From Limnohabitans sp. (GTDB taxonomy: Bacteria; Pseudomonadota; Gammaproteobacteria; Burkholderiales; Burkholderiaceae_C), in NCBI GenBank assembly GCA_021300495.1, contig JAJTDK010000003.1, positions 1 to 61,004 of the forward strand: DNA of 61,004 bases, given 5' to 3'. Within the stretch, counting starts at the first letter, position 1; each line of letters starts with the position of its first letter. Made by a program: the position numbers and the translations under genes. Of this stretch, positions 1-61,004 are shown in pieces. A model generated the notes under the pieces. That model did no database searches and was not told where the DNA came from. It saw nothing but the letters and a program-made list of their open reading frames with translations.

Positions 1-262
1 CCTCAGCAGGAGCAGATACAGCCCCACTGGCTTCCAACACCAACACCACCGAACCCTGTTTAACTTTGTCACCCAACTTCACACGCAGCTCTTTCACCAC
101 GCCAGCTGTTGACGAGGGAATTTCCATCGATGCTTTGTCCGACTCAACTGTGATCAATGATTGCTCGCCTTTGATGGTGTCACCCACCTTGACCATCAAT
201 TCAATCACGGTGACTTCATCGAAATCACCGATGTCTGGAACTTTGACTTCTACCAATGCCAT
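1..262 (-). CDS. aceF: Dihydrolipoamide acetyltransferase (pyruvate dehydrogenase E2), 5' part only
   Basis: Partial gene cut by the window edge. The 87 visible residues begin [17 protein letters not shown] and form one lipoyl domain, with the lipoylated lysine in the motif [11 protein letters not shown] near residue 43. The sequence then turns Ala/Pro-rich, as E2 linkers do. E2 transfers the acetyl group from the E1-bound intermediate to CoA in the cytoplasmic pyruvate dehydrogenase complex. The start ATG (262-260) has a GGAG ribosome site 6-9 bases upstream. The gene lies 21 bases downstream of aceE on the same strand, so the two are almost certainly one operon. A lipoyl domain alone could belong to another 2-oxoacid dehydrogenase, but the aceE neighbour settles it. 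Confidence 0.93.
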
Positions 263-283
263 GTGTGTCTCCAATTCTTTTGA

Positions 284-2980
284 TCAAGCGTACAAAGGAT
301 TGACCTTGTCGGTCTTGATGCCGTATTGCTTCAAAGCCTCAGCGACTTTGGCCACAGGCACGGCGCCCTCTTCGCTCAATGCTTTGAGGGCAGCCACAAC
401 GATGTAATGGCGGTTGATTTCAAAGTGCTCGCGTAATTTGCTGCGGAAATCGCTTCGACCAAAACCATCGGTCCCTAACACCTTGAAAGTGCGGCCTTTT
501 GGAATGAAGGAGCGAATTTGTTCTGCGTAGTTTTTCATGTAGTCGGTGGATGCAATGACGGGGCCATCGAATTTGGCCAATTGCTGAGCCACAAACGGCA
601 CGCGCGGCACCTCCAAGGGGTGCAACATATTGAAGCGCTCGGCGTCTTGGCCGTCGCGGGTCAGTTCGTTGAAACTTGGGCAACTCCAGACATCGGCTGC
701 AATGCCCCAGTCTTTGGCGAGCAACTCCTGCGCAGCCAAAGACTCTCGCAGAATGGTGCCAGAGCCCATGAGTTGAACGCGCGTTTTGTTTTTACCACCG
801 GCCTTGCACAAGTACATGCCCTTGATGATTTGTTCTTCCGTGCCGGCTGTTAAGCCTGGCATGGGGTAGTTTTCATTTAACAAGGTGATGTAGTAATACA
901 CATTGTCTTGTTTCTCCACCATGCGTTTTAAGCCGTGGTGCAAGATGACGCCTACTTCGTGTGCAAAAGTGGGGTCGTAGCTGATGCAGTTTGGAATGGT
1001 GCCCGCCAAAATATGGCTGTGACCATCTTCATGCTGCAAGCCTTCGCCGTTCAATGTGGTGCGGCCAGAAGTACCACCTAACAAGAAGCCGCGCGCCTGC
1101 ATGTCGCCCGCAGCCCAAGCCAAATCGCCTATGCGCTGAAAACCAAACATGGAGTAGTACACATAGAAAGGCACCATGATGCGGTTGCTGGTGGAATAGC
1201 TGGTGGCTGCTGCAATCCAGCTGGACATACCGCCGGCTTCGTTAATGCCCTCTTGCAAAATCTGACCCGCTTTGTCCTCTTTGTAATACATCACTTGGTC
1301 TTTGTCGACCGGTGTGTATTGTTGACCCGCAGGGTTGTAAATTCCGACTTGGCGAAACAAACCTTCCATACCAAAAGTACGCGCTTCGTCTACCAAAATA
1401 GGCACGACGCGGGGGCCTAAGGCTTGGTCACGCAAAAGTTGTGTGAGAAAACGCACGTAAGCTTGTGTGGTGGAGATTTCACGGCCTTCAGCCGTGGGCT
1501 CCATCACAGACTTAAACACGTCCAACGAAGGCACAGTAAAACTTTCATCGGCTTTGGTGCGGCGGTGCGGCAAGTAACCACCCAAGGCCTTGCGGCGCTC
1601 ATGCAGGTAACGCATCTCTGGCGTGTCGTCCGCTGGCTTATAGAAAGGCACGTTGGCCAACTCACTGTCGGGCACAGGAATGTTAAAGCGATCGCGCATG
1701 TAGCGAACATCTTCGTCTGACAGCTTCTTGGTTTGGTGAACGTTATTTTTGCCCTCACCCACTTTGCCCATGCCAAAACCTTTGACAGTTTTGATGAGCA
1801 ATACCGTAGGTTGGTTTTTGGTGTTTACAGCTTGGTGGTATGCCGCGTACACTTTTTGGGGATCGTGACCGCCGCGTTTTAAAGACCAAATTTCCTCGTC
1901 GCTCATGTGTGACACCATCTCAAGGGTACGTGGATCACGACCGAAGAAATGTTTGCGAACGTAGGCACCATCATTGGCTTTGAAAGCTTGGAAGTCGCCG
2001 TCCAACGTGTCCATCATGATCTTGCGCAGGGCACCGTCTTTGTCGCGAGCCAAGAGCTTGTCCCACTCGCTGCCCCATAACAGCTTGATGACGTTCCAAC
2101 CAGAACCGCGGAATTCACTTTCAAGTTCTTGAACAATCTTGCCGTTGCCACGGACCGGTCCATCCAAACGCTGCAGGTTACAGTTCACGACAAAGATCAA
2201 GTTGTCAAGATTCTCACGAGCGGCCAATCCGATAGCACCCAAAGATTCCACTTCGTCCATTTCGCCATCACCGCAGAAAACCCAGACTTTGCGGTTTTCG
2301 GTGTTGGCAATGCCCCGAGCATGCAAGTACTTTAAGAAGCGCGCTTGGTAAATGGCCATCAAAGGGCCAAGGCCCATGGAGACTGTAGGGAACTGCCAAA
2401 ACTCAGGCATTAATTTGGGGTGCGGATAACTGGACAATCCTTTGCCATCAACTTCTTGGCGGAAGTTGAGCAACTGCTCTTCTGTCAGTCTGCCTTCAAG
2501 GTAGGCACGAGCGTAAACACCGGGCGAGACGTGACCTTGGATGTACAAGCAGTCACCTCCGTGATTTTCACTTTCGGCATGCCAGAAATGATTGAAACCA
2601 GCGCCAAACATGTGCGCCAATGAGGCAAAGGAGCCAATGTGACCGCCCAAATCACCACCGTCTTCAGGATTGTGGCGGTTGGCCTTGACCACCATGGCCA
2701 TGGCATTCCATCGCATGTAAGAGCGAAGCCGCTCTTCTATTTCAATGTTGCCAGGGCAATGAACTTCCTGATCAGGTTCGATGGTGTTCACATAACCTGT
2801 GTTGGCGGAAAACGGCAGGTCAATGCTGCTCTGACGAGCGTGCTCTAAAAGTTGTTCTAACAAGAAGTGCGCGCGTTCTCCACCTTCTTTTTCGATCACG
2901 GCGGACAGTGCGTCCATCCATTCGCGGGTTTCGATGGCATCCAAGTCTGAGAGGATGTGATTAGGCTGAAAAGCTGACAT
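284..2980 (-). CDS. aceE: Pyruvate dehydrogenase E1 component (homodimeric type)
   Basis: Thiamine-diphosphate enzyme that decarboxylates pyruvate and acetylates the lipoyl arm of E2. At 898 residues it matches the homodimeric AceE family of gamma/betaproteobacteria, not the alpha/beta split E1. The ThDP-binding motif is visible as GDGEMDE followed about 30 residues later by NCNLQRLDGPV. A histidine-rich stretch (GLQHEDGHSH) in the C-terminal half is also typical. The start at 2980 is preceded by GGAG seven bases upstream. It is the first gene of the aceE-aceF operon. The 133-base gap to the divergent kinase gene is AT-rich and must hold both promoters. Confidence 0.97.
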   Translation of the reverse strand: MSAFQPNHILSDLDAIETREWMDALSAVIEKEGGERAHFLLEQLLEHARQSSIDLPFSANTGYVNTIEPDQEVHCPGNIEIEERLRSYMRWNAMAMVVKANRHNPEDGGDLGGHIGSFASLAHMFGAGFNHFWHAESENHGGDCLYIQGHVSPGVYARAYLEGRLTEEQLLNFRQEVDGKGLSSYPHPKLMPEFWQFPTVSMGLGPLMAIYQARFLKYLHARGIANTENRKVWVFCGDGEMDEVESLGAIGLAARENLDNLIFVVNCNLQRLDGPVRGNGKIVQELESEFRGSGWNVIKLLWGSEWDKLLARDKDGALRKIMMDTLDGDFQAFKANDGAYVRKHFFGRDPRTLEMVSHMSDEEIWSLKRGGHDPQKVYAAYHQAVNTKNQPTVLLIKTVKGFGMGKVGEGKNNVHQTKKLSDEDVRYMRDRFNIPVPDSELANVPFYKPADDTPEMRYLHERRKALGGYLPHRRTKADESFTVPSLDVFKSVMEPTAEGREISTTQAYVRFLTQLLRDQALGPRVVPILVDEARTFGMEGLFRQVGIYNPAGQQYTPVDKDQVMYYKEDKAGQILQEGINEAGGMSSWIAAATSYSTSNRIMVPFYVYYSMFGFQRIGDLAWAAGDMQARGFLLGGTSGRTTLNGEGLQHEDGHSHILAGTIPNCISYDPTFAHEVGVILHHGLKRMVEKQDNVYYYITLLNENYPMPGLTAGTEEQIIKGMYLCKAGGKNKTRVQLMGSGTILRESLAAQELLAKDWGIAADVWSCPSFNELTRDGQDAERFNMLHPLEVPRVPFVAQQLAKFDGPVIASTDYMKNYAEQIRSFIPKGRTFKVLGTDGFGRSDFRSKLREHFEINRHYIVVAALKALSEEGAVPVAKVAEALKQYGIKTDKVNPLYA

Positions 2981-3113
2981 GTTTGTCTCCTATGAAGGCC
3001 ATGATGACTCTACTTTCCCAAATTCTCTCACAATATTCACATTATTTCAAATGGCGATTATTGATTTCATATTACGAAATTTAAAGTAAGGTGTTTACCC
3101 TAAACTTACGGCT

Positions 3114-5651
3114 ATGAAGCCCCAAAATGTTACAAAAGTAATTAAAGCCATTAAGCCGGTATCTTTGTGGCGACGTTGGTGGAAACGTCAAAACCCAATC
3201 AAACAAGACAGGTTTGCAACACTCGCCCCGATTGCTGCTGTGTTGTTGTTTTTCAGCGCCATTTCTTTCTCATTCTGGTACTTAAAAATCGAAGAAGCCG
3301 ATCGAGAACAAGAAGCCGTCAAGCGAGATGTCGAATACAGCCAGCAAAGGTTAAGGCTAAGGTTGTTGGAGCGACAAGAACAAATCATGCGCTTGGCACG
3401 TGATGTCTCCAACAAAGACGTTGACCTGAAAGAGTTCTCGCGACGTGCTGAAGCATTGGTCCTCAAAAATCCAGAAGTTAAAACCATCGCATGGATCGAT
3501 GATCGCCGCAAAGTTTTGGCCAGCGAAACTGCCCCGAGTGTCCTGATCAGTCAAAAATGGCGCGTTGGCGAGGTTTTAAAGTGGGGAGAATCTGAAAATA
3601 GCTACACCCTCGCTCGAGACTTGATGCAACCCATTTATTCTCAAGAAGATGATGGGGGTCTCTCAATTGGCAACAACTCAACAGGTCAAGAAAATTACGC
3701 CAAAAACGTTGTCCTCCAACTCCATACACCCCTGACCAATGCGCAGGGGCGTTTCAATGGCGTGATCATGGCTGAATATGCGGTCGAAAGCTTGTTGCGA
3801 TACGGCGTCCCAAGCGAGATATCTGCCAAGTATGCGGTTTCATTGCTAGACAGTGATGGCAATCTGGTTGCGGGTCAGTCAATTCCTAAACGAAATAGCC
3901 TAAGAGGTCTGATTCCTGGCTTTTCGATGCAAAACAATGAATTCGAAGTGCCCGTATCGCCTGTCGGTAATGGACTCATTCTGAGAGCTCAGGCTTGGCG
4001 TACTTCTCAAGACCTGGTTGGTAACGGATTTTTTTGGGTCATCGGTTCCCTCAGTTTGCTCACCGCATGGATGCTGATTGCCAACTGGCGTCACACTCGC
4101 AAGCGACAACAAACTCAAAAAGAGTTGATTGCCGAAACCAATTTTCGGCGCGCCATGGAAAACTCCATCCTGACTGGCATGCGGGCCCTGGACTTGGAAG
4201 GTCGAATCAGTTATGTCAATTTAGCGTTCTGCCAAATGACCGGTTGGCAAGAACAAGAATTGATAGGGTCTGTTGCACCATACCCTTACTGGCCAGATGA
4301 AGACAAAGAATTCTTGATGGCACGCTTGGAGGAAGAGCTTAGCGGCAAACAAACCGCTGGTGGCTTCCAAGTCAGGGTCAAACGCAAAAACGGCAGCATT
4401 TTTGACGCCCGACTTTACGTCTCTCCCCTGATCGATGCCAATGGCAAACAAACTGGCTGGATGACCTCGATGACGGACATCACAGAGCCCAATCGCGTCA
4501 GGGAACAATTGGCGGCCTCCTATGAACGTTTCACCATCGTGCTGGAAGCCCTGGACGCATCTGTTTCAGTAGCGCCCCTTGGCAGCGCAGAATTACTGTT
4601 TGCCAACAAGTTGTATCGACAATGGTTTGGCACGGACACTATGGGCCATTTGAATTTGGTTGAAACAGCTGGCATGCTGGACATCAGAAACTCAGAAACC
4701 GAAATGGACGATGTCGATGCTTTGGCGGGCTTGCCTACAGAAAGTCTCACGGTGGCACCTGCTGAACGCGCTGAGATTTATTTGGTGCATCTGGCCAAAT
4801 GGCTAGAAATCCGCACCCGTTATATCAACTGGGCCGATGGTCGACTTGCCCAATTGGTCATTGCCACAGACATCACAGCTCGCAGGCAGGCTGAAGAGTT
4901 GTCATCCCAACAAGCAGAACGAGCGCAAAACGCCAGTCGACTTATCACCATGGGCGAAATGGCATCGAGCGTGGCTCACGAACTCAACCAACCACTGACT
5001 GCCATTACCAACTATTGCAACGGCTTATTGTCCCGAATCAAAGGAAAGCAAATTGAAGAAGCCGATCTGATTTGGGCCTTAGAAAAAACCTCTCACCAAG
5101 CCCAGCGCGCAGGTCAAATCATTCACCGAATTCGCTCCTTTGTGAAAAGAAGTGAGCCCAATCGAACCCCTTCCTCTGTCGTCAACATGGTCAATGAAGC
5201 GGTTGAATTGGCAGAAATTGAACTTCGCCGCCGCAATGTTCGTTTGTCGCATTACGTTGCAGCACGTTTGCCTCAACTTAGCGTGGATCCTATCTTGATT
5301 GAACAAGTTTTAATCAATTTGATGAAAAACGCGGCAGAGTCAATTGACAACGCGGAACGCCCAATTGGCCGTCGACATGTGGAATTAAGGGTCGTTCCCA
5401 AGGTCTTGGACACGCAAAATATTGTCCATTTCTCGGTCAGTGACACTGGAAAAGGCTTGCCGCCACAGGTCATGGAACGCCTTTACGAGGCTTTCTTTTC
5501 CACCAAAGACGAGGGCATGGGCATTGGACTCAACCTGTGCCGAACGATTGTCGAATCGCACTTGGGCAGAATCACGGCTGAGAACCTCTACAATGCCGAC
5601 GAAGTTGTTGGTTGTTGCTTCTCCTTCTGGATACCTGTGACGGCCAACTGA
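3114..5651 (+). CDS. Membrane-bound PAS-domain sensor histidine kinase
   Basis: Inner-membrane sensor kinase of 845 residues. A transmembrane segment near residues 37-58 and a second near 305-325 enclose an extracytoplasmic sensor region of about 245 residues. A first PAS domain follows (about 345-455, with the S-box motif YVNLAFCQMTGW), then a second weaker PAS-like segment (about 475-590). The dimerisation/phosphoacceptor motif MASSVAHELNQPL places the phosphorylated histidine at residue 622. The ATPase domain has N box (NLMKNAAESI), G1 (DTGKGL) and G2 (GMGIGL). The family resembles FixL/DctB-type kinases. The ligand cannot be told from sequence, and no haem-PAS signature was identified. 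It is followed 34 bases later by its likely partner regulator. Confidence 0.9.
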   Translation: MKPQNVTKVIKAIKPVSLWRRWWKRQNPIKQDRFATLAPIAAVLLFFSAISFSFWYLKIEEADREQEAVKRDVEYSQQRLRLRLLERQEQIMRLARDVSNKDVDLKEFSRRAEALVLKNPEVKTIAWIDDRRKVLASETAPSVLISQKWRVGEVLKWGESENSYTLARDLMQPIYSQEDDGGLSIGNNSTGQENYAKNVVLQLHTPLTNAQGRFNGVIMAEYAVESLLRYGVPSEISAKYAVSLLDSDGNLVAGQSIPKRNSLRGLIPGFSMQNNEFEVPVSPVGNGLILRAQAWRTSQDLVGNGFFWVIGSLSLLTAWMLIANWRHTRKRQQTQKELIAETNFRRAMENSILTGMRALDLEGRISYVNLAFCQMTGWQEQELIGSVAPYPYWPDEDKEFLMARLEEELSGKQTAGGFQVRVKRKNGSIFDARLYVSPLIDANGKQTGWMTSMTDITEPNRVREQLAASYERFTIVLEALDASVSVAPLGSAELLFANKLYRQWFGTDTMGHLNLVETAGMLDIRNSETEMDDVDALAGLPTESLTVAPAERAEIYLVHLAKWLEIRTRYINWADGRLAQLVIATDITARRQAEELSSQQAERAQNASRLITMGEMASSVAHELNQPLTAITNYCNGLLSRIKGKQIEEADLIWALEKTSHQAQRAGQIIHRIRSFVKRSEPNRTPSSVVNMVNEAVELAEIELRRRNVRLSHYVAARLPQLSVDPILIEQVLINLMKNAAESIDNAERPIGRRHVELRVVPKVLDTQNIVHFSVSDTGKGLPPQVMERLYEAFFSTKDEGMGIGLNLCRTIVESHLGRITAENLYNADEVVGCCFSFWIPVTAN

Positions 5652-5685
5652 AACATTGAATTAGCAAGTAAAACTGGGAACCACC

Positions 5686-6312
5686 ATGAGTTTGATACCC
5701 AAAAAAGGAACTGTTTATGTTGTCGATGACGATGAAGCAGTTCGCGACTCTCTGCAGTGGCTCTTAGAGGGCAAAGATTACCGCGTCAGGTGTTTTGACT
5801 CAGCAGAGTCATTTCTCAGCCGTTACGACCCTCGTGAGGTGGCTTGCCTGATCGTCGATATCCGGATGGGCGGTATGACAGGCCTAGAACTTCAGGACAA
5901 ATTGGTTGAGCGCCGCTCACCTCTTCCTATTGTCTTCATCACTGGCCACGGTGATGTGCCTATGGCCGTTGACACCATGAAAAAAGGCGCTATGGACTTT
6001 ATCCAGAAGCCCTTCAAGGAAGATGATTTGGTCAACTTGGTTGAGCGCATGCTAGACAGCGCTCGCGAGTCTTTTTCTGATCACCAAAATGCTGCCAATC
6101 GCGATGCCCTGCTCTCCAAACTTACAGGCCGTGAAGCGCAAGTGCTTGAGCGCATCGTGGCCGGCCGTTTGAACAAACAAATTGCCGACGATCTGGGCAT
6201 CAGCATCAAAACCGTTGAAGCCCACCGTGCCAACATCATGGAAAAGCTCAACGCCAACACCGTTGCCGATTTGCTGAAAATTGCTTTGGGACAAACCGCC
6301 CCCAAGAGCTAA
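5686..6312 (+). CDS. FixJ/NarL-type response regulator (REC + LuxR HTH)
   Basis: Cytoplasmic transcription regulator of 208 residues. The receiver domain has the acidic pocket (VVDDDEAVRDS, residues 12-22), phosphoacceptor Asp58 in LIVDIRM, and Lys108 in IQKPF. The LuxR-type helix-turn-helix occupies about 145-200 (LTGREAQVLERI and IKTVEAHRANIMEKL). This is the FixJ domain order and size. It lies directly downstream of the PAS histidine kinase on the same strand, so it is probably phosphorylated by it. The target genes cannot be inferred. A terminator follows at 6343-6376. Confidence 0.92.
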   Translation: MSLIPKKGTVYVVDDDEAVRDSLQWLLEGKDYRVRCFDSAESFLSRYDPREVACLIVDIRMGGMTGLELQDKLVERRSPLPIVFITGHGDVPMAVDTMKKGAMDFIQKPFKEDDLVNLVERMLDSARESFSDHQNAANRDALLSKLTGREAQVLERIVAGRLNKQIADDLGISIKTVEAHRANIMEKLNANTVADLLKIALGQTAPKS

Positions 6313-6342
6313 AAACAGTTTAGCCTTTACCAGGTCCCTCTG

Positions 6343-6376
6343 AACGCCCGTGACACACCAACTCGCGGGCGTTTTT
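6343..6376 (+). terminator. Rho-independent terminator after the response regulator
   Basis: Stem AACGCCCG (6343-6350) pairs with CGGGCGTT (6366-6373) across a 15-base loop and runs into a T tract. It ends the kinase-regulator operon and separates it from folD. Confidence 0.8.
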
Positions 6377-6418
6377 ACTTGAAGATATCATTTCAATGAC
6401 TTTGAAACCTAGCAACCC

Positions 6419-7264
6419 ATGACAGCCCAAAAAATAGACGGCAATGCCCTCTCCCAAAAGTTGCGAGCAGAAGTCACTCTGCGAACCACGGCCCTCAAAG
6501 CGAAGGGCATCACCCCTGGCTTGGCCGTTATTTTGGTTGGCGAAAACCCAGCCAGCCAAGTCTATGTGCGCAACAAGGTGAAGGCCTGCGAAGACAGTGG
6601 CCTGCACTCCATCTTAGAAAAGCATCCTGCCTCCCTGACAGAGGCTGCATTGCTAAATCGAATCAAAGCACTTAATCAAGACACAAGCATTCACGGCATC
6701 TTGGTACAACTGCCCTTACCAGAGCACATTGATGCACAAAAAGTGATCGAAGCCATATCGCCCGCCAAAGATGTCGATGGCTTTCACATTGCAAGCGCAG
6801 GCGCGTTGATGACGGGCATGCCTGGTTTTTGGCCATGCACGCCCTCTGGCTGCATGAAGATGCTGGAGAGCATTGGGTATGAACTGAAAGGCAAGCATGC
6901 CGTCGTGATTGGCCGAAGCAACATTGTTGGCAAGCCCATGGCCTTGATGCTTTTGCAAAAGAATGCCACTGTCACCATCTGTCACAGCGCAACCCAAGAT
7001 TTGAAAGCCATCACGCTACAGGCCGATGTCATTGTGGCGGCCGTTGGCAAACGAAACATCCTAACGGCGGACATGGTTAAGCCAGGCGCCGTAGTGCTAG
7101 ATGTAGGCATGAACCGCAATGAAGAAGGCAAGCTTTGCGGTGATGTAGATTTTGTCGGTGTTGAACAAGTGGCGGGCTTCATCACACCCGTGCCGGGCGG
7201 TGTTGGCCCTATGACCATTACCATGCTGTTGATCAACACACTAGAAGCCGCCGAGCGCATTTAA
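6419..7264 (+). CDS. folD: Bifunctional methylenetetrahydrofolate dehydrogenase / methenyl-THF cyclohydrolase
   Basis: Cytosolic one-carbon enzyme that interconverts 5,10-methylene-THF, 5,10-methenyl-THF and 10-formyl-THF using NADP. At 281 residues it is the standard bacterial length. The catalytic Tyr49/Lys53 pair lies in [13 protein letters not shown]. The NADP-binding region has [12 protein letters not shown], and the C-terminal signature [12 protein letters not shown] is intact. It starts with ATG at 6419 behind the terminator of the preceding operon, so it probably has its own promoter in 6377-6418. Confidence 0.97.
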
Positions 7265-7306
7265 GCCACCGACTTTTCTTTTTAAGATTTAATCAGACCC
7301 TGAATC

Positions 7307-9358
7307 ATGAACACTTCATTGCCCAACCCCTTGCTTCAAACAGGTGGCTTGCCCTTGTTTGATCAGATCAAACCTGAGCACGTCAATCAGGCCCTAGATG
7401 AGCTGCTGATTTCAAGTTCAAAAGCATTAGAGCTTGTGACTGCATCTGACTTTCCCTCGGACTGGCATGCCATTTCGAAAGTCCTTGATGTTTGCATCGA
7501 AAAATTAAGCACGTCGTGGGGCGCTGTCAGTCATTTGAACCATGTGGCAGACACGCCAGAGTTGCGAGCAGCGTACAACGATGCGCTTCCAAAGGTCACA
7601 GAATTCTTGACGCGATTGGGTTCTGACGAAAGGCTTTATGCCAAATACAAAGCTGTCAATGCAGAGCAACTCGATGCATCCCAAAAGCAGGCTTTGAAAA
7701 ATGCACTTCGCAACTTTGTGCTTGGTGGCGCTGATCTTCAAGGCGAAGCCAAAACACGTTATTCCGCTATTCAAGAACGAATGGCCGAGCTGAGTCAGAA
7801 ATTCAGCGAGAACGCCTTGGATGCAACAGATCGGTTTTCACTTTTTGTCTCAGAAGCAGATCTGGCAGGTGTGCCACAGGACGTCATACAGACAGCGCGT
7901 ACAGCTGCCGAGAAAGACGGTCAAGAAGGCTACAAACTCAGCTTGAAAATGCCCTGCTACTTGCCTGTAATGCAGTTTGCAACAAGCAGTGATTTAAGAC
8001 AAAAACTTTACCGGGCCTACGTCACGCGTGCTTCCGATCAAACCGATGCCGAATTTGCAAGCCTAGACAACAGCGAACTGATCCAAGAAATATTGCAGCT
8101 TCGCCAAGAAGAAGCACTGATACTGGGCTATCAAAATTATGCTGAAGTTTCAGTGGCCACCAAGATGGCTGACTCGCCTGCCAAGGTCATTTCTTTTCTT
8201 CGAGATTTGTCCCAAAGAGCCCGCCCGTTTGCAGAGAAAGACTTGGCAGACATGCGGCAATTCGCAAGCGAACATTTGAATTTACAGAATCCACAAGCTT
8301 GGGATTGGCCCTACATTGGCGAAAAACTGAAGGAAGCCCGATACAGCTTCAGCGAACAAGAAGTGAAGCAATATTTCACAGCGCCTAAAGTTTTGCAAGG
8401 CCTGTTCAAGATCATTGAAACCTTGTTTGAGGTCAGCATCCAAGTAGACAAAGCCCCTGTGTGGCACCCGGCTGTCAGTTTCTACCGCATCGAGAGAAAT
8501 GGTCAATTGGTGGGTCAGTTCTACCTTGACCAGCCCGCACGTGCAGGCAAACGCGGTGGCGCATGGATGGATGATGTTCGCGCACGTTGGCTAAGACCAG
8601 ACAACGGGCAACTGCAAACCCCAGTGGCCCACTTGGTCTGCAATTTTGCAGAAGGTGTCGATGGCAACCCCGCCTTGCTGACGCACGACGATGTCATTAC
8701 CCTGTTCCATGAATTTGGACATGGCCTGCATCACATGCTGACACAAGTGAATGAGCGCGATGTGTCGGGTATCAGTGGTGTGGAATGGGATGCCGTTGAG
8801 TTACCCAGCCAATTCATGGAAAACTTTTGTTGGGAGTGGTCTGTGTTAAAGCACATGACCTCTCATGTCACAACAGGCGCACCCTTGCCGCGCGAATTGT
8901 TTGACAAAATGGTGGCTGCCAAAAACTTCCAAAGCGGCTTGCAAACACTGCGGCAAATTGAGCTGGCTTTGCTTGACATGTTGCTGCACAGTGAACACAA
9001 GCCCGCAGAAACATTCATGACCGTTTTGGAAAAAGTCCGGGCTGAAGTTGCCGTCATTCAGGCCCCTGCCTTCAACCGCTGGGCACACACCTTCAGCCAC
9101 ATCTTTGCAGGCGGCTATGCCGCGGGTTATTACAGCTACAAGTGGGCTGAAGTCTTGTCTGCCGATGCCTACGCTGCCTTTGAAGAAACCGCTCAGTCAG
9201 ATGGCTCCCCCAGCCTAGAAACAGGGAGACGCTACAGACAGGCTATTTTGGAGGCCGGTGGTAGTCGCCCTGCTTTGGAATCATTCATTGCTTTTAGAGG
9301 TCGTGAGCCCTCCATCAATGCCTTGCTTAGGCACCAAGGCATGGCCGCCAAAGGATGA
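7307..9358 (+). CDS. prlC: Oligopeptidase A (M3 family zinc metallopeptidase)
   Basis: Cytoplasmic thimet-like peptidase that degrades short peptides, including cleaved signal peptides. At 683 residues it matches the family. The zinc-binding HEXXH motif is present as HEFGH at residues 468-472, in the context LFHEFGHGLHHML. The third ligand region (EWDAVELPSQFMENF) is also visible. It follows folD by 42 bases on the same strand and may be co-transcribed. Its stop lies one base from the convergent rpiA stop, leaving no room for a terminator between them. Confidence 0.95.
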   Translation: MNTSLPNPLLQTGGLPLFDQIKPEHVNQALDELLISSSKALELVTASDFPSDWHAISKVLDVCIEKLSTSWGAVSHLNHVADTPELRAAYNDALPKVTEFLTRLGSDERLYAKYKAVNAEQLDASQKQALKNALRNFVLGGADLQGEAKTRYSAIQERMAELSQKFSENALDATDRFSLFVSEADLAGVPQDVIQTARTAAEKDGQEGYKLSLKMPCYLPVMQFATSSDLRQKLYRAYVTRASDQTDAEFASLDNSELIQEILQLRQEEALILGYQNYAEVSVATKMADSPAKVISFLRDLSQRARPFAEKDLADMRQFASEHLNLQNPQAWDWPYIGEKLKEARYSFSEQEVKQYFTAPKVLQGLFKIIETLFEVSIQVDKAPVWHPAVSFYRIERNGQLVGQFYLDQPARAGKRGGAWMDDVRARWLRPDNGQLQTPVAHLVCNFAEGVDGNPALLTHDDVITLFHEFGHGLHHMLTQVNERDVSGISGVEWDAVELPSQFMENFCWEWSVLKHMTSHVTTGAPLPRELFDKMVAAKNFQSGLQTLRQIELALLDMLLHSEHKPAETFMTVLEKVRAEVAVIQAPAFNRWAHTFSHIFAGGYAAGYYSYKWAEVLSADAYAAFEETAQSDGSPSLETGRRYRQAILEAGGSRPALESFIAFRGREPSINALLRHQGMAAKG

Positions 9359-9359
9359 C

Positions 9360-10049
9360 TTAAAACTTCAGCGTCTTCACGCCCGCTGAAGTACCCAACA
9401 AACAAACGTGGGCTTTTTGGTATGCAAAAACGCCCACAGTGACCACCCCAGGCCATTGGCTTACTTCGGCTTCAAAAGCCACAGGATCAGTGATTTGCAG
9501 GCCCTTCACATCCAAGATGTGTTGTCCATTGTCTGTGACCAATGCCTGTCCGTCCTTCGTGCGCACTTGAGCTTGCCCTCCCATGCTTGCAAACTGCGCG
9601 ATGATGCGAGCGCTGGACATGGGGATGACCTCTACAGGCAGAGGAAAAGCGCCCAACACTGAAACCAGTTTAGATTCGTCGGCAATGCAAACAAATACCT
9701 TAGACTGCGCCGCAACAATTTTTTCACGCGTGAGCGCCGCGCCGCCGCCCTTCACCATATGACCTTGGCCATTGATTTCATCGGCGCCATCAATGTAGAC
9801 AGCCAACTCGACCACCTCATTGCTGTCCAAAACGGGAATGCCCAAGGCCTTTAAACGCGCTGTGGAAGCTTCAGAACTGGACACGGCCCCTTTGATTTGA
9901 TCTTTCATCGAAGCCAATGCCTCGATGAATTTATTCACAGTAGAGCCTGTGCCAACGCCCACAATTTGGTCGGGCACGACATATTGAAGCGCAGCCTGAC
10001 CGACCAGGGCTTTGAGTTCGTCTTGATTCATAGGGTTTATTTGAGACAA
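9360..10049 (-). CDS. rpiA: Ribose-5-phosphate isomerase A
   Basis: Pentose-phosphate enzyme that interconverts ribose 5-phosphate and ribulose 5-phosphate in the cytosol. At 229 residues it has the RpiA signatures [16 protein letters not shown] near the N terminus, [24 protein letters not shown] with catalytic residues in the middle, and VEVIPM further on. It is convergent with prlC (one base between stops) and divergent from pyrD (25 bases between starts), so the rpiA and pyrD promoters must overlap or sit in each other's coding region. Confidence 0.97.
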
Positions 10050-10074
10050 TGCTTGAATTGAATGAGATTATCCA

Positions 10075-11121
10075 ATGTCCCTGAACCTTTACCCACTGGC
10101 GCGCACCTTTTTATTCAACTTAGATCCTGAGACTGCCCACGATCTCACCTTGAATCAGTTGGCACAAACGCAGAATACATTTCTGGACAGGGCCTACCGA
10201 CAGCCTTGGATTGCCGACCCCATTCAATTGGCTGGCCTGACTTTTCCCAATCGCGTTGGCATGGCGGCAGGACTTGATAAAAATGCAAGGTGCATTGATG
10301 GTCTGGGTGCCATGGGCTTTGGTTTTGTTGAGGTGGGCACAGTCACGCCTTTGCCGCAACCCGGTAACGAGAAACCCCGCATGTTCAGACTGCCCGAAGC
10401 CAAGGCTTTGATCAACCGACTGGGTTTTAACAACCAAGGGCTAGAAGCGTTTGTGGCCAATGTGAAAAAGTCTAAGTTCAGAAGTCAAGGTCGATTGCTG
10501 GGCTTGAACATTGGCAAGAATGCAAGCACCCCCATTGAGCGAGCCACCGACGACTATCTCATTGGATTGAGTGGTGTGTACGAGCATGCCGATTATGTGA
10601 CAGTGAACATCTCAAGCCCCAACACCAAAAACCTGCGCTCCTTGCAAACCGATGAAGCGCTGGATCAACTCTTGTCAGCCTTGAACGAACGCAAAATGGC
10701 CTTAGCAGACACCCATCAAAAACGCGTGCCTGTCTTTCTCAAAATAGCCCCCGACTTAGACGATGCGCAGGTGGCCGTCATTGCCCAAAGTCTTGTCAAA
10801 CACCAAATGGATGGCGTGATTGCAACCAACACCACTTTGTCTAGAGATGCTGTGAAAGGCATGCCGCACTGTGATGAAGCAGGTGGCTTGTCGGGCTCGC
10901 CTGTTTTGGCAGGAAGCAACCGCGTCATTCGCTTGTTGCGTCAGCACCTAGGCACACAGTTTCCCATCATTGGCGTGGGCGGCATTTTGAGTGGCTACGA
11001 TGCCGTCAGCAAAATTGAAGCGGGCGCTGATGTCGTGCAAATTTACACAGGCCTCATTTACAAAGGACCTGCTTTGGTTCATGAAGTGGCCAAGGCCCTG
11101 AAGCAGACCTCTCACAATTAA
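10075..11121 (+). CDS. pyrD: Dihydroorotate dehydrogenase (quinone), class 2
   Basis: Membrane-associated flavoenzyme of pyrimidine synthesis that oxidises dihydroorotate to orotate and passes electrons to quinone. At 348 residues it includes the N-terminal helix extension of class 2 enzymes ([20 protein letters not shown]). FMN- and substrate-binding motifs are visible: [31 protein letters not shown] and IGVGGILSG. It starts 25 bases from divergent rpiA. Its stop is 13 bases from the convergent oxidoreductase gene. Confidence 0.97.
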
Positions 11122-11134
11122 GGACCGGGCAAAC

Positions 11135-12256
11135 TCAGTGTTTCAGGGCCTGCGAAACTTCATGGGCAATGGCCAATGAACTGGTCAGACCCGGAGATTC
11201 AATGCCCAGCAAGTGAACCAAACCCGGCACGCCATGTGACGCTGGCCCCATGATGCAAAAGTCGGCAGCCTTCTCATGGGGCGCATTGATTTTGGGACGA
11301 ATGCCAGCATAAGAAGGCATCAGAGCGCCATCTTTGAGGCCTGGCCAATATTTGCGAACCTCGGCATAAAAAGCATCACCTCGGCTGGGGTTGACATCCA
11401 AATCATCGGGCGATTCGACCCACTCCACGTCGGGTCCAAACTTGGCTTGGCCTGCCATGTCCAAAGTTAAGTGCACCCCCAAACCTGCCGCCTCAGGAAC
11501 CGGGTAAATCAATCTTGAAAAGGGCGATCTTCCCGTGAGGCTGAAGTAGTTGCCCTTGGCGTAATAAGCCAGTGGCAGTTGCGCCAAATTGGATCCCGCA
11601 AACTGACGCGCGACCTGGGGGGCTATCAGGCCTGTTGAATTAATCACTTGGTCGGCTAAAAGTTCAGTGCCATCCGCAGTGCGAACGATGAACTGCGTTT
11701 GCCCCGCCTCGTGCACAACCTGGGCTGACAAAAATTGAGAATTGAGCGCCAACATGCCGCCTGCATTTTCAAAATCGCCCAAGTAACTCAGCATCAAGGC
11801 ATGACTGTCAATAATGCCTGTGCCAGGAGACCACAACGCGGCCTCACATTGCAAGGAGGGCTCCATGGCCTGGGCTTGGGTTGCCGTCAACAAGCTCAAT
11901 TGATCGGCACCCAAAACGCCATTGGCATCGGCCTTGGCTTGAATGGAAGCCAATTGGGCAACTTGGGATGCAGAGGTGGCCACGATCAATTTACCGCACT
12001 GTTTGTGGGGTATGTGGCGCTCTTGGCAATAGCCGTACAGCAATTTTCGGCCTTGGACGCAAAGCTTGGCTTTCAAAGAACCCGCTGGGTAATAAATGCC
12101 TGCGTGAATGACTTCGCTGTTGCGAGAGCTGGTGCCTGTTCCAAAAGCGTCTGCCGCCTCCAAGAGCAACACCTCACGGCCTTCCAGTGCCAACTGACGT
12201 GCCACGGCCAAGCCAACCACGCCGGCCCCTAAAACAACGGTTTGAATTCGATCCAT
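11135..12256 (-). CDS. FAD-dependent oxidoreductase, LhgO / DAO family
   Basis: The 373-residue protein opens with a dinucleotide-binding fold ([28 protein letters not shown]). The motif [21 protein letters not shown] that follows is characteristic of the L-2-hydroxyglutarate oxidase group within the DAO superfamily, and [14 protein letters not shown] near the C terminus closes the FAD site. It probably oxidises a 2-hydroxy acid and delivers electrons to quinone or oxygen, but the substrate is not proven. It is a single gene, convergent with pyrD and divergent from the SDR gene. Confidence 0.85.
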
Positions 12257-12352
12257 GCCCTATTCTCGCTGACACACGCACGACAGTTCAAATGGATTCT
12301 TACAGGCAAACTACTTTTTTTAAAAAATCAAGCCCATCCACCAAGGAGACCC

Positions 12353-13114
12353 ATGAAGCTGTTCAACTTACACAACAAAGTGGCCATTGTCACAGGCGCA
12401 AGTCGAGGCATAGGCCGATCTATCGCCTTTCAATTGGCTCGCGCCGGCGCCAAGGTCGTGATCTCAAGCCGAAAGCAAGAAGCCTGTGAGGCCGTGGTCC
12501 AGGAAATTCAAGCGGAAGGCGGCACGGCCATGGCCATCAGCGCCAGCATTGCCATCAAAGAACAACTGCAGAACTTGGTGCAAAAAACCCGCGATGCTTG
12601 GGGCCCCATTGATATTTTGGTTTGCAATGCTGCCAGCAACCCTTACTACGGCCCCACCACGGGCATGAGCGATGAAATCTTCAACAAGGTCATGCACAAC
12701 AACGTCTTGTCTAGCTCGTGGCTTTGCACCATGGTCTATCCGGACATGAAAGCTAAAAAGGATGGCGCCATTGTGTTGGTCTCATCGGTGGGCGGCTTAC
12801 ATGGCTCAGCGGTCATAGGCGCGTACAACATTTCCAAAGCCGCCGACATGCAATTGGCACGCAACTTGGCGGTTGAATGGGGTCCCGACAACATCCGCGT
12901 CAATTGCATCGCACCCGGCCTCATTCGTACAGCCTTTGCCAAGGCCCTCACGGACGATCCTGTCAAAGCGGGCATGGTCGAAAATGAAACACCCTTGCGC
13001 CGAATTGGCGAGCCAGATGACATTGGCGGTATTGCGGTTCTATTGGCCAGCGCCGCCGGCAAGTACATCACGGGTCAAACCATTGTGGCCGATGGCGGCA
13101 TGATGATTAGATGA
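12353..13114 (+). CDS. Short-chain dehydrogenase/reductase (SDR)
   Basis: The 253-residue classical SDR has the cofactor motif TGASRGIG near residue 15, a CNAAS variant of the NNAG motif, the catalytic serine in SSVGG and the YNISK active-site Tyr/Lys pair. The C terminus (GQTIVADGGM) matches FabG/DHRS4-like NADP-dependent enzymes. I chose ATG 12353 over an in-frame upstream start at 12242 because AAGGAG lies at 12343-12348 and homology begins at MKLFNLHNKVAIVTG. The substrate is unknown. A strong terminator follows. Confidence 0.9.
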   Translation: MKLFNLHNKVAIVTGASRGIGRSIAFQLARAGAKVVISSRKQEACEAVVQEIQAEGGTAMAISASIAIKEQLQNLVQKTRDAWGPIDILVCNAASNPYYGPTTGMSDEIFNKVMHNNVLSSSWLCTMVYPDMKAKKDGAIVLVSSVGGLHGSAVIGAYNISKAADMQLARNLAVEWGPDNIRVNCIAPGLIRTAFAKALTDDPVKAGMVENETPLRRIGEPDDIGGIAVLLASAAGKYITGQTIVADGGMMIR

Positions 13115-13130
13115 TCTGGTTTTTTCAACA

Positions 13131-13163
13131 AAAAAGCCCAGGGCACTGCGCTGGGCTTTTTTT
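13131..13163. terminator. Bidirectional terminator between the SDR gene and sodB
   Basis: AAAAGCCCAG and CTGGGCTTTT form a 10-bp stem with a short loop, flanked by A and T tracts on the two sides. It can therefore serve both converging genes. Confidence 0.88.
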
Positions 13164-13208
13164 GTGGTGAGGCGGTATCAGAAACAACTGATTCCGCCTC
13201 TAATTCAA

Positions 13209-13790
13209 TTAAGCAAAATTGGCTTCTGCAAAAGACCAATTGACCAATTTGTCCAAGAATGTCTCAACAAACTTGGGGCGCATGTTGCGGTAGTCGATGT
13301 AGTAGGCGTGCTCCCATACGTCTACAGTTAAAAGGGCTTTGTCGCCCGTTGTTAAAGGTGTGCCTGCGGCGCCCATGTTGACAATGTCAACGCTGCCGTC
13401 AGCCTTCTTGACCAACCAAGTCCAACCTGAACCAAAGTTGCCCACCGCGCTTTTCACAAAGGCTTCTTTGAAAGCAGCGTATGAGCCAAATTTGGCATTG
13501 ATGGCTGCAGCCAAAGCACCTGTGGGCTCGCCACCGCCGTTTGGCTTCATGCAATTCCAGAAGAAGGTGTGGTTCCAGATTTGAGCAGAGTTGTTGTAAA
13601 TGCCACCGCTGGATTTCTTGATGATTTCTTCCAAAGACATTGATTCAAACTCAGTGCCTTTTTGTAAATTGTTCAAATTCACGACGTAAGCATTGTGGTG
13701 CTTACCGTGGTGAAATTCCAAAGTTTCTTGGCTGTAGTTGGGTGCCAATGCGTCAATGGCATAGGGCAATGCTGGCAGGGTGTGTTCCAT
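13209..13790 (-). CDS. sodB: Superoxide dismutase, Fe type
   Basis: Cytosolic enzyme that converts superoxide to hydrogen peroxide and oxygen. At 193 residues it has metal-ligand regions ETLEFHHGKHHNAYV, QIWNHTFFWNCM and DVWEHAYYIDYRN. The stretch GSGWTWLV and short length favour the iron form over the manganese form. It is a single gene between the bidirectional terminator and a 128-base gap before xseA. Confidence 0.96.
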   Translation of the reverse strand: MEHTLPALPYAIDALAPNYSQETLEFHHGKHHNAYVVNLNNLQKGTEFESMSLEEIIKKSSGGIYNNSAQIWNHTFFWNCMKPNGGGEPTGALAAAINAKFGSYAAFKEAFVKSAVGNFGSGWTWLVKKADGSVDIVNMGAAGTPLTTGDKALLTVDVWEHAYYIDYRNMRPKFVETFLDKLVNWSFAEANFA

Positions 13791-13918
13791 GAGTTCCTCG
13801 TTAAAGTGCAGTAAAAATCTAATCGGCTATTGTAGGTCGATCGGCTTTGCTTGTCTGTGAATTCCATGCAATAGGCACAGCATGTCTGGGGTTGACATGG
13901 GGCCCTCTGGTCAAAGCG

Positions 13919-15202
13919 CTATTTGACTTGCAGATTCACCTGCCCATCGGCCAAGCTGGCCGTGACGGATTGGTTTGCTTGAAAGTCACTGGCATGCGTG
14001 AGGGCTCGGCCCTTGTCATCGGTCAGCCAGGCATAACCGCGCTCCAAAACCAAGTGCGGATCTAGCAGCCCCAATCGGGTGCCCATGTTCAAGTTGCGCT
14101 GATGGTGCAACTGAAGATTTTGCTGAAGAAGCCTTGGTAAATGTTCTGAATGTCTAGAAAGCATTTGCTTTTGAGCTTGTACCTGAGATTTAAATCCGTA
14201 TTGAAGCGACTGGTGCATGCGCATCAATTGCGCAGTTTGGTCCTTCAAACGGCTGGATGGCCGCCCAAGCCGATTGGCAATCCAGTCTAGCCTTTGGCTC
14301 AAGCGGTCTAGGCTGGTGTTCAGCGCATCAGCAAGTGCGTTTTGCAGAAGCTGGCAATCGGCCAGAAGCTGAGCGCCTTCGGTTGCGACCAATTCGGCTG
14401 CAGCTGTTGGCGTAGGCGCTCGCAAGTCGGCCACAAAGTCTGTCAAAGTGAAGTCGGTTTCATGGCCGACGCCTGAAATAATGGGAATGGGACAAGACGC
14501 AACAGCCCTGACCAAGGCTTCGTCATTGAAAGCCCACAAATCTTCCATAGAACCACCACCGCGAACCATCAAGATGACATCGATCGACAAGGGCTGCGTG
14601 GAAAAAGACCCCTGCCAACTGACCAGCTTTTTCAAGCTTTGAAGCAACTCTGAAGGCGCGTTGATACCTTGTACAGAAGCTGGCCCCACTATGACAGGAA
14701 TATGAGGCACACGCCTTTGCAATGCGCTCACCACGTCATGCAAAGCTGCTGCGCCCAGTGAGGTAATGACACCAATGGCACGTGGTTGAGCGGGAATAGC
14801 TCGTTTGCGCGAAGCATCAAACAGGCCCTCGGCTTCCAAGTTGGCTTTGAGTTTCAAAAACTGCGCAAACAAATCACCCTGTCCCGCTCTTTGCATGGTT
14901 TCCACAACCAACTGCAAATCGCCCCGCGCTTCATACACCCCCAGCTTGCCTCTGAGTTCCACCATTTCGCCATCTTTGGGCATGAAGCCTAAAGCACTGG
15001 CGGCCCTTTTGAACATGGCACAGCGTATTTGCCCGCTATCGTCCTTCAGATTGAAATAGCAGTGACCGCTGGCCGCCCTAGAGAAGCCAGATATCTCTCC
15101 CTTGACCGCAACAGGGTTGAACCTCGCATTCAATGTGTCAGCAATTGCAAGGCAAAGTGCCCCAACTGACCAAACACGGGGCGCAGAATCTAATCGCATC
15201 AT
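13919..15202 (-). CDS. xseA: Exodeoxyribonuclease VII large subunit
   Basis: Large subunit of the single-strand DNA exonuclease ExoVII, used in mismatch repair and recombination. At 427 residues it has the N-terminal OB-fold (VWSVGALCLAIADTLNARFNPVAVKGEISGF) and the catalytic domain with GVITSLGAAALHDV, VRGGGSMEDLWAFND and GVGHETDFTLTDFVADLRAPTP. The small-subunit gene xseB is not adjacent. It is transcribed away from exbB, with 310 bases between them. Confidence 0.95.
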   Translation of the reverse strand: MMRLDSAPRVWSVGALCLAIADTLNARFNPVAVKGEISGFSRAASGHCYFNLKDDSGQIRCAMFKRAASALGFMPKDGEMVELRGKLGVYEARGDLQLVVETMQRAGQGDLFAQFLKLKANLEAEGLFDASRKRAIPAQPRAIGVITSLGAAALHDVVSALQRRVPHIPVIVGPASVQGINAPSELLQSLKKLVSWQGSFSTQPLSIDVILMVRGGGSMEDLWAFNDEALVRAVASCPIPIISGVGHETDFTLTDFVADLRAPTPTAAAELVATEGAQLLADCQLLQNALADALNTSLDRLSQRLDWIANRLGRPSSRLKDQTAQLMRMHQSLQYGFKSQVQAQKQMLSRHSEHLPRLLQQNLQLHHQRNLNMGTRLGLLDPHLVLERGYAWLTDDKGRALTHASDFQANQSVTASLADGQVNLQVK

Positions 15203-15346
15203 GAAAAAACCTTATTTTTCGCGGTGTTCAAGGCCATATCAGTTACAAAAGCCAGTATTTTCTTGATCAAACAGTCCACAGCTTGCAATTTACTTGCATT
15301 GCGCCGCTACTGTGCAGGCCCAACAGGCATGGTGATGTGTAAGCCA

Positions 15347-15376
15347 TTGATTTAATTAAAAAATTTACTGTATAAA
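15347..15376 (+). promoter_or_regulatory. Candidate sigma-70 promoter for exbBD
   Basis: TTGATT (15347-15352) and TATAAA (15371-15376) are separated by 18 bases within the 310-base gap 15203-15512. Transcription would start near 15383 and leave a leader of about 130 bases before exbB. The rest of the gap upstream shows no gene. Confidence 0.45.
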
Positions 15377-15433
15377 AAATGAGCGCCAGAATAAAATCCA
15401 GCATTCATGCGGTTTGCGAGCCTGCGACAGCCA

Positions 15434-15469
15434 TGTTCTTCACAAAGTTATCCACAGAAATGAAGAACA
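15434..15469. repeat. Inverted repeat enclosing a consensus DnaA box
   Basis: TGTTCTTCA (15434-15442) and TGAAGAACA (15461-15469) are perfect 9-base arms. The 18-base spacer contains TTATCCACA (15448-15456), an exact DnaA-box consensus. It lies in the predicted leader of exbB. There is no T tract, so it is not a terminator. Confidence 0.6.
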
Positions 15470-15512
15470 ATTCGATCGGCCATAATCAAAACTGAAACCA
15501 GAAGTAGAAAGA

Positions 15513-16136
15513 TTGATTTTGTTAAACATCATACAAGCAGCAGGATGGCCCATATGGCCTCTCATTGCATGCTCCATCTTTGCGCTGGCCATTATTTTGG
15601 AGCGCCTTTACGCCTTGCAAAGCACCAAGGTCTTGCCTGAACATGCTTTGCAACGCGCCATCGACAGTACCCAACAGGGGTTTCCAAGCGTCGCCAGCAT
15701 ACAAGAGATTGCCCAAATGGGTGCCATTGGACCTATTTTTGCCAGCGGTTTACAAACACTTTCTTTGAACCCCCATGCCAGCCACCAAGATGTTCGCGAA
15801 AGCATGGAAATGGAAGGTCGCATGGCAGCGCAAGGTTTAGAGCGCTACCTCACCGCTTTGGCCACATTGGCTTCTGCCTCTCCCTTGCTTGGTTTGTTGG
15901 GCACGGTCGTTGGCATGATTGAGATCTTTGGGTTACAAACGCCGGGTCAACAACAACCTGCAGAACTGGCGCACGGCATTTCAATTGCGCTTTACAACAC
16001 GGCTCTTGGCCTGATGGTTGCAATTCCATGCCTCATGGCATGGCGTTTCTTCAAGTCCAAAGTAGACCGTTTGGTTTTGCAAATGGAATGGGCTTCTGAA
16101 CGGTTTGCCAGACATTTGGCAGCCATGCGTGAGTAA
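15513..16136 (+). CDS. exbB: MotA/TolQ/ExbB proton channel family protein
   Basis: Inner-membrane subunit of a proton-driven energy transducer that powers outer-membrane TonB-dependent transport, or a Tol-like system. At 207 residues it has a hydrophobic N-terminal helix (about 8-30) and two further helices in the conserved region ASASPLLGLLGTVVGMIEIF and ALGLMVAIPCLMAW. The start is a TTG at 15513; a second TTG at 15519 is also possible. It is followed 23 bases later by exbD. No tonB gene is in the window, so the TonB partner must be elsewhere. Confidence 0.9.
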   Translation: MILLNIIQAAGWPIWPLIACSIFALAIILERLYALQSTKVLPEHALQRAIDSTQQGFPSVASIQEIAQMGAIGPIFASGLQTLSLNPHASHQDVRESMEMEGRMAAQGLERYLTALATLASASPLLGLLGTVVGMIEIFGLQTPGQQQPAELAHGISIALYNTALGLMVAIPCLMAWRFFKSKVDRLVLQMEWASERFARHLAAMRE

Positions 16137-16159
16137 ATCAAACTTCGAATGAGTTCATT

Positions 16160-16582
16160 TTGAAATTTAAAAAGAGCACGGCCATTGAACCCGACATCAA
16201 TTTGATTCCCTTCATTGATGTGCTTTTGGTTGTTCTCATTTTCTTAATGCTCACCACCACTTGGTCCCGCTTCAACCAGATGAATGTCAGCTTACCTTCC
16301 GCCAATGCCCAGGGCTCAACAGATGCCACGCCGTCTTGGGTGGTGGTTGTCAGTTCGCAAGGCACATATGCCGTCAACGGCGCCAAAATTGAAGGACGTA
16401 CTTTGCAAGACCTTAGCGCGGCCTTGGCTGGACTGCGCAAAACGGATGCGGCACTGATCATCAAAGCCGACGCATCGGCCAGCCACCAATCTGTGGTCAA
16501 TGTGCTGGAAGCTGCCCGAATGAATGGTGTTGTCAAAATAGCCTTTGCAACTCAAAATTCATCGCAAGCCAACAAACCTTAA
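16160..16582 (+). CDS. exbD: Biopolymer transport protein ExbD/TolR
   Basis: The 140-residue protein has a short cytoplasmic start, a single membrane helix (about 15-37: LIPFIDVLLVVLIFLMLT) carrying the conserved functional aspartate, and a periplasmic domain. It forms the proton channel with ExbB. The start is TTG, because the nearby ATG at 16149 runs into a stop after four codons. It sits between exbB and lpxK in one likely operon (10 bases to lpxK). Confidence 0.9.
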   Translation: MKFKKSTAIEPDINLIPFIDVLLVVLIFLMLTTTWSRFNQMNVSLPSANAQGSTDATPSWVVVVSSQGTYAVNGAKIEGRTLQDLSAALAGLRKTDAALIIKADASASHQSVVNVLEAARMNGVVKIAFATQNSSQANKP

Positions 16583-16592
16583 ACAAGCCATC

Positions 16593-17579
16593 ATGGTCCA
16601 GTGGCTGCAACAACTTCCTAAGTATTGGCGCAACCGCAATGCCATCACTTATTTACTTTGGCCTTTAGAAGTCACTTACAAAATTGCATGGCGCTTAAGG
16701 CAAGGGGCCATCCGATTGGGTTGGATAGAACAGCATCGCGTCAATGCCACGGTCATTGTGGTGGGCAATGTTGTGGTGGGTGGTGGCGGCAAAACACCTC
16801 TCACCATGGCCCTTGTTCAGCGTCTTGTGAAGCAAGGCTTGCAGGTAGGCGTGGTATCTCGCGGATACGGCAGAGCAAACACATCGTTGCAAATTGTGAA
16901 TGCGCAGAGTTTGGCCACTGATGTAGGCGATGAACCGCTGATGATTTTTCAAAAATGCAATGTGCCTGTGGTTGTAGGCACGCAGCGCGTTGCGGCGGCA
17001 AGGCAACTTCTCAATCAGTTCCCCTCCATCAATGTTTTGGTGTGTGACGACGGACTGCAACACATTGCACTGCAACGTGACATCGAAATTTGCGTCATGG
17101 ATGCAACAGGTTTAGGCAATGGTCATTTGCTGCCAGCCGGGCCTTTGCGAGAACCCTGGCCCCGACAAGTCGATTTGCTTTTACACACACACCAGAGAAC
17201 ATTGCCTGAAGGTTTTGAATCTCGCCGTGAACTCAGCTCGTTTGCTTTGACATCAGATGGCCAACAAGTGCCTATGGCAGACTTGAAATTAAATCCCGTC
17301 GAAGTTGTCTCGGGCATCGCCAAACCAGAAGCCTTTTTGGCCATGTTGAAGCAAGGGCAATTTCAAATTCGCCATTCAACAGAACTGCCCGACCACGATA
17401 ATTTTCAGAAATGGCAACCGTCTCATCCCGAATTGCCGCTTCTTTGCACTGAAAAAGATGCCGTTAAATTGTGGGCTAGGTTTCCGCAAGCGCTTGCAAT
17501 GCCTTTGGTGTTTGAACCAGAGCCATCATTTTGGGAAGCATTCGATCAACTCTTTCAAAGCCGTCACAGGTATCATTGA
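16593..17579 (+). CDS. lpxK: Tetraacyldisaccharide 4'-kinase
   Basis: Inner-membrane kinase that phosphorylates the 4' position of the lipid A precursor. From ATG 16593 it has 328 residues, typical of LpxK. The N-terminal hydrophobic helix (NAITYLLWPLEVTYKIAW) and the P-loop-like VGNVVVGGGGKTPLT are visible, followed by SRGYGR, DDGLQH and TEKDAVKL. An upstream in-frame ATG at 16545 lies inside exbD and was rejected. The following genes (Trm112, kdsB) are four and eighteen bases apart, consistent with an LPS operon. Confidence 0.94.
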   Translation: MVQWLQQLPKYWRNRNAITYLLWPLEVTYKIAWRLRQGAIRLGWIEQHRVNATVIVVGNVVVGGGGKTPLTMALVQRLVKQGLQVGVVSRGYGRANTSLQIVNAQSLATDVGDEPLMIFQKCNVPVVVGTQRVAAARQLLNQFPSINVLVCDDGLQHIALQRDIEICVMDATGLGNGHLLPAGPLREPWPRQVDLLLHTHQRTLPEGFESRRELSSFALTSDGQQVPMADLKLNPVEVVSGIAKPEAFLAMLKQGQFQIRHSTELPDHDNFQKWQPSHPELPLLCTEKDAVKLWARFPQALAMPLVFEPEPSFWEAFDQLFQSRHRYH

Positions 17580-17582
17580 GCC

Positions 17583-17789
17583 ATGGACACGAAATTACTA
17601 GAACTGTTGGTTTGCCCTGTCACCAAAGGCCCCCTAGATTTGCAGCGCGAACTGCAAGAGCTCTGGTCTCGCAGTGCTCGGCTTGCTTACCCCATCCGCA
17701 ATGGCATTCCCATCTTGCTAGAAAATGAAGCCCGCACACTGAGTGACGAAGAGTTAGAGCAACTCAAACCGCGCACGCCCTTGGTCTAA
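17583..17789 (+). CDS. Trm112 family small protein
   Basis: The 68-residue protein ([18 protein letters not shown], later [12 protein letters not shown]) belongs to the Trm112/YcaR family found between lpxK and kdsB in many proteobacteria. Related Trm112 proteins stabilise methyltransferases, but the role of the bacterial lpxK-kdsB version is not established. The usual CPxC zinc motif reads CPVT here, with only one cysteine, so metal binding is doubtful. It is tightly spaced with both neighbours. Confidence 0.88.
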
Positions 17790-17807
17790 TTTCTCCTGAA
17801 GTGACAC

Positions 17808-18569
17808 ATGTCGCAAGCCTATACAGTCATTGTTCCTGCTCGCTTGGCATCCACGCGACTGCCCCATAAACCCTTGGCAGACATCCATGGCTTGCCCATG
17901 GTGGTTCGCGTGGCCCAAAGGGCTGCACTTTCCAATGCGTCCCAAGTGGTGGTTGCTGCCGACAGCATTGAAATTGTTCAGGCCTGCCAATCCCATGGAG
18001 TTCACGCCATACTTACCCAAGTTGACCATCCAAGCGGCAGTGATCGGCTTGCTGAAGCCAGTGCGCTGTTGGGTTTGAAACCTCATGATGTGGTGGTCAA
18101 TGTTCAAGGCGATGAGCCTCTTATCAATCCGGAACTTATCAATCAGGTGGCAGAATTACTCGTTCAGCGCCCCTCCGCCAGCATGAGTACGGCAGCCCAC
18201 GAAATTCACGAGCTAGCCGAGTTCACCAATCCCAATGTGGTCAAAGTGGTCATCGACCAGAGTCAATTGGCGCTCTATTTCAGCCGCGCACCCATCCCTT
18301 GGTGGCGAGATGGTTTTGCGAAAGGCATTCAAACCCTGCCACAACCTGCCCCCCTTCGGCATATTGGCATTTACGCGTACCGCGTAGGGTTTTTGCAAAG
18401 CTTTCCAACATTGCAAGCTGCACCCATCGAAACGGGTGAAGCCTTGGAGCAATTGCGGGCCTTGTGGCACGGGCACAAAATAGCGGTTCACATCACCCCC
18501 GATGTGCCTGGCCCCGGTGTCGATACCCCTGAAGATTTAGAGAGGGTCAGGGCTCTGTACAAACCCTGA
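17808..18569 (+). CDS. kdsB: CMP-KDO synthetase (3-deoxy-manno-octulosonate cytidylyltransferase)
   Basis: Cytosolic enzyme that activates KDO as CMP-KDO for lipopolysaccharide core synthesis. At 253 residues it has the nucleotidyltransferase N terminus [17 protein letters not shown], then [22 protein letters not shown] and the C-terminal [14 protein letters not shown]. It continues the lpxK operon. The 105-base gap to adk probably contains a promoter, but no clear elements stood out. Confidence 0.96.
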
Positions 18570-18623
18570 TCACTGCGCCTTGGATTCGTCAGGTAAAGAC
18601 TGGCGTACCATGATATTCTCTAA

Positions 18624-19337
<714 letters not shown>

Positions 19338-19387
19338 CGCATTCACAACTGCAGGCCCAAGCTACTTAGGCTGTGGCTGGTCATGAA

Positions 19388-20374
19388 CTAAGCACAGTGG
19401 CTTTGCCGCTCGGACATGATGTCCAGCAGCAAGGCCACTCTGGTTTTAGCAGGGCTTAAAGCCTCGTGCGCATCAAACACATGGCTGCTGGTAGGAACCA
19501 CAGCACCCTGGTTGCATCGACTGCTTAATCGAATCTGAACCTTTGCCATTTGGGCCCGAACTAAACTTTCCTTCATTTTTGAACTGACGGAGCCATTGCC
19601 CGTTCCAGCTATGACCAAACCTTGAACGCCGGCGTTAACCAAAGCATCCACATGTTGGTGGCTTGCGTTGACATAGTTCATGACGATCTCTACCCATGGC
19701 CATTGAGCGGCCACAGGAAGGTGAGATACATGCCATCTTAGGTTTGGCAAGGGTTGGGGGAAGTTTTCAAACCACAGAACAGTGTCTTTTTGCACACTGC
19801 CTGCAGCACCCGTTTCACCTGAATCAAAAGCATTCAATCTTGTCGGATGTACTTTTTGAACAAACTGACTGTGGTGAATTTCTCCTGCAGCCACAAGCCA
19901 AACACCTGGCCCCTTGGTGGTGGCCGCAACCACCAGGGCATCTCTTAAGTTTTGCGGGCCGTCTGCATCTTTGAAATTGGCTGGCCGCATGGCACACGTG
20001 AAGACAATGGGTTTTGAATGATTGAGAACCTGAGATAAAAAATAAGCTGTTTCTTCTAAGGTGTCCGTGCCATGCGTCACCACAAGCGCAGCCACGTCGT
20101 CTTGGGCTAACCAATGATCACAGCGCTGTGCCAGATGAGTCCATGTTTCAAAGTCCATGTCCTTGCTGTCCAATTGCGCCACTTGTTCAGCCTCAAATTG
20201 GCAGGCCGCCAAGACTTGTGGCCAAGGCAATGGGATGCTGCTTGCAGACTTGAGCAGCTCACCAATGCCCCGCTGGGCAGCTTTGTAAGACAAGCCTTCA
20301 TCGGCAGAGTCAGATTCACCCGCAATCGTGCCACCTGTGCCTAAAACAACAATTTTTTGATTATTTGCTTGCAT
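19388..20374 (-). CDS. L-asparaginase family amidohydrolase
   Basis: Converts asparagine to aspartate and ammonia. At 328 residues it has both catalytic threonine motifs: TGGTIAG near the N terminus and VTHGTDTLEETA in the middle. There is no signal peptide, so it is probably cytoplasmic. It is transcribed divergently from lexA, and the shared 81-base gap holds the two LexA operators, so LexA could affect it as well. Glutaminase side activity cannot be excluded. Confidence 0.92.
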   Translation of the reverse strand: MQANNQKIVVLGTGGTIAGESDSADEGLSYKAAQRGIGELLKSASSIPLPWPQVLAACQFEAEQVAQLDSKDMDFETWTHLAQRCDHWLAQDDVAALVVTHGTDTLEETAYFLSQVLNHSKPIVFTCAMRPANFKDADGPQNLRDALVVAATTKGPGVWLVAAGEIHHSQFVQKVHPTRLNAFDSGETGAAGSVQKDTVLWFENFPQPLPNLRWHVSHLPVAAQWPWVEIVMNYVNASHQHVDALVNAGVQGLVIAGTGNGSVSSKMKESLVRAQMAKVQIRLSSRCNQGAVVPTSSHVFDAHEALSPAKTRVALLLDIMSERQSHCA

Positions 20375-20385
20375 TTCTAAAAAGA

Positions 20386-20401
20386 CTGGTTAAAAATACA
20401 G
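20386..20401. promoter_or_regulatory. LexA operator 1
   Basis: CTGGTTAAAAATACAG fits the CTG-N10-CAG pattern of proteobacterial SOS boxes. It lies 54 bases before the lexA start, consistent with autorepression. Confidence 0.75.
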
Positions 20402-20404
20402 TAA

Positions 20405-20420
20405 CTGGATAAGAACACAG
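20405..20420. promoter_or_regulatory. LexA operator 2
   Basis: CTGGATAAGAACACAG is a second CTG-N10-CAG box, three bases after the first. Tandem boxes are typical for lexA autoregulation. Confidence 0.75.
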
Positions 20421-20455
20421 TTACTTGGCCTCAGACACCTTCAAAGGACTGCATC

Positions 20456-21127
20456 ATGCACGATCAACCTAAGCTCACAGCTAGACAGCAAGAAATTTTG
20501 GAACTTATCCAAAAAACCATTGCCGAAACGGGCGCACCGCCTACCCGAGCCGAAATTGCCCAAGTCTTAGGCTTCAAATCGGCCAACGCTGCAGAAGAAC
20601 ACCTTCAAGCCCTGGCCCGAAAAGGCGCCATCGATTTGGTCAGCGGCACATCCAGAGGCATTCGACTCAAAGGCTCGTCCCGCAACAACACGCGCCAATC
20701 CACAGACCTTTTCAGCATGCCGCTGCCTGGTTTTGCCCAATTGGCATTGCCACTCATAGGCCGCGTGGCAGCTGGCTCCCCTATTTTGGCCCAAGAACAT
20801 GTCGACCGCACCTACCACGTCGAAAGCCACCTTTTCCAAGAACAACCCGACTACTTGCTTCGCGTGCGCGGCATGTCCATGCGAGACGCAGGCATCATGG
20901 ATGGCGACTTGCTGGCCGTCAAAGCCACCAAAGAAGTTCGCAATGGTCAAATTGTGGTGGCCCGCCTCGGCGATGAAGTCACCGTCAAACGCCTGCGCCG
21001 TCAAGCAGACCGCATTGAACTTCTTCCAGAAAACCCCGACTACCCCATTATCTTGGTCAACCCAGACGAGCCCTTCGACATCGAAGGCTTGGCGGTCGGC
21101 CTTATTCGCAACACGCTCTTGATGTAA
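20456..21127 (+). CDS. lexA: SOS repressor LexA
   Basis: Represses the SOS regulon and cleaves itself when RecA is activated. At 223 residues it has an N-terminal winged helix ([12 protein letters not shown] through [11 protein letters not shown]), the cleavage site Ala106-Gly107 in RVAAGSP, catalytic Ser141 in RGMSMRD and Lys178 in EVTVKRL, all intact. Two tandem LexA boxes lie 36-70 bases upstream. A small gene of unknown function follows after 29 bases and is probably in the same SOS-controlled transcript. Confidence 0.97.
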
Positions 21128-21156
21128 TCCCAAACTCCCAATTCAGAAGGCTTCCC

Positions 21157-21456
21157 ATGACCATCGCTCTTTTCGGTATTTCTAGCATTTACAACGGCAT
21201 TCAAAAATTCATGAGTGCAGCAGCTCAACTTGAGGAGACTGCTCCTTTTGCTCAGACACCCTCCATTGCCAACTCACCCAAGACCCACACGCTTGCCAAA
21301 CAACGTGCCTTAAGAGTTCTTCGTGTCTCTGAACAAGGCGAAACACCCCATTGCGCAGGTCGCATGGTCATTTCAGGCCGCATGTCCGATGTCTGCGCAG
21401 AACTTGACAGGCTGGTCGCACTTGAAGCCCAGAAAAAGCCCACCCTCACCCACTGA
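21157..21456 (+). CDS. Conserved hypothetical protein downstream of lexA
   Basis: The 99-residue protein has no domain I can name. It has no membrane helix or signal peptide; the N-terminal third is weakly hydrophobic (TIALFGISSIYNGIQKFMSAAA), the middle is Thr/Pro-rich and the last third is basic then acidic (GRMVISGRMSDVCAELDRLVALE). GAAGG lies 5-9 bases before its ATG. Its position 29 bases after lexA on the same strand suggests SOS co-regulation. Small genes after lexA in other bacteria include cell-division inhibitors and imu genes, but I see no sequence evidence for either. Confidence 0.7.
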   Translation: MTIALFGISSIYNGIQKFMSAAAQLEETAPFAQTPSIANSPKTHTLAKQRALRVLRVSEQGETPHCAGRMVISGRMSDVCAELDRLVALEAQKKPTLTH

Positions 21457-21524
21457 TTTTCGAGGCCCTTGAGGGCTAAATTTCATCCGCCTCCCTTATC
21501 GGGGCCTCTAGGCAAGGCACAATA

Positions 21525-22538
21525 GTGCCTATGAATATTGTGATCCTTGACGACTACCAAGATGTCGTCCGAAAACTAGATTGCGCCGCCAAACTCGACG
21601 CCTACAACGCCAAGGTCTACACCAACACAGTCAAAGGTTTGGGGCAGTTGTCTGTTCGCCTTAAAGATGCCGACATCTTGGTCCTTATTCGCGAACGCAC
21701 CCACCTCAACCGGCAATTGCTTGAAAAACTGCCACGCCTCAAGCTCATTTCCCAAACAGGCGCTGCGGGTTCCCACATTGATTTAGAGGCTTGTTCTGCG
21801 CGTGGCATTGCCGTTGCGCAAGGCACTGGATCGCCGTATGCACCGGCCGAATTAACTTGGGCATTGATCATGGCGGCGGCCCGCCGAGTTCCCCAATACA
21901 TCGGCAATCTCAAACACGGCGCTTGGCAGCAGTCTGGTTTAAAAAGTGCTTCAATGCCAGCCAATTTTGGTTTGGGCACAGTGCTAAGAGGCAAAACCAT
22001 GGGCATTTGGGGGTACGGAAAAATAGGCCAATTGGTTGCGGGCTACGCCAAGGCTTTCGGCATGCAAGTGGTTGTTTGGGGCAGTGAAGCTTCGCGCGAA
22101 AAAGCGGCAACCGACGGCCATATTCCTGCCACCACACGCGAAGCACTTTTTGAGCAAAGCGATGTGCTTTCAGTGCATCTTCGGCTTAACGAAGCAACCC
22201 GCGGCATTGTCACCTTGGAAGATCTGTCGCGCATGAAAACCACTGCCATGATTGTCAACACATCGCGCGCCGAGCTCATAGAACCCGATGGGCTCATCAG
22301 TGCGCTCAATCGGGGGCGGCCAGGTTTAGCAGCCATCGATGTGTTTGAACACGAACCCATTTTGCAGGGGCATGCGCTGTTGCGATTGGAAAACTGCATT
22401 TGTACGCCTCACATTGGTTATGTGGAAAAGGACAGCTACGAGTTGTACTTCGGTGCCGCATTTGACAACGTGGTCAATTTCATCAAAGGCACGCCCACCA
22501 ACATCGTCAACCCTGGCGCTTTGCAAGTTCGTCGCTAA
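21525..22538 (+). CDS. D-2-hydroxyacid dehydrogenase family protein
   Basis: NAD-dependent dehydrogenase of 337 residues (335 if ATG 21531 is used instead of GTG 21525; AAGG at 21514-21517 favours the GTG). The Rossmann signature is GIWGYGKIGQLVAGYAKAFGMQVVVWG. Active-site elements include VNTSRAELIEPDGL, FEHEPI and CTPHIGY, with the catalytic histidine. It probably reduces a 2-keto acid or oxidises a D-2-hydroxy acid, but the substrate is unknown. It begins a run of CoA-ester and acid metabolism genes. Confidence 0.88.
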   Translation: MPMNIVILDDYQDVVRKLDCAAKLDAYNAKVYTNTVKGLGQLSVRLKDADILVLIRERTHLNRQLLEKLPRLKLISQTGAAGSHIDLEACSARGIAVAQGTGSPYAPAELTWALIMAAARRVPQYIGNLKHGAWQQSGLKSASMPANFGLGTVLRGKTMGIWGYGKIGQLVAGYAKAFGMQVVVWGSEASREKAATDGHIPATTREALFEQSDVLSVHLRLNEATRGIVTLEDLSRMKTTAMIVNTSRAELIEPDGLISALNRGRPGLAAIDVFEHEPILQGHALLRLENCICTPHIGYVEKDSYELYFGAAFDNVVNFIKGTPTNIVNPGALQVRR

Positions 22539-22594
22539 GAAGCCACAAGTAGACTTTGTCTGCTTGAACATTTAAATCAAATCGCATTCAGATC

Positions 22595-24115
22595 ATGAAC
22601 ATTGCATTCAACAAAGTCGCCGTCATTGGCGCAGGTGCCATGGGACGAGGCATTGCCCAAATTGCAGCGCAAGCGGGAAGTCTTGTTTTCCTCTATGACA
22701 CCCAAGCAGAAGCCTCGCTTAAAGCCAAAGAGGCCGTGTACCAAGTATGGGACTCACTTGTCGTTAAAGGCCGTCTTGAAGCAGGCACTGTTGCCAATTA
22801 CAAAACAAATTTGAAAACAGCAAGCAGCTTGCAAGATTTGAAAGATTGCGAACTAATTGTCGAGGCCATTGTTGAAAGACTCGACATTAAAAAAAGCTTG
22901 TTTGTTGAACTAGAGAACCTGGTGCCCGAGACCACAGTGTTGGTCACTAACACCTCCTCACTTTCCGTCACGGCCATCGCTGCAGCCCTGAAGCGACCCG
23001 CCCAATTTGCGGGATATCACTTTTTCAATCCTGTGCCATTGATGAAAGTGGTGGAAGTCATTGCAGGCCTCAAAACCAATCCTGAAGTGTGCATTCGGCT
23101 GACTGAGTTTGCCAAACAAATGGGTCACACAGCTGTTCAAGCACACGACACACCAGGCTTTATTGTCAACCATGCAGGCCGCGGCTACGGCACTGAAGCT
23201 TTGCGCATCGTGTCTGAAGGCGTGGCAGATTTCGCCACCATTGATCGAATTTTAAGAGACCAAGTTGGTTTCAAATTGGGCCCCTTCGAGCTCTTCGATT
23301 TGACGGCTTTGGATGTGTCACATCCTGTTATGGAATCAATCTATAACCAGTATTACCAAGAGCCTCGCTACCGCCCTAGCGTCATCACAGCCCAGCGTTT
23401 AGCAGGGGGCGTGGTGGGCAAAAAAGTGGGTGAAGGTTTCTACAAATACACAGACGGTAAAGCAGTTGTGGCCCCAGAACCCGCCGTGCCACAAGTTAAA
23501 GAGTTTCCGCCTGTTTGGGTCTCTCCTCGTGCCACAAGACGCCTCGAACTTTTACAGCTGCTCAAAGATTTGGGCGCCACCCTTGAAACGGGTGCCTCAC
23601 CCTCCCCGCACGCTCTAACCCTAGTTGCGCCATTAGGCTTTGATGTCACCACCGTAGCCGTGGTGGAACGCCTGGACCCAGCGCGGACCATTGGCATTGA
23701 CATGCTGTTTGACGATGCAGCCACCAAGCGACGCGTATTGGCCACCAACCCTGCCACCCGATCTGACATGCGCGATGCAGCACATGCCCTGTTTGCCAAA
23801 GATGGGAAAGCTGTCAGCGTGGTGCGTGACAGCGGCGGCTTCATTACCCAACGCGTTGTGGCCAACATCGTGAACATTGCTTCTGACATGTGCCAACAAG
23901 GTGTTTGCACACCGCAAGATTTGGACATTGCCGTCACTTTGGGCCTTGGCTACCCCTTGGGCCCACTTGCACTGGGTGACAAATTAGGCCCTACCAATGT
24001 TTTGGAAGTGCTGTTCAATTTGCAAACCGTCTACGGCGATCCAAGGTATCGCCCAAGCCCATGGTTACGGCGCCGAGGCGCCATTGGCTTGTCCTTACTT
24101 CATACCGAGGACTAA
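22595..24115 (+). CDS. 3-hydroxyacyl-CoA dehydrogenase (PaaH-like)
   Basis: Oxidises 3-hydroxyacyl-CoA to 3-ketoacyl-CoA with NAD. At 506 residues it has an N-terminal Rossmann domain (VIGAGAMGRGIAQIAAQAG), the catalytic region with NTSSLSVTAIA and GYHFFNPVPLMKVVEV, and two C-terminal 3HCDH repeats (HDTPGFIVNHAGRGYGTEAL and RDSGGFITQRVVANIVN). This double C-terminal form is typical of PaaH/PaaC of phenylacetate breakdown, but other acyl chains are possible and no other paa genes are nearby. Four bases from the enoyl-CoA hydratase gene. Confidence 0.9.
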   Translation: MNIAFNKVAVIGAGAMGRGIAQIAAQAGSLVFLYDTQAEASLKAKEAVYQVWDSLVVKGRLEAGTVANYKTNLKTASSLQDLKDCELIVEAIVERLDIKKSLFVELENLVPETTVLVTNTSSLSVTAIAAALKRPAQFAGYHFFNPVPLMKVVEVIAGLKTNPEVCIRLTEFAKQMGHTAVQAHDTPGFIVNHAGRGYGTEALRIVSEGVADFATIDRILRDQVGFKLGPFELFDLTALDVSHPVMESIYNQYYQEPRYRPSVITAQRLAGGVVGKKVGEGFYKYTDGKAVVAPEPAVPQVKEFPPVWVSPRATRRLELLQLLKDLGATLETGASPSPHALTLVAPLGFDVTTVAVVERLDPARTIGIDMLFDDAATKRRVLATNPATRSDMRDAAHALFAKDGKAVSVVRDSGGFITQRVVANIVNIASDMCQQGVCTPQDLDIAVTLGLGYPLGPLALGDKLGPTNVLEVLFNLQTVYGDPRYRPSPWLRRRGAIGLSLLHTED

Positions 24116-24118
24116 ATC

Positions 24119-24898
24119 ATGTCAGCTCAACTGCTCAGCACCAGCGAAGGTGCCACCCTCATTCTCACCTTGAGCAATCCCGAACACAAGAATGCGCTTG
24201 GCCCAGAAATGTATGCGGCAGGCGTCGAGGCACTGAGCGTGGCCGAGTCAAGCCCTGAAGTTAAAAGCGTGGTCATTACGGGCGAGGGGGCCTTGTTCAG
24301 TGCTGGCGGCAACTTGCAAAGACTGAACACCAACCGCCAACAACCACCGGAGCACCAAGCTCAAAGCATCGAAGGCCTGCACAACTGGATAGAGGCCATT
24401 CGAACTTTTCCAAAGCCCGTCATTGCAGCGGTTGAGGGCCCGGCAGCAGGCGCAGGATTTTCTTTGGCTTTGGCCTGCGACATGATTGTGGCAGCAAGAA
24501 ACAGTGTGTTTGTCATGGCTTACAGCAACATTGCGCTATCACCTGATGGCGGCGGCACTTGGAGTTTATCTCGCAGTGTGCCGCGCCAATTGGCCACCGA
24601 ATTGTTGATGCTAGGCGAGCGCATGCATGCAGAAAGACTTCATCAGTTGGGTGTGGTCAACAGATTGTGTGAACCTGGGCAAGCGCTGGGCACAGCCCTT
24701 ACCCTTGCAAGCCAGTTAAATCAAAAGGCCCACAATGCCTTGACCAGCATCAAGGAGCTGATCAATGAAGCAGATGCCGCTTCCTTTCATCACCAATTGG
24801 CTTTGGAGCGCGATCATTTCGTGAAGAATTTGCACCATGTCAACGCAGGCATTGGTATTTCAGCCTTTTTAAACAAAGAAAAACCTCGCTACGAGTAA
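24119..24898 (+). CDS. Enoyl-CoA hydratase/isomerase
   Basis: Crotonase-fold enzyme of 259 residues. The oxyanion-hole segments are FSAGGNLQRL and AAGAGFSLALACD. It hydrates 2-enoyl-CoA or isomerises the double bond, and would supply the substrate of the preceding dehydrogenase, with which it is almost certainly co-transcribed. At the usual catalytic positions I see SPDGGGTWSLSR, in which one expected glutamate is replaced by Asp/Gly. That leaves its exact reaction (hydratase or PaaG-like isomerase) open. Confidence 0.88.
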   Translation: MSAQLLSTSEGATLILTLSNPEHKNALGPEMYAAGVEALSVAESSPEVKSVVITGEGALFSAGGNLQRLNTNRQQPPEHQAQSIEGLHNWIEAIRTFPKPVIAAVEGPAAGAGFSLALACDMIVAARNSVFVMAYSNIALSPDGGGTWSLSRSVPRQLATELLMLGERMHAERLHQLGVVNRLCEPGQALGTALTLASQLNQKAHNALTSIKELINEADAASFHHQLALERDHFVKNLHHVNAGIGISAFLNKEKPRYE

Positions 24899-24953
24899 GA
24901 CAGGGTCCCTCAGGCGACAAATTTTTGCAACCCAGTCACTCAAAAGACAGACT

Positions 24954-25673
24954 ATGGACGAACCCATTCTTACGATGGAGGAAAGAGAATGCATCAACGC
25001 TGGCCGTTGGTTCTCTTCCCTATCACCATCACTCAGGCACGACATACTCCGATGCGCTTACGTCAAACGGTACAAAGACGGCGAACTCATTGCAGCCCGC
25101 GGCGAACCGCCGGAGCAGTGGATCGCCTGTGCCAAAGGGGCGGTGCGTGTCAGCTCCACCTCCGTATCGGGCAAGTTGATCACACTCACCTATGTCGAGC
25201 CTGGCATTTGGTTTGGCGACGTCTCCATCTTCGACGGCGACAGGCGAACGCACGATGCTTACGCACATGGCGAAACCACCACGCTCAATGTGGCCAAGGC
25301 AGATTTCAAGAAAATTCTATCCTCGCACGTCGAGTTGTACGACGCCATGCTGCGCTTGCACGCACGGCGCATTCGACAGCTCTTCGGATTGGTCGAAGAC
25401 TTGAACACATTGCCACTCCGGGCGCGCTTGGCCAAACAGCTCAACCACTTGGTTCGAAGCTATGGCGTGCCCAGTTTGTCCGATGCCAAAGCCATTCGAA
25501 TCAGTTTGCAATTGGCGCAAGAAGAGCTCGCTCAGTTATTGGGCGCTTCCAGGCAGCGCGTGAACCAAGAGCTCAAACAAATGGAGCGCGAACATGTCAT
25601 CAAAATCGAACCCGGTGGCCTCACTGTGCTAGACAGAGAAGCGCTTATCAAAATCGTGGAGTCGGACAACTGA
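24954..25673 (+). CDS. Crp/Fnr family transcriptional regulator
   Basis: The 239-residue regulator has an N-terminal cyclic-nucleotide-binding-like beta-barrel (about 30-115, with GIWFGDVSIFDGDRRTHDAYA) and a C-terminal winged helix (LAQEELAQLLGASRQRVNQELKQME). It lacks the cysteine cluster of Fnr, so direct oxygen sensing is unlikely. It stands between the hydratase gene and the kinase-like/acyl-CoA dehydrogenase pair on the same strand and may control this catabolic block. The effector is unknown. Confidence 0.9.
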   Translation: MDEPILTMEERECINAGRWFSSLSPSLRHDILRCAYVKRYKDGELIAARGEPPEQWIACAKGAVRVSSTSVSGKLITLTYVEPGIWFGDVSIFDGDRRTHDAYAHGETTTLNVAKADFKKILSSHVELYDAMLRLHARRIRQLFGLVEDLNTLPLRARLAKQLNHLVRSYGVPSLSDAKAIRISLQLAQEELAQLLGASRQRVNQELKQMEREHVIKIEPGGLTVLDREALIKIVESDN

Positions 25674-25721
25674 ACGCCAGCACCCTGATCCTCACTTCGT
25701 TCATCTACAGCGGTAATTGCC

Positions 25722-26810
25722 ATGAGCCAGTTTGATCATTTCGTAGGCACACGCCCAGTCACCGGCACGCATGCCTTTGATGTGCCAGTCCTTGAGCGTT
25801 GGCTTGTTGCCAACATGCCTGGATTTGAAGGCCCCCTTAGCGTTGAAATGTTCAAAGGCGGTCAATCGAACCCGACCTACAAACTCATCACGCCCAACTG
25901 CGCCTATGTGATGCGCGCCAAGCCCGGTCCTGTGGCCAAACTATTGCCATCGGCCCATGCCATTGAGCGAGAGTTTGCCGTCATGAAAGGCCTTGCCGGT
26001 ACAGCCGTGCCAGTCGCCAAAATGCATGTGCTTTGCGACGACGAGGCCATCATTGGCCGTGCTTTTTATGTCATGGAGTTTGTAGCTGGCAGAGTTTTGT
26101 GGGATCAGTCTTTGCCAGGCATGACCAACAGCCAGCGCGGCGACATCTACGACGAAATGAACCGCGTCATTGCAGCGCTTCACACCGTGAAGTTTGCAGA
26201 ACAAGGCTTGGCCAATTACGGCAAGCCTGGCAGTTACATTGAACGTCAAATTGGCCGCTGGAGCAAACAGTATGTGGCCTCGCAAACACAGTCCATTCCA
26301 GAAATGGACCGCTTGATCGCATGGTTGCCAAGCAACACGCCCAGTAGCGCCAAGGACGAATCTTTGGTCAGCATTGTGCATGGTGACTTTCGCCTAGACA
26401 ACATGATGTTTCACCCCACTGAGCCCAAAGTTTTGGCGGTGCTTGATTGGGAGCTGTCCACTTTAGGTCATCCACTGGCTGACTTCAGTTACCACTGCAT
26501 GGCATGGCACATCAAGCCAGGGTCATTCCGCGGCATTGGCGGCTTAGATCACAAAGCATTGGGCATTCCAGAAGAAGCCGAGTACATCCAACGTTATTGC
26601 CAACGCACTGGCTTCACCACACCCGAGAAACTGGCACTCGATTGGAATTTCTACATGGCCTACAACCTGTTTCGCATCGCAGCCATTTTGCAAGGCATTG
26701 CCAAACGCGTGGTTGACGGCACGGCTTCTAGCGATCAAGCCAAAGCGTCAGGCAACGGCGCCAAACCCATGGCCGAGTTGGCATGGCAGTTCGCCAGCCA
26801 AGTTCATTAA
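25722..26810 (+). CDS. APH-family phosphotransferase, ACAD10/11 type
   Basis: The 362-residue protein has the aminoglycoside-phosphotransferase/choline-kinase fold, with the catalytic Brenner motif [11 protein letters not shown] and the metal-binding [16 protein letters not shown]. This subfamily is fused or adjacent to acyl-CoA dehydrogenases: human ACAD10/11 carry it as an N-terminal domain that phosphorylates 4-hydroxyacyl-CoA. Here the acyl-CoA dehydrogenase is the next gene, 50 bases on, which supports a role in hydroxyacyl-CoA breakdown rather than antibiotic resistance. Confidence 0.88.
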
Positions 26811-26860
26811 GCCCCCACTTAACACAGCACCCATTTTTAAGATTTAACAGGAGAACTTCA

Positions 26861-28120
26861 ATGCAATTCGAATACTCAGACAAAGTCAAAAACATGCAAG
26901 CCCGCTTGTTGGCTTTCATGGACGAACACATTTATCCCAACGAGGCGCGCTTCTTTCAAGAAATTGCAGACAACCGTGCCAAAGGCAATGCTTGGGTTCC
27001 CACCAAAATTGTTGAAGAACTGAAACCCAAAGCACTGGCTGCTGGTCTTTGGAATTTGTTCTTGCCTAAGTCACCTCGTGCACCCCAAGGCTTGTCTAAC
27101 TTGGAATACGCACCCCTTTGCGAAATCATGGGACGAGTGCCTTTTGCTGCAGAAATTTTCAATTGCTCAGCGCCCGACACAGGCAACATGGAAACCTTTG
27201 AACGCTATGCCAGCGAAGAACTCAAAGACCAGTGGCTAGAGCCATTGCTCAGAGGCGAAATTCGCTCAGCCTTCCTCATGACCGAGCCTGACGTTGCGTC
27301 TTCAGATGCCACCAACATCCAATGCGAAATTAAGCGCGATGGCAATGAGTACGTCATCAACGGTCGCAAGTGGTGGTCGTCAGGTGCGGGTGATCCACGC
27401 TGCGCGGTTTACATCGTCATGGGTAAAACCAATCCAGACGCTGGCCGTCACGAGCAACAGTCCATGATCATTGTGCCGGCCAACACGCCTGGCATTACGG
27501 TGGTGCGCGCACTGTCTGTCTTTGGTTATGACGATGCGCCCCATGGCCACATGGAAGTGGTCTTAAAGAACGTTCGGGTGCCTGCAGCCAATTTGCTGTT
27601 GGGTGAAGGTCGCGGTTTTGAAATTGCGCAAGGTCGCTTAGGCCCAGGACGCATTCACCATTGCATGCGTACCATTGGCATAGCCGAGCGCGCACTGGAA
27701 CTCATGTGCAAACGTTTGAACTCTCGCGTGGCATTTGGCCGCGAAGTTGCGCGTCAAACTGTTTGGCAAGAACGCATTGCTGAATCACGCTGCATGATTG
27801 AGCAAGCTCGCTTGCTCACATTGAAAGCCGCTTACATGATGGACACCGTGGGCAACAAAGTGGCCAAAGCTGAAATTGCCATGATCAAAATTGTGGCGCC
27901 TCAAATGGCTTGTCAGATCATTGATTGGTCCATTCAAGCGCATGGCGGCGGCGGCGTATCACAAGACTTCCCATTGGCCTATGCTTATGCCCATCAGCGC
28001 ACACTGCGTTTGGCCGACGGCCCCGATGAGGTGCACCGCAACTCTTTGGCCAAGCTCGAGTTGGCCAAGCACTTGCTCATGCCAGGTGAGGTAGAAATGC
28101 CCGTCACGCGTGGCAGCTAA
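26861..28120 (+). CDS. Acyl-CoA dehydrogenase (ACAD10/11-like)
   Basis: FAD enzyme of 419 residues that introduces a 2,3 double bond into acyl-CoA. Visible motifs: [16 protein letters not shown] (FAD/substrate region), [12 protein letters not shown], and [38 protein letters not shown] near the C terminus. The DGPDEVH variant at the active-site loop is the form seen in ACAD10/11 relatives. I chose ATG 26861 because AGGAGA lies 7-12 bases upstream; an in-frame upstream start at 26783 would overlap the kinase-like gene. Confidence 0.92.
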
Positions 28121-28248
28121 TAACACACTGACTAATTGTCAGCCCATCAGGCAGTAGCGCTTAAGCGAGGGACATCTTGAAACTTTGAAGAACTTTTTAA
28201 TCAAGTTTCATGATTTCCCCCATTAGCGCATTAGAATACTAGGCTTGT

Positions 28249-28325
<77 letters not shown>

Positions 28326-28337
28326 TTTTTTCCTACC

Positions 28338-28371
28338 AAGGCCCTACCTTTCAGGTTCCAGGGCCTTTTTT
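28338..28371 (+). terminator. Terminator between tRNA-Pro and tRNA-Arg
   Basis: AAGGCCCT (28338-28345) pairs with AGGGCCTT (28360-28367), followed by a T tract. It implies that the two tRNAs are separate transcripts or that read-through is partial. Confidence 0.82.
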
Positions 28372-28373
28372 AT

Positions 28374-28450
28374 CTGCCCGTAGCTCAACTGGATAGAGCA
28401 ACGGCCTTCTAAGCCGTAGGTCGGGGGTTCGAGTCCCTCCGGGCAGGCCA
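28374..28450 (+). tRNA. tRNA-Arg (TCT anticodon)
   Basis: Seventy-seven bases: acceptor CTGCCCG/CGGGCAG, D arm GCTC/GAGC, anticodon stem ACGGC/GCCGT with loop CTTCTAA, T arm GGGGG-TTCGAGT-CCCTC, and an encoded CCA. It begins two bases after the T tract of the preceding terminator. Confidence 0.96.
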
Positions 28451-28531
28451 TATTTTTTCCAAAAATCAGGGTTTTGCCTTACTTTTTGGCCCCTTGATGT
28501 GCAACATAATGCATCATACAAGGAGATATTC

Positions 28532-29728
28532 ATGACTACCTCACCCTCACGTCGTTCAGTTTTAACGCGCAGTGCCGCATTGGTTGGTGCCGCCAGCTCT
28601 AGCTTGCTATTGCCAGAATTAGCACAGGCTCAGTCCGGCAAAATTCGCGTCGGTTTGATGTTGCCCTACTCTGGCGCATTTGCACCTTTGGGTGTGGCCA
28701 TTGAAAATGGCGTACGCATGGCCATCAACGAACAAGGTGGCAAGTTGGGTGGGCGTGAAATTGAATGGTTCAAAGTCGACGATGAGTCAGATCCTTCTAA
28801 AGGCATTGAAAACGCCAACAAATTGGTACAACGCGACAAGGTCGACGTACTGATCGGCACCGTGCACTCTGGTGTGCAAATGGGCATCCAAAAAGTAGCT
28901 CGCGATTCAGGTGTTCTTTCCTTAATTCCAAATGCAGGTGTGCACGCTGCAACTCGCGCTTTGTGCGCCCCGAATGTGTTTCGCACCAGCTTCTCCAATA
29001 GCCAACCCACGCTGGCCTTAGGTCAAGCCATGGTAGCCAAAGGTCACAAAAAAGCTGTTTGGATCACTTGGAAATATGCAGCTGGCGATGAGGCCTTTGA
29101 AGGCTTCAAAGAAAGCTACACCAAAGCGGGCGGCACCATTGTCAAAGAGTTGGGCTTGCCCTTCCCTAACGTTGAGTTTCAAGCTCTGCTCACAGAAATC
29201 GCGGCACTGAAACCTGATGCAGTTGCTTGTTTCTTTGCAGGCCCATCCGGCGCCAAGTTCATGAGAGACTTTGCGGCAGCTGGCCTCAAGGGCAAAATCG
29301 CACTGTATGGTTCTGGCTTCTTAACCGAAGGCGTGTTGCAGGCGGCAGGACCCGCAGCAGACGGCGTCATGACCACCCTTCATTACAGCGATTCTTTGGA
29401 CACACCGCGCAACAAAGCTTTCCGTTTGGAATATGCCAAAGCCTTCAAAATGCAACCTGACGTTTATGCTGTTCAAGGCTACGACACGGGCTTGCTGTTG
29501 GTGCAAGGCGCAAATGCCGTTAAAGGTGACTTGAATAAAAAGCCCGAGCTCTACAAAGCCATGGAAGGCGCCGTCATTGACAGCCCCCGCGGCAAATGGA
29601 CCATGAGCAAATCACACAATCCTGTACAAGACATTTACTTGCGTATTGCCGAGAATGGCGAAAACAAGGTCATTGGGGTTGCATCCAAAGCGCTGGCCGA
29701 TTCTGGTGCCGGTTGCCGCATGGGCTAA
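28532..29728 (+). CDS. ABC transporter substrate-binding protein (Liv/Leu type)
   Basis: Periplasmic binding protein of 398 residues that feeds the LivHMGF importer encoded downstream. The N terminus carries [16 protein letters not shown] and a signal-peptide end near AQAQ, a twin-arginine-like signal. The mature part starts [18 protein letters not shown], the Peripla_BP_6 pattern of branched-chain amino acid, amide or aromatic-acid binding proteins. ATG 28532 has AAGGAGATATT directly before it and was preferred over an upstream in-frame start. A terminator at 29749-29778 probably makes this gene more abundant than the permease genes. Confidence 0.92.
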
Positions 29729-29748
29729 TTCAAAAAGCCTGTCACGCC

Positions 29749-29778
29749 AAAGCGGCGGAGTGATCCGTCGCTTTTTTT
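29749..29778 (+). terminator. Attenuating terminator between the binding protein and livH
   Basis: AAAGCGGCGGA and TCCGTCGCTTT form an 11-bp stem with one G-T pair, followed by a T tract. It lies inside the transporter gene set, so partial read-through into livH is likely. Confidence 0.8.
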
Positions 29779-29829
29779 ATGCCCTCTTGAGACTCGATAC
29801 GCAAACACTTAAGTGATAAGCTTTCTTCT

Positions 29830-30693
29830 ATGGACTTCGTCAATTTCCTCATCCAATTGCTGAACAGTGTTCAGTACGGATTGCTGCTGTTCATGTTGGC
29901 TGCAGGGCTGACTTTGATTTTCGGCATCATGGGCGTGGTCAATTTGGCACATGGCAGTTTTTACATGTTGGGCGCCTATTTGGCATGGTCATTGGCAGCC
30001 CTGACCCAGAGCTTCACACTCGCCATCATCTTGGGAACATTGCTTTCTGTGCTGTTTGGTTTGCTGCTTGAGTGGTTGTTGTTCAGGCATTTTTACAAAC
30101 GCGATCACCTCGATCAAGTGCTCCTCACCTTTGGCCTCATTTACGTTTTTGAAGAAATGCGCTCCATTTTGTGGGGCGACGATGTGCATGGCGTCACCAT
30201 TCCAGATGTTCTCAGTGCCTCTATTCCTCTTACAGAAACACTTTCATATCCGGTCTACCGTTTGTTCATGTCTGGCGTTTGTTTGTTGTTGGCCTTGGGT
30301 CTGTATTTGCTCATTTCCAAAACTCGCTTGGGCATGAAAATTCGCGCAGGCGCTTTTAACCACGAGATGACCGAAGCCTTGGGCGTCAACATCAAACTGA
30401 TTCATGCTTTGGTATTCGCCATGGGTGTGGGCCTGGCCACCATTGCGGGCATGGTGGCTGCACCTGTTTCCAGTGTGTATCCCAACATGGGCTCTCAGGT
30501 TCTCATCATGTGTTTTGTGGTGGTGGTCATTGGCGGCATTGGGTCGGTCAAGGGTGCGCTCATTGCGGCATTGCTGGTGGGTTTGGTCGATACCTTTGGC
30601 AAAGTTTTGTTGCCGCAAGTGGCCGGCATGCTGGTCTATGTGCTGATGGCCATTGTTTTACTTTACAAGCCTGAAGGCTTGTTCAAAAACTAA
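29830..30693 (+). CDS. livH: Branched-chain-type ABC transporter permease LivH
   Basis: Inner-membrane permease of 287 residues with about eight hydrophobic helices. The family signature ALGVNIKLIHALVFAMGVGLATIAGMVAAP is visible, as is GGIGSVKGALIAALLVGLVDTFGK. It pairs with LivM to form the channel. It starts 101 bases after the binding-protein gene and ends nine bases before livM. Confidence 0.94.
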   Translation: MDFVNFLIQLLNSVQYGLLLFMLAAGLTLIFGIMGVVNLAHGSFYMLGAYLAWSLAALTQSFTLAIILGTLLSVLFGLLLEWLLFRHFYKRDHLDQVLLTFGLIYVFEEMRSILWGDDVHGVTIPDVLSASIPLTETLSYPVYRLFMSGVCLLLALGLYLLISKTRLGMKIRAGAFNHEMTEALGVNIKLIHALVFAMGVGLATIAGMVAAPVSSVYPNMGSQVLIMCFVVVVIGGIGSVKGALIAALLVGLVDTFGKVLLPQVAGMLVYVLMAIVLLYKPEGLFKN

Positions 30694-30702
30694 GGGGCCG
30701 GC

Positions 30703-31710
30703 ATGAGCGACGCACACGCCCCCCTTGAAACACTGCCGCGCAGTTTGAAAATTTTGCTAGGGACTGCGTTCTTGGCACTGGCGGCCTTTCCCTTTGTCGG
30801 CACTGACTATTACCTGCAAATGGTCACCCGCATGATGATTTTGGCCATCTTTGCCATGAGCCTTGATTTGCTGCAAGGCGTCACGGGCCTTGTCTCATTA
30901 GGACATGCGGCCTACTTTGGTGTGGCTGGCTATGCTTTGGCATTTTTAACGCCGCCCGGAGAGCCTGTGTCTTTGTGGTGGACTCTACCTGCAGCGGTTG
31001 GCGCTTCAGCCTTACTGGCTTTGATCATTGGTTTCTTGGTTGTGCGCACCCACGGCATTTACTTCATCATGGTCACCATGGCCTTTGCACAAATGGTGTT
31101 TTATGCCTTCTTTGACAACAAGGTATTGGGCGGCTCAGACGGCATCTACATCAACTTCAAACCTGAAGCTATTTTATTTGATTTAGAAAACAAAAAGGTT
31201 TTCTATTTCTTCACCTTGGCTCTCATGGTCTTGGTTTATGCGTTTTTACGCCGTCTGCTGTGGAGCCCCTTTGGTCGTGCACTGGCTGGCATTCGTGTCA
31301 ATGAACACCGCATGCGCGCACTGGGGTATGGCACTTTCAATCACAAACTGGCGGCCTTTACGTTGGCTGGCGCACTGGCTGGATTAGCTGGTTTCTTGTG
31401 GGGCGCGCAATCGGGGTATGTCAACCCTGAACTCATGGGTTTTCACATGAGTGCGCATGTCATCATGATGGTCATCCTTGGCGGCATGGGCAATTTTGCA
31501 GGCGCCATTGTGGGCGCTTTCTCGTTCGAGTATTTGCTGCATGTGTTCAAAGACTTGCCCCAAGTGGCTGGCTTTCATTTAGGCAAGCATTGGCAGTTGT
31601 GGATGGGCTTGTTCATTGTGGCGCTGGTGGTACTGGCACCTCGAGGCATCTTGGGCTTGTTTGCCTCGCTGCTCAAAGACAAGTCAGAAAAACAAGGCCC
31701 TCAAACATGA
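30703..31710 (+). CDS. livM: Branched-chain-type ABC transporter permease LivM
   Basis: Second inner-membrane permease, 335 residues. It has the LivM pattern GVTGLVSLGHAAYFGVAGYALAFL near the first helices, and RVNEHRMRALGYGTFNHKLAAFTLAGALAGLAG, the loop thought to contact the ATPase. Its TGA overlaps the livG start codon (ATGA), indicating translational coupling. Confidence 0.94.
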   Translation: MSDAHAPLETLPRSLKILLGTAFLALAAFPFVGTDYYLQMVTRMMILAIFAMSLDLLQGVTGLVSLGHAAYFGVAGYALAFLTPPGEPVSLWWTLPAAVGASALLALIIGFLVVRTHGIYFIMVTMAFAQMVFYAFFDNKVLGGSDGIYINFKPEAILFDLENKKVFYFFTLALMVLVYAFLRRLLWSPFGRALAGIRVNEHRMRALGYGTFNHKLAAFTLAGALAGLAGFLWGAQSGYVNPELMGFHMSAHVIMMVILGGMGNFAGAIVGAFSFEYLLHVFKDLPQVAGFHLGKHWQLWMGLFIVALVVLAPRGILGLFASLLKDKSEKQGPQT

Positions 31711-32486
31711 CGAACGCTCACTCAGCGCACGACTTGCTGTTGCGCGCCAACAAAATTACCAAACAGTTTGGTGGCCTGACTGCCGTGAACGAAGTATCAG
31801 TCGATTTGCGCAAAGGTGAAATTCATGCAGTCATTGGGCCCAATGGCGCGGGCAAATCGACGCTGGCCAATTTACTCACGGGTGACCTGCCACCCACATC
31901 CGGCCATGTGACATTGAACGGTCAAGATATTACCGGTTGGACCCCTGAAAAGATTTCTCGCCATGGCATGGGCAGAAGCTATCAGAAGACCAACATCTTC
32001 AGAAGCTTTAGCGTGTGGGACAACGTTCGTTTGTCGGCCCAGTCGCGCAGCCAACCCATGCCTTTCAATCCATTGGCGTGGCTTCAACAGGCCAGCCACA
32101 TGACCGATGTGAACGAACGTGCAGAGCGTGCCCTTGAATTAGCCGGCCTCCAAAATCGCCGCCAAGCCATGGCAGGCGCAGCCAGTCATGGCGAGCAACG
32201 CCAGTTGGAAATTGCCATGACTTTGGCCACAGAGCCGCAAGTTCTTTTGCTTGACGAGCCCTTGGCTGGCATGGGCTTGGCAGAAGCCGAGAGCATGGTG
32301 CAGTTGCTGCTGCGTTTAAAACCATTGCACGCCATGATGCTGGTTGAGCACGACATGGACGCCGTCTTTGCTTTGGCCGACCAACTGACCGTGATGGTCA
32401 ATGGCCAAGTGATAGCAAGTGGCTTGCCTGCAGATGTGCGCGCCGATCAAAGCGTTCAAGCGGCCTATTTGGGTGAGGATCATTGA
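31707..32486 (+). CDS. livG: ABC transporter ATP-binding protein LivG
   Basis: Cytoplasmic ATPase of 259 residues. Walker A is GPNGAGKS, the signature region is GAASHGEQRQLEIAM, and Walker B is VLLLDEPLAGMG, typical of LivG. The start at 31707 overlaps the livM stop; in-frame upstream starts fall inside livM and were rejected. It energises the LivHM channel together with LivF. Confidence 0.95.
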   Translation: MTNAHSAHDLLLRANKITKQFGGLTAVNEVSVDLRKGEIHAVIGPNGAGKSTLANLLTGDLPPTSGHVTLNGQDITGWTPEKISRHGMGRSYQKTNIFRSFSVWDNVRLSAQSRSQPMPFNPLAWLQQASHMTDVNERAERALELAGLQNRRQAMAGAASHGEQRQLEIAMTLATEPQVLLLDEPLAGMGLAEAESMVQLLLRLKPLHAMMLVEHDMDAVFALADQLTVMVNGQVIASGLPADVRADQSVQAAYLGEDH

Positions 32487-32487
32487 G

Positions 32488-33201
32488 ATGACCGACACAT
32501 TGATTCAAGTGCAAGGCCTCAACAGTTACTACGGGGCCAGCCACATTTTGCGAAGCATTGACTTCGAAGTCAATCGCGGCGAAACCATTGGCCTGATGGG
32601 CCGCAATGGCATGGGCAAAAGCACACTCCTCAAATCCATCATGGGCATTGTCACTCCCCAATCGGGTCATGTGCACATCAAAGGCCAGCGCATGAATGGC
32701 CGCGATATTTTTGAAGTCGCGCAACTGGGCATTGCGTATGTTCCCGAAGGTCGGGGTATTTTTGGCAACCTGAGTGTGGTTGAGAATTTAAAAATGGCGG
32801 CACGCCCTGGCACTCAAGGTCAAAACGATTGGACGTACGAGCGTGTGCTTGAAACTTTTCCGCGTCTGAAAGAACGACTGGGTCATGGTGGACAGCAGCT
32901 TTCTGGTGGCGAGCAACAGATGCTGACCATCGGCCGTGCCTTGATGACCAACCCCGATGTGCTTATTTTGGATGAAGCCACAGAAGGATTAGCGCCCCTG
33001 ATTGCCAGAGAGATTTGGCGCATCTGCAGTGTCATCAAAGAAAGCGGCATCAGCAGCATCATTGTTGATAAAAACTGGAAGCACGTCACCAAAATTACCG
33101 ATCGCAATGTCATTCTGGTCAAAGGTGAAGTCGTTTTTGAGGGCAGCTCTGAGTTGCTGCAATCTCAGCCTGAAATCATGGCGCAACATTTGGGTGTTTA
33201 A
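32488..33201 (+). CDS. livF: ABC transporter ATP-binding protein LivF
   Basis: Second ATPase, 237 residues from ATG 32488, which lies one base after the livG stop. Walker A is GRNGMGKS, the signature is LSGGEQQMLTIGRAL, and Walker B is VLILDEATEGLAP. It completes a five-gene Liv-type importer. The ligand may be an amino acid, but the location among CoA-ester catabolic genes makes an aromatic or short organic acid also plausible. Confidence 0.95.
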   Translation: MTDTLIQVQGLNSYYGASHILRSIDFEVNRGETIGLMGRNGMGKSTLLKSIMGIVTPQSGHVHIKGQRMNGRDIFEVAQLGIAYVPEGRGIFGNLSVVENLKMAARPGTQGQNDWTYERVLETFPRLKERLGHGGQQLSGGEQQMLTIGRALMTNPDVLILDEATEGLAPLIAREIWRICSVIKESGISSIIVDKNWKHVTKITDRNVILVKGEVVFEGSSELLQSQPEIMAQHLGV

Positions 33202-33206
33202 TCAAA

Positions 33207-34079
33207 ATGGCCAATGACTCCACCTTGAAAGGCGTGCGCATTGTCAGTTTGGCGCTGAACTTACCCGGGCCAGCCGCATTGATGCGCTTGGCACAAATGG
33301 GCGCCACCTGTACCAAGATCAATCCGCCTCCAGGCGATCCCATGGCGCACTACACGCCAGGCTTCTATGAAGTTTTGCACAAAGGCATGAAGCAAATCCA
33401 ATGTGATTTGAAAGAAGCCAAAGGGCAACACGCTCTGCATCAGCTGCTTGCCAAAACCGATGTGCTGCTCACCTCGTTCAGGCCCTCTGCCTTGAACAAA
33501 CTGGGCTTGAGCTGGAAGACATTGCACAAACAATATCCCAAGCTCAGTTGCATCACCGTGGTCGGAGCCCCTGGCCCTTTGGCTGAAATTCCAGGGCACG
33601 ATTTAACCTACCAAGCCGAAGTCAACTTGGTGCCTGGCATGACATTGCCCGCCAGTTTGTTTGCCGACATGGGCGGCGCGTTGATGGCCAGCGAAGCCGT
33701 TTTAAAAGCCGTCTTAAAGCAACGCAGTTCGGGTCAAGGCAACTTCCACGAAGTGGCGCTGAGTGACGCAGCCGCTTGGTTGGCCCTGCCAAGACAATGG
33801 GGCATGACCTTGCCTAAAGGTGCAGTGGGCGGTGCGCACGCTGGTTACAACATGTACGCATGCAAAAACGGCCGCGTGGCTGTGGCGGCATTAGAGCCGC
33901 ATTTTGCAAAGTCATTGTGCGAAGCCGCAGGCATTTTGGTTAAACACAATAAGACCTTGTATGCCAAGTCAACGCACGATGCCATTGCAAGCTTTTTAGC
34001 CAGCAAAACAAGACTGCAATTGGACAAATTGGCAGTAGACAAAGACATCCCCTTGATGACTTTGCCCAAAGCCCTCTAA
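33207..34079 (+). CDS. CaiB/BaiF-type CoA-transferase, short form
   Basis: Class III CoA-transferase or acyl-CoA racemase of 290 residues. N-terminal features match (GVRIVSLALNLPGPAALMRLAQMGATCTKINPPPGDPM), and the catalytic aspartate appears to be Asp154 in SLFADMGGALMA. The usual family length is about 380-400 residues, so the C-terminal part is reduced; alpha-methylacyl-CoA-racemase-like members can be shorter. It lies five bases after livF, as the last gene of the importer operon, and may activate the imported substrate. Confidence 0.82.
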   Translation: MANDSTLKGVRIVSLALNLPGPAALMRLAQMGATCTKINPPPGDPMAHYTPGFYEVLHKGMKQIQCDLKEAKGQHALHQLLAKTDVLLTSFRPSALNKLGLSWKTLHKQYPKLSCITVVGAPGPLAEIPGHDLTYQAEVNLVPGMTLPASLFADMGGALMASEAVLKAVLKQRSSGQGNFHEVALSDAAAWLALPRQWGMTLPKGAVGGAHAGYNMYACKNGRVAVAALEPHFAKSLCEAAGILVKHNKTLYAKSTHDAIASFLASKTRLQLDKLAVDKDIPLMTLPKAL

Positions 34080-34097
34080 TTGAACTTGACCAAAGAC

Positions 34098-37000
34098 TCA
34101 GTGATTTAACTGCGTCCAAGCCTTGTCAAGCCGCTTCACACTCACAGGTTGTGGCGTACGCAATTCTTGTGCAAAGAAACTCACGCGAAGTTCTTCAAGC
34201 AGCCATCTAAACTCAAGCATGCGGTCGTCCACCGCGCCTTTGCGCTCGGCCACCAAGCGCCAATAGCGCTGCTCTTGTGGTTTGAGCTCCAACAACTTAG
34301 CGGCATCTCGCGCAGGGTCGGCACGCCACTTTTCCAAGCGCAACACAATGGCCTTCAAGTAACGGACATAGTGCTGCAACTGCGTCCAAGGTGATAGTGC
34401 CAAGAATCGTTTGGGCACCAAGCGTTGCAACTGCTGGGCACAATCTGCTGTGGCCTCGGGTGCATTCTTGGTGTCTTTGATTTTGCGCGTGGCCGCAGCA
34501 AATTCAATCAGAATGACACCCGCCAAGCGGGCCACCTCATTCGCAATCAGGGTCAAGCGCCCTCGCCCTTCGTCAATCCGCTTCTTAAAGCTGAGCTCAT
34601 CGGATGGCAAAGGGTCCATGAGGAAGGCGCGGTCCAAGGCCACTTCGATGATCTGTTGTCGCAATTCATCTGCGGTACCCAAGGGCATGTAGGCCACTGC
34701 CATTTTTTGCAAATCAGGAATGTTCTTTTCCAAATACTTCAAGGCATCTTTGATTTGCAAAGCAAACAAACGGCGCAAGCCTTCACGGTGTTTTTGAGTT
34801 GCCACTTCGAGCTCGTCAAACACCTCAATTTGCACCGCATCGTTCAGGTCTACCAAGGCTGGAAAACCAATCAAGCTTTGCCCGCCTTTGTTGATTTCCA
34901 TGAGCTCTGGCAAATCACCAAAGGTCCATGCGGTGTACCGCTGCTGGGCAATGGCCGGCTTCTGACCGGACTTGGCCCCTGAGGAAGATGAACCTGCCTT
35001 GGTTTTAGTTGTTGAGACAGTGGCCCCATCTTGCGAAGCGTGTTGATCCTTGGCATCAGTTGCCTGTAGCGCGGCACTGCCAGTTGATTGCACTCTGAGC
35101 TGAGCCAGCGCTTGAAAAGCGCCGCGTGCTTGCGAGCCCCAATCGGCTTTGAGGGCACCTAAATTGCGACCCATGCCCAGTTGTCGGCCATGTTCGTCGA
35201 CCACACACAAGTTCATGAACAAGTGCGGGCTGAGCATGTCTAATTTAAAGTCTGCGCGCTTGACATCTAGGCTGGTGATATCGCGGACCTTCTTCAAAAG
35301 GACGTCGGTCAGTGAGCCTGTTCCAAAAATTTCTGGCACACCCAATGTCTCGGCCAACTTGGCAGCAGAATCTGGCAAGGGCACAAATCGGGTACGTGGC
35401 TTTTGGGGCAAGCTTTTAAGCAATGCGTGAATTTTGTCCTTTAGCAAACCTGGCACCAACCACTCACAACGCTCTTCGCTCACTTGATTCAATACAAACA
35501 AAGGCACCGTGACCGTGACGCCATCGCGGGAATCGCCAGGTTGATGCAGGTAGGTGGCAGTGCAATCGGTGCCCCCTAAGCGAATTGTTTTTGGAAATGC
35601 CTGGGTGGTAATGCCCGCCGCTTCGTGGCGCATCAATTCTTCACGGCTTAGAACCAGCAAACTGGGCTGACGCTTCACTTCATTTTTATACCAAGCTTCC
35701 AACAAACGGCCAGAGCAGACATCGGCTGGAATTTGTTGGTCGTAAAACGCGTAGATCAGCTCATCGTCTACCAACACGTCTTGCCTGCGGGATTTGTGTT
35801 CCAGCTCTTCCACTTTGGCAATCATTTTGTGATTGGCGTCCAAGAAGGTCAGGTTGGTTTCCCATTGCCCTTGAACCAAAGCTTCGCGAATGAAAATTTC
35901 GCGGGCCGTTTGCGGATCAACTTTGCCAAATGGCACACGCCTGCCGCTGTAAACCACCAAGCCATACAGTGTGGCGCGCTCAAGCGCAATCACTTCACCC
36001 GACTTCTTTTCCCAATGCGGATCTAAAAGTTGCTTGCGCAACAAATGAGCACCGACTTGTTCCAACCATGCGGGCTCAATGTTGGCAATACCACGGCCAA
36101 ACAAACGTGTGGTCTCTACCAACTCAGACACCACCGTCCAGCGGCCTGGCTTCTTGGACAAGTGTGCGCCCGGATGGCGGTAAAACTTGATACCCCGTGC
36201 GCCTAAATAAACGTCTTCATCGTCTTGCTTACAACCCACATTGCCTAGCAAACCGGCCATCATTGACATGTGAATTTGCTCGTAGCTTGCAGGCTTGGCG
36301 TTCAATTGCCAACGGTGCTCCGCCACAGTGGTGTGCAGTTGTGTATGCGTATCGCGCCATTCACGCACACGCCGAATGTTGACAAAGTTTTGACGCAACA
36401 ACTGCTCATATTGGCGATTGCTTAACTTGTGCTCTGACCCGGCAGGCGATTTGCCGCCGCGTGCATCAGCCAACCATTTCCACAATTTCAAATAACCTGT
36501 GAATTCACTTTTCTCGTCGTCAAACTTCACATGCGCCTGATCGGCTTGCGACTGCGCCTCTAAAGGTCGGTCACGGACATCTTGCACCGACAAAGCACTG
36601 GCAATGACCAAGACTTCGTCTAAAGCTTGCCTGTCGCGCGCTTCCAAAATCATGCGGCCTACGCGAGGGTCCAAGGGTAACTTGGCTAATTCAGCACCAG
36701 TGTGCGTCAGTTCGTTGGCATCTGTAACGGCACCCAGTTCAGCCAGCAATTGGTATCCATCGGTGATGGCGCGTTTGGAGGGTGCTTCAATGAACGGAAA
36801 GTCATCGACCACACCTAAGTGCAATGACTTCATGCGCAAAATCACACCCGCCAAGGAGGACCGCAAAATTTCTGGGTCGGTAAAGCGGGGCCTGCCGTTG
36901 AAATCTTTTTCTTCGTAGAGGCGAATGCAAATGCCGTTGGCCACACGACCGCACCGCCCTGCGCGCTGATTGGCCGCAGCTTGGCTGATGGGCTCCACCA

Positions 37001-38012
37001 TGAGCTGCTCTACCTTGCTGCGCAGGCTATAGCGTTTGACGCGGGCGGTACCCACATCAATCACATACCGAATGCCTGGCACTGTGAGTGAAGTTTCTGC
37101 CACGTTGGTGGCCAGCACAATGCGCCGACCTGAATGTGCATCGAACACCCGCTCTTGATCGGCTTGCGACAAGCGCGAAAACAAGGGCAGTACTTCGGCA
37201 CCCCGTGTGACGGCGTTGTGTGACAAGTGTTTGCGCAAATGGTCAGCTGCTTCTCGAATTTCACGCTCGCCTGGCAAGAAGACCAAAATGTCACCGGCGG
37301 CATTGCCTGTCCAAAGTTCGTCGACAGCCTCGGCAATGGCATCGTTCAAGTCGTGCTCACGTGTCTCTTCAAACGGACGCCACCGCATCTCAACCGGAAA
37401 GGTTCTGCCAGAAACCATGATCACTGGCGCAGGCCCCTTGCTAGAAGCAAAGTGCTGCGCAAAACGATCGGCATCGATGGTGGCCGAAGTGACCACCACT
37501 TTGAGGTCAGGTCGGCGCGGCAAGATTTGACGCAAGTAGCCCAGCAAGAAGTCAATGTTCAGACTTCGCTCGTGAGCTTCGTCAATGATGAGGGTGTCGT
37601 AAGCTTCAAGGAGAGGGTCGTTTTGTGTTTCGGCCAACAAAATACCGTCAGTCATGAGCTTGACCGAGGCATCCTTTGACAGGCGGTCTTGAAATCGAAT
37701 TTTGTAGCCCACCACATCGCCCAAGGGAGTTTTAAGTTCCTCGGCAATGCGCTTGGCTACGCTGCTGGCCGCAATGCGCCTAGGCTGTGTATGGCCGATC
37801 CACTTGCCCCGCTGGCCCGCTGCGGCATTGAGCCTGCCGCGGCCAAGGGCCAAAGCAATCTTGGGCAACTGTGTGGTTTTGCCTGATCCCGTCTCGCCGC
37901 AGACGATGATGACCTGGTGATCCGCCATGGCCTGAGCGATTTCGTCGCGCTTTGCAGACACCGGCAAAGACTCGGGAAACTCGATTTTCAAGGGGGTAGC
38001 GGACAATGGCAA
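34098..38012 (-). CDS. hrpA: ATP-dependent RNA helicase HrpA (DEAH box)
   Basis: Large 1304-residue helicase acting on RNA, in E. coli linked to mRNA processing and rescue of stalled ribosomes. The order of motifs is complete: Walker A GETGSGKTTQLPK, DEAH in IIDEAHERS, SAT in VVTSATIDADRF, and QRAGRCGRV (motif VI), followed by HA2, OB-fold and the long HrpA-specific C-terminal domain. A low-complexity Ser/Thr/Lys segment lies near residues 1000-1030. It is convergent with the CoA-transferase (18 bases) and divergent from argA (78 bases). Confidence 0.96.
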   Translation of the reverse strand: MPLSATPLKIEFPESLPVSAKRDEIAQAMADHQVIIVCGETGSGKTTQLPKIALALGRGRLNAAAGQRGKWIGHTQPRRIAASSVAKRIAEELKTPLGDVVGYKIRFQDRLSKDASVKLMTDGILLAETQNDPLLEAYDTLIIDEAHERSLNIDFLLGYLRQILPRRPDLKVVVTSATIDADRFAQHFASSKGPAPVIMVSGRTFPVEMRWRPFEETREHDLNDAIAEAVDELWTGNAAGDILVFLPGEREIREAADHLRKHLSHNAVTRGAEVLPLFSRLSQADQERVFDAHSGRRIVLATNVAETSLTVPGIRYVIDVGTARVKRYSLRSKVEQLMVEPISQAAANQRAGRCGRVANGICIRLYEEKDFNGRPRFTDPEILRSSLAGVILRMKSLHLGVVDDFPFIEAPSKRAITDGYQLLAELGAVTDANELTHTGAELAKLPLDPRVGRMILEARDRQALDEVLVIASALSVQDVRDRPLEAQSQADQAHVKFDDEKSEFTGYLKLWKWLADARGGKSPAGSEHKLSNRQYEQLLRQNFVNIRRVREWRDTHTQLHTTVAEHRWQLNAKPASYEQIHMSMMAGLLGNVGCKQDDEDVYLGARGIKFYRHPGAHLSKKPGRWTVVSELVETTRLFGRGIANIEPAWLEQVGAHLLRKQLLDPHWEKKSGEVIALERATLYGLVVYSGRRVPFGKVDPQTAREIFIREALVQGQWETNLTFLDANHKMIAKVEELEHKSRRQDVLVDDELIYAFYDQQIPADVCSGRLLEAWYKNEVKRQPSLLVLSREELMRHEAAGITTQAFPKTIRLGGTDCTATYLHQPGDSRDGVTVTVPLFVLNQVSEERCEWLVPGLLKDKIHALLKSLPQKPRTRFVPLPDSAAKLAETLGVPEIFGTGSLTDVLLKKVRDITSLDVKRADFKLDMLSPHLFMNLCVVDEHGRQLGMGRNLGALKADWGSQARGAFQALAQLRVQSTGSAALQATDAKDQHASQDGATVSTTKTKAGSSSSGAKSGQKPAIAQQRYTAWTFGDLPELMEINKGGQSLIGFPALVDLNDAVQIEVFDELEVATQKHREGLRRLFALQIKDALKYLEKNIPDLQKMAVAYMPLGTADELRQQIIEVALDRAFLMDPLPSDELSFKKRIDEGRGRLTLIANEVARLAGVILIEFAAATRKIKDTKNAPEATADCAQQLQRLVPKRFLALSPWTQLQHYVRYLKAIVLRLEKWRADPARDAAKLLELKPQEQRYWRLVAERKGAVDDRMLEFRWLLEELRVSFFAQELRTPQPVSVKRLDKAWTQLNH

Positions 38013-38090
38013 AACTTCTGTAAAAATCAGGGATGGCGTAAGCCTTGAATTATCCGCTTTCTTGGACCCTTTCTAGAGACCCACAAGCTC

Positions 38091-39440
38091 ATGTCTACTG
38101 TCTTTAACTTCACCTTCGTACCTTGGTTTCGCTCGGTGGCACCCTACATCCACATGCACCGTGGCAAAACCTTTGTCGTGGGCATTGCAGGTGAAGCCAT
38201 CGCAGCTGGCAAGCTGCAACACTTGGCCCAAGATTTGGCCTTGATTCAAAGCATGGGCGTGAAGATTGTGTTGGTCCATGGCTTTAGGCCTCAAGTGAAC
38301 GAGCAACTCATGGCCAAAGGCCATGTGCCCAAATACTCGCAAGGCATTCGCATCACCGACGAGGTAGCGCTAGATTGCGCGCAAGAAGCCGCCGGCCAAC
38401 TGCGTTATGAAATTGAAGCAGCCTTTAGCCAAGGCTTGCCCAACACGCCCATGGCAGGTTCTACAGTTCGAGTGATCAGCGGTAATTTTCTAACCGCACG
38501 CCCTGTTGGCATTGTGGATGGCGTAGATTTTCAGCACTCAGGTCTGGTTCGCAAAGTCGACGTCGCTGGCATTACCCAGACCCTCAAAATGGGCGCCATG
38601 GTTTTGCTTTCGCCGTTTGGTTTTTCGCCAACAGGCGAAGCTTTTAATTTGTCGATGGAAGAAGTGGCCACCAGTGTGGCCATTGAACTTCAAGCCGACA
38701 AACTTATTTTCTTGACCGAAATTCCAGGTCTGCGCATTAACCCTCAAGAGCCTGAGTCTGAAGACAATCCGATTGACACTGAGTTGCCTTTGGCTGTTGC
38801 AGAAAGTTTGTTGAAAAAACTGCCGCCAGCACTGACGCCCACCGACATCGGTTTTTATTTACAACATTGCGTGAAGGCTTGCAAGGAAGGCGTTGAACGC
38901 AGTCACATCTTGCCGTTTGCAGTCGATGGCGCCTTGTTGCTAGAAATTTATGTGCACGATGGCATTGGCACCATGGTGATTGATGAAAAACTGGAAGAAC
39001 TCAGAGAAGCCACATCCGACGATGTCGGCGGCATTCTTCAACTCATTGAGCCCTTCGAAAACGATGGCACCTTGGTGAAGCGAAATCGAACAGAAATTGA
39101 ACGCGATGTTGACCACTACACCATCATTGAGCACGACGGGGTGATCTTCGCCTGTGCTGCGCTGTATCCGTATGCCGAAGCCAAGACCGCCGAAATGGCG
39201 GCCCTTACGGTATCGCCCCAATCGCAGGGTCAGGGTGATGGCGAAAAAATATTGAAACGCGTCGAACAAAGGGCTCGCGCCATGGGCTTAGACAGTATTT
39301 TTGTCCTCACCACTCGCACCATGCATTGGTTCATCAAGCGCGGATTTGTTCAAATGGACCCCGACTGGTTGCCTGAGGGCCGCAAGCGCAAATACAACTG
39401 GGACAGACGCAGCCAAGTGCTGGTTAAAAAACTCAGCTAA
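38091..39440 (+). CDS. argA: N-acetylglutamate synthase
   Basis: First committed step of arginine synthesis (glutamate + acetyl-CoA). The 449-residue protein joins an amino-acid-kinase domain (about 1-285, with VLVHGFRPQVNEQL) to a C-terminal GNAT acetyltransferase domain (about 305-449, with AALTVSPQSQGQGDGEKIL). This is the bacterial two-domain ArgA, probably feedback-inhibited by arginine through the kinase-like domain. Its last eight bases overlap the convergent dsbB stop end. Confidence 0.95.
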   Translation: MSTVFNFTFVPWFRSVAPYIHMHRGKTFVVGIAGEAIAAGKLQHLAQDLALIQSMGVKIVLVHGFRPQVNEQLMAKGHVPKYSQGIRITDEVALDCAQEAAGQLRYEIEAAFSQGLPNTPMAGSTVRVISGNFLTARPVGIVDGVDFQHSGLVRKVDVAGITQTLKMGAMVLLSPFGFSPTGEAFNLSMEEVATSVAIELQADKLIFLTEIPGLRINPQEPESEDNPIDTELPLAVAESLLKKLPPALTPTDIGFYLQHCVKACKEGVERSHILPFAVDGALLLEIYVHDGIGTMVIDEKLEELREATSDDVGGILQLIEPFENDGTLVKRNRTEIERDVDHYTIIEHDGVIFACAALYPYAEAKTAEMAALTVSPQSQGQGDGEKILKRVEQRARAMGLDSIFVLTTRTMHWFIKRGFVQMDPDWLPEGRKRKYNWDRRSQVLVKKLS

Positions 39441-39966
39441 GGGGTTCTAGGGCTACTAGGTTGGAGTTCGTTCTAAACAAGCCGTCACGCAGTCGCAGAA
39501 AGATCATCAGAAAAAAGATGCTCATGAAAACGGCAAACGACCAATTGGCAATAGAGCCGCCTAGAAATGTCCAATCGATTTTGGTGCAATCGCCACTGCC
39601 CTTGAAAATCATGGGAATGGCTCGCTGAAGCGGGAAGTTTTCAATCATGCCGTAAAAATCGCGGCCGCAAGACACCACCTCGGGTGGGTACCACTGAAGC
39701 CAAGACTGACGCGCAGCCACGAAGGCGCCAAAACCCGAAGTGATTGCAATGAGCCATGTCATGGCAAATGTGCGCACGGGCGCATTTGAGCTGATGCCCA
39801 AAAGACACCACACAATGACACCGATCAGGGCGTAGCGCTGAACAATGCACATGGGGCAAGGCTCTAAGCCCAAATGGTTTTGCAAATAAACAATGCCAAA
39901 TGCCAACATGGCCAAGCACCCTGCAGCAAGCAGGGCAAGCCAACGCGGCGTCGATAAATTTTTCAA
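39433..39966 (-). CDS. dsbB: Disulfide bond formation protein B
   Basis: Inner-membrane protein of 177 residues with four helices that re-oxidises periplasmic DsbA and passes electrons to quinone. Both redox pairs are present: Cys37-Cys40 in EPCPMC, and Cys100 with Cys127 in the second periplasmic loop. It follows fpr by three bases on the same strand. No dsbA is nearby. Confidence 0.94.
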   Translation of the reverse strand: MKNLSTPRWLALLAAGCLAMLAFGIVYLQNHLGLEPCPMCIVQRYALIGVIVWCLLGISSNAPVRTFAMTWLIAITSGFGAFVAARQSWLQWYPPEVVSCGRDFYGMIENFPLQRAIPMIFKGSGDCTKIDWTFLGGSIANWSFAVFMSIFFLMIFLRLRDGLFRTNSNLVALEPLS

Positions 39967-39969
39967 GAA

Positions 39970-40767
39970 TTAGCTTTCGACAAAAGCACGTTCTATCACG
40001 AACTGACCAGGAATACTGGTATTGCCTTCTACAAAGCCGCGTTTTTCACACAATGCTTTGAGGTCGCGCAACATTTCAGGGCTGCCACAAATCATGACCC
40101 GATCTTCTGCGGGGTTTAAAGCAGGAATGCCGAGGTCTGAACTGATGGTGCCGTTTTCAAGCAACTCTGTCACGCGGCCTTGGTGCTCAAAAGCTTCACG
40201 CGTGACGGTGGGGTAGTACAACAGTTGCTTGCTGACCATCTCGCCTAAAAACTCATTTTGCGGCAACTCTTTGGTAATGTAGTCGTGGTAGGCCAACTCT
40301 TTCACTTCTCGTACACCATGTAACAAGACCACTTGTTCAAATCGCTCGTAGGTTTCGGGGTCGCGAATGATGCTCATATACGGGGCCAGGCCCGTGCCAG
40401 TGCCAATCAGGTACAAACGTTTTGCGGGCGTGAGGTAATCAATGAGCAATGTGCCTGTAGGTTTGCGTCCGACCACAATGGTGTCGCCCACTTGAATGTG
40501 TTGCAATTTAGAAGTTAAGGGCCCGTCTTGAACTTTGATGCTCAAAAATTCAAGGTGCTCTTCATAATTGGCACTGGCAATGCTGTAGGCACGGAGCAAG
40601 GGTTTGCCGTTGTCACCCCGAAGGCCAATCATGGTGAAATGGCCATTGGAAAAGCGAAGTGCCTGATCTCGTGTGGTGGTGAAACTGAACAGCCGATCGG
40701 TCCAATGGTGAACACTCAGGACTTTTTCTTCTAAAAATGCACTCATAAAACTTAGGGAATTAAACAA
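39970..40767 (-). CDS. fpr: Ferredoxin/flavodoxin-NADP reductase
   Basis: FAD enzyme of 265 residues that exchanges electrons between NADPH and ferredoxin or flavodoxin. The FAD motif RAYSIASA, the NADP-binding GTGTGLAPYMSII and the C-terminal VERAFVES match the bacterial Fpr family. It is the first gene of an fpr-dsbB pair and is divergent from yggX. In E. coli both fpr and yggX respond to oxidative stress through SoxS; no soxbox was identified here. Confidence 0.94.
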   Translation of the reverse strand: MFNSLSFMSAFLEEKVLSVHHWTDRLFSFTTTRDQALRFSNGHFTMIGLRGDNGKPLLRAYSIASANYEEHLEFLSIKVQDGPLTSKLQHIQVGDTIVVGRKPTGTLLIDYLTPAKRLYLIGTGTGLAPYMSIIRDPETYERFEQVVLLHGVREVKELAYHDYITKELPQNEFLGEMVSKQLLYYPTVTREAFEHQGRVTELLENGTISSDLGIPALNPAEDRVMICGSPEMLRDLKALCEKRGFVEGNTSIPGQFVIERAFVES

Positions 40768-40793
40768 AACAAGCCATTTTCAGGCTTATTTGC

Positions 40794-40822
40794 TTGTAAT
40801 GGAAATACAATAATTTTATATC
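40794..40822 (+). promoter_or_regulatory. Candidate promoter for yggX
   Basis: TTGTAA (40794-40799) and TATATC (40817-40822) have a 17-base spacing and would start transcription about 30 bases before yggX. The -10 match is moderate. Confidence 0.35.
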
Positions 40823-40861
40823 CCTATACGCAACTCATCTTAAGAAATATCAAGGAACATC

Positions 40862-41137
40862 ATGGCTCGCACTGTTAAATGCATCAAATTAGAAACTGAA
40901 GCAGAAGGCCTCGACTTTCCACCCTACCCAGGTGACTTGGGCAAACGCATTTGGGAAAACGTCAGCAAAGAAGCTTGGGCCGCATGGCTGAAGCATCAGA
41001 CCATGTTGGTCAATGAAAATCGTTTGAACTTGGCAGACGCCCGCGCGCGTCAGTACTTGGCCCGTCAAATGGAGAACCATTTCTTTGGTTCAGGTGCCGA
41101 TGCTGCCCAAGGTTATGTCCCACCCACCAACCCCTAA
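40862..41137 (+). CDS. yggX: Fe(2+)-trafficking / oxidative damage protection protein YggX
   Basis: Small 91-residue cytosolic protein with the family core [31 protein letters not shown] and [13 protein letters not shown]. YggX protects iron-sulfur clusters from oxidation. The upstream AAGGAA fits as ribosome site. Its end overlaps the mnmC start by 23 bases. Confidence 0.95.
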
Positions 41138-42860
41138 TTTTCACGCCAGTCATTGGAAAAACAGAGCCGCGTGTCAAACCAGTTGGCACGCTTTAGAAAC
41201 CTCGTTTGGACGCGGCGAGTCTTTTCTTGAAACAGTCAAAGCTTGGCAATCAGAGCCCGCCTCTAAGCCCAAGCTTTTTTTCACTGCATTCACCAGCGTA
41301 GCACCCACAGACCTTTCTACCGAGCTGGCCCAAGTTTGCTATGGCCTGCTGCCCGGCGTTCACCGAATTTCTTTTGAAGGTGGATGCGTTCAATTGACTT
41401 TGTGCATTGGCGAAGCCCCCCACATTGCCAAAGAAATTGACATCGCAGCAGACAGCATTTGCGTTGACCACCTGGCGACATGGAACGCCAAAACTTTGGC
41501 ACGCTTGTGTCAAGTGGGGTCTCAAATCAAATGGCTCTCCCCGCAAGACAGTCTCTTCAATGAACTTCAAAGTGTTGGCTTCATTTTGGATAGGTCAACA
41601 TCTTCAGCTTGTTATCGCCCAACTTGGGAAGTGAAAACGTCGCTACGCCATCGAGCCAAAGCTGAGATCCTTACCCATTCAAAAACGCAAGTTGATGCCA
41701 TTGTCATTGGCGCAGGTTTAGCAGGTGCGTCAGTAGCTCACAGTTTGGCACTCAGAGGCTGGCAAGTAGAAGTGCTTGATAAAGCTGATGCCTTAGGCGC
41801 AGGTGCTTCTGGTTTGCCCGCCGGTATTTTTGCCACACACGTTTCGCCGGACAACAATGTGTTGTCACGCATTACGCGAGATGGTGTGCGCGCCACCGTT
41901 CAACGCGCACAAGAGCTGCTGAAGCAAGGCCTTGAGTGGCAAGTTTCTCATTTGCTTGAACATCGTTATGCTGGCAAAAGACAATTGCCCGAAGGTCCCT
42001 TGTGGCCTGCTGCTGGCCACGAGTGGAGCACACAAGCCAGCGAATTTCAAAAGCAGGCGTCAGGCTTGAATGAAAATACACCAGCACTGTGGCATGGCAT
42101 AGCCGGTTGGATTCAAACTCAAGCTTTGGTAAAGGCTCAACTTAGGCATTGCAACATCCGTTTGTCAACGCAAAGCGAGGTTGCGAAACTCATTTATAAA
42201 AACAATCAATGGCAGTGCATCGATGCCTCGGGGCTCGTCATTGCACATGCGCCTCAGGTCATCATTGCCAGCGCATACGATGGCCAATCCTTAATTGACA
42301 GCGTTGAGTTACAAAGTCAAGAATACCCTCGCCCTCACCTACCGGCTACAGCATTGCGGGGTCAGGTTTCATTAGGACCAATGAGCATATTGCCTGCGCA
42401 ACTGCGCAACAAACTGCCGAATTTTCCAGTCAACGGCCATGGCAGTTACATCGGCCATCTCCAAGCTATCTCTGCGGATAAAAATGAGCCTTATTGGATA
42501 GTGGGCTCTAGCTTTCAACGCAACGACTTTGATTTACAAACACGTGATGCAGACCAGTTGACTAACAGACAACAATGGGCTGAACTCATGCCTGAATTTC
42601 AAGACGACATCCTTCACATCGATCTTGAAAAGACCTCTTCTTGGGCCGCCATTCGCATGGCGCTACCAGACCGACTGCCCGCCGTAGGTGAGTTTGCACA
42701 TCCTGAATTCAAAGGCTTGAATGTCTGCACAGGCATGGGCGCAAGAGGCATCAGTTGGTCGGTGTTGTGCGGCGAACTGTTGGCCGCAAACTTGAACCAC
42801 GAACCTTTGCCCATGGCCGCATCGTTGGCCAAGCTAATGGCCGCCGCAAGATTTGGCTAA
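41115..42860 (+). CDS. mnmC: Bifunctional tRNA cmnm5s2U34 biosynthesis protein MnmC, methyltransferase half degenerate
   Basis: 581 residues in two parts. The C-terminal MnmC2 domain (about 195-581) is an FAD oxidoreductase with [20 protein letters not shown] and [16 protein letters not shown]; it removes the carboxymethyl group from cmnm5s2U34 of tRNA. The N-terminal part (about 1-190) aligns by eye with MnmC1 ([30 protein letters not shown]). However, the usual DGFAPxxNPxMW segment reads [12 protein letters not shown], so the S-adenosylmethionine methyltransferase activity may be lost. ATG 41115 overlaps yggX; an earlier in-frame start at 41085 lies deeper in yggX. Confidence 0.85.
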
Positions 42861-42862
42861 GC

Positions 42863-44071
42863 TCATTGTTGTGCAGCGGCAGGCCTGCGAGACTTCACGT
42901 AGGCATCGGTAGGCTGGTAGTTTTTGCCATCGGCATAACGCCATTGCGTCATGCTGCCCAGATTGCCGCGCATATCTAGCTTGCCTACATACGCACCCAT
43001 GGTGGACTGCTGATCAATGGCCCGAAACTCTGCGGGACCAAACGGCGTGCTGAACTTCAGACCCCGCATGGCCAACACCAACTTCTCGTTGTCAGTGGTG
43101 CCTGCTTTTTTGATGGCCGCAAAAATAGCTTGCATGGTGGCATATCCCACAACAGAACCAAGCTTGGGGTTCTCTCTGAATTTCTTGTAATAGTTGGCCG
43201 CAAAGGAAGCATGTTCCTTGGTGTCAATTTGGTCCCACGGATAGCCCGTCACAATCCAGCCCTTGGGAGTTTCATCTTTCAACACCTCAAGATATTCAGG
43301 CTCGCCTGACAGCATAGACACCACGGGTACCTTAGGGAAAATGCTGCGCTGATTTCCCTCGCGTACCAGTTTGGCCAAGTCGGCGCCAAAGGTCACATTA
43401 AAAATAGCATCGGGTTTGCTTTGCATGAGTGCACTCAAGCTGCTGCCTGCATCAATTTTTCCAAGTGCGGGCCACTGTTCGCCCACAAACTCGACATCGG
43501 GGCGTTTGGCTTTTAACAATTCTTTGAAGCTTGCAACGGCACTTTGTCCGTACTCGTAATTAGGTGCCAAAGTGGCCCAACGCTTGGCTGGCAACTTGGC
43601 AGCTTCTTCTACCAACATGGCGGCTTGCATGTAGGTGCTGGCACGCAAACGAAAAGTGTAGCGATTGCCCTTGTCCCAGACAATGGCATCAGTTAGCGGC
43701 TCACTGGCCACAAAAAGTCGTTTGCTTTTACCGGCATGATCGGCCAAAGCCAAACCTACATTGGATAAAAAACCACCGGCTAAAACATCGACTTTTTCTT
43801 GGCTGATCAACTCGATGGCATGCCGCAAAGCATCCTCCGGTTTGCCGGCATCGTCTCGGGCTATGACTTCCACTTTGCGTCCCAGCAAGCCACCTGCGGC
43901 ATTGACTTCTTCAACCGCCAATTGCCAGCCCTGTTTGTAGGGTTGTGTGAACTGAGGAATGGCTGAATAGCTGTTGATTTCGCCAATGCGAATGGGGGTT
44001 TGTGCATTCACAGACATACCCAACATGGCGACCAGCGCCACGCCCCAAGCTTTCAATGGACCAAACTTCAT
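42863..44071 (-). CDS. Orphan ABC transporter substrate-binding protein (Peripla_BP_6)
   Basis: Periplasmic protein of 402 residues with a clear Sec signal peptide (KAWGVALVAMLGMSVNAQT, cleavage near residue 23), then PIRIGEINSYSAIPQFTQPYKQGWQLAVEEVNAAGGLLGRKVE. It belongs to the same superfamily as the Liv-binding protein at 28532, but no permease or ATPase genes are adjacent, so it must use a transporter encoded elsewhere. It is convergent with mnmC, two bases between stops. Confidence 0.88.
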   Translation of the reverse strand: MKFGPLKAWGVALVAMLGMSVNAQTPIRIGEINSYSAIPQFTQPYKQGWQLAVEEVNAAGGLLGRKVEVIARDDAGKPEDALRHAIELISQEKVDVLAGGFLSNVGLALADHAGKSKRLFVASEPLTDAIVWDKGNRYTFRLRASTYMQAAMLVEEAAKLPAKRWATLAPNYEYGQSAVASFKELLKAKRPDVEFVGEQWPALGKIDAGSSLSALMQSKPDAIFNVTFGADLAKLVREGNQRSIFPKVPVVSMLSGEPEYLEVLKDETPKGWIVTGYPWDQIDTKEHASFAANYYKKFRENPKLGSVVGYATMQAIFAAIKKAGTTDNEKLVLAMRGLKFSTPFGPAEFRAIDQQSTMGAYVGKLDMRGNLGSMTQWRYADGKNYQPTDAYVKSRRPAAAQQ

Positions 44072-44175
44072 TCCATACTCCTAAAAACTCAAACTGTATC
44101 AGCATGCCTAAATCCAGTCACTTTGGAGACTTTTAAGCGCCCTGCTGCACCCCTCTTATGATCAAAAAGCATATA

Positions 44176-44205
44176 TGTCAAACGAATAAGTAGTTTGATT
44201 TGACA
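44176..44205. promoter_or_regulatory. Candidate CysB-type (LysR) operator upstream of the sulfite reductase gene
   Basis: TCAAAC (44178-44183) and GTTTGA (44193-44198) are inverted, and TGTCAAA with TTTGACA (44199-44205) extends the symmetry. The site lies within the 199-base gap 44072-44270, about 65 bases before the start codon. CysB is the usual activator of sulfur-assimilation genes; assignment here is by position only. Confidence 0.4.
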
Positions 44206-44270
44206 TAAGGAGGCCTTAAAGTCAAACCCTCATTTGGCTTGGCCAAAGCCTTCACCGACCCGTCTCAGAA

Positions 44271-46058
44271 ATGTACCGATACACAGAATTCGATCGCCAG
44301 TTTGTCAAACAGCGAGCAGCCCAGCACAGAGACCAACTCGAGCGCTGGCAAAAAGGCCAACTGGCTGACGAAGAGTTTCGCCCTCTGCGCCTTCAAAACG
44401 GGTGGTACGTTCAACGCTATGCGCCCATGCTGCGCGTGGCTGTGCCGTATGGCGAAATTTCCAGCAAACAACTGAGTGTGCTTGCCACCATTGCCAAAGA
44501 ATACGATCAGCCCAACCCCGAAATTTTTTCAAAAGCCCAAGCCCAACAAGACTTGTTGCCAGGCAAATCGCCCCGCCTTATTAAAGGCTACGGTCACTTC
44601 ACCACCCGTCAAAACGTTCAGTTCAACTGGATTCCATTGGATCAATCGGCCGATGTGATGGACCTCTTGGCCACCGTGGACATGCACGGCATTCAGACCA
44701 GTGGCAATTGCATTCGCAACATCACCACCGATGAATTGGCGGGCGTAGCCATTGATGAAGTGGTCGACCCTAGGCCCTATGCAGAAATTTTGCGTCAGTG
44801 GAGCACGCTGCACCCTGAGTTTGCATTTCTGCCACGCAAGTTCAAGATCGCCATCACAGGCGCTCAAGAAGACCGCGCTGCCATTGGTTGGCACGACGTT
44901 GGCTTGCAGCTTGTCAAAAATGCACAAGGCGAAGTGGGCTTCAAAGTCTGGGTGGGCGGTGGCATGGGTCGCACCCCCGTCATTGGCACACTGGTTCGTG
45001 AATTCTTGCCATGGCAACACATCATGAATTACCTGGAAGCTGTTGTCCGCATTTACAACCGTTGGGGTCGCCGTGACAACATTTACAAAGCTCGCATCAA
45101 AATTTTGGTGAAAGCCGAAGGCCAGCGCTACATCGATGAAGTTGAAGCTGAGTTCAAAGAGATCGTAAACACTGATGGTGGACCGCACACCATCAGCCAA
45201 GCCGAATTTGATCGCGTGGCAGCTTGCTTTGTCGAACCCAAGGCACCAGCCTCCATCGAATCCACATTGGCTAACGTCAGTACACAAGACCCTGCGTTTC
45301 AACGTTGGTTAAATCAAAACGTTGTGCCACACAAAAATCCTGCACTGCGCGCAGTCACGCTTTCCTTCAAACGTTTGGGCTTGGCACCGGGCGATGCAAC
45401 TTCAGAGCAACTAGAAGCCTCTGCTCAATTGGTAGCCAAGTATTCACGCGGTGAAGCGCGTGTCACGCATTCACAAAACTTGGTGCTGCCTTGGGTACCC
45501 GAAAGCCAGTTGTTTGACCTCTGGCAAGAGGCCAAAGCATTGGGCTTGGCCAGTCCCAACATTGGTTTGCTGAATGACATGATTGCATGCCCCGGCGGCG
45601 ACTACTGCGCTTTGGCCAATGCCCGCGCCATTCCAGTAGCCGCTGCCATTTCAGAGCGCTACCAAGACTTAGACGAGTTGGATGATCTGGGACCCATCGA
45701 CCTGCACATCAGCGGCTGCATCAATTCGTGTGGCCATCACCACAGCGGCCACATTGGCATTTTGGGTGTCGATAAAGATGGCAAAGAATGGTACCAAGTC
45801 ACCTTGGGTGGCTCGGACGGATCAGACCTTTCTGGCCCAGCAGGTCCAGGCAAAGTGGTCGGCCCATCTTTCTCCGCAGCCGAGGTGCCAGAGGTGATTG
45901 AAGCTGTGATCAACAAGTACCTTGAACTACGCACACCAAAAAGCAATGCCCAAAACGGCCGCGCTGAATACTTCATTGAAACCTTGCGTCGTGTGGGCCA
46001 AGACAGCTTCAAAGCGGCGGCAAATTCTGCCCGCCATTCTGAACCTGCATTCGCTTGA
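44271..46058 (+). CDS. cysI: Assimilatory sulfite (nitrite/sulfite) reductase, hemoprotein
   Basis: Siroheme/4Fe-4S enzyme of 595 residues that reduces sulfite to sulfide for cysteine synthesis. Two ferredoxin-like halves are present. The cluster ligands are in ACPGGDYCALA and SGCINSCGHHHSG, and the siroheme region in SGNCIRNITTDE. The N terminus MYRYTEFDRQF and lack of an adjacent flavoprotein gene (cysJ) fit the ferredoxin-dependent betaproteobacterial form. Downstream ferredoxin and ferredoxin reductase genes could supply electrons. It is followed 16 bases later by the DUF934 gene. Confidence 0.93.
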   Translation: MYRYTEFDRQFVKQRAAQHRDQLERWQKGQLADEEFRPLRLQNGWYVQRYAPMLRVAVPYGEISSKQLSVLATIAKEYDQPNPEIFSKAQAQQDLLPGKSPRLIKGYGHFTTRQNVQFNWIPLDQSADVMDLLATVDMHGIQTSGNCIRNITTDELAGVAIDEVVDPRPYAEILRQWSTLHPEFAFLPRKFKIAITGAQEDRAAIGWHDVGLQLVKNAQGEVGFKVWVGGGMGRTPVIGTLVREFLPWQHIMNYLEAVVRIYNRWGRRDNIYKARIKILVKAEGQRYIDEVEAEFKEIVNTDGGPHTISQAEFDRVAACFVEPKAPASIESTLANVSTQDPAFQRWLNQNVVPHKNPALRAVTLSFKRLGLAPGDATSEQLEASAQLVAKYSRGEARVTHSQNLVLPWVPESQLFDLWQEAKALGLASPNIGLLNDMIACPGGDYCALANARAIPVAAAISERYQDLDELDDLGPIDLHISGCINSCGHHHSGHIGILGVDKDGKEWYQVTLGGSDGSDLSGPAGPGKVVGPSFSAAEVPEVIEAVINKYLELRTPKSNAQNGRAEYFIETLRRVGQDSFKAAANSARHSEPAFA

Positions 46059-46074
46059 ACCGCATTAAATCGAT

Positions 46075-46458
46075 ATGAAAATTCTTTCCTTCAAAGAACA
46101 CAGCAACTCGGCAGCAGGTGCTGACGTTATCAGTATGGCCAACGACGCAGATCCTCGCGAGGTGTCACTGGAGGGTGTCAAGCGCATCGATTTGCACTTC
46201 CCAAAATTCACCGATGGCCGAGCTTACAGCCAAGCTTTTTTACTGCGCCGACGCCTTGGTTTCCAAGGTGAAATTCGTGCAACAGGCGATGTACTTATCG
46301 ACCAATTGGTATCCATGTCACGCACAGGGTTTGATGTAGCCGTGTTGCGCGATGGCTTGGATGCCAGCGCAGCCCAGCGTCAGTTCGAGCGCTTCCCAGC
46401 TTTCTACCAAGGCTCAGCAATCGACACAAAACCCTTTTTTGCCAAGAAGGCGGCATGA
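46075..46458 (+). CDS. DUF934 family protein
   Basis: The 127-residue protein belongs to the DUF934 family, whose genes regularly follow cysI in proteobacteria. The conserved region is VKRIDLHFPKFTDGRAYSQAFLLRRRLGFQGEIRATGDVLIDQL. Its function is not established; genomic association suggests an accessory role in sulfite reduction, perhaps assembly or electron delivery. The cysH/cysD/cysN genes that often come next are absent here. Confidence 0.88.
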   Translation: MKILSFKEHSNSAAGADVISMANDADPREVSLEGVKRIDLHFPKFTDGRAYSQAFLLRRRLGFQGEIRATGDVLIDQLVSMSRTGFDVAVLRDGLDASAAQRQFERFPAFYQGSAIDTKPFFAKKAA

Positions 46459-46532
46459 GCGTCTAACTGCTTTAAAATGCCCTTTTTTAGGGTAATTCTG
46501 CCCGCTCAACGCTTTAGCCTTAGCAAACTGTC

Positions 46533-46862
46533 ATGACCCACGTTGTTTCTGAATCCTGTATCCGCTGCAAATACACCGACTGTGTGGACGTCTGCCCCGT
46601 AGACTGCTTCCGCGAAGGCCCCAACTTCCTCACCATTGACCCTGACGAGTGCATCGATTGCGCTGTTTGCATTCCTGAATGCCCCGTCAATGCCATCTAT
46701 GCCGAAGAAGACTTGCCAGCAGACCAAGTTCACATGACCAAGCTCAATGCCGAACTGGCTTTGCTGCCCACTTGGAAAAGCATCACCAAACGCAAAATTC
46801 CCATGCCAGATGCTGACGATTGGAAAGACAAGACAGGCAAACTGAGCGAGTTGATCCGTTGA
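46533..46862 (+). CDS. fdxA: 7Fe-8S ferredoxin FdxA
   Basis: Small electron carrier of 109 residues. The cluster motifs are [18 protein letters not shown] (3Fe-4S plus one 4Fe-4S ligand) and [17 protein letters not shown] (4Fe-4S). This is the Azotobacter FdI/FdxA type. A 74-base gap before it, with AT-rich sequence, may hold its own promoter. Its stop overlaps the start of the next gene, a ferredoxin reductase, which is a natural partner. Confidence 0.95.
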
Positions 46863-47911
46863 TCCAAACCGAAGCCCTGATCATTGGCGCAGGCCCGGTA
46901 GGCCTGTTCCAAGCGTTTCAACTAGGGCTTCAAGACATTCGCTGTCACGTGGTGGATGCTTTGCCGCAAGTGGGCGGCCAATGTTCAGAGCTTTACGCCG
47001 ACAAACCCATTTACGACATTCCCGGCATTCCGCTTTGCACTGGTCAAGAACTGATTGACCAACTGCAAAAGCAAATCAAACCCTTTGCGCCACAGTTTCA
47101 CCTACAAGAATTGGTCAGTGAACTCAAAGCCACAGAAGATGGTCAGTGGCACGTGCAAACCGACAAGGGCACGCAATTCAAAGCGGCCACCGTGTTCATT
47201 GCCGCAGGTGTGGGTGCTTTTGTTCAACGCGGCCTGAGTTTGCAAGGCTTCGAGGCGCTGCTGGGTAAAAACATCTTTCACAAGGCCCCAAACGAAGAAA
47301 CCTTCAAAGGCAAACACCTCTTGGTAATGGGCGACAACGATACCGCACTAGAGGCTTGCGCCCGATGGCGGGATGGCGCCAATGCTGCAGCCAGTGTGAC
47401 ACTGGTTCACAGGCGCGATCAATTTCAAGCACAGCCTTATGCCATTGAAAAAATGCGCGAAGCCTGTATAGCAAAATCAATGCGCTTTGTGGCCGGCCAA
47501 CCCACAGCCTTAGTTCAAGCGGCTGGTGCAAACTCAGGCTCAAGCAAACAACAACTAACGGGCCTAGAAATTCTCAATGCCCAAGGCGAAACAGAAGTTC
47601 TACCTGCAGACGCGATTCTTTTGTGTCTAGGCATTTCTCCCAAGTTAGGCCCTCTTAGCGAATGGGGCTTAGCCATGGAACGCAAGCAGCTGGTCGTGAA
47701 CACAGAAAACTTTGCCACACAAGCTCAAGGCATTTTTGCCGTAGGCGACATCAACACCTACCCCGGCAAAAAGAAACTCATTTTGTGCGGCTTTCACGAA
47801 GCCACCCTGGCCGCCTTTGGCGCGTCTGCCTTGCTGTACCCCGATCAAAAAACCCTACTCCAATACACCACCACTTCTACACACTTGCACAAACTCTTGG
47901 GTGTGTCATAG
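46859..47911 (+). CDS. Ferredoxin-NADP reductase, thioredoxin-reductase-like type
   Basis: The 350-residue flavoprotein has the TrxB fold without the redox CxxC. FAD motif [16 protein letters not shown], then [19 protein letters not shown], characteristic of the YumC-type reductase, and the NADPH-binding [10 protein letters not shown]-terminal [23 protein letters not shown] closes the FAD site. I chose TTG 46859, which overlaps the fdxA stop, because family members start a few residues before the FAD motif; ATG 46820 inside fdxA is an alternative. It probably reduces FdxA with NADPH. Confidence 0.88.
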
Positions 47912-47951
47912 AATTCAACCTGTGGCTGCAGATTCAAATTTGCAGTCGCAT

Positions 47952-48036
47952 CCGCTAGGGGTGTTTTAGCTGCAAAGCTAAGACTGAGAAAGTCCCTTTG
48001 AACCTGATTGAGGTAATCCTCGCGCAGGGAAGCTTG
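47952..48036 (+). promoter_or_regulatory. TPP (thiamine pyrophosphate) riboswitch
   Basis: The THI-box elements occur in order: GGGGTG (47958-47963), CTGAGA (47984-47989), CCCTTTGAACCTGAT (47994-48008), GGTAAT (48012-48017) and CGCAGGGAAG (48023-48032). The stem AGCT/AGCT within 47968-47980 is the variable hairpin. It lies 80-165 bases before the TonB-receptor start. A hairpin GGCAAA/TTTGCC at 48049-48066 without a T tract follows and may act as the expression platform. When thiamine pyrophosphate is abundant it should switch off the downstream gene. Confidence 0.93.
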
Positions 48037-48118
48037 TCTAAACAACGAGGCAAACACTCATTTGCCATCACCCGTTGAATGATCCAGCCGACCTGCCATT
48101 TCGTTGAAGGAAAACGCA

Positions 48119-50088
48119 ATGGCACACCATTTGCCAACCATAGCTTGCCACGCACTGTTGCTTGCGAGCGCTTCTGCGCTTGCTCAAAACAACACGGTGC
48201 TAATCACCAGCCCTGCTTCACAACAAGTCAGTGGTTTTGAAAACCTCAGCTTGCGTGAAGCGCCGTTCAGTGCCACCAACGTAGACAACGCCACACTGCG
48301 CGACTTAGGCGCACAAAGAATTTCAGAAGCCTTGCGCTTAGATTCTTCTGTGACCGACAGCTACAACTCTCCCGCTTATTGGGACATGTTGAGTGTGCGT
48401 GGCTTCATGTTAGACAACCGCTACAACTACCGCCGCGAAGGCTTGCCCATCAATGCAGAAACCATGATTGCCATGGACAACAAAGAACGCATTGAACTTT
48501 TTAAAGGCACCAGCGGTATACAAGCTGGCACCAGTGCGCCGGGTGGCATTGCCAACTACGTGGTGAAGCGTCCGCCCAACTCGATTGAAAGCAGCGTGAG
48601 AAGTCTCACATTGAGCTACGGCAACGGCAACAACAGTTCTGTCGCTTTGGATGTGGGCGGACGATATGGCGAAAACAACGCCTTTGGTTACCGTGTGAAC
48701 GCAGCCTATGAAAATCTGAATCCCTATGTGCAGAACGCAAAAGGCCATCGCCAACTGCTGGCATTGGCCATGGACTGGCGCATCAACGCCAATACCCGTC
48801 TTGAATGGGAAATTGAAACCAGCAGCCGCCAACAAATGGGTGTGAATGCGGCCAGTATGACGGGCAACACACTCCCCTCACCTGTTTACGGAAAAAACAA
48901 TTTCTCTAGACAAAGTTGGTCTGTGCCAGGTGTATTTGACGGACTGACTGGCAGCATACGCCTGAAGCACCGCTTAGACAACGGCTGGATGTGGACCACC
49001 CAAGTTGGCGCGCAGCGTTTGAAAACGGACGACCGTTTGAGCTACGCATACGGCTGTTATGCAGAAGGCAATTACGACCGCTTTTGTAGCGACAAAACAT
49101 TTGACCTGTACGACTACCGCAGCGAAAACGAACGAGCCTTTCTGGCCTTAGCGAAAGTGCCGCCGCACCTGAGCCTTATGACCTGAACACCAACCGCCAA
49201 GAGTACTCAACAGAAATCAGCGTGAAAGATCGCATTCGTGTCAATCGCTTGGCAGACTTGTGGCTTGGCCTTCGTTCAAGCCACATTCAACGCGACAGCC
49301 AACGCACCGACGGCAGCAGAGCCACACATGACGACCGAACCATCACAACGCCGTGGGTTGCTTTAAGCCACAAGCTGACTTACAACGCCACAGGCTATGC
49401 CAGCTATGGCCAAGGTGTTGAAGCTCAAGTGACACCCAACCGCAGCCGCTATACCAACGCTGGCGAGGCACTGCCATCTGCCAAGAGCACCCAAAAAGAA
49501 TTGGGCATCAAAGGTGCGCAAGGCCCATGGCTTTGGAACACCGCCTTGTTTGACATCACTCGCCCCGTTTGGGGAGACCAAGGTGCATGTGAGGAAGACA
49601 ACTCATGCACCCGCAAACTGGATGGCATTGCACAGCACAAAGGCCTAGAACTGGGTATGGGCTACCGCAGCCATCAATGGAAAATCGATACGGCTGCCAC
49701 ATGGTTAGATGCCAAGCGTTCACAGGCTTTGATTAACCCCGTTCAAAATGGTCAGCGCCCTTTAAACGTTCCTTCTTTGGTGCTTCGTGCTGCTGCGGAA
49801 TACCGCTGGACACAAGTACCCGGGTTGCGCACCACCTTGCGCTTAAGCCATGAAGGTGAACGCGACCTCATAGAAGGCGGCGCCATGAAATTGCCTGCGT
49901 GGACCACTGCCGATTTGGCGGCCCACTACAACACCAAAGTGGCTGGTCAAAACACCGACTGGACCTTGGCACTTGAGAACGCTAGCAACCGTGCTTATTG
50001 GAGAGAGTCGCCCAAGCAGTTTGGCCACTACTACTTGTATGCAGGAGCGCCCAGAAACTTGCGGCTTACAGTTCGAACGCTGTTCTAA
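48119..50088 (+). pseudogene. TonB-dependent outer-membrane receptor, disrupted; predicted thiamine-related uptake
   Basis: The first frame (48119-49186, 355 residues) has a signal peptide ending near ASALAQ, a plug domain (RISEALRLDSSVTDSYNSPAYWDMLSVRGFMLDNRYNYRREG) and the first beta-barrel part. It stops at 49186 after an out-of-register tail (LALAKVPPHLSLMT). The second frame, one base off, is open from about 49141 (SESAAAPEPYDLNTNRQEY) to 50088 and holds the rest of the barrel, ending in the terminal aromatic LF. By memory of relatives, roughly 50 residues after SENER are missing, so a deletion with frameshift is more likely than a simple base error. The TPP riboswitch points to thiamine or a precursor as ligand. 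Confidence 0.85.
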
Positions 50089-50102
50089 AATAAAATCCGA
50101 AC

Positions 50103-50369
50103 ATGAACGATTCATCACCCATTCAAGAGCAACCTGGAAACCCCCTTCATGGTTTGACCCTTGAGGCCATTGTTCGCGAGCTTGAAGCGTATTTTGGTTG
50201 GGTGGAACTTGGCGAACGCATACCGGTGCGGTGCTTTACTCACGACCCAAGCCTCAACTCCAGCTTGAAGTTTTTGCGCAAAACCCCTTGGGCCAGAGAA
50301 AAAGTAGAAGGGCTGTATTTGTTTATGTTGCGAGAGAAACGGCGCAGTCAGGGTGCATCTTCGTCATGA
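50103..50369 (+). CDS. VF530 family (DUF2132) small DNA-binding-like protein
   Basis: The 88-residue protein has the family core [33 protein letters not shown] and [23 protein letters not shown]530 proteins are annotated as putative DNA-binding proteins from a structure, but the function is unknown. It follows the receptor remnant by 14 bases, and its stop directly abuts the convergent MFS gene end. Confidence 0.9.
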
Positions 50370-51647
50370 CTACGCCCTTCTCCAGAAACTAAGCGCAGCC
50401 AACACAATGGCTATGCCAGCCGCCCAAGGCAGAAGCCCAATCGTGCCCGCCCAAATTGCTTCAGTCTTTGAAGCCCCCCGAGATAAGGCCTGGTTTTGCA
50501 GCAACTCCATCAACCAAAGCCAGATCAAGGCGGCAGCCACAATGCCGACGGTACGGGTCACCAGCGTTAGACTGCCAGACAGACCCCGCGCAGAATCTGA
50601 CAAAGTGGCCACCACTTTATCGGCGTAGACAACCTGAAACACCCCCAAGCCCAAACCTTGGAGCAACAGGGCCAATGCCATCAAGGGCCAGGCTTGGGCC
50701 ATTGATAACGCGCCTATCAAGGCCAACCCTAAGGCCATAAGCCCTTGTGCCAAGTTGCCTACGGCCTGTAGATTCATGTGCCGCAACAGCAAAGGGGCAA
50801 CGCCCGAGCCACCCAACACACCCAGTGCCCACAAGGACAACATGGCACCACTGGCTATTTCAGGCCACCCAGCCGCAGGCAAGGCATACGGCAAGCTCAG
50901 GGCAATGGTGAAACTACAGAACTGAACGACCACACTTTCTAAGTTGATCCAGGCGAAATTAGCATTGCGCCGCATGAGCAGCAAAAGACCTTGTACGCTG
51001 CCCGGTTGAGTGGCGTCGGGTGTGCTTAGCTTCTGCACACGCAGGCGACTGGACAGCCAAGGGGTGCACAACAAAGCCAGCAGCACAATAGGAACCCTAA
51101 AACCGTAAACCCCGGCCCAGCCCCAATACAACATGCTGATACCCCCGAGCAATGGCGCCATCAAACCAGCCGCCGCAATCATGGCACCGTAAGCCGACAG
51201 CGCCAAAGTGCGATGCTCGAACGCCAACAAAGACATGGCCAAAGCTGGCGCACATGACAAAGTTAGCGCCACTCCGATACCTTGCAACACCCTTCCAGCC
51301 AACAGCCAGCCATAAGCAGGAGACAGCGCACACGCAGCCATTCCCAGCGCAGATATAAACAAGCCCCAGCGAAACACGCGCAGGTGGCCTAAGCGGTCTC
51401 CAAGCGCACCGCAATACAACATGAGGCTGCCATAAGTGATGACATAGAACACAGCCACCCAACGTATGTCAGCTGTTGACAAAGCAAAGGCTTCGGTCAT
51501 TGCGGGAAAAGCCAAGTTAACCGCAAAGTCAAGTGGTGCAATGGAAGCACCGAGGCCAACGATGGCAAAACCCAGATAAGGCTTACCAATGCGGGCGTCA
51601 ATTTGCTTGTCAAGTGGACGAGTCAAAACTAGAGATTTCCTAAACAA
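50370..51647 (-). CDS. MFS transporter (drug/solute efflux type)
   Basis: Inner-membrane major facilitator of 425 residues with about 12-14 hydrophobic helices. The loop motif GALGDRLGHLRVFRWG between helices 2 and 3 is the MFS signature A, and RVLQGIGVALTLSCAPAL resembles DHA2/DHA1 efflux families. The substrate is not predictable. The start is uncertain: TTG 51647 with AGGAAAT close upstream, or the in-frame TTG 51626 with a second AGGAAAT. It is the last gene of the native chromosome before the tRNA-Asn element. Confidence 0.82.
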   Translation of the reverse strand: MFRKSLVLTRPLDKQIDARIGKPYLGFAIVGLGASIAPLDFAVNLAFPAMTEAFALSTADIRWVAVFYVITYGSLMLYCGALGDRLGHLRVFRWGLFISALGMAACALSPAYGWLLAGRVLQGIGVALTLSCAPALAMSLLAFEHRTLALSAYGAMIAAAGLMAPLLGGISMLYWGWAGVYGFRVPIVLLALLCTPWLSSRLRVQKLSTPDATQPGSVQGLLLLMRRNANFAWINLESVVVQFCSFTIALSLPYALPAAGWPEIASGAMLSLWALGVLGGSGVAPLLLRHMNLQAVGNLAQGLMALGLALIGALSMAQAWPLMALALLLQGLGLGVFQVVYADKVVATLSDSARGLSGSLTLVTRTVGIVAAALIWLWLMELLQNQALSRGASKTEAIWAGTIGLLPWAAGIAIVLAALSFWRRA

Positions 51648-51840
51648 ATTTCCTAGGCATGAACTCCATAGGAGCCATCACAACTAGGAGCTCATGGAGC
51701 CTGAACTCTTATTAAACCTGAATCCAGTCGCCTGCCAGCTAATGGCGTTTGAACTATGGCTGTTCTTGAACTTCAGTAACAGCACAGAGCAACACAAGTG
51801 CACAAAACTCTTTAGCCCTCAAATAGCTGCATTTTTTTGC

Positions 51841-51846
51841 TACAAT
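51841..51846 (+). promoter_or_regulatory. -10 element of the tRNA-Asn promoter, left copy
   Basis: TACAAT followed by GCGAGGCTTAGCG, a G+C-rich discriminator typical of stable-RNA promoters. No strong -35 is visible. A near-identical copy lies at 60713-60718 before the complete tRNA-Asn. The gap 51648-51927 otherwise shows no gene. Confidence 0.6.
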
Positions 51847-51909
51847 GCGAGGCTTAGCGAAATAGCGCAGTTGCTTAGTCCTAAAGACTGGTCAAATTTG
51901 TGTATTTTT

Positions 51910-51968
51910 TGCTAACAAACCGAATATTCCTCGATAGCTCAGTCGGTAGAGCGCCGGACTGTTAATCC
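51910..51968 (+). repeat. attL: 59-bp direct repeat, left copy
   Basis: Identical over 59 bases to 60784-60842. It covers the last 18 bases of the tRNA leader and the first 41 bases of tRNA-Asn, ending just 3' of the anticodon loop (GTTAATCC). Imperfect similarity continues upstream to about 51811. This is the crossover core of the integrated element. Confidence 0.9.
51928..51968 (+). pseudogene. Truncated tRNA-Asn (5' half only)
   Basis: The first 41 bases of tRNA-Asn(GTT): acceptor 5' strand TCCTCGA, D arm, and anticodon arm with GTT. It then departs into unrelated sequence at 51969. It keeps its promoter and is followed by a terminator, so it is probably transcribed but cannot be a tRNA. 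The complete gene is at 60802. Confidence 0.92.
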
Positions 51969-51973
51969 ACATT

Positions 51974-52008
51974 AAAGCCTTTTCAAGAAAATTGAAGAGG
52001 CTTTTTTT
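51974..52008 (+). terminator. Terminator directly after the truncated tRNA-Asn
   Basis: AAAGCCTTTTCAA (51974-51986) pairs with TTGAAGAGGCTTT (51992-52004), one G-T pair in 13, then a T tract. It would end a short transcript containing the tRNA 5' half. Confidence 0.85.
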
Positions 52009-52053
52009 CGTTTAAAAACAATAGTTTATAGAAATTTAATGATGTAATATCTC

Positions 52054-52072
52054 AATTACACATATATTACAC
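52054..52072. repeat. Paired motif AATTACAC-N4-ATTACAC, left copy
   Basis: Starts 86 bases after the crossover base 51968. The same paired motif starts 86 bases after 60842, at 60928-60946. It may be an arm-type recombinase site. The surrounding 51969-52447 holds no gene and is rich in ATTAAT words, as integrase arm regions often are. Confidence 0.5.
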
Positions 52073-52111
52073 ATTTTTATTTACAGGTCGCTTGAATTAA
52101 TCATTAATTTA

Positions 52112-52321
52112 CTCTGGACGCTTTGAATTTTATTCATTAATCTGATTTTTAATATAATCAAAAAATTGACTATTAATTAATAGGATTAAATCTCTTTTCG
52201 GTATTAATTTTTACACCGAAATTAATCGAAATATAGATTAATTTTTAATGCGGCAAGTGCTCTGAACGCCCCACTACCGTCCAGCTCTGGACACCCCACT
52301 ACCGTCCAGACTCTGGACGCT
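52112..52321. repeat. Palindrome cluster at the left end of the element
   Basis: CTCTGGACGCT (52112-52122), then two units with CCCCACTACCGTCCAG at 52269-52284 and 52294-52309 (25-base period), each followed by CTCTGGAC. The second contains the perfect palindrome CGTCCAGACTCTGGACG (52303-52319). The 22 bases 52300-52321 recur identically at 60499-60520. Confidence 0.75.
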
Positions 52322-52447
52322 CACGTTGCTTGCCGCAAGTCCTTCCAATGCATCGGGATACCAAATCGCGGTTGCCCAAGCATGCGGTCTGAAACTAAAT
52401 TTGTGTCACAAGAACTCATTGCTGCGATTGCTTAGGCTCAGCAACTT

Positions 52448-53488
52448 TTGAACAAACACATGACACATGAAATTCAAATTGCTCACAGCACCTATCTGAG
52501 CACTCAGATCAAAAAACGCATTTCAGTTGGCGGTATCGATGTTGACGAAGACTTCGTTAAAGAACTACTGATTAAACATTTGAGAACGGGAGATGCAAAT
52601 GACCGCCCCACTCTCTCAGACGCTTTTGACATCTACATGGCAGAGAACACATCCGCACACCGCAGAAAGTTCAAACTCAATGCCAATCAATACTTCAACA
52701 GGTTTAGCGCCATGTATGGGGATCTTTACCTTGATGAGCTTAAGCACTGGCACATCACCCAATATCGAGACGCCATGCTGGCGCAGGGACTGCATCCAAA
52801 CAGCATCCGCAAACACAACAACATCCTGAATGCCATGATCAATATGGCATTCAAGCACTTGGACATTGACAGGCTCAGTCCCTTCAGGGGACTACAGATA
52901 CGTGGCGAGGGTGAAAACACAAGACCGATACCACCCATCACGCCAGAGAAGATTGCCAAGGTCAAAAGCTTCTTGATCCGTCACAACACCCCAGCCAGCT
53001 TGGTGGGACTGATACAACTCAACACTGGTCTTAGGATTTCTGAGCCCACTCTGGCAAGGCTAGAAGACTTGGTGCTTGAACATGAGATTCCGCATCTTTG
53101 GGTACGAAAGAACCGACTGACAGATCGAAAAACCAAAGCCAGCATTCGAGCTGTGCCACTCGTTGGCGTATCACTGGATGCAGCTAAAGAGTTACAAGCT
53201 AGAGCATTACGGCTCAACTCCCCCTGGCTACTGCCTCAATACGCGAAGGAGTTTGGAGCTTGCTCTTGTTCAGCCATCTTGAACAAAAACTTGCGCCCCT
53301 TTGAGTTTCGCAGTCACATGTTTAGGCATGCATTCATCGACAGACTCAAAGCGCGAAATGACATTCCACTGCCTTTGGCCGAAAGCATTACGGGACATGG
53401 ACGCGGGCAAACTGATTTTGCTGTTTATGGCAGCGTTGGCTACACGCTCGAGCAAAAGCTACAGGTCATTCAAAAGATTGAGATTTAA
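52448..53488 (+). CDS. Tyrosine recombinase / site-specific integrase
   Basis: The 346-residue recombinase probably drives integration of this element into tRNA-Asn. All catalytic residues are visible: Arg196 (NTGLRISEP), Lys230, His290-x-x-Arg293 (HMFRHAF), His317 (TGHGRG) and the nucleophile Tyr327 (AVYG). An N-terminal SAM-like core-binding domain spans about 55-145. The start may be TTG 52448 or ATG 52460; neither has a strong ribosome site. It is transcribed away from attL toward the cargo, and a terminator follows. No excisionase gene was recognised. Confidence 0.92.
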   Translation: MNKHMTHEIQIAHSTYLSTQIKKRISVGGIDVDEDFVKELLIKHLRTGDANDRPTLSDAFDIYMAENTSAHRRKFKLNANQYFNRFSAMYGDLYLDELKHWHITQYRDAMLAQGLHPNSIRKHNNILNAMINMAFKHLDIDRLSPFRGLQIRGEGENTRPIPPITPEKIAKVKSFLIRHNTPASLVGLIQLNTGLRISEPTLARLEDLVLEHEIPHLWVRKNRLTDRKTKASIRAVPLVGVSLDAAKELQARALRLNSPWLLPQYAKEFGACSCSAILNKNLRPFEFRSHMFRHAFIDRLKARNDIPLPLAESITGHGRGQTDFAVYGSVGYTLEQKLQVIQKIEI

Positions 53489-53551
53489 TTTCTAATTCAT
53501 CCTGGGGCACGGGCTATCTCGTGCCTTGCTCCGGATACGGCCACTAGATAC

Positions 53552-53587
53552 ACCCCACAGTTTCGCAAGAGGGTTGTGGGGTTTTTC
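53552..53587 (+). terminator. Terminator after the integrase gene
   Basis: ACCCCACA (53552-53559) pairs with TGTGGGGT (53575-53582), then TTTTC. A second small hairpin GGCACG/CGTGCC (53506-53525) precedes it. Confidence 0.75.
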
Positions 53588-53827
53588 TTTGCTAGCACAC
53601 ACCCGCACACTCTTCGTACTCCTTTGCTGCTGGCATTGACTTGCGGCGCTGCGAAACTGTGCTGAAAAAAGCAGCAAAGCTGCAGCAGTTGGCAAAGCCT
53701 TGTGCGCGGGTATGAAACAGTCGCAGCTCAGCTACCCCACACTGGCAATGGCTCAGCAAAGCTGCCCACAGCGACGTTGGAAACGACTTACAACGGACCC
53801 TCAACCGCAGCCGCCCGTGCCCATACG

Positions 53828-53917
53828 CTGAGAGACGGTGAGTTGGTGCTGTACAAGCGCAGCCACAGTCGAGTTTGACCATGCCGCTACAAGCTCTACG
53901 ACAACCAGTGGTGTTGA
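53828..53917 (+). pseudogene. Possible remnant of a second integrase N terminus
   Basis: The frame from 53828 reads LRDGELVLYKRSHSRV, a stop, then CRYKLYDNQWC. From memory this resembles the N-terminal segment of some Burkholderiales phage-type integrases (LxDGELxLYKRxHSxxWQxRYKL). No longer homologous stretch could be followed. The gap 53588-54113 contains no other recognisable gene, which suggests decayed mobile DNA. Confidence 0.3.
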
Positions 53918-54088
53918 CGCCGCAGATTAACGACAAGCAACCGAGTGTTCCTCTGCTGGCCTAAAAAGTGATCCGTACGTGAAGGCTACCTCTTGCCGAT
54001 ATTGCCGTGCGGCGAGGCGTCGACTGGCACGGTCACGTGAAAAAAAATAATGTAAATGTCATTCTGGTTAATACCTAGCTATTTTTTG

Positions 54089-54101
54089 AGACGACTGGTC
54101 T
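54089..54101. promoter_or_regulatory. Candidate TetR operator
   Basis: AGACGACTGGTCT has inverted ends AGAC/GTCT and sits 12 bases before the tetR start, in an AT-rich promoter-like stretch. The symmetry is short, so this is tentative autoregulation. Confidence 0.3.
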
Positions 54102-54113
54102 ATTATTAAATAC

Positions 54114-54752
54114 ATGAACTCACAGTCGCTTGTCGCTCCTAAACGAATCAGCCGCACTGAGCGCGCAGCTGCACGCACCAGCACAAGGGAAATGTTGGTG
54201 CGTTGCGGCACGGAAATCTTCACTGAGAGAGGCTTTCAGGCGACCGGCATAGACGAGATCCGCCTGCGGGTAAATGTGCCTAAAGGTTCGTTCTATCATT
54301 TCTTCTCCAGCAAACACGAGTTCGGACTTGCTGTGATAGACAACTACGCCGCGTATTTCGAACGCAAGCTAGCTCGATCTTTCGACGACACACAGTTGAT
54401 GCCGCTTGAGCGTATCTCTGCCTTCGCCAACGACGCCATGCGTGGCATGGCCAAATTTAATTTTCAGCGGGGCTGCTTGATCGGCAATCTTGGGCAGGAA
54501 CTTGGCGGCCTGAACGATGAGTTCCGCGACAAGCTGGAAGCCGTGCTGCAGGCTTGGCAATCGCGAACTGCGAGTTGCCTGAGCGACGCCGTGCGGACCG
54601 GGCAATTGTCCGTCAGTGCGGACTGCGAGGCGCTTGCCGAGTTTTTCTGGATCGGATGGGAGGGTGCCATTCTGCGCGCCAAGCTCACGCGTAACAACAA
54701 TCCGTTAGAGCGCTTTCTCGCCCATTTCATGCTCACGGCGCGAGCCGCCTGA
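54114..54752 (+). CDS. TetR/AcrR family transcriptional regulator
   Basis: The 212-residue regulator has the helix-turn-helix at about 25-70 (EMLVRCGTEIFTERGFQATGIDEIRLRVNVPKGSFYHFFSSKHEFGLAVIDNY), and a TetR_C-like ligand domain (RGCLIGNLGQELGGLNDEFRDKLEAVLQAW), the form seen in AcuR/NemR-like repressors. It lies 32 bases before the acuI-like gene and in the same direction, so it probably controls the cargo operon and itself. AcuR is the known repressor of acuI in some proteobacteria, but the ligand here is not established. Confidence 0.9.
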   Translation: MNSQSLVAPKRISRTERAAARTSTREMLVRCGTEIFTERGFQATGIDEIRLRVNVPKGSFYHFFSSKHEFGLAVIDNYAAYFERKLARSFDDTQLMPLERISAFANDAMRGMAKFNFQRGCLIGNLGQELGGLNDEFRDKLEAVLQAWQSRTASCLSDAVRTGQLSVSADCEALAEFFWIGWEGAILRAKLTRNNNPLERFLAHFMLTARAA

Positions 54753-54784
54753 GCTATTTACTTAAATTTTTTGGAGCACTTCCT

Positions 54785-55762
54785 TTGAAGGCAATCTGGC
54801 TCGAGCAATCCGATGGAAAGACCCACGCGGCGCTTAAAGACATTCCCGAGTCAGTCTTGGACGAGGGCGACACTCTGGTGAGCGTGGAGTGGTCGTCCCT
54901 CAACTACAAAGACGGCTTGGCCATCACAGGCAAGTCGCCCATCGTGCGTAAGTTCCCGATGATCCCGGGAATAGACCTTGCAGGTACCGTTAAGTCGTGT
55001 AGCAGCGGCGCCTGGCTACCAGGCGATCGTGTTGCGCTCACGGGATGGGGATACGGCGAAAACGCATTCGGCGGTCTCGCGCAGATGGCCCGCGTGAACG
55101 GTGACAAATTGGTGCGCCTGCCAGAATCAATGGAGACGCGGACGGCAATGGCCATAGGCACGGCCGGTTTTACGGCGATGCTGTCGGTGATGGCGCTAGA
55201 ACGCAACGGCGTCTCCCCCGACAGGGGTGAAGTACTCGTTACCGGCTCAGGCGGAGGCGTGGGAGGCTTTGCGGTCGCCTTGTTGGCCAAGCGCGGCTAC
55301 AAGGTGGTGGCGGTTACAGGGCGTGCGGCTGAAGGTGAACGCCTATTGCGTCTTGGCGCTGCTGAAATCATGGACCGCGATGCGTTTTCGCAGCCCGGCA
55401 AACCACTTACAAAAGAGCGCTGGGCCGGCGTGGTAGACAGCGTCGGCAGCCACACGCTAGTGAACGCCTGCGCCAGCACGCGCTACGGCGGCACAGTCGC
55501 GGCCAGTGGTTTAGCGCAAGGCATGGATTTCCCCGCATCGGTAGCACCTTTTATCCTGCGCGGTGTCACGCTCGCGGGCATTGACAGCGTGTCCTTTCCG
55601 ATGTCCAGCCGCGGCGCAGTGTGGCAAGGGCTCGCGCAAGACCTTTCGCCCGATGCGATTATGAACATGGCCGTGTCGTTGCCGCTCGAAGACGTTATCA
55701 CGCGCGCGCATGACCTTCTCGCCGGCACGGTGAGCGGCCGACTCGTGGTAGACCTTCGATGA
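54785..55762 (+). CDS. acuI: AcuI/YhdH-type NADPH-dependent acryloyl-CoA reductase
   Basis: Medium-chain reductase of 325 residues without zinc ligands. The family signature is clear: VEWSSLNYKDGLAITGKSPIVRKFPMIPGIDLAGTV, the NADP motif VTGSGGGVGGFAVALLAKRGYKVVAVTGR, and ILRGVTLAGIDSVSFP. AcuI reduces toxic acryloyl-CoA to propionyl-CoA. Here it heads a CoA-ester cassette and may reduce an analogous unsaturated acyl-CoA. The start is TTG 54785 with GGAG ten bases upstream. The next gene follows within about 20 bases. Confidence 0.88.
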   Translation: MKAIWLEQSDGKTHAALKDIPESVLDEGDTLVSVEWSSLNYKDGLAITGKSPIVRKFPMIPGIDLAGTVKSCSSGAWLPGDRVALTGWGYGENAFGGLAQMARVNGDKLVRLPESMETRTAMAIGTAGFTAMLSVMALERNGVSPDRGEVLVTGSGGGVGGFAVALLAKRGYKVVAVTGRAAEGERLLRLGAAEIMDRDAFSQPGKPLTKERWAGVVDSVGSHTLVNACASTRYGGTVAASGLAQGMDFPASVAPFILRGVTLAGIDSVSFPMSSRGAVWQGLAQDLSPDAIMNMAVSLPLEDVITRAHDLLAGTVSGRLVVDLR

Positions 55763-55783
55763 ACATTGATCCTTAATGAATTC

Positions 55784-57322
55784 ATGTACGCAACCCTGAT
55801 CAGTGGAGACCGCACCCTAGATGGCGGAACTTTGGAACAGCGGGTTCTGCGCGTGGCGGGCGGCTTAATGAGCCTGGGCCTTGGGCCCGGCGACGTCGTT
55901 AGCATCCTGATGCGCAACGATTTCCCATTGCTGGAAGTGACGCTCGCGGCAGACAGGACAGGCGCTGTCGCAGTGCCGCTCAACTGGCACGCTAGTGCAG
56001 AAGAAATAGGCTTCATCCTGCAGGATTCTCAGGCGCGGCTGCTGGTCGTGCATGCCGATCTGCTAAAGAAAGTGGCATCTGTGGTGCCCGCAAATTGCAA
56101 GGTTCTGGAGGCTGTGACGCCGCCCGAAATCCAGATTGCCTATCGCCTGACTGAAGAATCCTGTTCACTCGCCGGTAACGCCATGAACTACGAAAACTGG
56201 GTGCAGGCATCAGAAGTTTCAACTGCTGCGCCGGTCTCAACTCCTTTTCGTCTTCTCTACACGTCCGGTACGACGGGTCGTCCGAAAGGCGTCAGGCGCT
56301 TGAGCAGCTCTCCCGAAATGACTGCGAGGTTCGGTCAGCGCGTTAGGCTGGCGCACGGCCAGGAGATCCGGCCAATCCGCGCCGTGATGACGGGGCCGCT
56401 CTACCACTCTGCGCCGAATGTTTACGCGCTCAACTGCGTCCGCTTTGGCGACTTGCTGGTGTTGCAGCCGAAGTTCGATGCCCAAAGACTGCTTGATCTG
56501 GTCGAACGCTATCGACTTAGCCACATGCACATGGTGCCAACCATGTTCAGTCGTTTGCTCGACTTGCCCGAAGAGCAAAAGGCAGCCTTTGACACTTCGA
56601 CGCTGAAAGCTGTTGTGCATGGTGCGGCGATGTGCCCTCGCGACGTCAAACAGGCCATGATTGATTGGTGGGGACCTGTGATCATGGAGTACTACGCCGC
56701 CACTGAGATCGGAATCATCACCGCGAGTACCTCGCAGCAATGGTTGGCGCATCCTGGCACCGTGGGTTCGCCGCCGGAAGGCGTGCAGATCGCGATTGTC
56801 GATGACCAGGGCCTACCAGTGCCGACGGGCGACATTGGCGAGGTGTTCATCCAATCCGACATGGCCGACCTAGTGATTTATCACAATCGACCTGAAGCGA
56901 TGGCTGAGTTGCGTCGAGGCGACTGGTTGACGATGGGCGACATCGGCCATGTCGATGCGGACGGCTTTCTCTGGATAAGCGATCGCAAGAAAGACATGGT
57001 GATCTCCGGTGGCGTAAACATCTTCCCGGCGGAACTTGAAGAAGCGGCGCTGCAATTGCCACAGGTGCGCGACTGCGTCGCCTTCGGCATACCGGATCGG
57101 GACCTTGGTGAAGCCTTGGCGATGGTCTTTGAGCCGCATGCAGGCGCACAGATCGAGCCGGACGAAATGCGCGAAGCGCTCAGGGCCAAGCTGGGAAGGT
57201 TGCGCGCGCCCAAGGTATTGCTTAGTATGCCTTTGCTACCGCGCGAAGATAGCGGCAAGATAGCGCGCCGCAAGCTCAAGCAGCAGTACCTCGATAGCCT
57301 TATTCATCCCGCTACGAAGTGA
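55784..57322 (+). CDS. Acyl-CoA synthetase (AMP-forming, class I adenylate-forming)
   Basis: Activates a carboxylic acid with ATP and CoA. About 512 residues from ATG 55784 (518 if TTG 55766 is used). Motifs in order: P-loop YTSGTTGRPKGV, EYYAATE, GDWLTMGDIGHVDADGFLWISDRKKDMVISGGVNIFPAELE and the C-terminal catalytic lysine in REDSGKIARRKLK. It resembles bile-acid/steroid- or medium-chain-acid CoA ligases of actinobacteria and proteobacteria; the substrate is unknown. Its stop overlaps the GTG start of the thiolase gene. Confidence 0.9.
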   Translation: MYATLISGDRTLDGGTLEQRVLRVAGGLMSLGLGPGDVVSILMRNDFPLLEVTLAADRTGAVAVPLNWHASAEEIGFILQDSQARLLVVHADLLKKVASVVPANCKVLEAVTPPEIQIAYRLTEESCSLAGNAMNYENWVQASEVSTAAPVSTPFRLLYTSGTTGRPKGVRRLSSSPEMTARFGQRVRLAHGQEIRPIRAVMTGPLYHSAPNVYALNCVRFGDLLVLQPKFDAQRLLDLVERYRLSHMHMVPTMFSRLLDLPEEQKAAFDTSTLKAVVHGAAMCPRDVKQAMIDWWGPVIMEYYAATEIGIITASTSQQWLAHPGTVGSPPEGVQIAIVDDQGLPVPTGDIGEVFIQSDMADLVIYHNRPEAMAELRRGDWLTMGDIGHVDADGFLWISDRKKDMVISGGVNIFPAELEEAALQLPQVRDCVAFGIPDRDLGEALAMVFEPHAGAQIEPDEMREALRAKLGRLRAPKVLLSMPLLPREDSGKIARRKLKQQYLDSLIHPATK

Positions 57323-58494
57323 ACAAGATGCTAACTTCCGACATCGTCATCAGTGGCTACGCCGAAACTCGAAACGTGTTCCGTTCGGGCCGAAGTGCTT
57401 ATGACCTGGCTGCGGATGTATTGGACGAAATCGTGCGCAAATACAGCATCGTGCCGGCGGACATCGACGGGCTGGCGGTGACGGCGGCGCTCAGCGAAGG
57501 CAGCAATCCCTTTCACGCTGCTTACCTGTCCGACACGTTAGGTTTGCAACTCGACTGGCTGGGCACCGGCACTACCGGAGGCTGCGCGATGCTTTGCGCG
57601 GTCTCGGCGGCCGCTTCGGCGCTGCGCGACGGGCGCTGTAAAGTGGCGCTGGTGATTGGTGCCGATGCGCCCAGCACCACATATTCGAGCCACTATCGCG
57701 CTTACCGCGAGGAATTCCAGGTGCCGACGGGCCTGATTCGCCCACCGGCGGCGTTCGCCTTGGTGCAAAACGCCTACGAACAGCGTTATGGCGCTCCTGA
57801 TGCTGCGCTGGCAAAGATTGTGGTCACGCAGCGCGAGCATGCGCTGCAAAACGCGCGAGCCTGCGACAAGCTGCGAAAGGCGCTCACCCTGGATGACTAC
57901 CTGGACTCACGCAAGGTGTCCGATCCGCTTCGCCTGCTGGACAGCGTGATGTTCTGCGACGGTGCCAACGGTGTGCTGATGATGCGGGCCGAAACGGCGG
58001 ACGCGATGGGGCTACCTAAGTCGGTGCGGCTGGCCGGCTATGCCGAGCGCACCAACCATAATGTTCAGGATCAGACGCCAGACCTGCTCGACTCGGGCTT
58101 CAAGGTGGCCGGGGTCCGCGCGCTAGCGCAAGCCGAGCTTTCCGTGAACCAAGTAGACATGCTGCAGCTTTACGACGACTTTACCATTGCAGTGCTGATA
58201 CAACTGGAGCATATGGGTTTTTGCGGCCCGGGAGAAGGCGCCTCGTTCATCGGCAAGACCGATTTTCGGTTCAGCGGCGATCTGCCGCTGAACACAGGTG
58301 GGGGGCAACTATCGGCCGGCCAGCCGGGCCTGGCCGCGGGCGGCCTGAACCTGGTGGAGGCTGTGCGCCAGCTGTTTGGCGAAGGCGGCGCGACGCAGGT
58401 CAACAGTCCGCGCAACGCGCTGGTTACCGGCATCGGTGGCATCGCCTATGGCCGTGGCTGGATGATGAGCAACGCCCTGGTGCTGGACTTATGA
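57319..58494 (+). CDS. Thiolase-fold protein, Ltp2/SCPx-like; possible retro-aldolase
   Basis: The 391-residue thiolase-superfamily protein (GTG start overlapping the ligase stop; ATG 57328 is an alternative). It has GTGTTGGCAMLCAVSAAASALR at the region of the nucleophile, LQLYDDFTIAVLIQLE around Tyr285, and NTGGGQLSAGQPG, where the usual GHP histidine motif is GQP (Gln335). The C-terminal Cys-x-Gly is replaced by VTGIGG. These changes match the Ltp2 group, which pairs with DUF35 proteins and acts as a retro-aldolase in steroid side-chain loss rather than as a thiolase. The adjacent DUF35-like gene supports that reading, but the reaction is inferred. Confidence 0.82.
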   Translation: MNKMLTSDIVISGYAETRNVFRSGRSAYDLAADVLDEIVRKYSIVPADIDGLAVTAALSEGSNPFHAAYLSDTLGLQLDWLGTGTTGGCAMLCAVSAAASALRDGRCKVALVIGADAPSTTYSSHYRAYREEFQVPTGLIRPPAAFALVQNAYEQRYGAPDAALAKIVVTQREHALQNARACDKLRKALTLDDYLDSRKVSDPLRLLDSVMFCDGANGVLMMRAETADAMGLPKSVRLAGYAERTNHNVQDQTPDLLDSGFKVAGVRALAQAELSVNQVDMLQLYDDFTIAVLIQLEHMGFCGPGEGASFIGKTDFRFSGDLPLNTGGGQLSAGQPGLAAGGLNLVEAVRQLFGEGGATQVNSPRNALVTGIGGIAYGRGWMMSNALVLDL

Positions 58495-58922
58495 GCGAGC
58501 TTCAAAAGTCAAGGCTTGGCTTGGCCATCGGCCAGTACATGAACACGTTGCCTTTCTGGGAAGCAACGCGCGAGCAGCGTTTACTGATGCAGTTCTGCAC
58601 GCAGTCACAGCGATGGCAGGCGTATCCGCGGCCCGGCAGTGTCTACACTGGACGCCGGCAACTGGAATGGCGGGAAGTCAGCGGTAAGGGTGTGGTGGCG
58701 AGCTGGACGGTTGACCGGATGAACACACTCACCGCAGGCCCGGTAAGCCGCATTCATGCGCTGGTCGATCTAGCGGAAGGAGTTAGGTTGCTGAGCTGGC
58801 TCGTCGAGTGCGAACCGGCGCAACTGCGCACCGGCCTGCCCGTTCGCGTCGAGTGGGTCGCGCTCGGAGAAGGTTTGCAGTGGCCCGCCTTCACTTCCCT
58901 CAAAACGGTTATCAATAAATAA
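58491..58922 (+). CDS. DUF35 / OB-fold protein with degenerate zinc ribbon
   Basis: The 143-residue protein starts at ATG 58491 in ATGA overlap with the thiolase stop. The N-terminal part (LPFWEATREQRLLMQFCTQSQRWQAYPRP) is the DUF35 rubredoxin-like region, but only one of the four expected cysteines remains. The OB-fold follows (GRRQLEWREVSGKGVVASWTVDRM ... LPVRVEWV). Partners of this family bind CoA esters and form complexes with Ltp2-like aldolases. The assignment rests on context and partial motif match. Confidence 0.75.
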   Translation: MSELQKSRLGLAIGQYMNTLPFWEATREQRLLMQFCTQSQRWQAYPRPGSVYTGRRQLEWREVSGKGVVASWTVDRMNTLTAGPVSRIHALVDLAEGVRLLSWLVECEPAQLRTGLPVRVEWVALGEGLQWPAFTSLKTVINK

Positions 58923-58938
58923 GGCGCTTCAGCGCAAC

Positions 58939-58980
58939 AGGGGCAAACATGAAATTAACTCAAGGGGCAAACATGAAATT
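58939..58980 (+). repeat. Tandem duplication of a ribosome site and start codon
   Basis: AGGGGCAAACATGAAATT occurs at 58939-58956 and again at 58963-58980, a 24-base period. Both ATGs are in frame with the binding-protein gene. Confidence 0.9.
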
Positions 58981-59944
58981 CACATTCAACACATTTCGTT
59001 CTGTGGCATTTGCCACCATCCTCGCATTCACCGGCACGGCCTTCGCGCAATCCGGCAAACCTTTGAAGATCGTGATCGGAACGCCGGCCGGCGCGTCGAT
59101 GGACACTTTGACCCGCTTAATAGCGGAGAAGATCAAGGTCACGCTGAACCGGCCTGTCGTCGTTGAGAACAAAGCTGGAGCGGCTGGCCGAATTGCAGCG
59201 GAAGCTGTGAAGGCTGCGCCGGCCGATGGCAGTACGGTCTGGATCACGGCCTCTGCCAATGTGGTCGCACAGCCGCTGGCCTATAGCAACCTCAAGTACG
59301 ACCCGTTCAAGGACTTCGTGCCTGTTTCCCAACTCGCCAGCTTTCAAATGGCGCTGGCCGTGCCAGCCAGTTCAGGCGTCAACAGCGTGGGCGACTACCT
59401 GGCCAACGCAAAGAAGAACCCGTCCAATGCGATGTACGCTTCACCGTCTGCCGGCAGCTTGCTTCATTTCCTTGGAGTGATGCTGAGCAATGAGTCGCAG
59501 ATACCTTTGACGCACGTGCCTTATCAGGGCACTGCAAAGATACTACCTGATTTAATCGGCGGACAGGTGCCGGGAGCGTTTCTCGTGATCGCCGACACCG
59601 TGCAATACCATCGCAGTGGCAAGCTGAAGGTTTTGGCAGTGAGCGGCGAACAACGTTCGCAGTATTTGCCAGAAGTTCCCACCTTCAAGGAATTGGGTCT
59701 GAACGTAGTAGGCACTGCCTGGTTCGCGGCCTATGCGCCGGCCGACACGCCGCAACCGGTGGTAGATGCGATTAGTAAGGCCATGGCCGAAGCAATTACC
59801 ACTCCGGATCTACAAGAAAAGCTCAAGGGAATGGGGCTTGACCCAATCGGCAATTCATCGCGCGAATTGGGCCTGGCGCACCGTTCCGAATATATCAAGC
59901 TCGGCCCAGTTATCAAGGCTTCCGGCTTCAAGGGCGAAAATTGA
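58973..59944 (+). CDS. Tripartite tricarboxylate transporter (Bug/TctC) substrate-binding protein
   Basis: Periplasmic binding protein of 323 residues from ATG 58973 (331 from 58949). The signal peptide (FRSVAFATILAFTGTAFAQS) fits the second start best. Family motifs: IVIGTPAGASMDTLTRLIAEKI, PVVVENKAGAAGRIAAEAV, and VPYQGTAKILPDLIGGQV. Bug proteins bind carboxylates and are highly expanded in Burkholderiales. The TctA/TctB membrane genes are absent from the element, so it either uses a host transporter or acts as a sensor. It is the last cargo gene. Confidence 0.92.
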   Translation: MKFTFNTFRSVAFATILAFTGTAFAQSGKPLKIVIGTPAGASMDTLTRLIAEKIKVTLNRPVVVENKAGAAGRIAAEAVKAAPADGSTVWITASANVVAQPLAYSNLKYDPFKDFVPVSQLASFQMALAVPASSGVNSVGDYLANAKKNPSNAMYASPSAGSLLHFLGVMLSNESQIPLTHVPYQGTAKILPDLIGGQVPGAFLVIADTVQYHRSGKLKVLAVSGEQRSQYLPEVPTFKELGLNVVGTAWFAAYAPADTPQPVVDAISKAMAEAITTPDLQEKLKGMGLDPIGNSSRELGLAHRSEYIKLGPVIKASGFKGEN

Positions 59945-60051
59945 CGAGTTATCACCCCCGGCTCAGTCTTGACGCTGTATGTCGTAGCCGAATTCCTCAA
60001 ATGCCGAATTAATCACGACTACATCGTCGGTATTTCTGCGATCGTGACCGA

Positions 60052-60082
60052 TTGCGCAGCGTGCAAAAGTTACGCTGCGCAA
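60052..60082. repeat. Strong inverted repeat in the gene-free right part of the element
   Basis: TTGCGCAGCGT (60052-60062) and ACGCTGCGCAA (60072-60082) are perfect 11-base arms around a 9-base loop, without a T tract. The gap 59945-60801 contains no gene I can recognise; open frames on the minus strand show no family resemblance. Confidence 0.7.
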
Positions 60083-60483
60083 ATTGTAGGGTGAAAGGCC
60101 AGACAAGCCCGGTAGCCGTGCTCGAGTTGTTGACATGTCTGCAGAATTCGAGCCACAAGAGCAGCGGTGCCGCTCCAATTTCCTGGTCCTCATGCATCAT
60201 TCGCTCAAGTCTAAATTGCAGGTAGGCGCAGTGGGAGGCTGACTGTTTTTTTTGACACATTGGTAAGAACGCCCTTTTGGTCGCAGCACATCCGGCTGCA
60301 CCAAACGCTGACAGCAATGAAGCATCTCTACCCTGCGCTGTGTACCCAGTAGCCAAGTTTGAATAAACGCTCACGGATCGTCAGCACAGCCTCTTTGCTA
60401 ACCGAAAGCCATTCTCTTAAATCCCAAGCAAGACATTAATGCAATCAACTCGAACAGGAGCACGTTCTGACTTGCCACCTACA

Positions 60484-60564
60484 CGTCCAGAGCACCCGTA
60501 CCGTCCAGACTCTGGACGCTCTGATACCGGCCAGAGCAACGCAAGCGTCAAGAATCTGGACGCC
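60484..60564. repeat. Palindrome cluster at the right end of the element
   Basis: Copies of the unit seen at the left end: CGTCCAGA (60484-60491), the perfect palindrome CGTCCAGACTCTGGACG (60502-60518), ACCGGCCAGAGC (60526-60537) and TCTGGACGCCC (60554-60564). The 22 bases 60499-60520 equal 52300-52321. Confidence 0.75.
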
Positions 60565-60712
60565 CTGCTTGGTTCTAATTGCGTTGTGTTTTAGCTTGCA
60601 ACATGATCAAAGCAAATCGATCCACCGAGGCATGTTTCCCGAGTGAAACCACGCCTCAACGACCCAGTGCCAACAAATCCGTTTAGCCCTCGAAAAGCAG
60701 CATTTTTTTTGC

Positions 60713-60718
60713 TACAAT
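60713..60718 (+). promoter_or_regulatory. -10 element of the tRNA-Asn promoter, right (element-borne) copy
   Basis: TACAAT followed by GCGAGGCTTAGCGAA, as in the left copy. The stretch from 60682 to the tRNA aligns with 51811-51927 with scattered differences, so it is a homologous but diverged promoter. Confidence 0.6.
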
Positions 60719-60783
60719 GCGAGGCTTAGCGAATTTCACAGACGCTCTAAGTCCTAAAGACTCTGAATTTCTGTGTACTTTTC

Positions 60784-60842
60784 TGCTAACAAACCGAATA
60801 TTCCTCGATAGCTCAGTCGGTAGAGCGCCGGACTGTTAATCC
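60784..60842 (+). repeat. attR: 59-bp direct repeat, right copy
   Basis: Identical to 51910-51968. The repeat ends at base 41 of tRNA-Asn, after which this copy continues into the authentic 3' half. Confidence 0.9.
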
Positions 60843-60877
60843 GTAGGTCCCTGGTTCGAGCCCAGGTCGAGGAGCCA
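60802..60877 (+). tRNA. tRNA-Asn (GTT anticodon), complete
   Basis: Seventy-six bases: acceptor TCCTCGA/TCGAGGA, D arm GCTC/GAGC, anticodon loop CTGTTAA, T arm CTGG-TTCGAGC-CCAG, and an encoded CCA. Its first 41 bases and promoter lie inside the element, and the last 35 bases belong to the right flank. Confidence 0.97.
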
Positions 60878-60890
60878 AAACCCCTTTAAA

Positions 60891-60920
60891 AACAACGACT
60901 TAAATCGTTGTTTTTATTTG
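60891..60920 (+). terminator. Terminator after tRNA-Asn
   Basis: AACAACGA and TCGTTGTT form a stem with loop CTTAAA, flanked by A and T tracts. It ends the tRNA-Asn transcript. Confidence 0.8.
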
Positions 60921-60927
60921 ATTTATT

Positions 60928-60946
60928 AATTACACGGTTATTACAC
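60928..60946. repeat. Paired motif AATTACAC-N4-ATTACAC, right copy
   Basis: Starts 86 bases after the crossover base 60842, the same offset as the left copy. The remaining bases to 61004 show no gene. Confidence 0.5.
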
Positions 60947-61004
60947 GAATAATTAATCTGCCGCTGGTTGATTTTTCCCAAAAGTCGTTGTAAAGTGCTG
61001 ACAT

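Follow-up and report, generated by a model that had tools for sequence, protein, structure and literature searches.

What becomes of a tRNA gene when a mobile element rebuilds it from the 5′ side? On the usual view, a tRNA gene that hosts an element keeps its own promoter, "with very few exceptions" in the words of PMC8371274, and Table 1 of the Islander study lists a 5′ tDNA fragment in 159 of 3919 islands and a 3′ fragment in 3760 (PMC4383910). These counts agree with the premise of a sequence-only reading of the locus studied here, namely that most tRNA-integrating elements restore the 3′ end; restoration from the 5′ side is rare but has already been described. The locus lies at the right end of the window, by which we mean the entire 61,004-nt stretch of DNA from a freshwater Limnohabitans sp. 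that was analysed (all features on the plus strand). The window genome (G000; relatives are given as G001 and so on) is a 132-contig draft, 86% complete, and its contig ends 127 bp past the tRNA.

The window contains a perfect direct repeat of 59 bp (51,910–51,968 and 60,784–60,842, followed by A and G, respectively), exact to the base as first reported. A 64-bp block containing a single mismatch encloses it, and the promoter is covered by another repeat block (51,832–51,861 and 60,704–60,733; 30/30 identical). ARAGORN identified one tRNA-Asn(GTT) in the window, a complete gene at 60,802–60,877 that is the only one found in the genome and whose first 41 nt (60,802–60,842) come from an 8.9-kb element. 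The left copy (51,928–51,968) is identical to these 41 nt and represents a displaced 5′ fragment, so that the earlier description of a truncated left end and a complete right gene with a second promoter and leader was accurate. The fragment ends in the attL core CTGTTAATCC (51,959–51,968), which is the overlap seen in relatives between 5′ fragments, ending at tRNA position 41, and 3′ fragments, most of which begin at position 32. Its first bases form the 7-nt anticodon loop (51,959–51,965). In G084 and G082 the displaced tRNA-Asn copy diverges immediately past this loop, which narrows the crossover from the core to the loop itself (CTGTTAA, tRNA positions 32–38), rather than just past it as previously proposed. 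The length of the repeat and the recurrence of the layout exclude chance: 5′ fragment, element and complete gene follow one another in G001 (5 contigs, NZ_NERY01000002.1), where two elements stand in tandem, and in G006 (1 contig), and in G009 and G076 the left arm seen in the window likewise comes after a 5′ fragment.

Each tRNA copy has its own promoter and leader, at 51,811–51,927 and, with the extended −10 TGCTACAAT, at 60,673–60,801. The sequence-only reading had noted differences between TACAAT and the core, and the two leaders indeed share 79.4% identity (68/88 when the count runs from TACAAT up to the tRNA). The tRNA-Asn gene is undivided in G104, where the MFS gene known from the window precedes it at an equal distance (281 bp). 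Its leader matches the left copy at 79/87 positions (90.8%) and the right copy at 63/89 (70.8%); the right promoter is therefore the element's and the left one native. The left-type leader on the complete G104 gene likewise upholds the proposal that the element supplies promoter and 5′ half. In the leader tree, the left promoter groups with the G104 and G009 copies (support 0.986) and the right one with copies from G001, G098 and G073 (support 0.949), and no arm repeats lie upstream of the native promoter. The element leader is identical (97/97) in the window and the intact gene of G001 (Limnohabitans sp. MMS-10A-178), with native leaders only 90.5% alike; the right promoter does come from another lineage, as first suggested. 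Between the same two genomes, integrase DNA is 92.5–93.6% identical and left-flank stretches 80–83%, compared with 100% for the element leader. Some copies are discordant: the native leader of G001 falls outside the native group of G000, G104 and G009, and the main element group does not include the element-borne copies from G006, G067 and G076. In G098, a promoter nearly identical to the element's is separated from the arm repeats by ~3 kb, and G073 has an element-type promoter and arm with no recognisable 5′ fragment. A search of 398 family genomes with a TACAAT leader gave matches in three (G000, G076 and G245), that in G245 being 22 nt long and beside tRNA-Arg and tRNA-Ser genes.

Directly 3′ of the left core, the element carries a putative intrinsic terminator (51,974–52,004; 13-bp stem, U tail). 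The hairpin forms in 5/5 left ends folded, and fragment plus hairpin reach z values of −2.5 to −3.5. At +96 from the core lies an ATTACAC-N4-ATTACAC pair (52,055–52,072), a putative integrase arm site; the window has two such pairs against 0.00 expected (100 shuffles). With one mismatch allowed, the pair recurs at 95–97 in seven of the eight rows that carry the 5′-fragment label; a contig end truncates the remaining one. GTCCAGA/TCTGGACG repeats mark the left (52,109–52,324) and right arms (60,474–60,567), and all four exact copies of TCTGGACGC in the window fall within these two arms (0/100 shuffles reach four). Among the 18 TACAAT promoters listed, eight have at least three arm matches upstream and the other ten have none or one. 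The core and an ATTACAC pair, at +95 to +97 or at −78, are common to elements of either polarity; the −78 pair is absent, for no evident reason, at two 3′ fragments (G073 C12:2015 and G058). A further, doubtful 3′ fragment at G073 C36 (L118:12033) has many mismatches. No ATTACAC pair was found within 1500 bp of ten more distant integrase relatives (G011:C23, G086, G057, G018, G047, G017, G049, G054, G007 and G288). In the set examined alongside such relatives, 2 of 20 loci held a tRNA.

The tyrosine integrase gene (52,448–53,488; 346 aa, frame open) starts 480 bp right of the 5′ fragment, compared with 444–455 bp for three further copies. Its product matches PF00589 above the cut-off and phrog_1 integrase (2e-34), and is 97, 97 and 86% identical to three same-position copies in G001 and G006. 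Residues R196, H290, R293, H317 and Y327, read in the sequence, make up what we take to be the catalytic pattern. Plasmid and phage searches returned only relatives of ≤34% identity (three records each), and no PDB sequence matched at E ≤ 0.01. In G076 and G009 the left arm is present and the 346-aa integrase absent.

The cargo comprises an AcuR-type TetR regulator (54,114–54,752; NF051457, 273.9 bits, cut-off 247), the acrylyl-CoA reductase AcuI (54,785–55,762; NF051456, 476.6 bits, cut-off 440), an acyl-CoA synthetase (55,766–57,322; PF00501; NF009071, 740 bits, cut-off 701), a thiolase-like/lipid-transfer protein (57,319–58,494; PF22691; the 25 NCBIfam matches shown all lie under their cut-offs), an OB-fold (ChsH2 C-terminal) protein (58,482–58,922; PF01796) and a TctC substrate-binding receptor (58,949–59,944; PF03401). 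As judged from these families, the set resembles one for acrylate use. Of the nine element ORFs scanned with Pfam, seven fall into integrase, regulator, enzyme or receptor families and two are without a match; with no structural or transfer genes among the nine, a prophage or a conjugative element (ICE) was rejected. The interval encloses a tyrosine integrase gene, the direct repeat overlaps the tRNA integration sublocation (ending in the anticodon loop/stem), the 5′ fragment lies upstream of the regenerated gene in the same orientation, and a relative, G104, has an uninterrupted site. The element is thus a tyrosine-integrase genomic island of the rare 5′-restoring kind, and we are confident that it was integrated by a family targeting the tRNA-Asn anticodon loop. 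The ordinary 3′-restoring reading was rejected for the 8.9-kb element.

G104 is an empty site for this element, though not a full-flank match. The expectation that relatives would join the two sides of the crossover directly is borne out for the left flank and through the tRNA gene itself. Beyond the tRNA, the G104 right flank has no match to the window. This flank has an imperfect ATTACAC pair at +148 and may hold a mobile arm itself. The VF530 gene, located between TonB and MFS in the window, is absent in G104.

The window's own right flank (60,878–61,004) is the probable left arm of a second, ordinary 3′-restoring element, inside which the contig ends, and the 3′ half of the tRNA (60,843–60,877) probably derives from the same source. 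The stretch 60,843–61,004 is 94–95% identical to G011 and G023, which carry the other promoter class and have a different integrase further on (461 aa long in G011; truncated by the contig end in G023). Related arms with a G011-type integrase recur in G045, G084 and, displaced, G001. The second ATTACAC pair (60,929–60,946) again lies at exactly +96, and the stretch is absent beside the G104 gene. These observations make it unlikely that 60,843–61,004 belongs to the host proper, with foreign origin confined to the 5′ half, a reading favoured by the mere 127 bp beyond the tRNA, with no integrase there; the remainder of this element did not turn up in the window genome's assembly. The tRNA-Asn gene is thus probably a chimera of two mobile elements. 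The host's dependence on element DNA, as first claimed, stands for promoter and 5′ half; since the 3′ half and right flank probably belong to a second element, it is larger than that claim held, and mobile DNA may now make up most of the essential tRNA-Asn gene. In G000, G001 and G006, the gene remade with the element promoter is the only complete tRNA-Asn found.

The right promoter could also have moved by homologous recombination between tandem islands instead of through the window integrase, the island being a dead relic. Arrays with several homologous arms are RecA substrates, and the rearranged ends in G098 and G073 would fit. We nevertheless give this little credence, slightly less than the host-DNA reading of the right flank, because the integrase frame is open and encodes the catalytic residues expected, arms lie at both ends, and G104 has the site without the 8.9-kb element. 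An ancient tandem duplication of the native promoter and tRNA-Asn unit, with the 3′ half of the first copy lost and genes inserted between, would account for the clear homology of both promoters, and another family does show neighbouring tRNA-Asn-like matches (two in G027, for instance). It is highly improbable and was rejected: G104 contradicts it with a single copy behind the same MFS gene, the loci examined truncate at the anticodon loop beside the same left arm, often with the integrase and with differing cargo, and G000 and G001 resemble each other more closely in their element promoters than in their native ones. A misjoin of two contigs through the 59-bp repeat, conceivable in a draft whose window ends so soon after the tRNA, was rejected as just as improbable, the layout being repeated in G001 and G006.

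Integration by the element's own integrase, the reading we prefer, would proceed as follows. Left of the crossover, attP would contain arm repeats, tRNA promoter, leader and tRNA 5′ half; right of it, the terminator, the ATTACAC-pair arm site and the integrase. Recombination would cut the host tRNA-Asn in the anticodon loop. The original promoter and 5′ half would end up 8.9 kb upstream, and there the terminator of the element is predicted to halt the orphan transcript, while tRNA-Asn would be remade with, and presumably expressed from, the element's promoter and 5′ half. Elements that restore the 3′ end also enter this site, and they have the same core and ATTACAC arm geometry. With these stacking downstream and 5′-restoring ones upstream, the intact gene stays mid-array as a chimera; in G001, the array order is two 5′ fragments, the intact gene and two 3′ fragments. 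The window's 3′ half and right flank most likely belong to a 3′-restoring element already. Cassettes with arms and no integrase were presumably moved in trans.

Several known systems share parts of this arrangement. The 5′-fragment islands of Islander are likewise tyrosine-integrase islands in a tRNA gene, with the intact gene at one end and a 5′ fragment upstream, and anticodon-centred sites form one of the two site classes (PMC4383910). Mixed-polarity arrays at one gene, integrase-less members and promoter-class replacement across relatives are not part of the Islander account drawn on here, and the method requires an integrase in each island (PMC4383910). For pTN3-type integrases of Thermococcales, the remade tRNA is described as expressed from the element's side, but the system is archaeal, the integrase promoter drives the tRNA and the integrase gene is split (PMC8371274). 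The window element instead has an unsplit integrase, and the promoter and leader it brings are of tRNA type. The additive flexible island fGI-2 of Methylopumilus is similar in being a variable island of freshwater bacteria that adjoins tRNA-end repeats, but it differs in its tRNA (tRNA-Lys) and, as described, mostly unknown genes (PMC10872708). Its 20-bp repeat is described as the last 20 nt of the tRNA-Lys gene (PMC10872708); reverse-complemented, the printed repeat reads to us like a tRNA 5′ end with D-arm, for which reason fGI-2 may be a second, unrecognised 5′-polar array. In dusA-associated islands, island DNA replaces the 5′ end of the target gene, which is a protein gene, and the integrase family is described separately (PMC4482086). 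In the tRNA-dependent lysogeny reported for mycobacteriophages, the host's essential tRNA also depends on element DNA, but there a complete additional tRNA gene is supplied by the phage, and the host's own remains disrupted (PMC10865867). By comparison with an integron, the units of the tRNA-Asn arrays each terminate in the promoter and 5′ half of a tRNA. In the way it works, the element may be likened to the tycheposons of Prochlorococcus, which are tRNA-anchored, with a tyrosine recombinase and metabolic cargo.

Promoter, 5′ half and 3′ half of tRNA-Asn may all have been repeatedly exchanged by opposite-polarity elements sharing core and arm geometry, which would make it a two-sided docking gene, and the TACAAT "native" promoter of the window's clade may itself be the domesticated relic of an older 5′-restoring element. 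We consider this possible, at somewhat below even chances. The idea of a relic arises because the other genus members examined mostly use CTATAAT, and two mini-elements among them (G084 and G082) import TACAAT, displacing the native CTATAAT-class promoter. No decayed tRNA 5′ fragment was found between TonB and the tRNA at eight TACAAT-clade loci (within 19 mismatches of 40), so domestication is without that trace. A TACAAT-type leader was also seen in another genus (G228), with a decayed integrase 3′ of its tRNA-Asn.

If tRNA-Asn is such a docking gene, the cell would be maintaining an essential gene pieced together from mobile parts, and the elements would set its expression. One 5′-restoring family replaces the tRNA-Asn promoter and leader in several species, and a second family replaces the other half. 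The locus is a tangible system in which to ask whether an essential tRNA can be tuned by mobile DNA, how the polarity of integration switches inside a single attachment system, and how small catabolic operons come to be stacked at one gene in freshwater bacteria.

The element is bounded by the 59-bp perfect repeat first noted (51910–51968 and 60784–60842), and its left and right copies share a promoter block in which 30 of 30 bases are identical. The left copy stops after nucleotide 41 of tRNA-Asn (fragment 51928–51968), and the right copy continues into a complete gene (60802–60877), as also described in the sequence-only reading. Between the repeats lie a tyrosine integrase of 346 aa (int346), starting 480 bp beyond the left fragment, together with cargo comprising AcuR, AcuI, an acyl-CoA synthetase, a thiolase-like protein, an OB-fold protein and TctC. 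AcuR and AcuI pass their NCBIfam cut-offs, which makes acrylate use a fair guess at the cargo's role. Scanning nine ORFs of the element gave no phage or conjugation families, and two of these ORFs had no match at all. Directly after the left core (the anticodon-loop region, CTGTTAA) stands a hairpin with a 13-bp stem and a U tail, present in all five left ends folded; we infer that this predicted terminator protects the element's own genes against the orphaned promoter of the tRNA.

Close integrase copies occur in three of 90 genus genomes: the window's own (G000), Limnohabitans sp. MMS-10A-178 (G001, twice) and the single-contig genome G006, where a 5′ fragment and the complete gene lie 8.3 kb apart. 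Contig C2 of G001 reads, along the tRNA strand, 5′ fragment, 8-kb element, 5′ fragment, 21-kb element, complete gene and two 3′ fragments. The left arm was found at eight places in five of the 90 genomes. Among matches listed to E 1e-9, recognisable tRNA-Asn 5′ fragments number eight in six genomes (G000, G001 twice, G006, G009 twice, G076, G084), leaving out two at contig edges (G009:C117, G004:C33); 3′ fragments number 25 in 20 genomes, leaving out four found by an edge check that covers a minority of contigs. One 5′ fragment outside this E-value listing, in G082, was found by reading. That most tRNA-integrating elements restore the 3′ end thus holds among these 90 genomes too, the 5′ kind being the minority (8 vs 25 fragments).

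Cargo is different in each element. The TctC receptor is common to G000, G006, the 8-kb element of G001 and a 3′-restoring cassette of G003, and was not among six proteins scanned from the 21-kb element of G001. In G076, the left arm is followed by 16 kb of genes, then by the right arm and, where the contig stops, a portion of the promoter; the gene names, as read from the translations, include LysR, indolepyruvate-oxidoreductase-like, TRAP- and ABC-transporter and ring-hydroxylating-oxygenase proteins. Neither this element nor the 3.4 kb of G009:C210, which also carries the left arm, yielded int346, and we label such left-arm elements putative non-autonomous cassettes.

The proposal that the right promoter stems from another lineage was borne out by comparison with relatives. 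G104 has the order TonB receptor, MFS gene, 281 bp and complete tRNA-Asn. The window keeps this MFS gene and 281-bp spacing, with an additional VF530 gene between TonB and MFS that is absent in G104. The G104 leader matches the window's left copy at 79/87 positions vs 63/89 for the right copy, and the right leader is identical (97/97) to the leader of G001's intact gene, against 90.5% identity between the native leaders of these two species. Integrase DNA of G000 and G001 is 92.5–93.6% identical, against 80–83% for stretches of the left flank. A tree of 18 leader copies united the element copies of G000, G001 (two), G098 and G073 (support 0.949) and, separately, the G000 left copy with G104 and G009 (two; support 0.986); neither group included the native copy of G001 or the copies borne by the elements of G006, G067 and G076. 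Taken together, these leader comparisons and the tree indicate that, in one well-supported lineage at least, the element carries the promoter along with it. The G098 element-promoter leader is 99% identical to the window's; at this locus (L117, 3692–6997), about 3 kb with a 737-aa ORF separates the arm repeats from the element promoter.

On the right side, positions 60843–61004 share 94–95% identity with G011 and G023, two genomes in which the tRNA is followed by another integrase (461 aa in G011). This type also occurs in G045 and G084 and, after a displaced 3′ fragment, in G001. The tRNA-Asn of the window is thus probably chimeric, with the promoter and 5′ half of one element and the 3′ half of another. 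The same arrangement is seen in G080 and G084; in G098, 47 bases match the window's right side before the contig ends. No second tRNA-Asn was found in the window's 86%-complete assembly, the next best match being tRNA-Lys, in agreement with the earlier view that the host's only local tRNA-Asn would rely on element DNA. Full pairing along the acceptor stem is seen in 42 of 43 complete-gene entries, a list that may include a gene twice if two loci cut it differently; halves of different origin thus stay compatible. Pair 6:67 is G-C in 31 entries and A-T in 12; G082 has a displaced fragment of the A6 type and a current gene with G6-C67.

The 61-kb window has four copies of the motif TCTGGACGC, two per element arm, a number reached in 0 of 100 shuffles. 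ATTACAC-N4/5-ATTACAC occurs twice in the window, with none expected, and both occurrences lie 96 bp to the right of where a core starts. In 42 oriented loci, with one mismatch allowed, this pair stands at +95 to +97 in seven of eight rows labelled 5′ fragment (the eighth is cut by a contig end) and also in G084 and G082. Five intact genes (window, G011, G023, G045, G084) have it at +96, with another integrase following in the latter four, and G080 has it there too. The pair stands at −78 in eight of 13 rows labelled 3′ fragment; the other five comprise two at contig starts, one doubtful fragment, G073 C12:2015 and G058. GTCCAGA repeats left of the core also occur in 3′-restoring cassettes of G003 and G009. 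Given these features in both polarities, 5′- and 3′-restoring elements look like one attachment system. Crossover had been placed just past the anticodon loop; we place it within the loop instead, since 5′ fragments of the window's family end at tRNA position 41, most 3′ fragments start at 32, and the G084 and G082 copies diverge after the loop.

In another genus (G196, L087), a relative of the integrase lies between two 224-bp repeats (222 and 2583); these contain CTGTTAA cores and the ATTACAC pair, and a tRNA-Asn 3′ half comes after the second. This is perhaps a 2.4-kb element of integrase only. In L089 (G014:C5; 2880–3004 and 7008–7085), a decayed relative stands close to tRNA-Leu(CAA), and a 79-bp repeat is found some 4 kb away, making this tRNA a possible second target of the family.

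Islands restoring the 5′ end are as such already known, and were reportedly treated by Zhao and Williams in 2002 (cited in PMC6563490). They make up 159 of 3919 islands in Islander (PMC4383910), and archaeal pTN3-type integrases are also 5′-restoring; the paper on these describes a similar situation as seldom encountered in bacteria (PMC8371274). An additive island at tRNA-Lys has a 20-nt repeat named as the last 20 nt of the gene (PMC10872708); reverse-complemented, it resembles a tRNA 5′ end, and from these letters the island may be another 5′-polar array. The literature searched, which covered few subscription journals, contained no account of one tRNA gene shared by elements of opposite polarity, or of a tRNA gene built of two elements' halves.

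In the left neighbourhood, the window's TonB-dependent receptor is split into a Plug and a beta-barrel piece that occupy different frames (48104–50088); 15 other loci have both domains in one frame at wider spacing, so a small internal deletion seems to have broken the window copy. A VF530-family gene follows (50103–50369), found between TonB and tRNA-Asn in six of 42 loci, only in the TACAAT-promoter clade, with the order TonB-VF530-tRNA in G003, G012 and G045. The MFS transporter gene before the tRNA promoter (50370–51647) otherwise occurs only in G104 among the 42 loci.

The fetched loci, which include a few from other genera, gave 53 distinct sequences upstream of a tRNA-Asn 5′ half: 30 belong to a short CTATAAT class (one mismatch allowed), 17 have TACAAT and six match neither in full. 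The leader of the 17 TACAAT sequences ends in AACCGAATATT. In seven CTATAAT-class loci with a recognised TonB, the tRNA starts 81–84 bp after it (one, G004, is cut by a contig end within the tRNA). In G048, G072, G051 and G055 (L101, L110, L111, L115), tRNA-Asn copies have a different upstream sequence, TTCTACGACGTTTTCTTTTCG, and a second complete tRNA-Asn match is listed in each genome. The displaced fragments of G084 and G082 are of the CTATAAT type (CTATAAT and CTATAGT), and their intact genes, 709 and 1307 bp further, resemble the window's clade in having the TACAAT promoter and a leader that ends in AACCGAATATT. Judged from these sequences, G084 and G082 show the promoter class replaced at one locus, which suggests that the window's clade may have gained its native TACAAT promoter by such a replacement.
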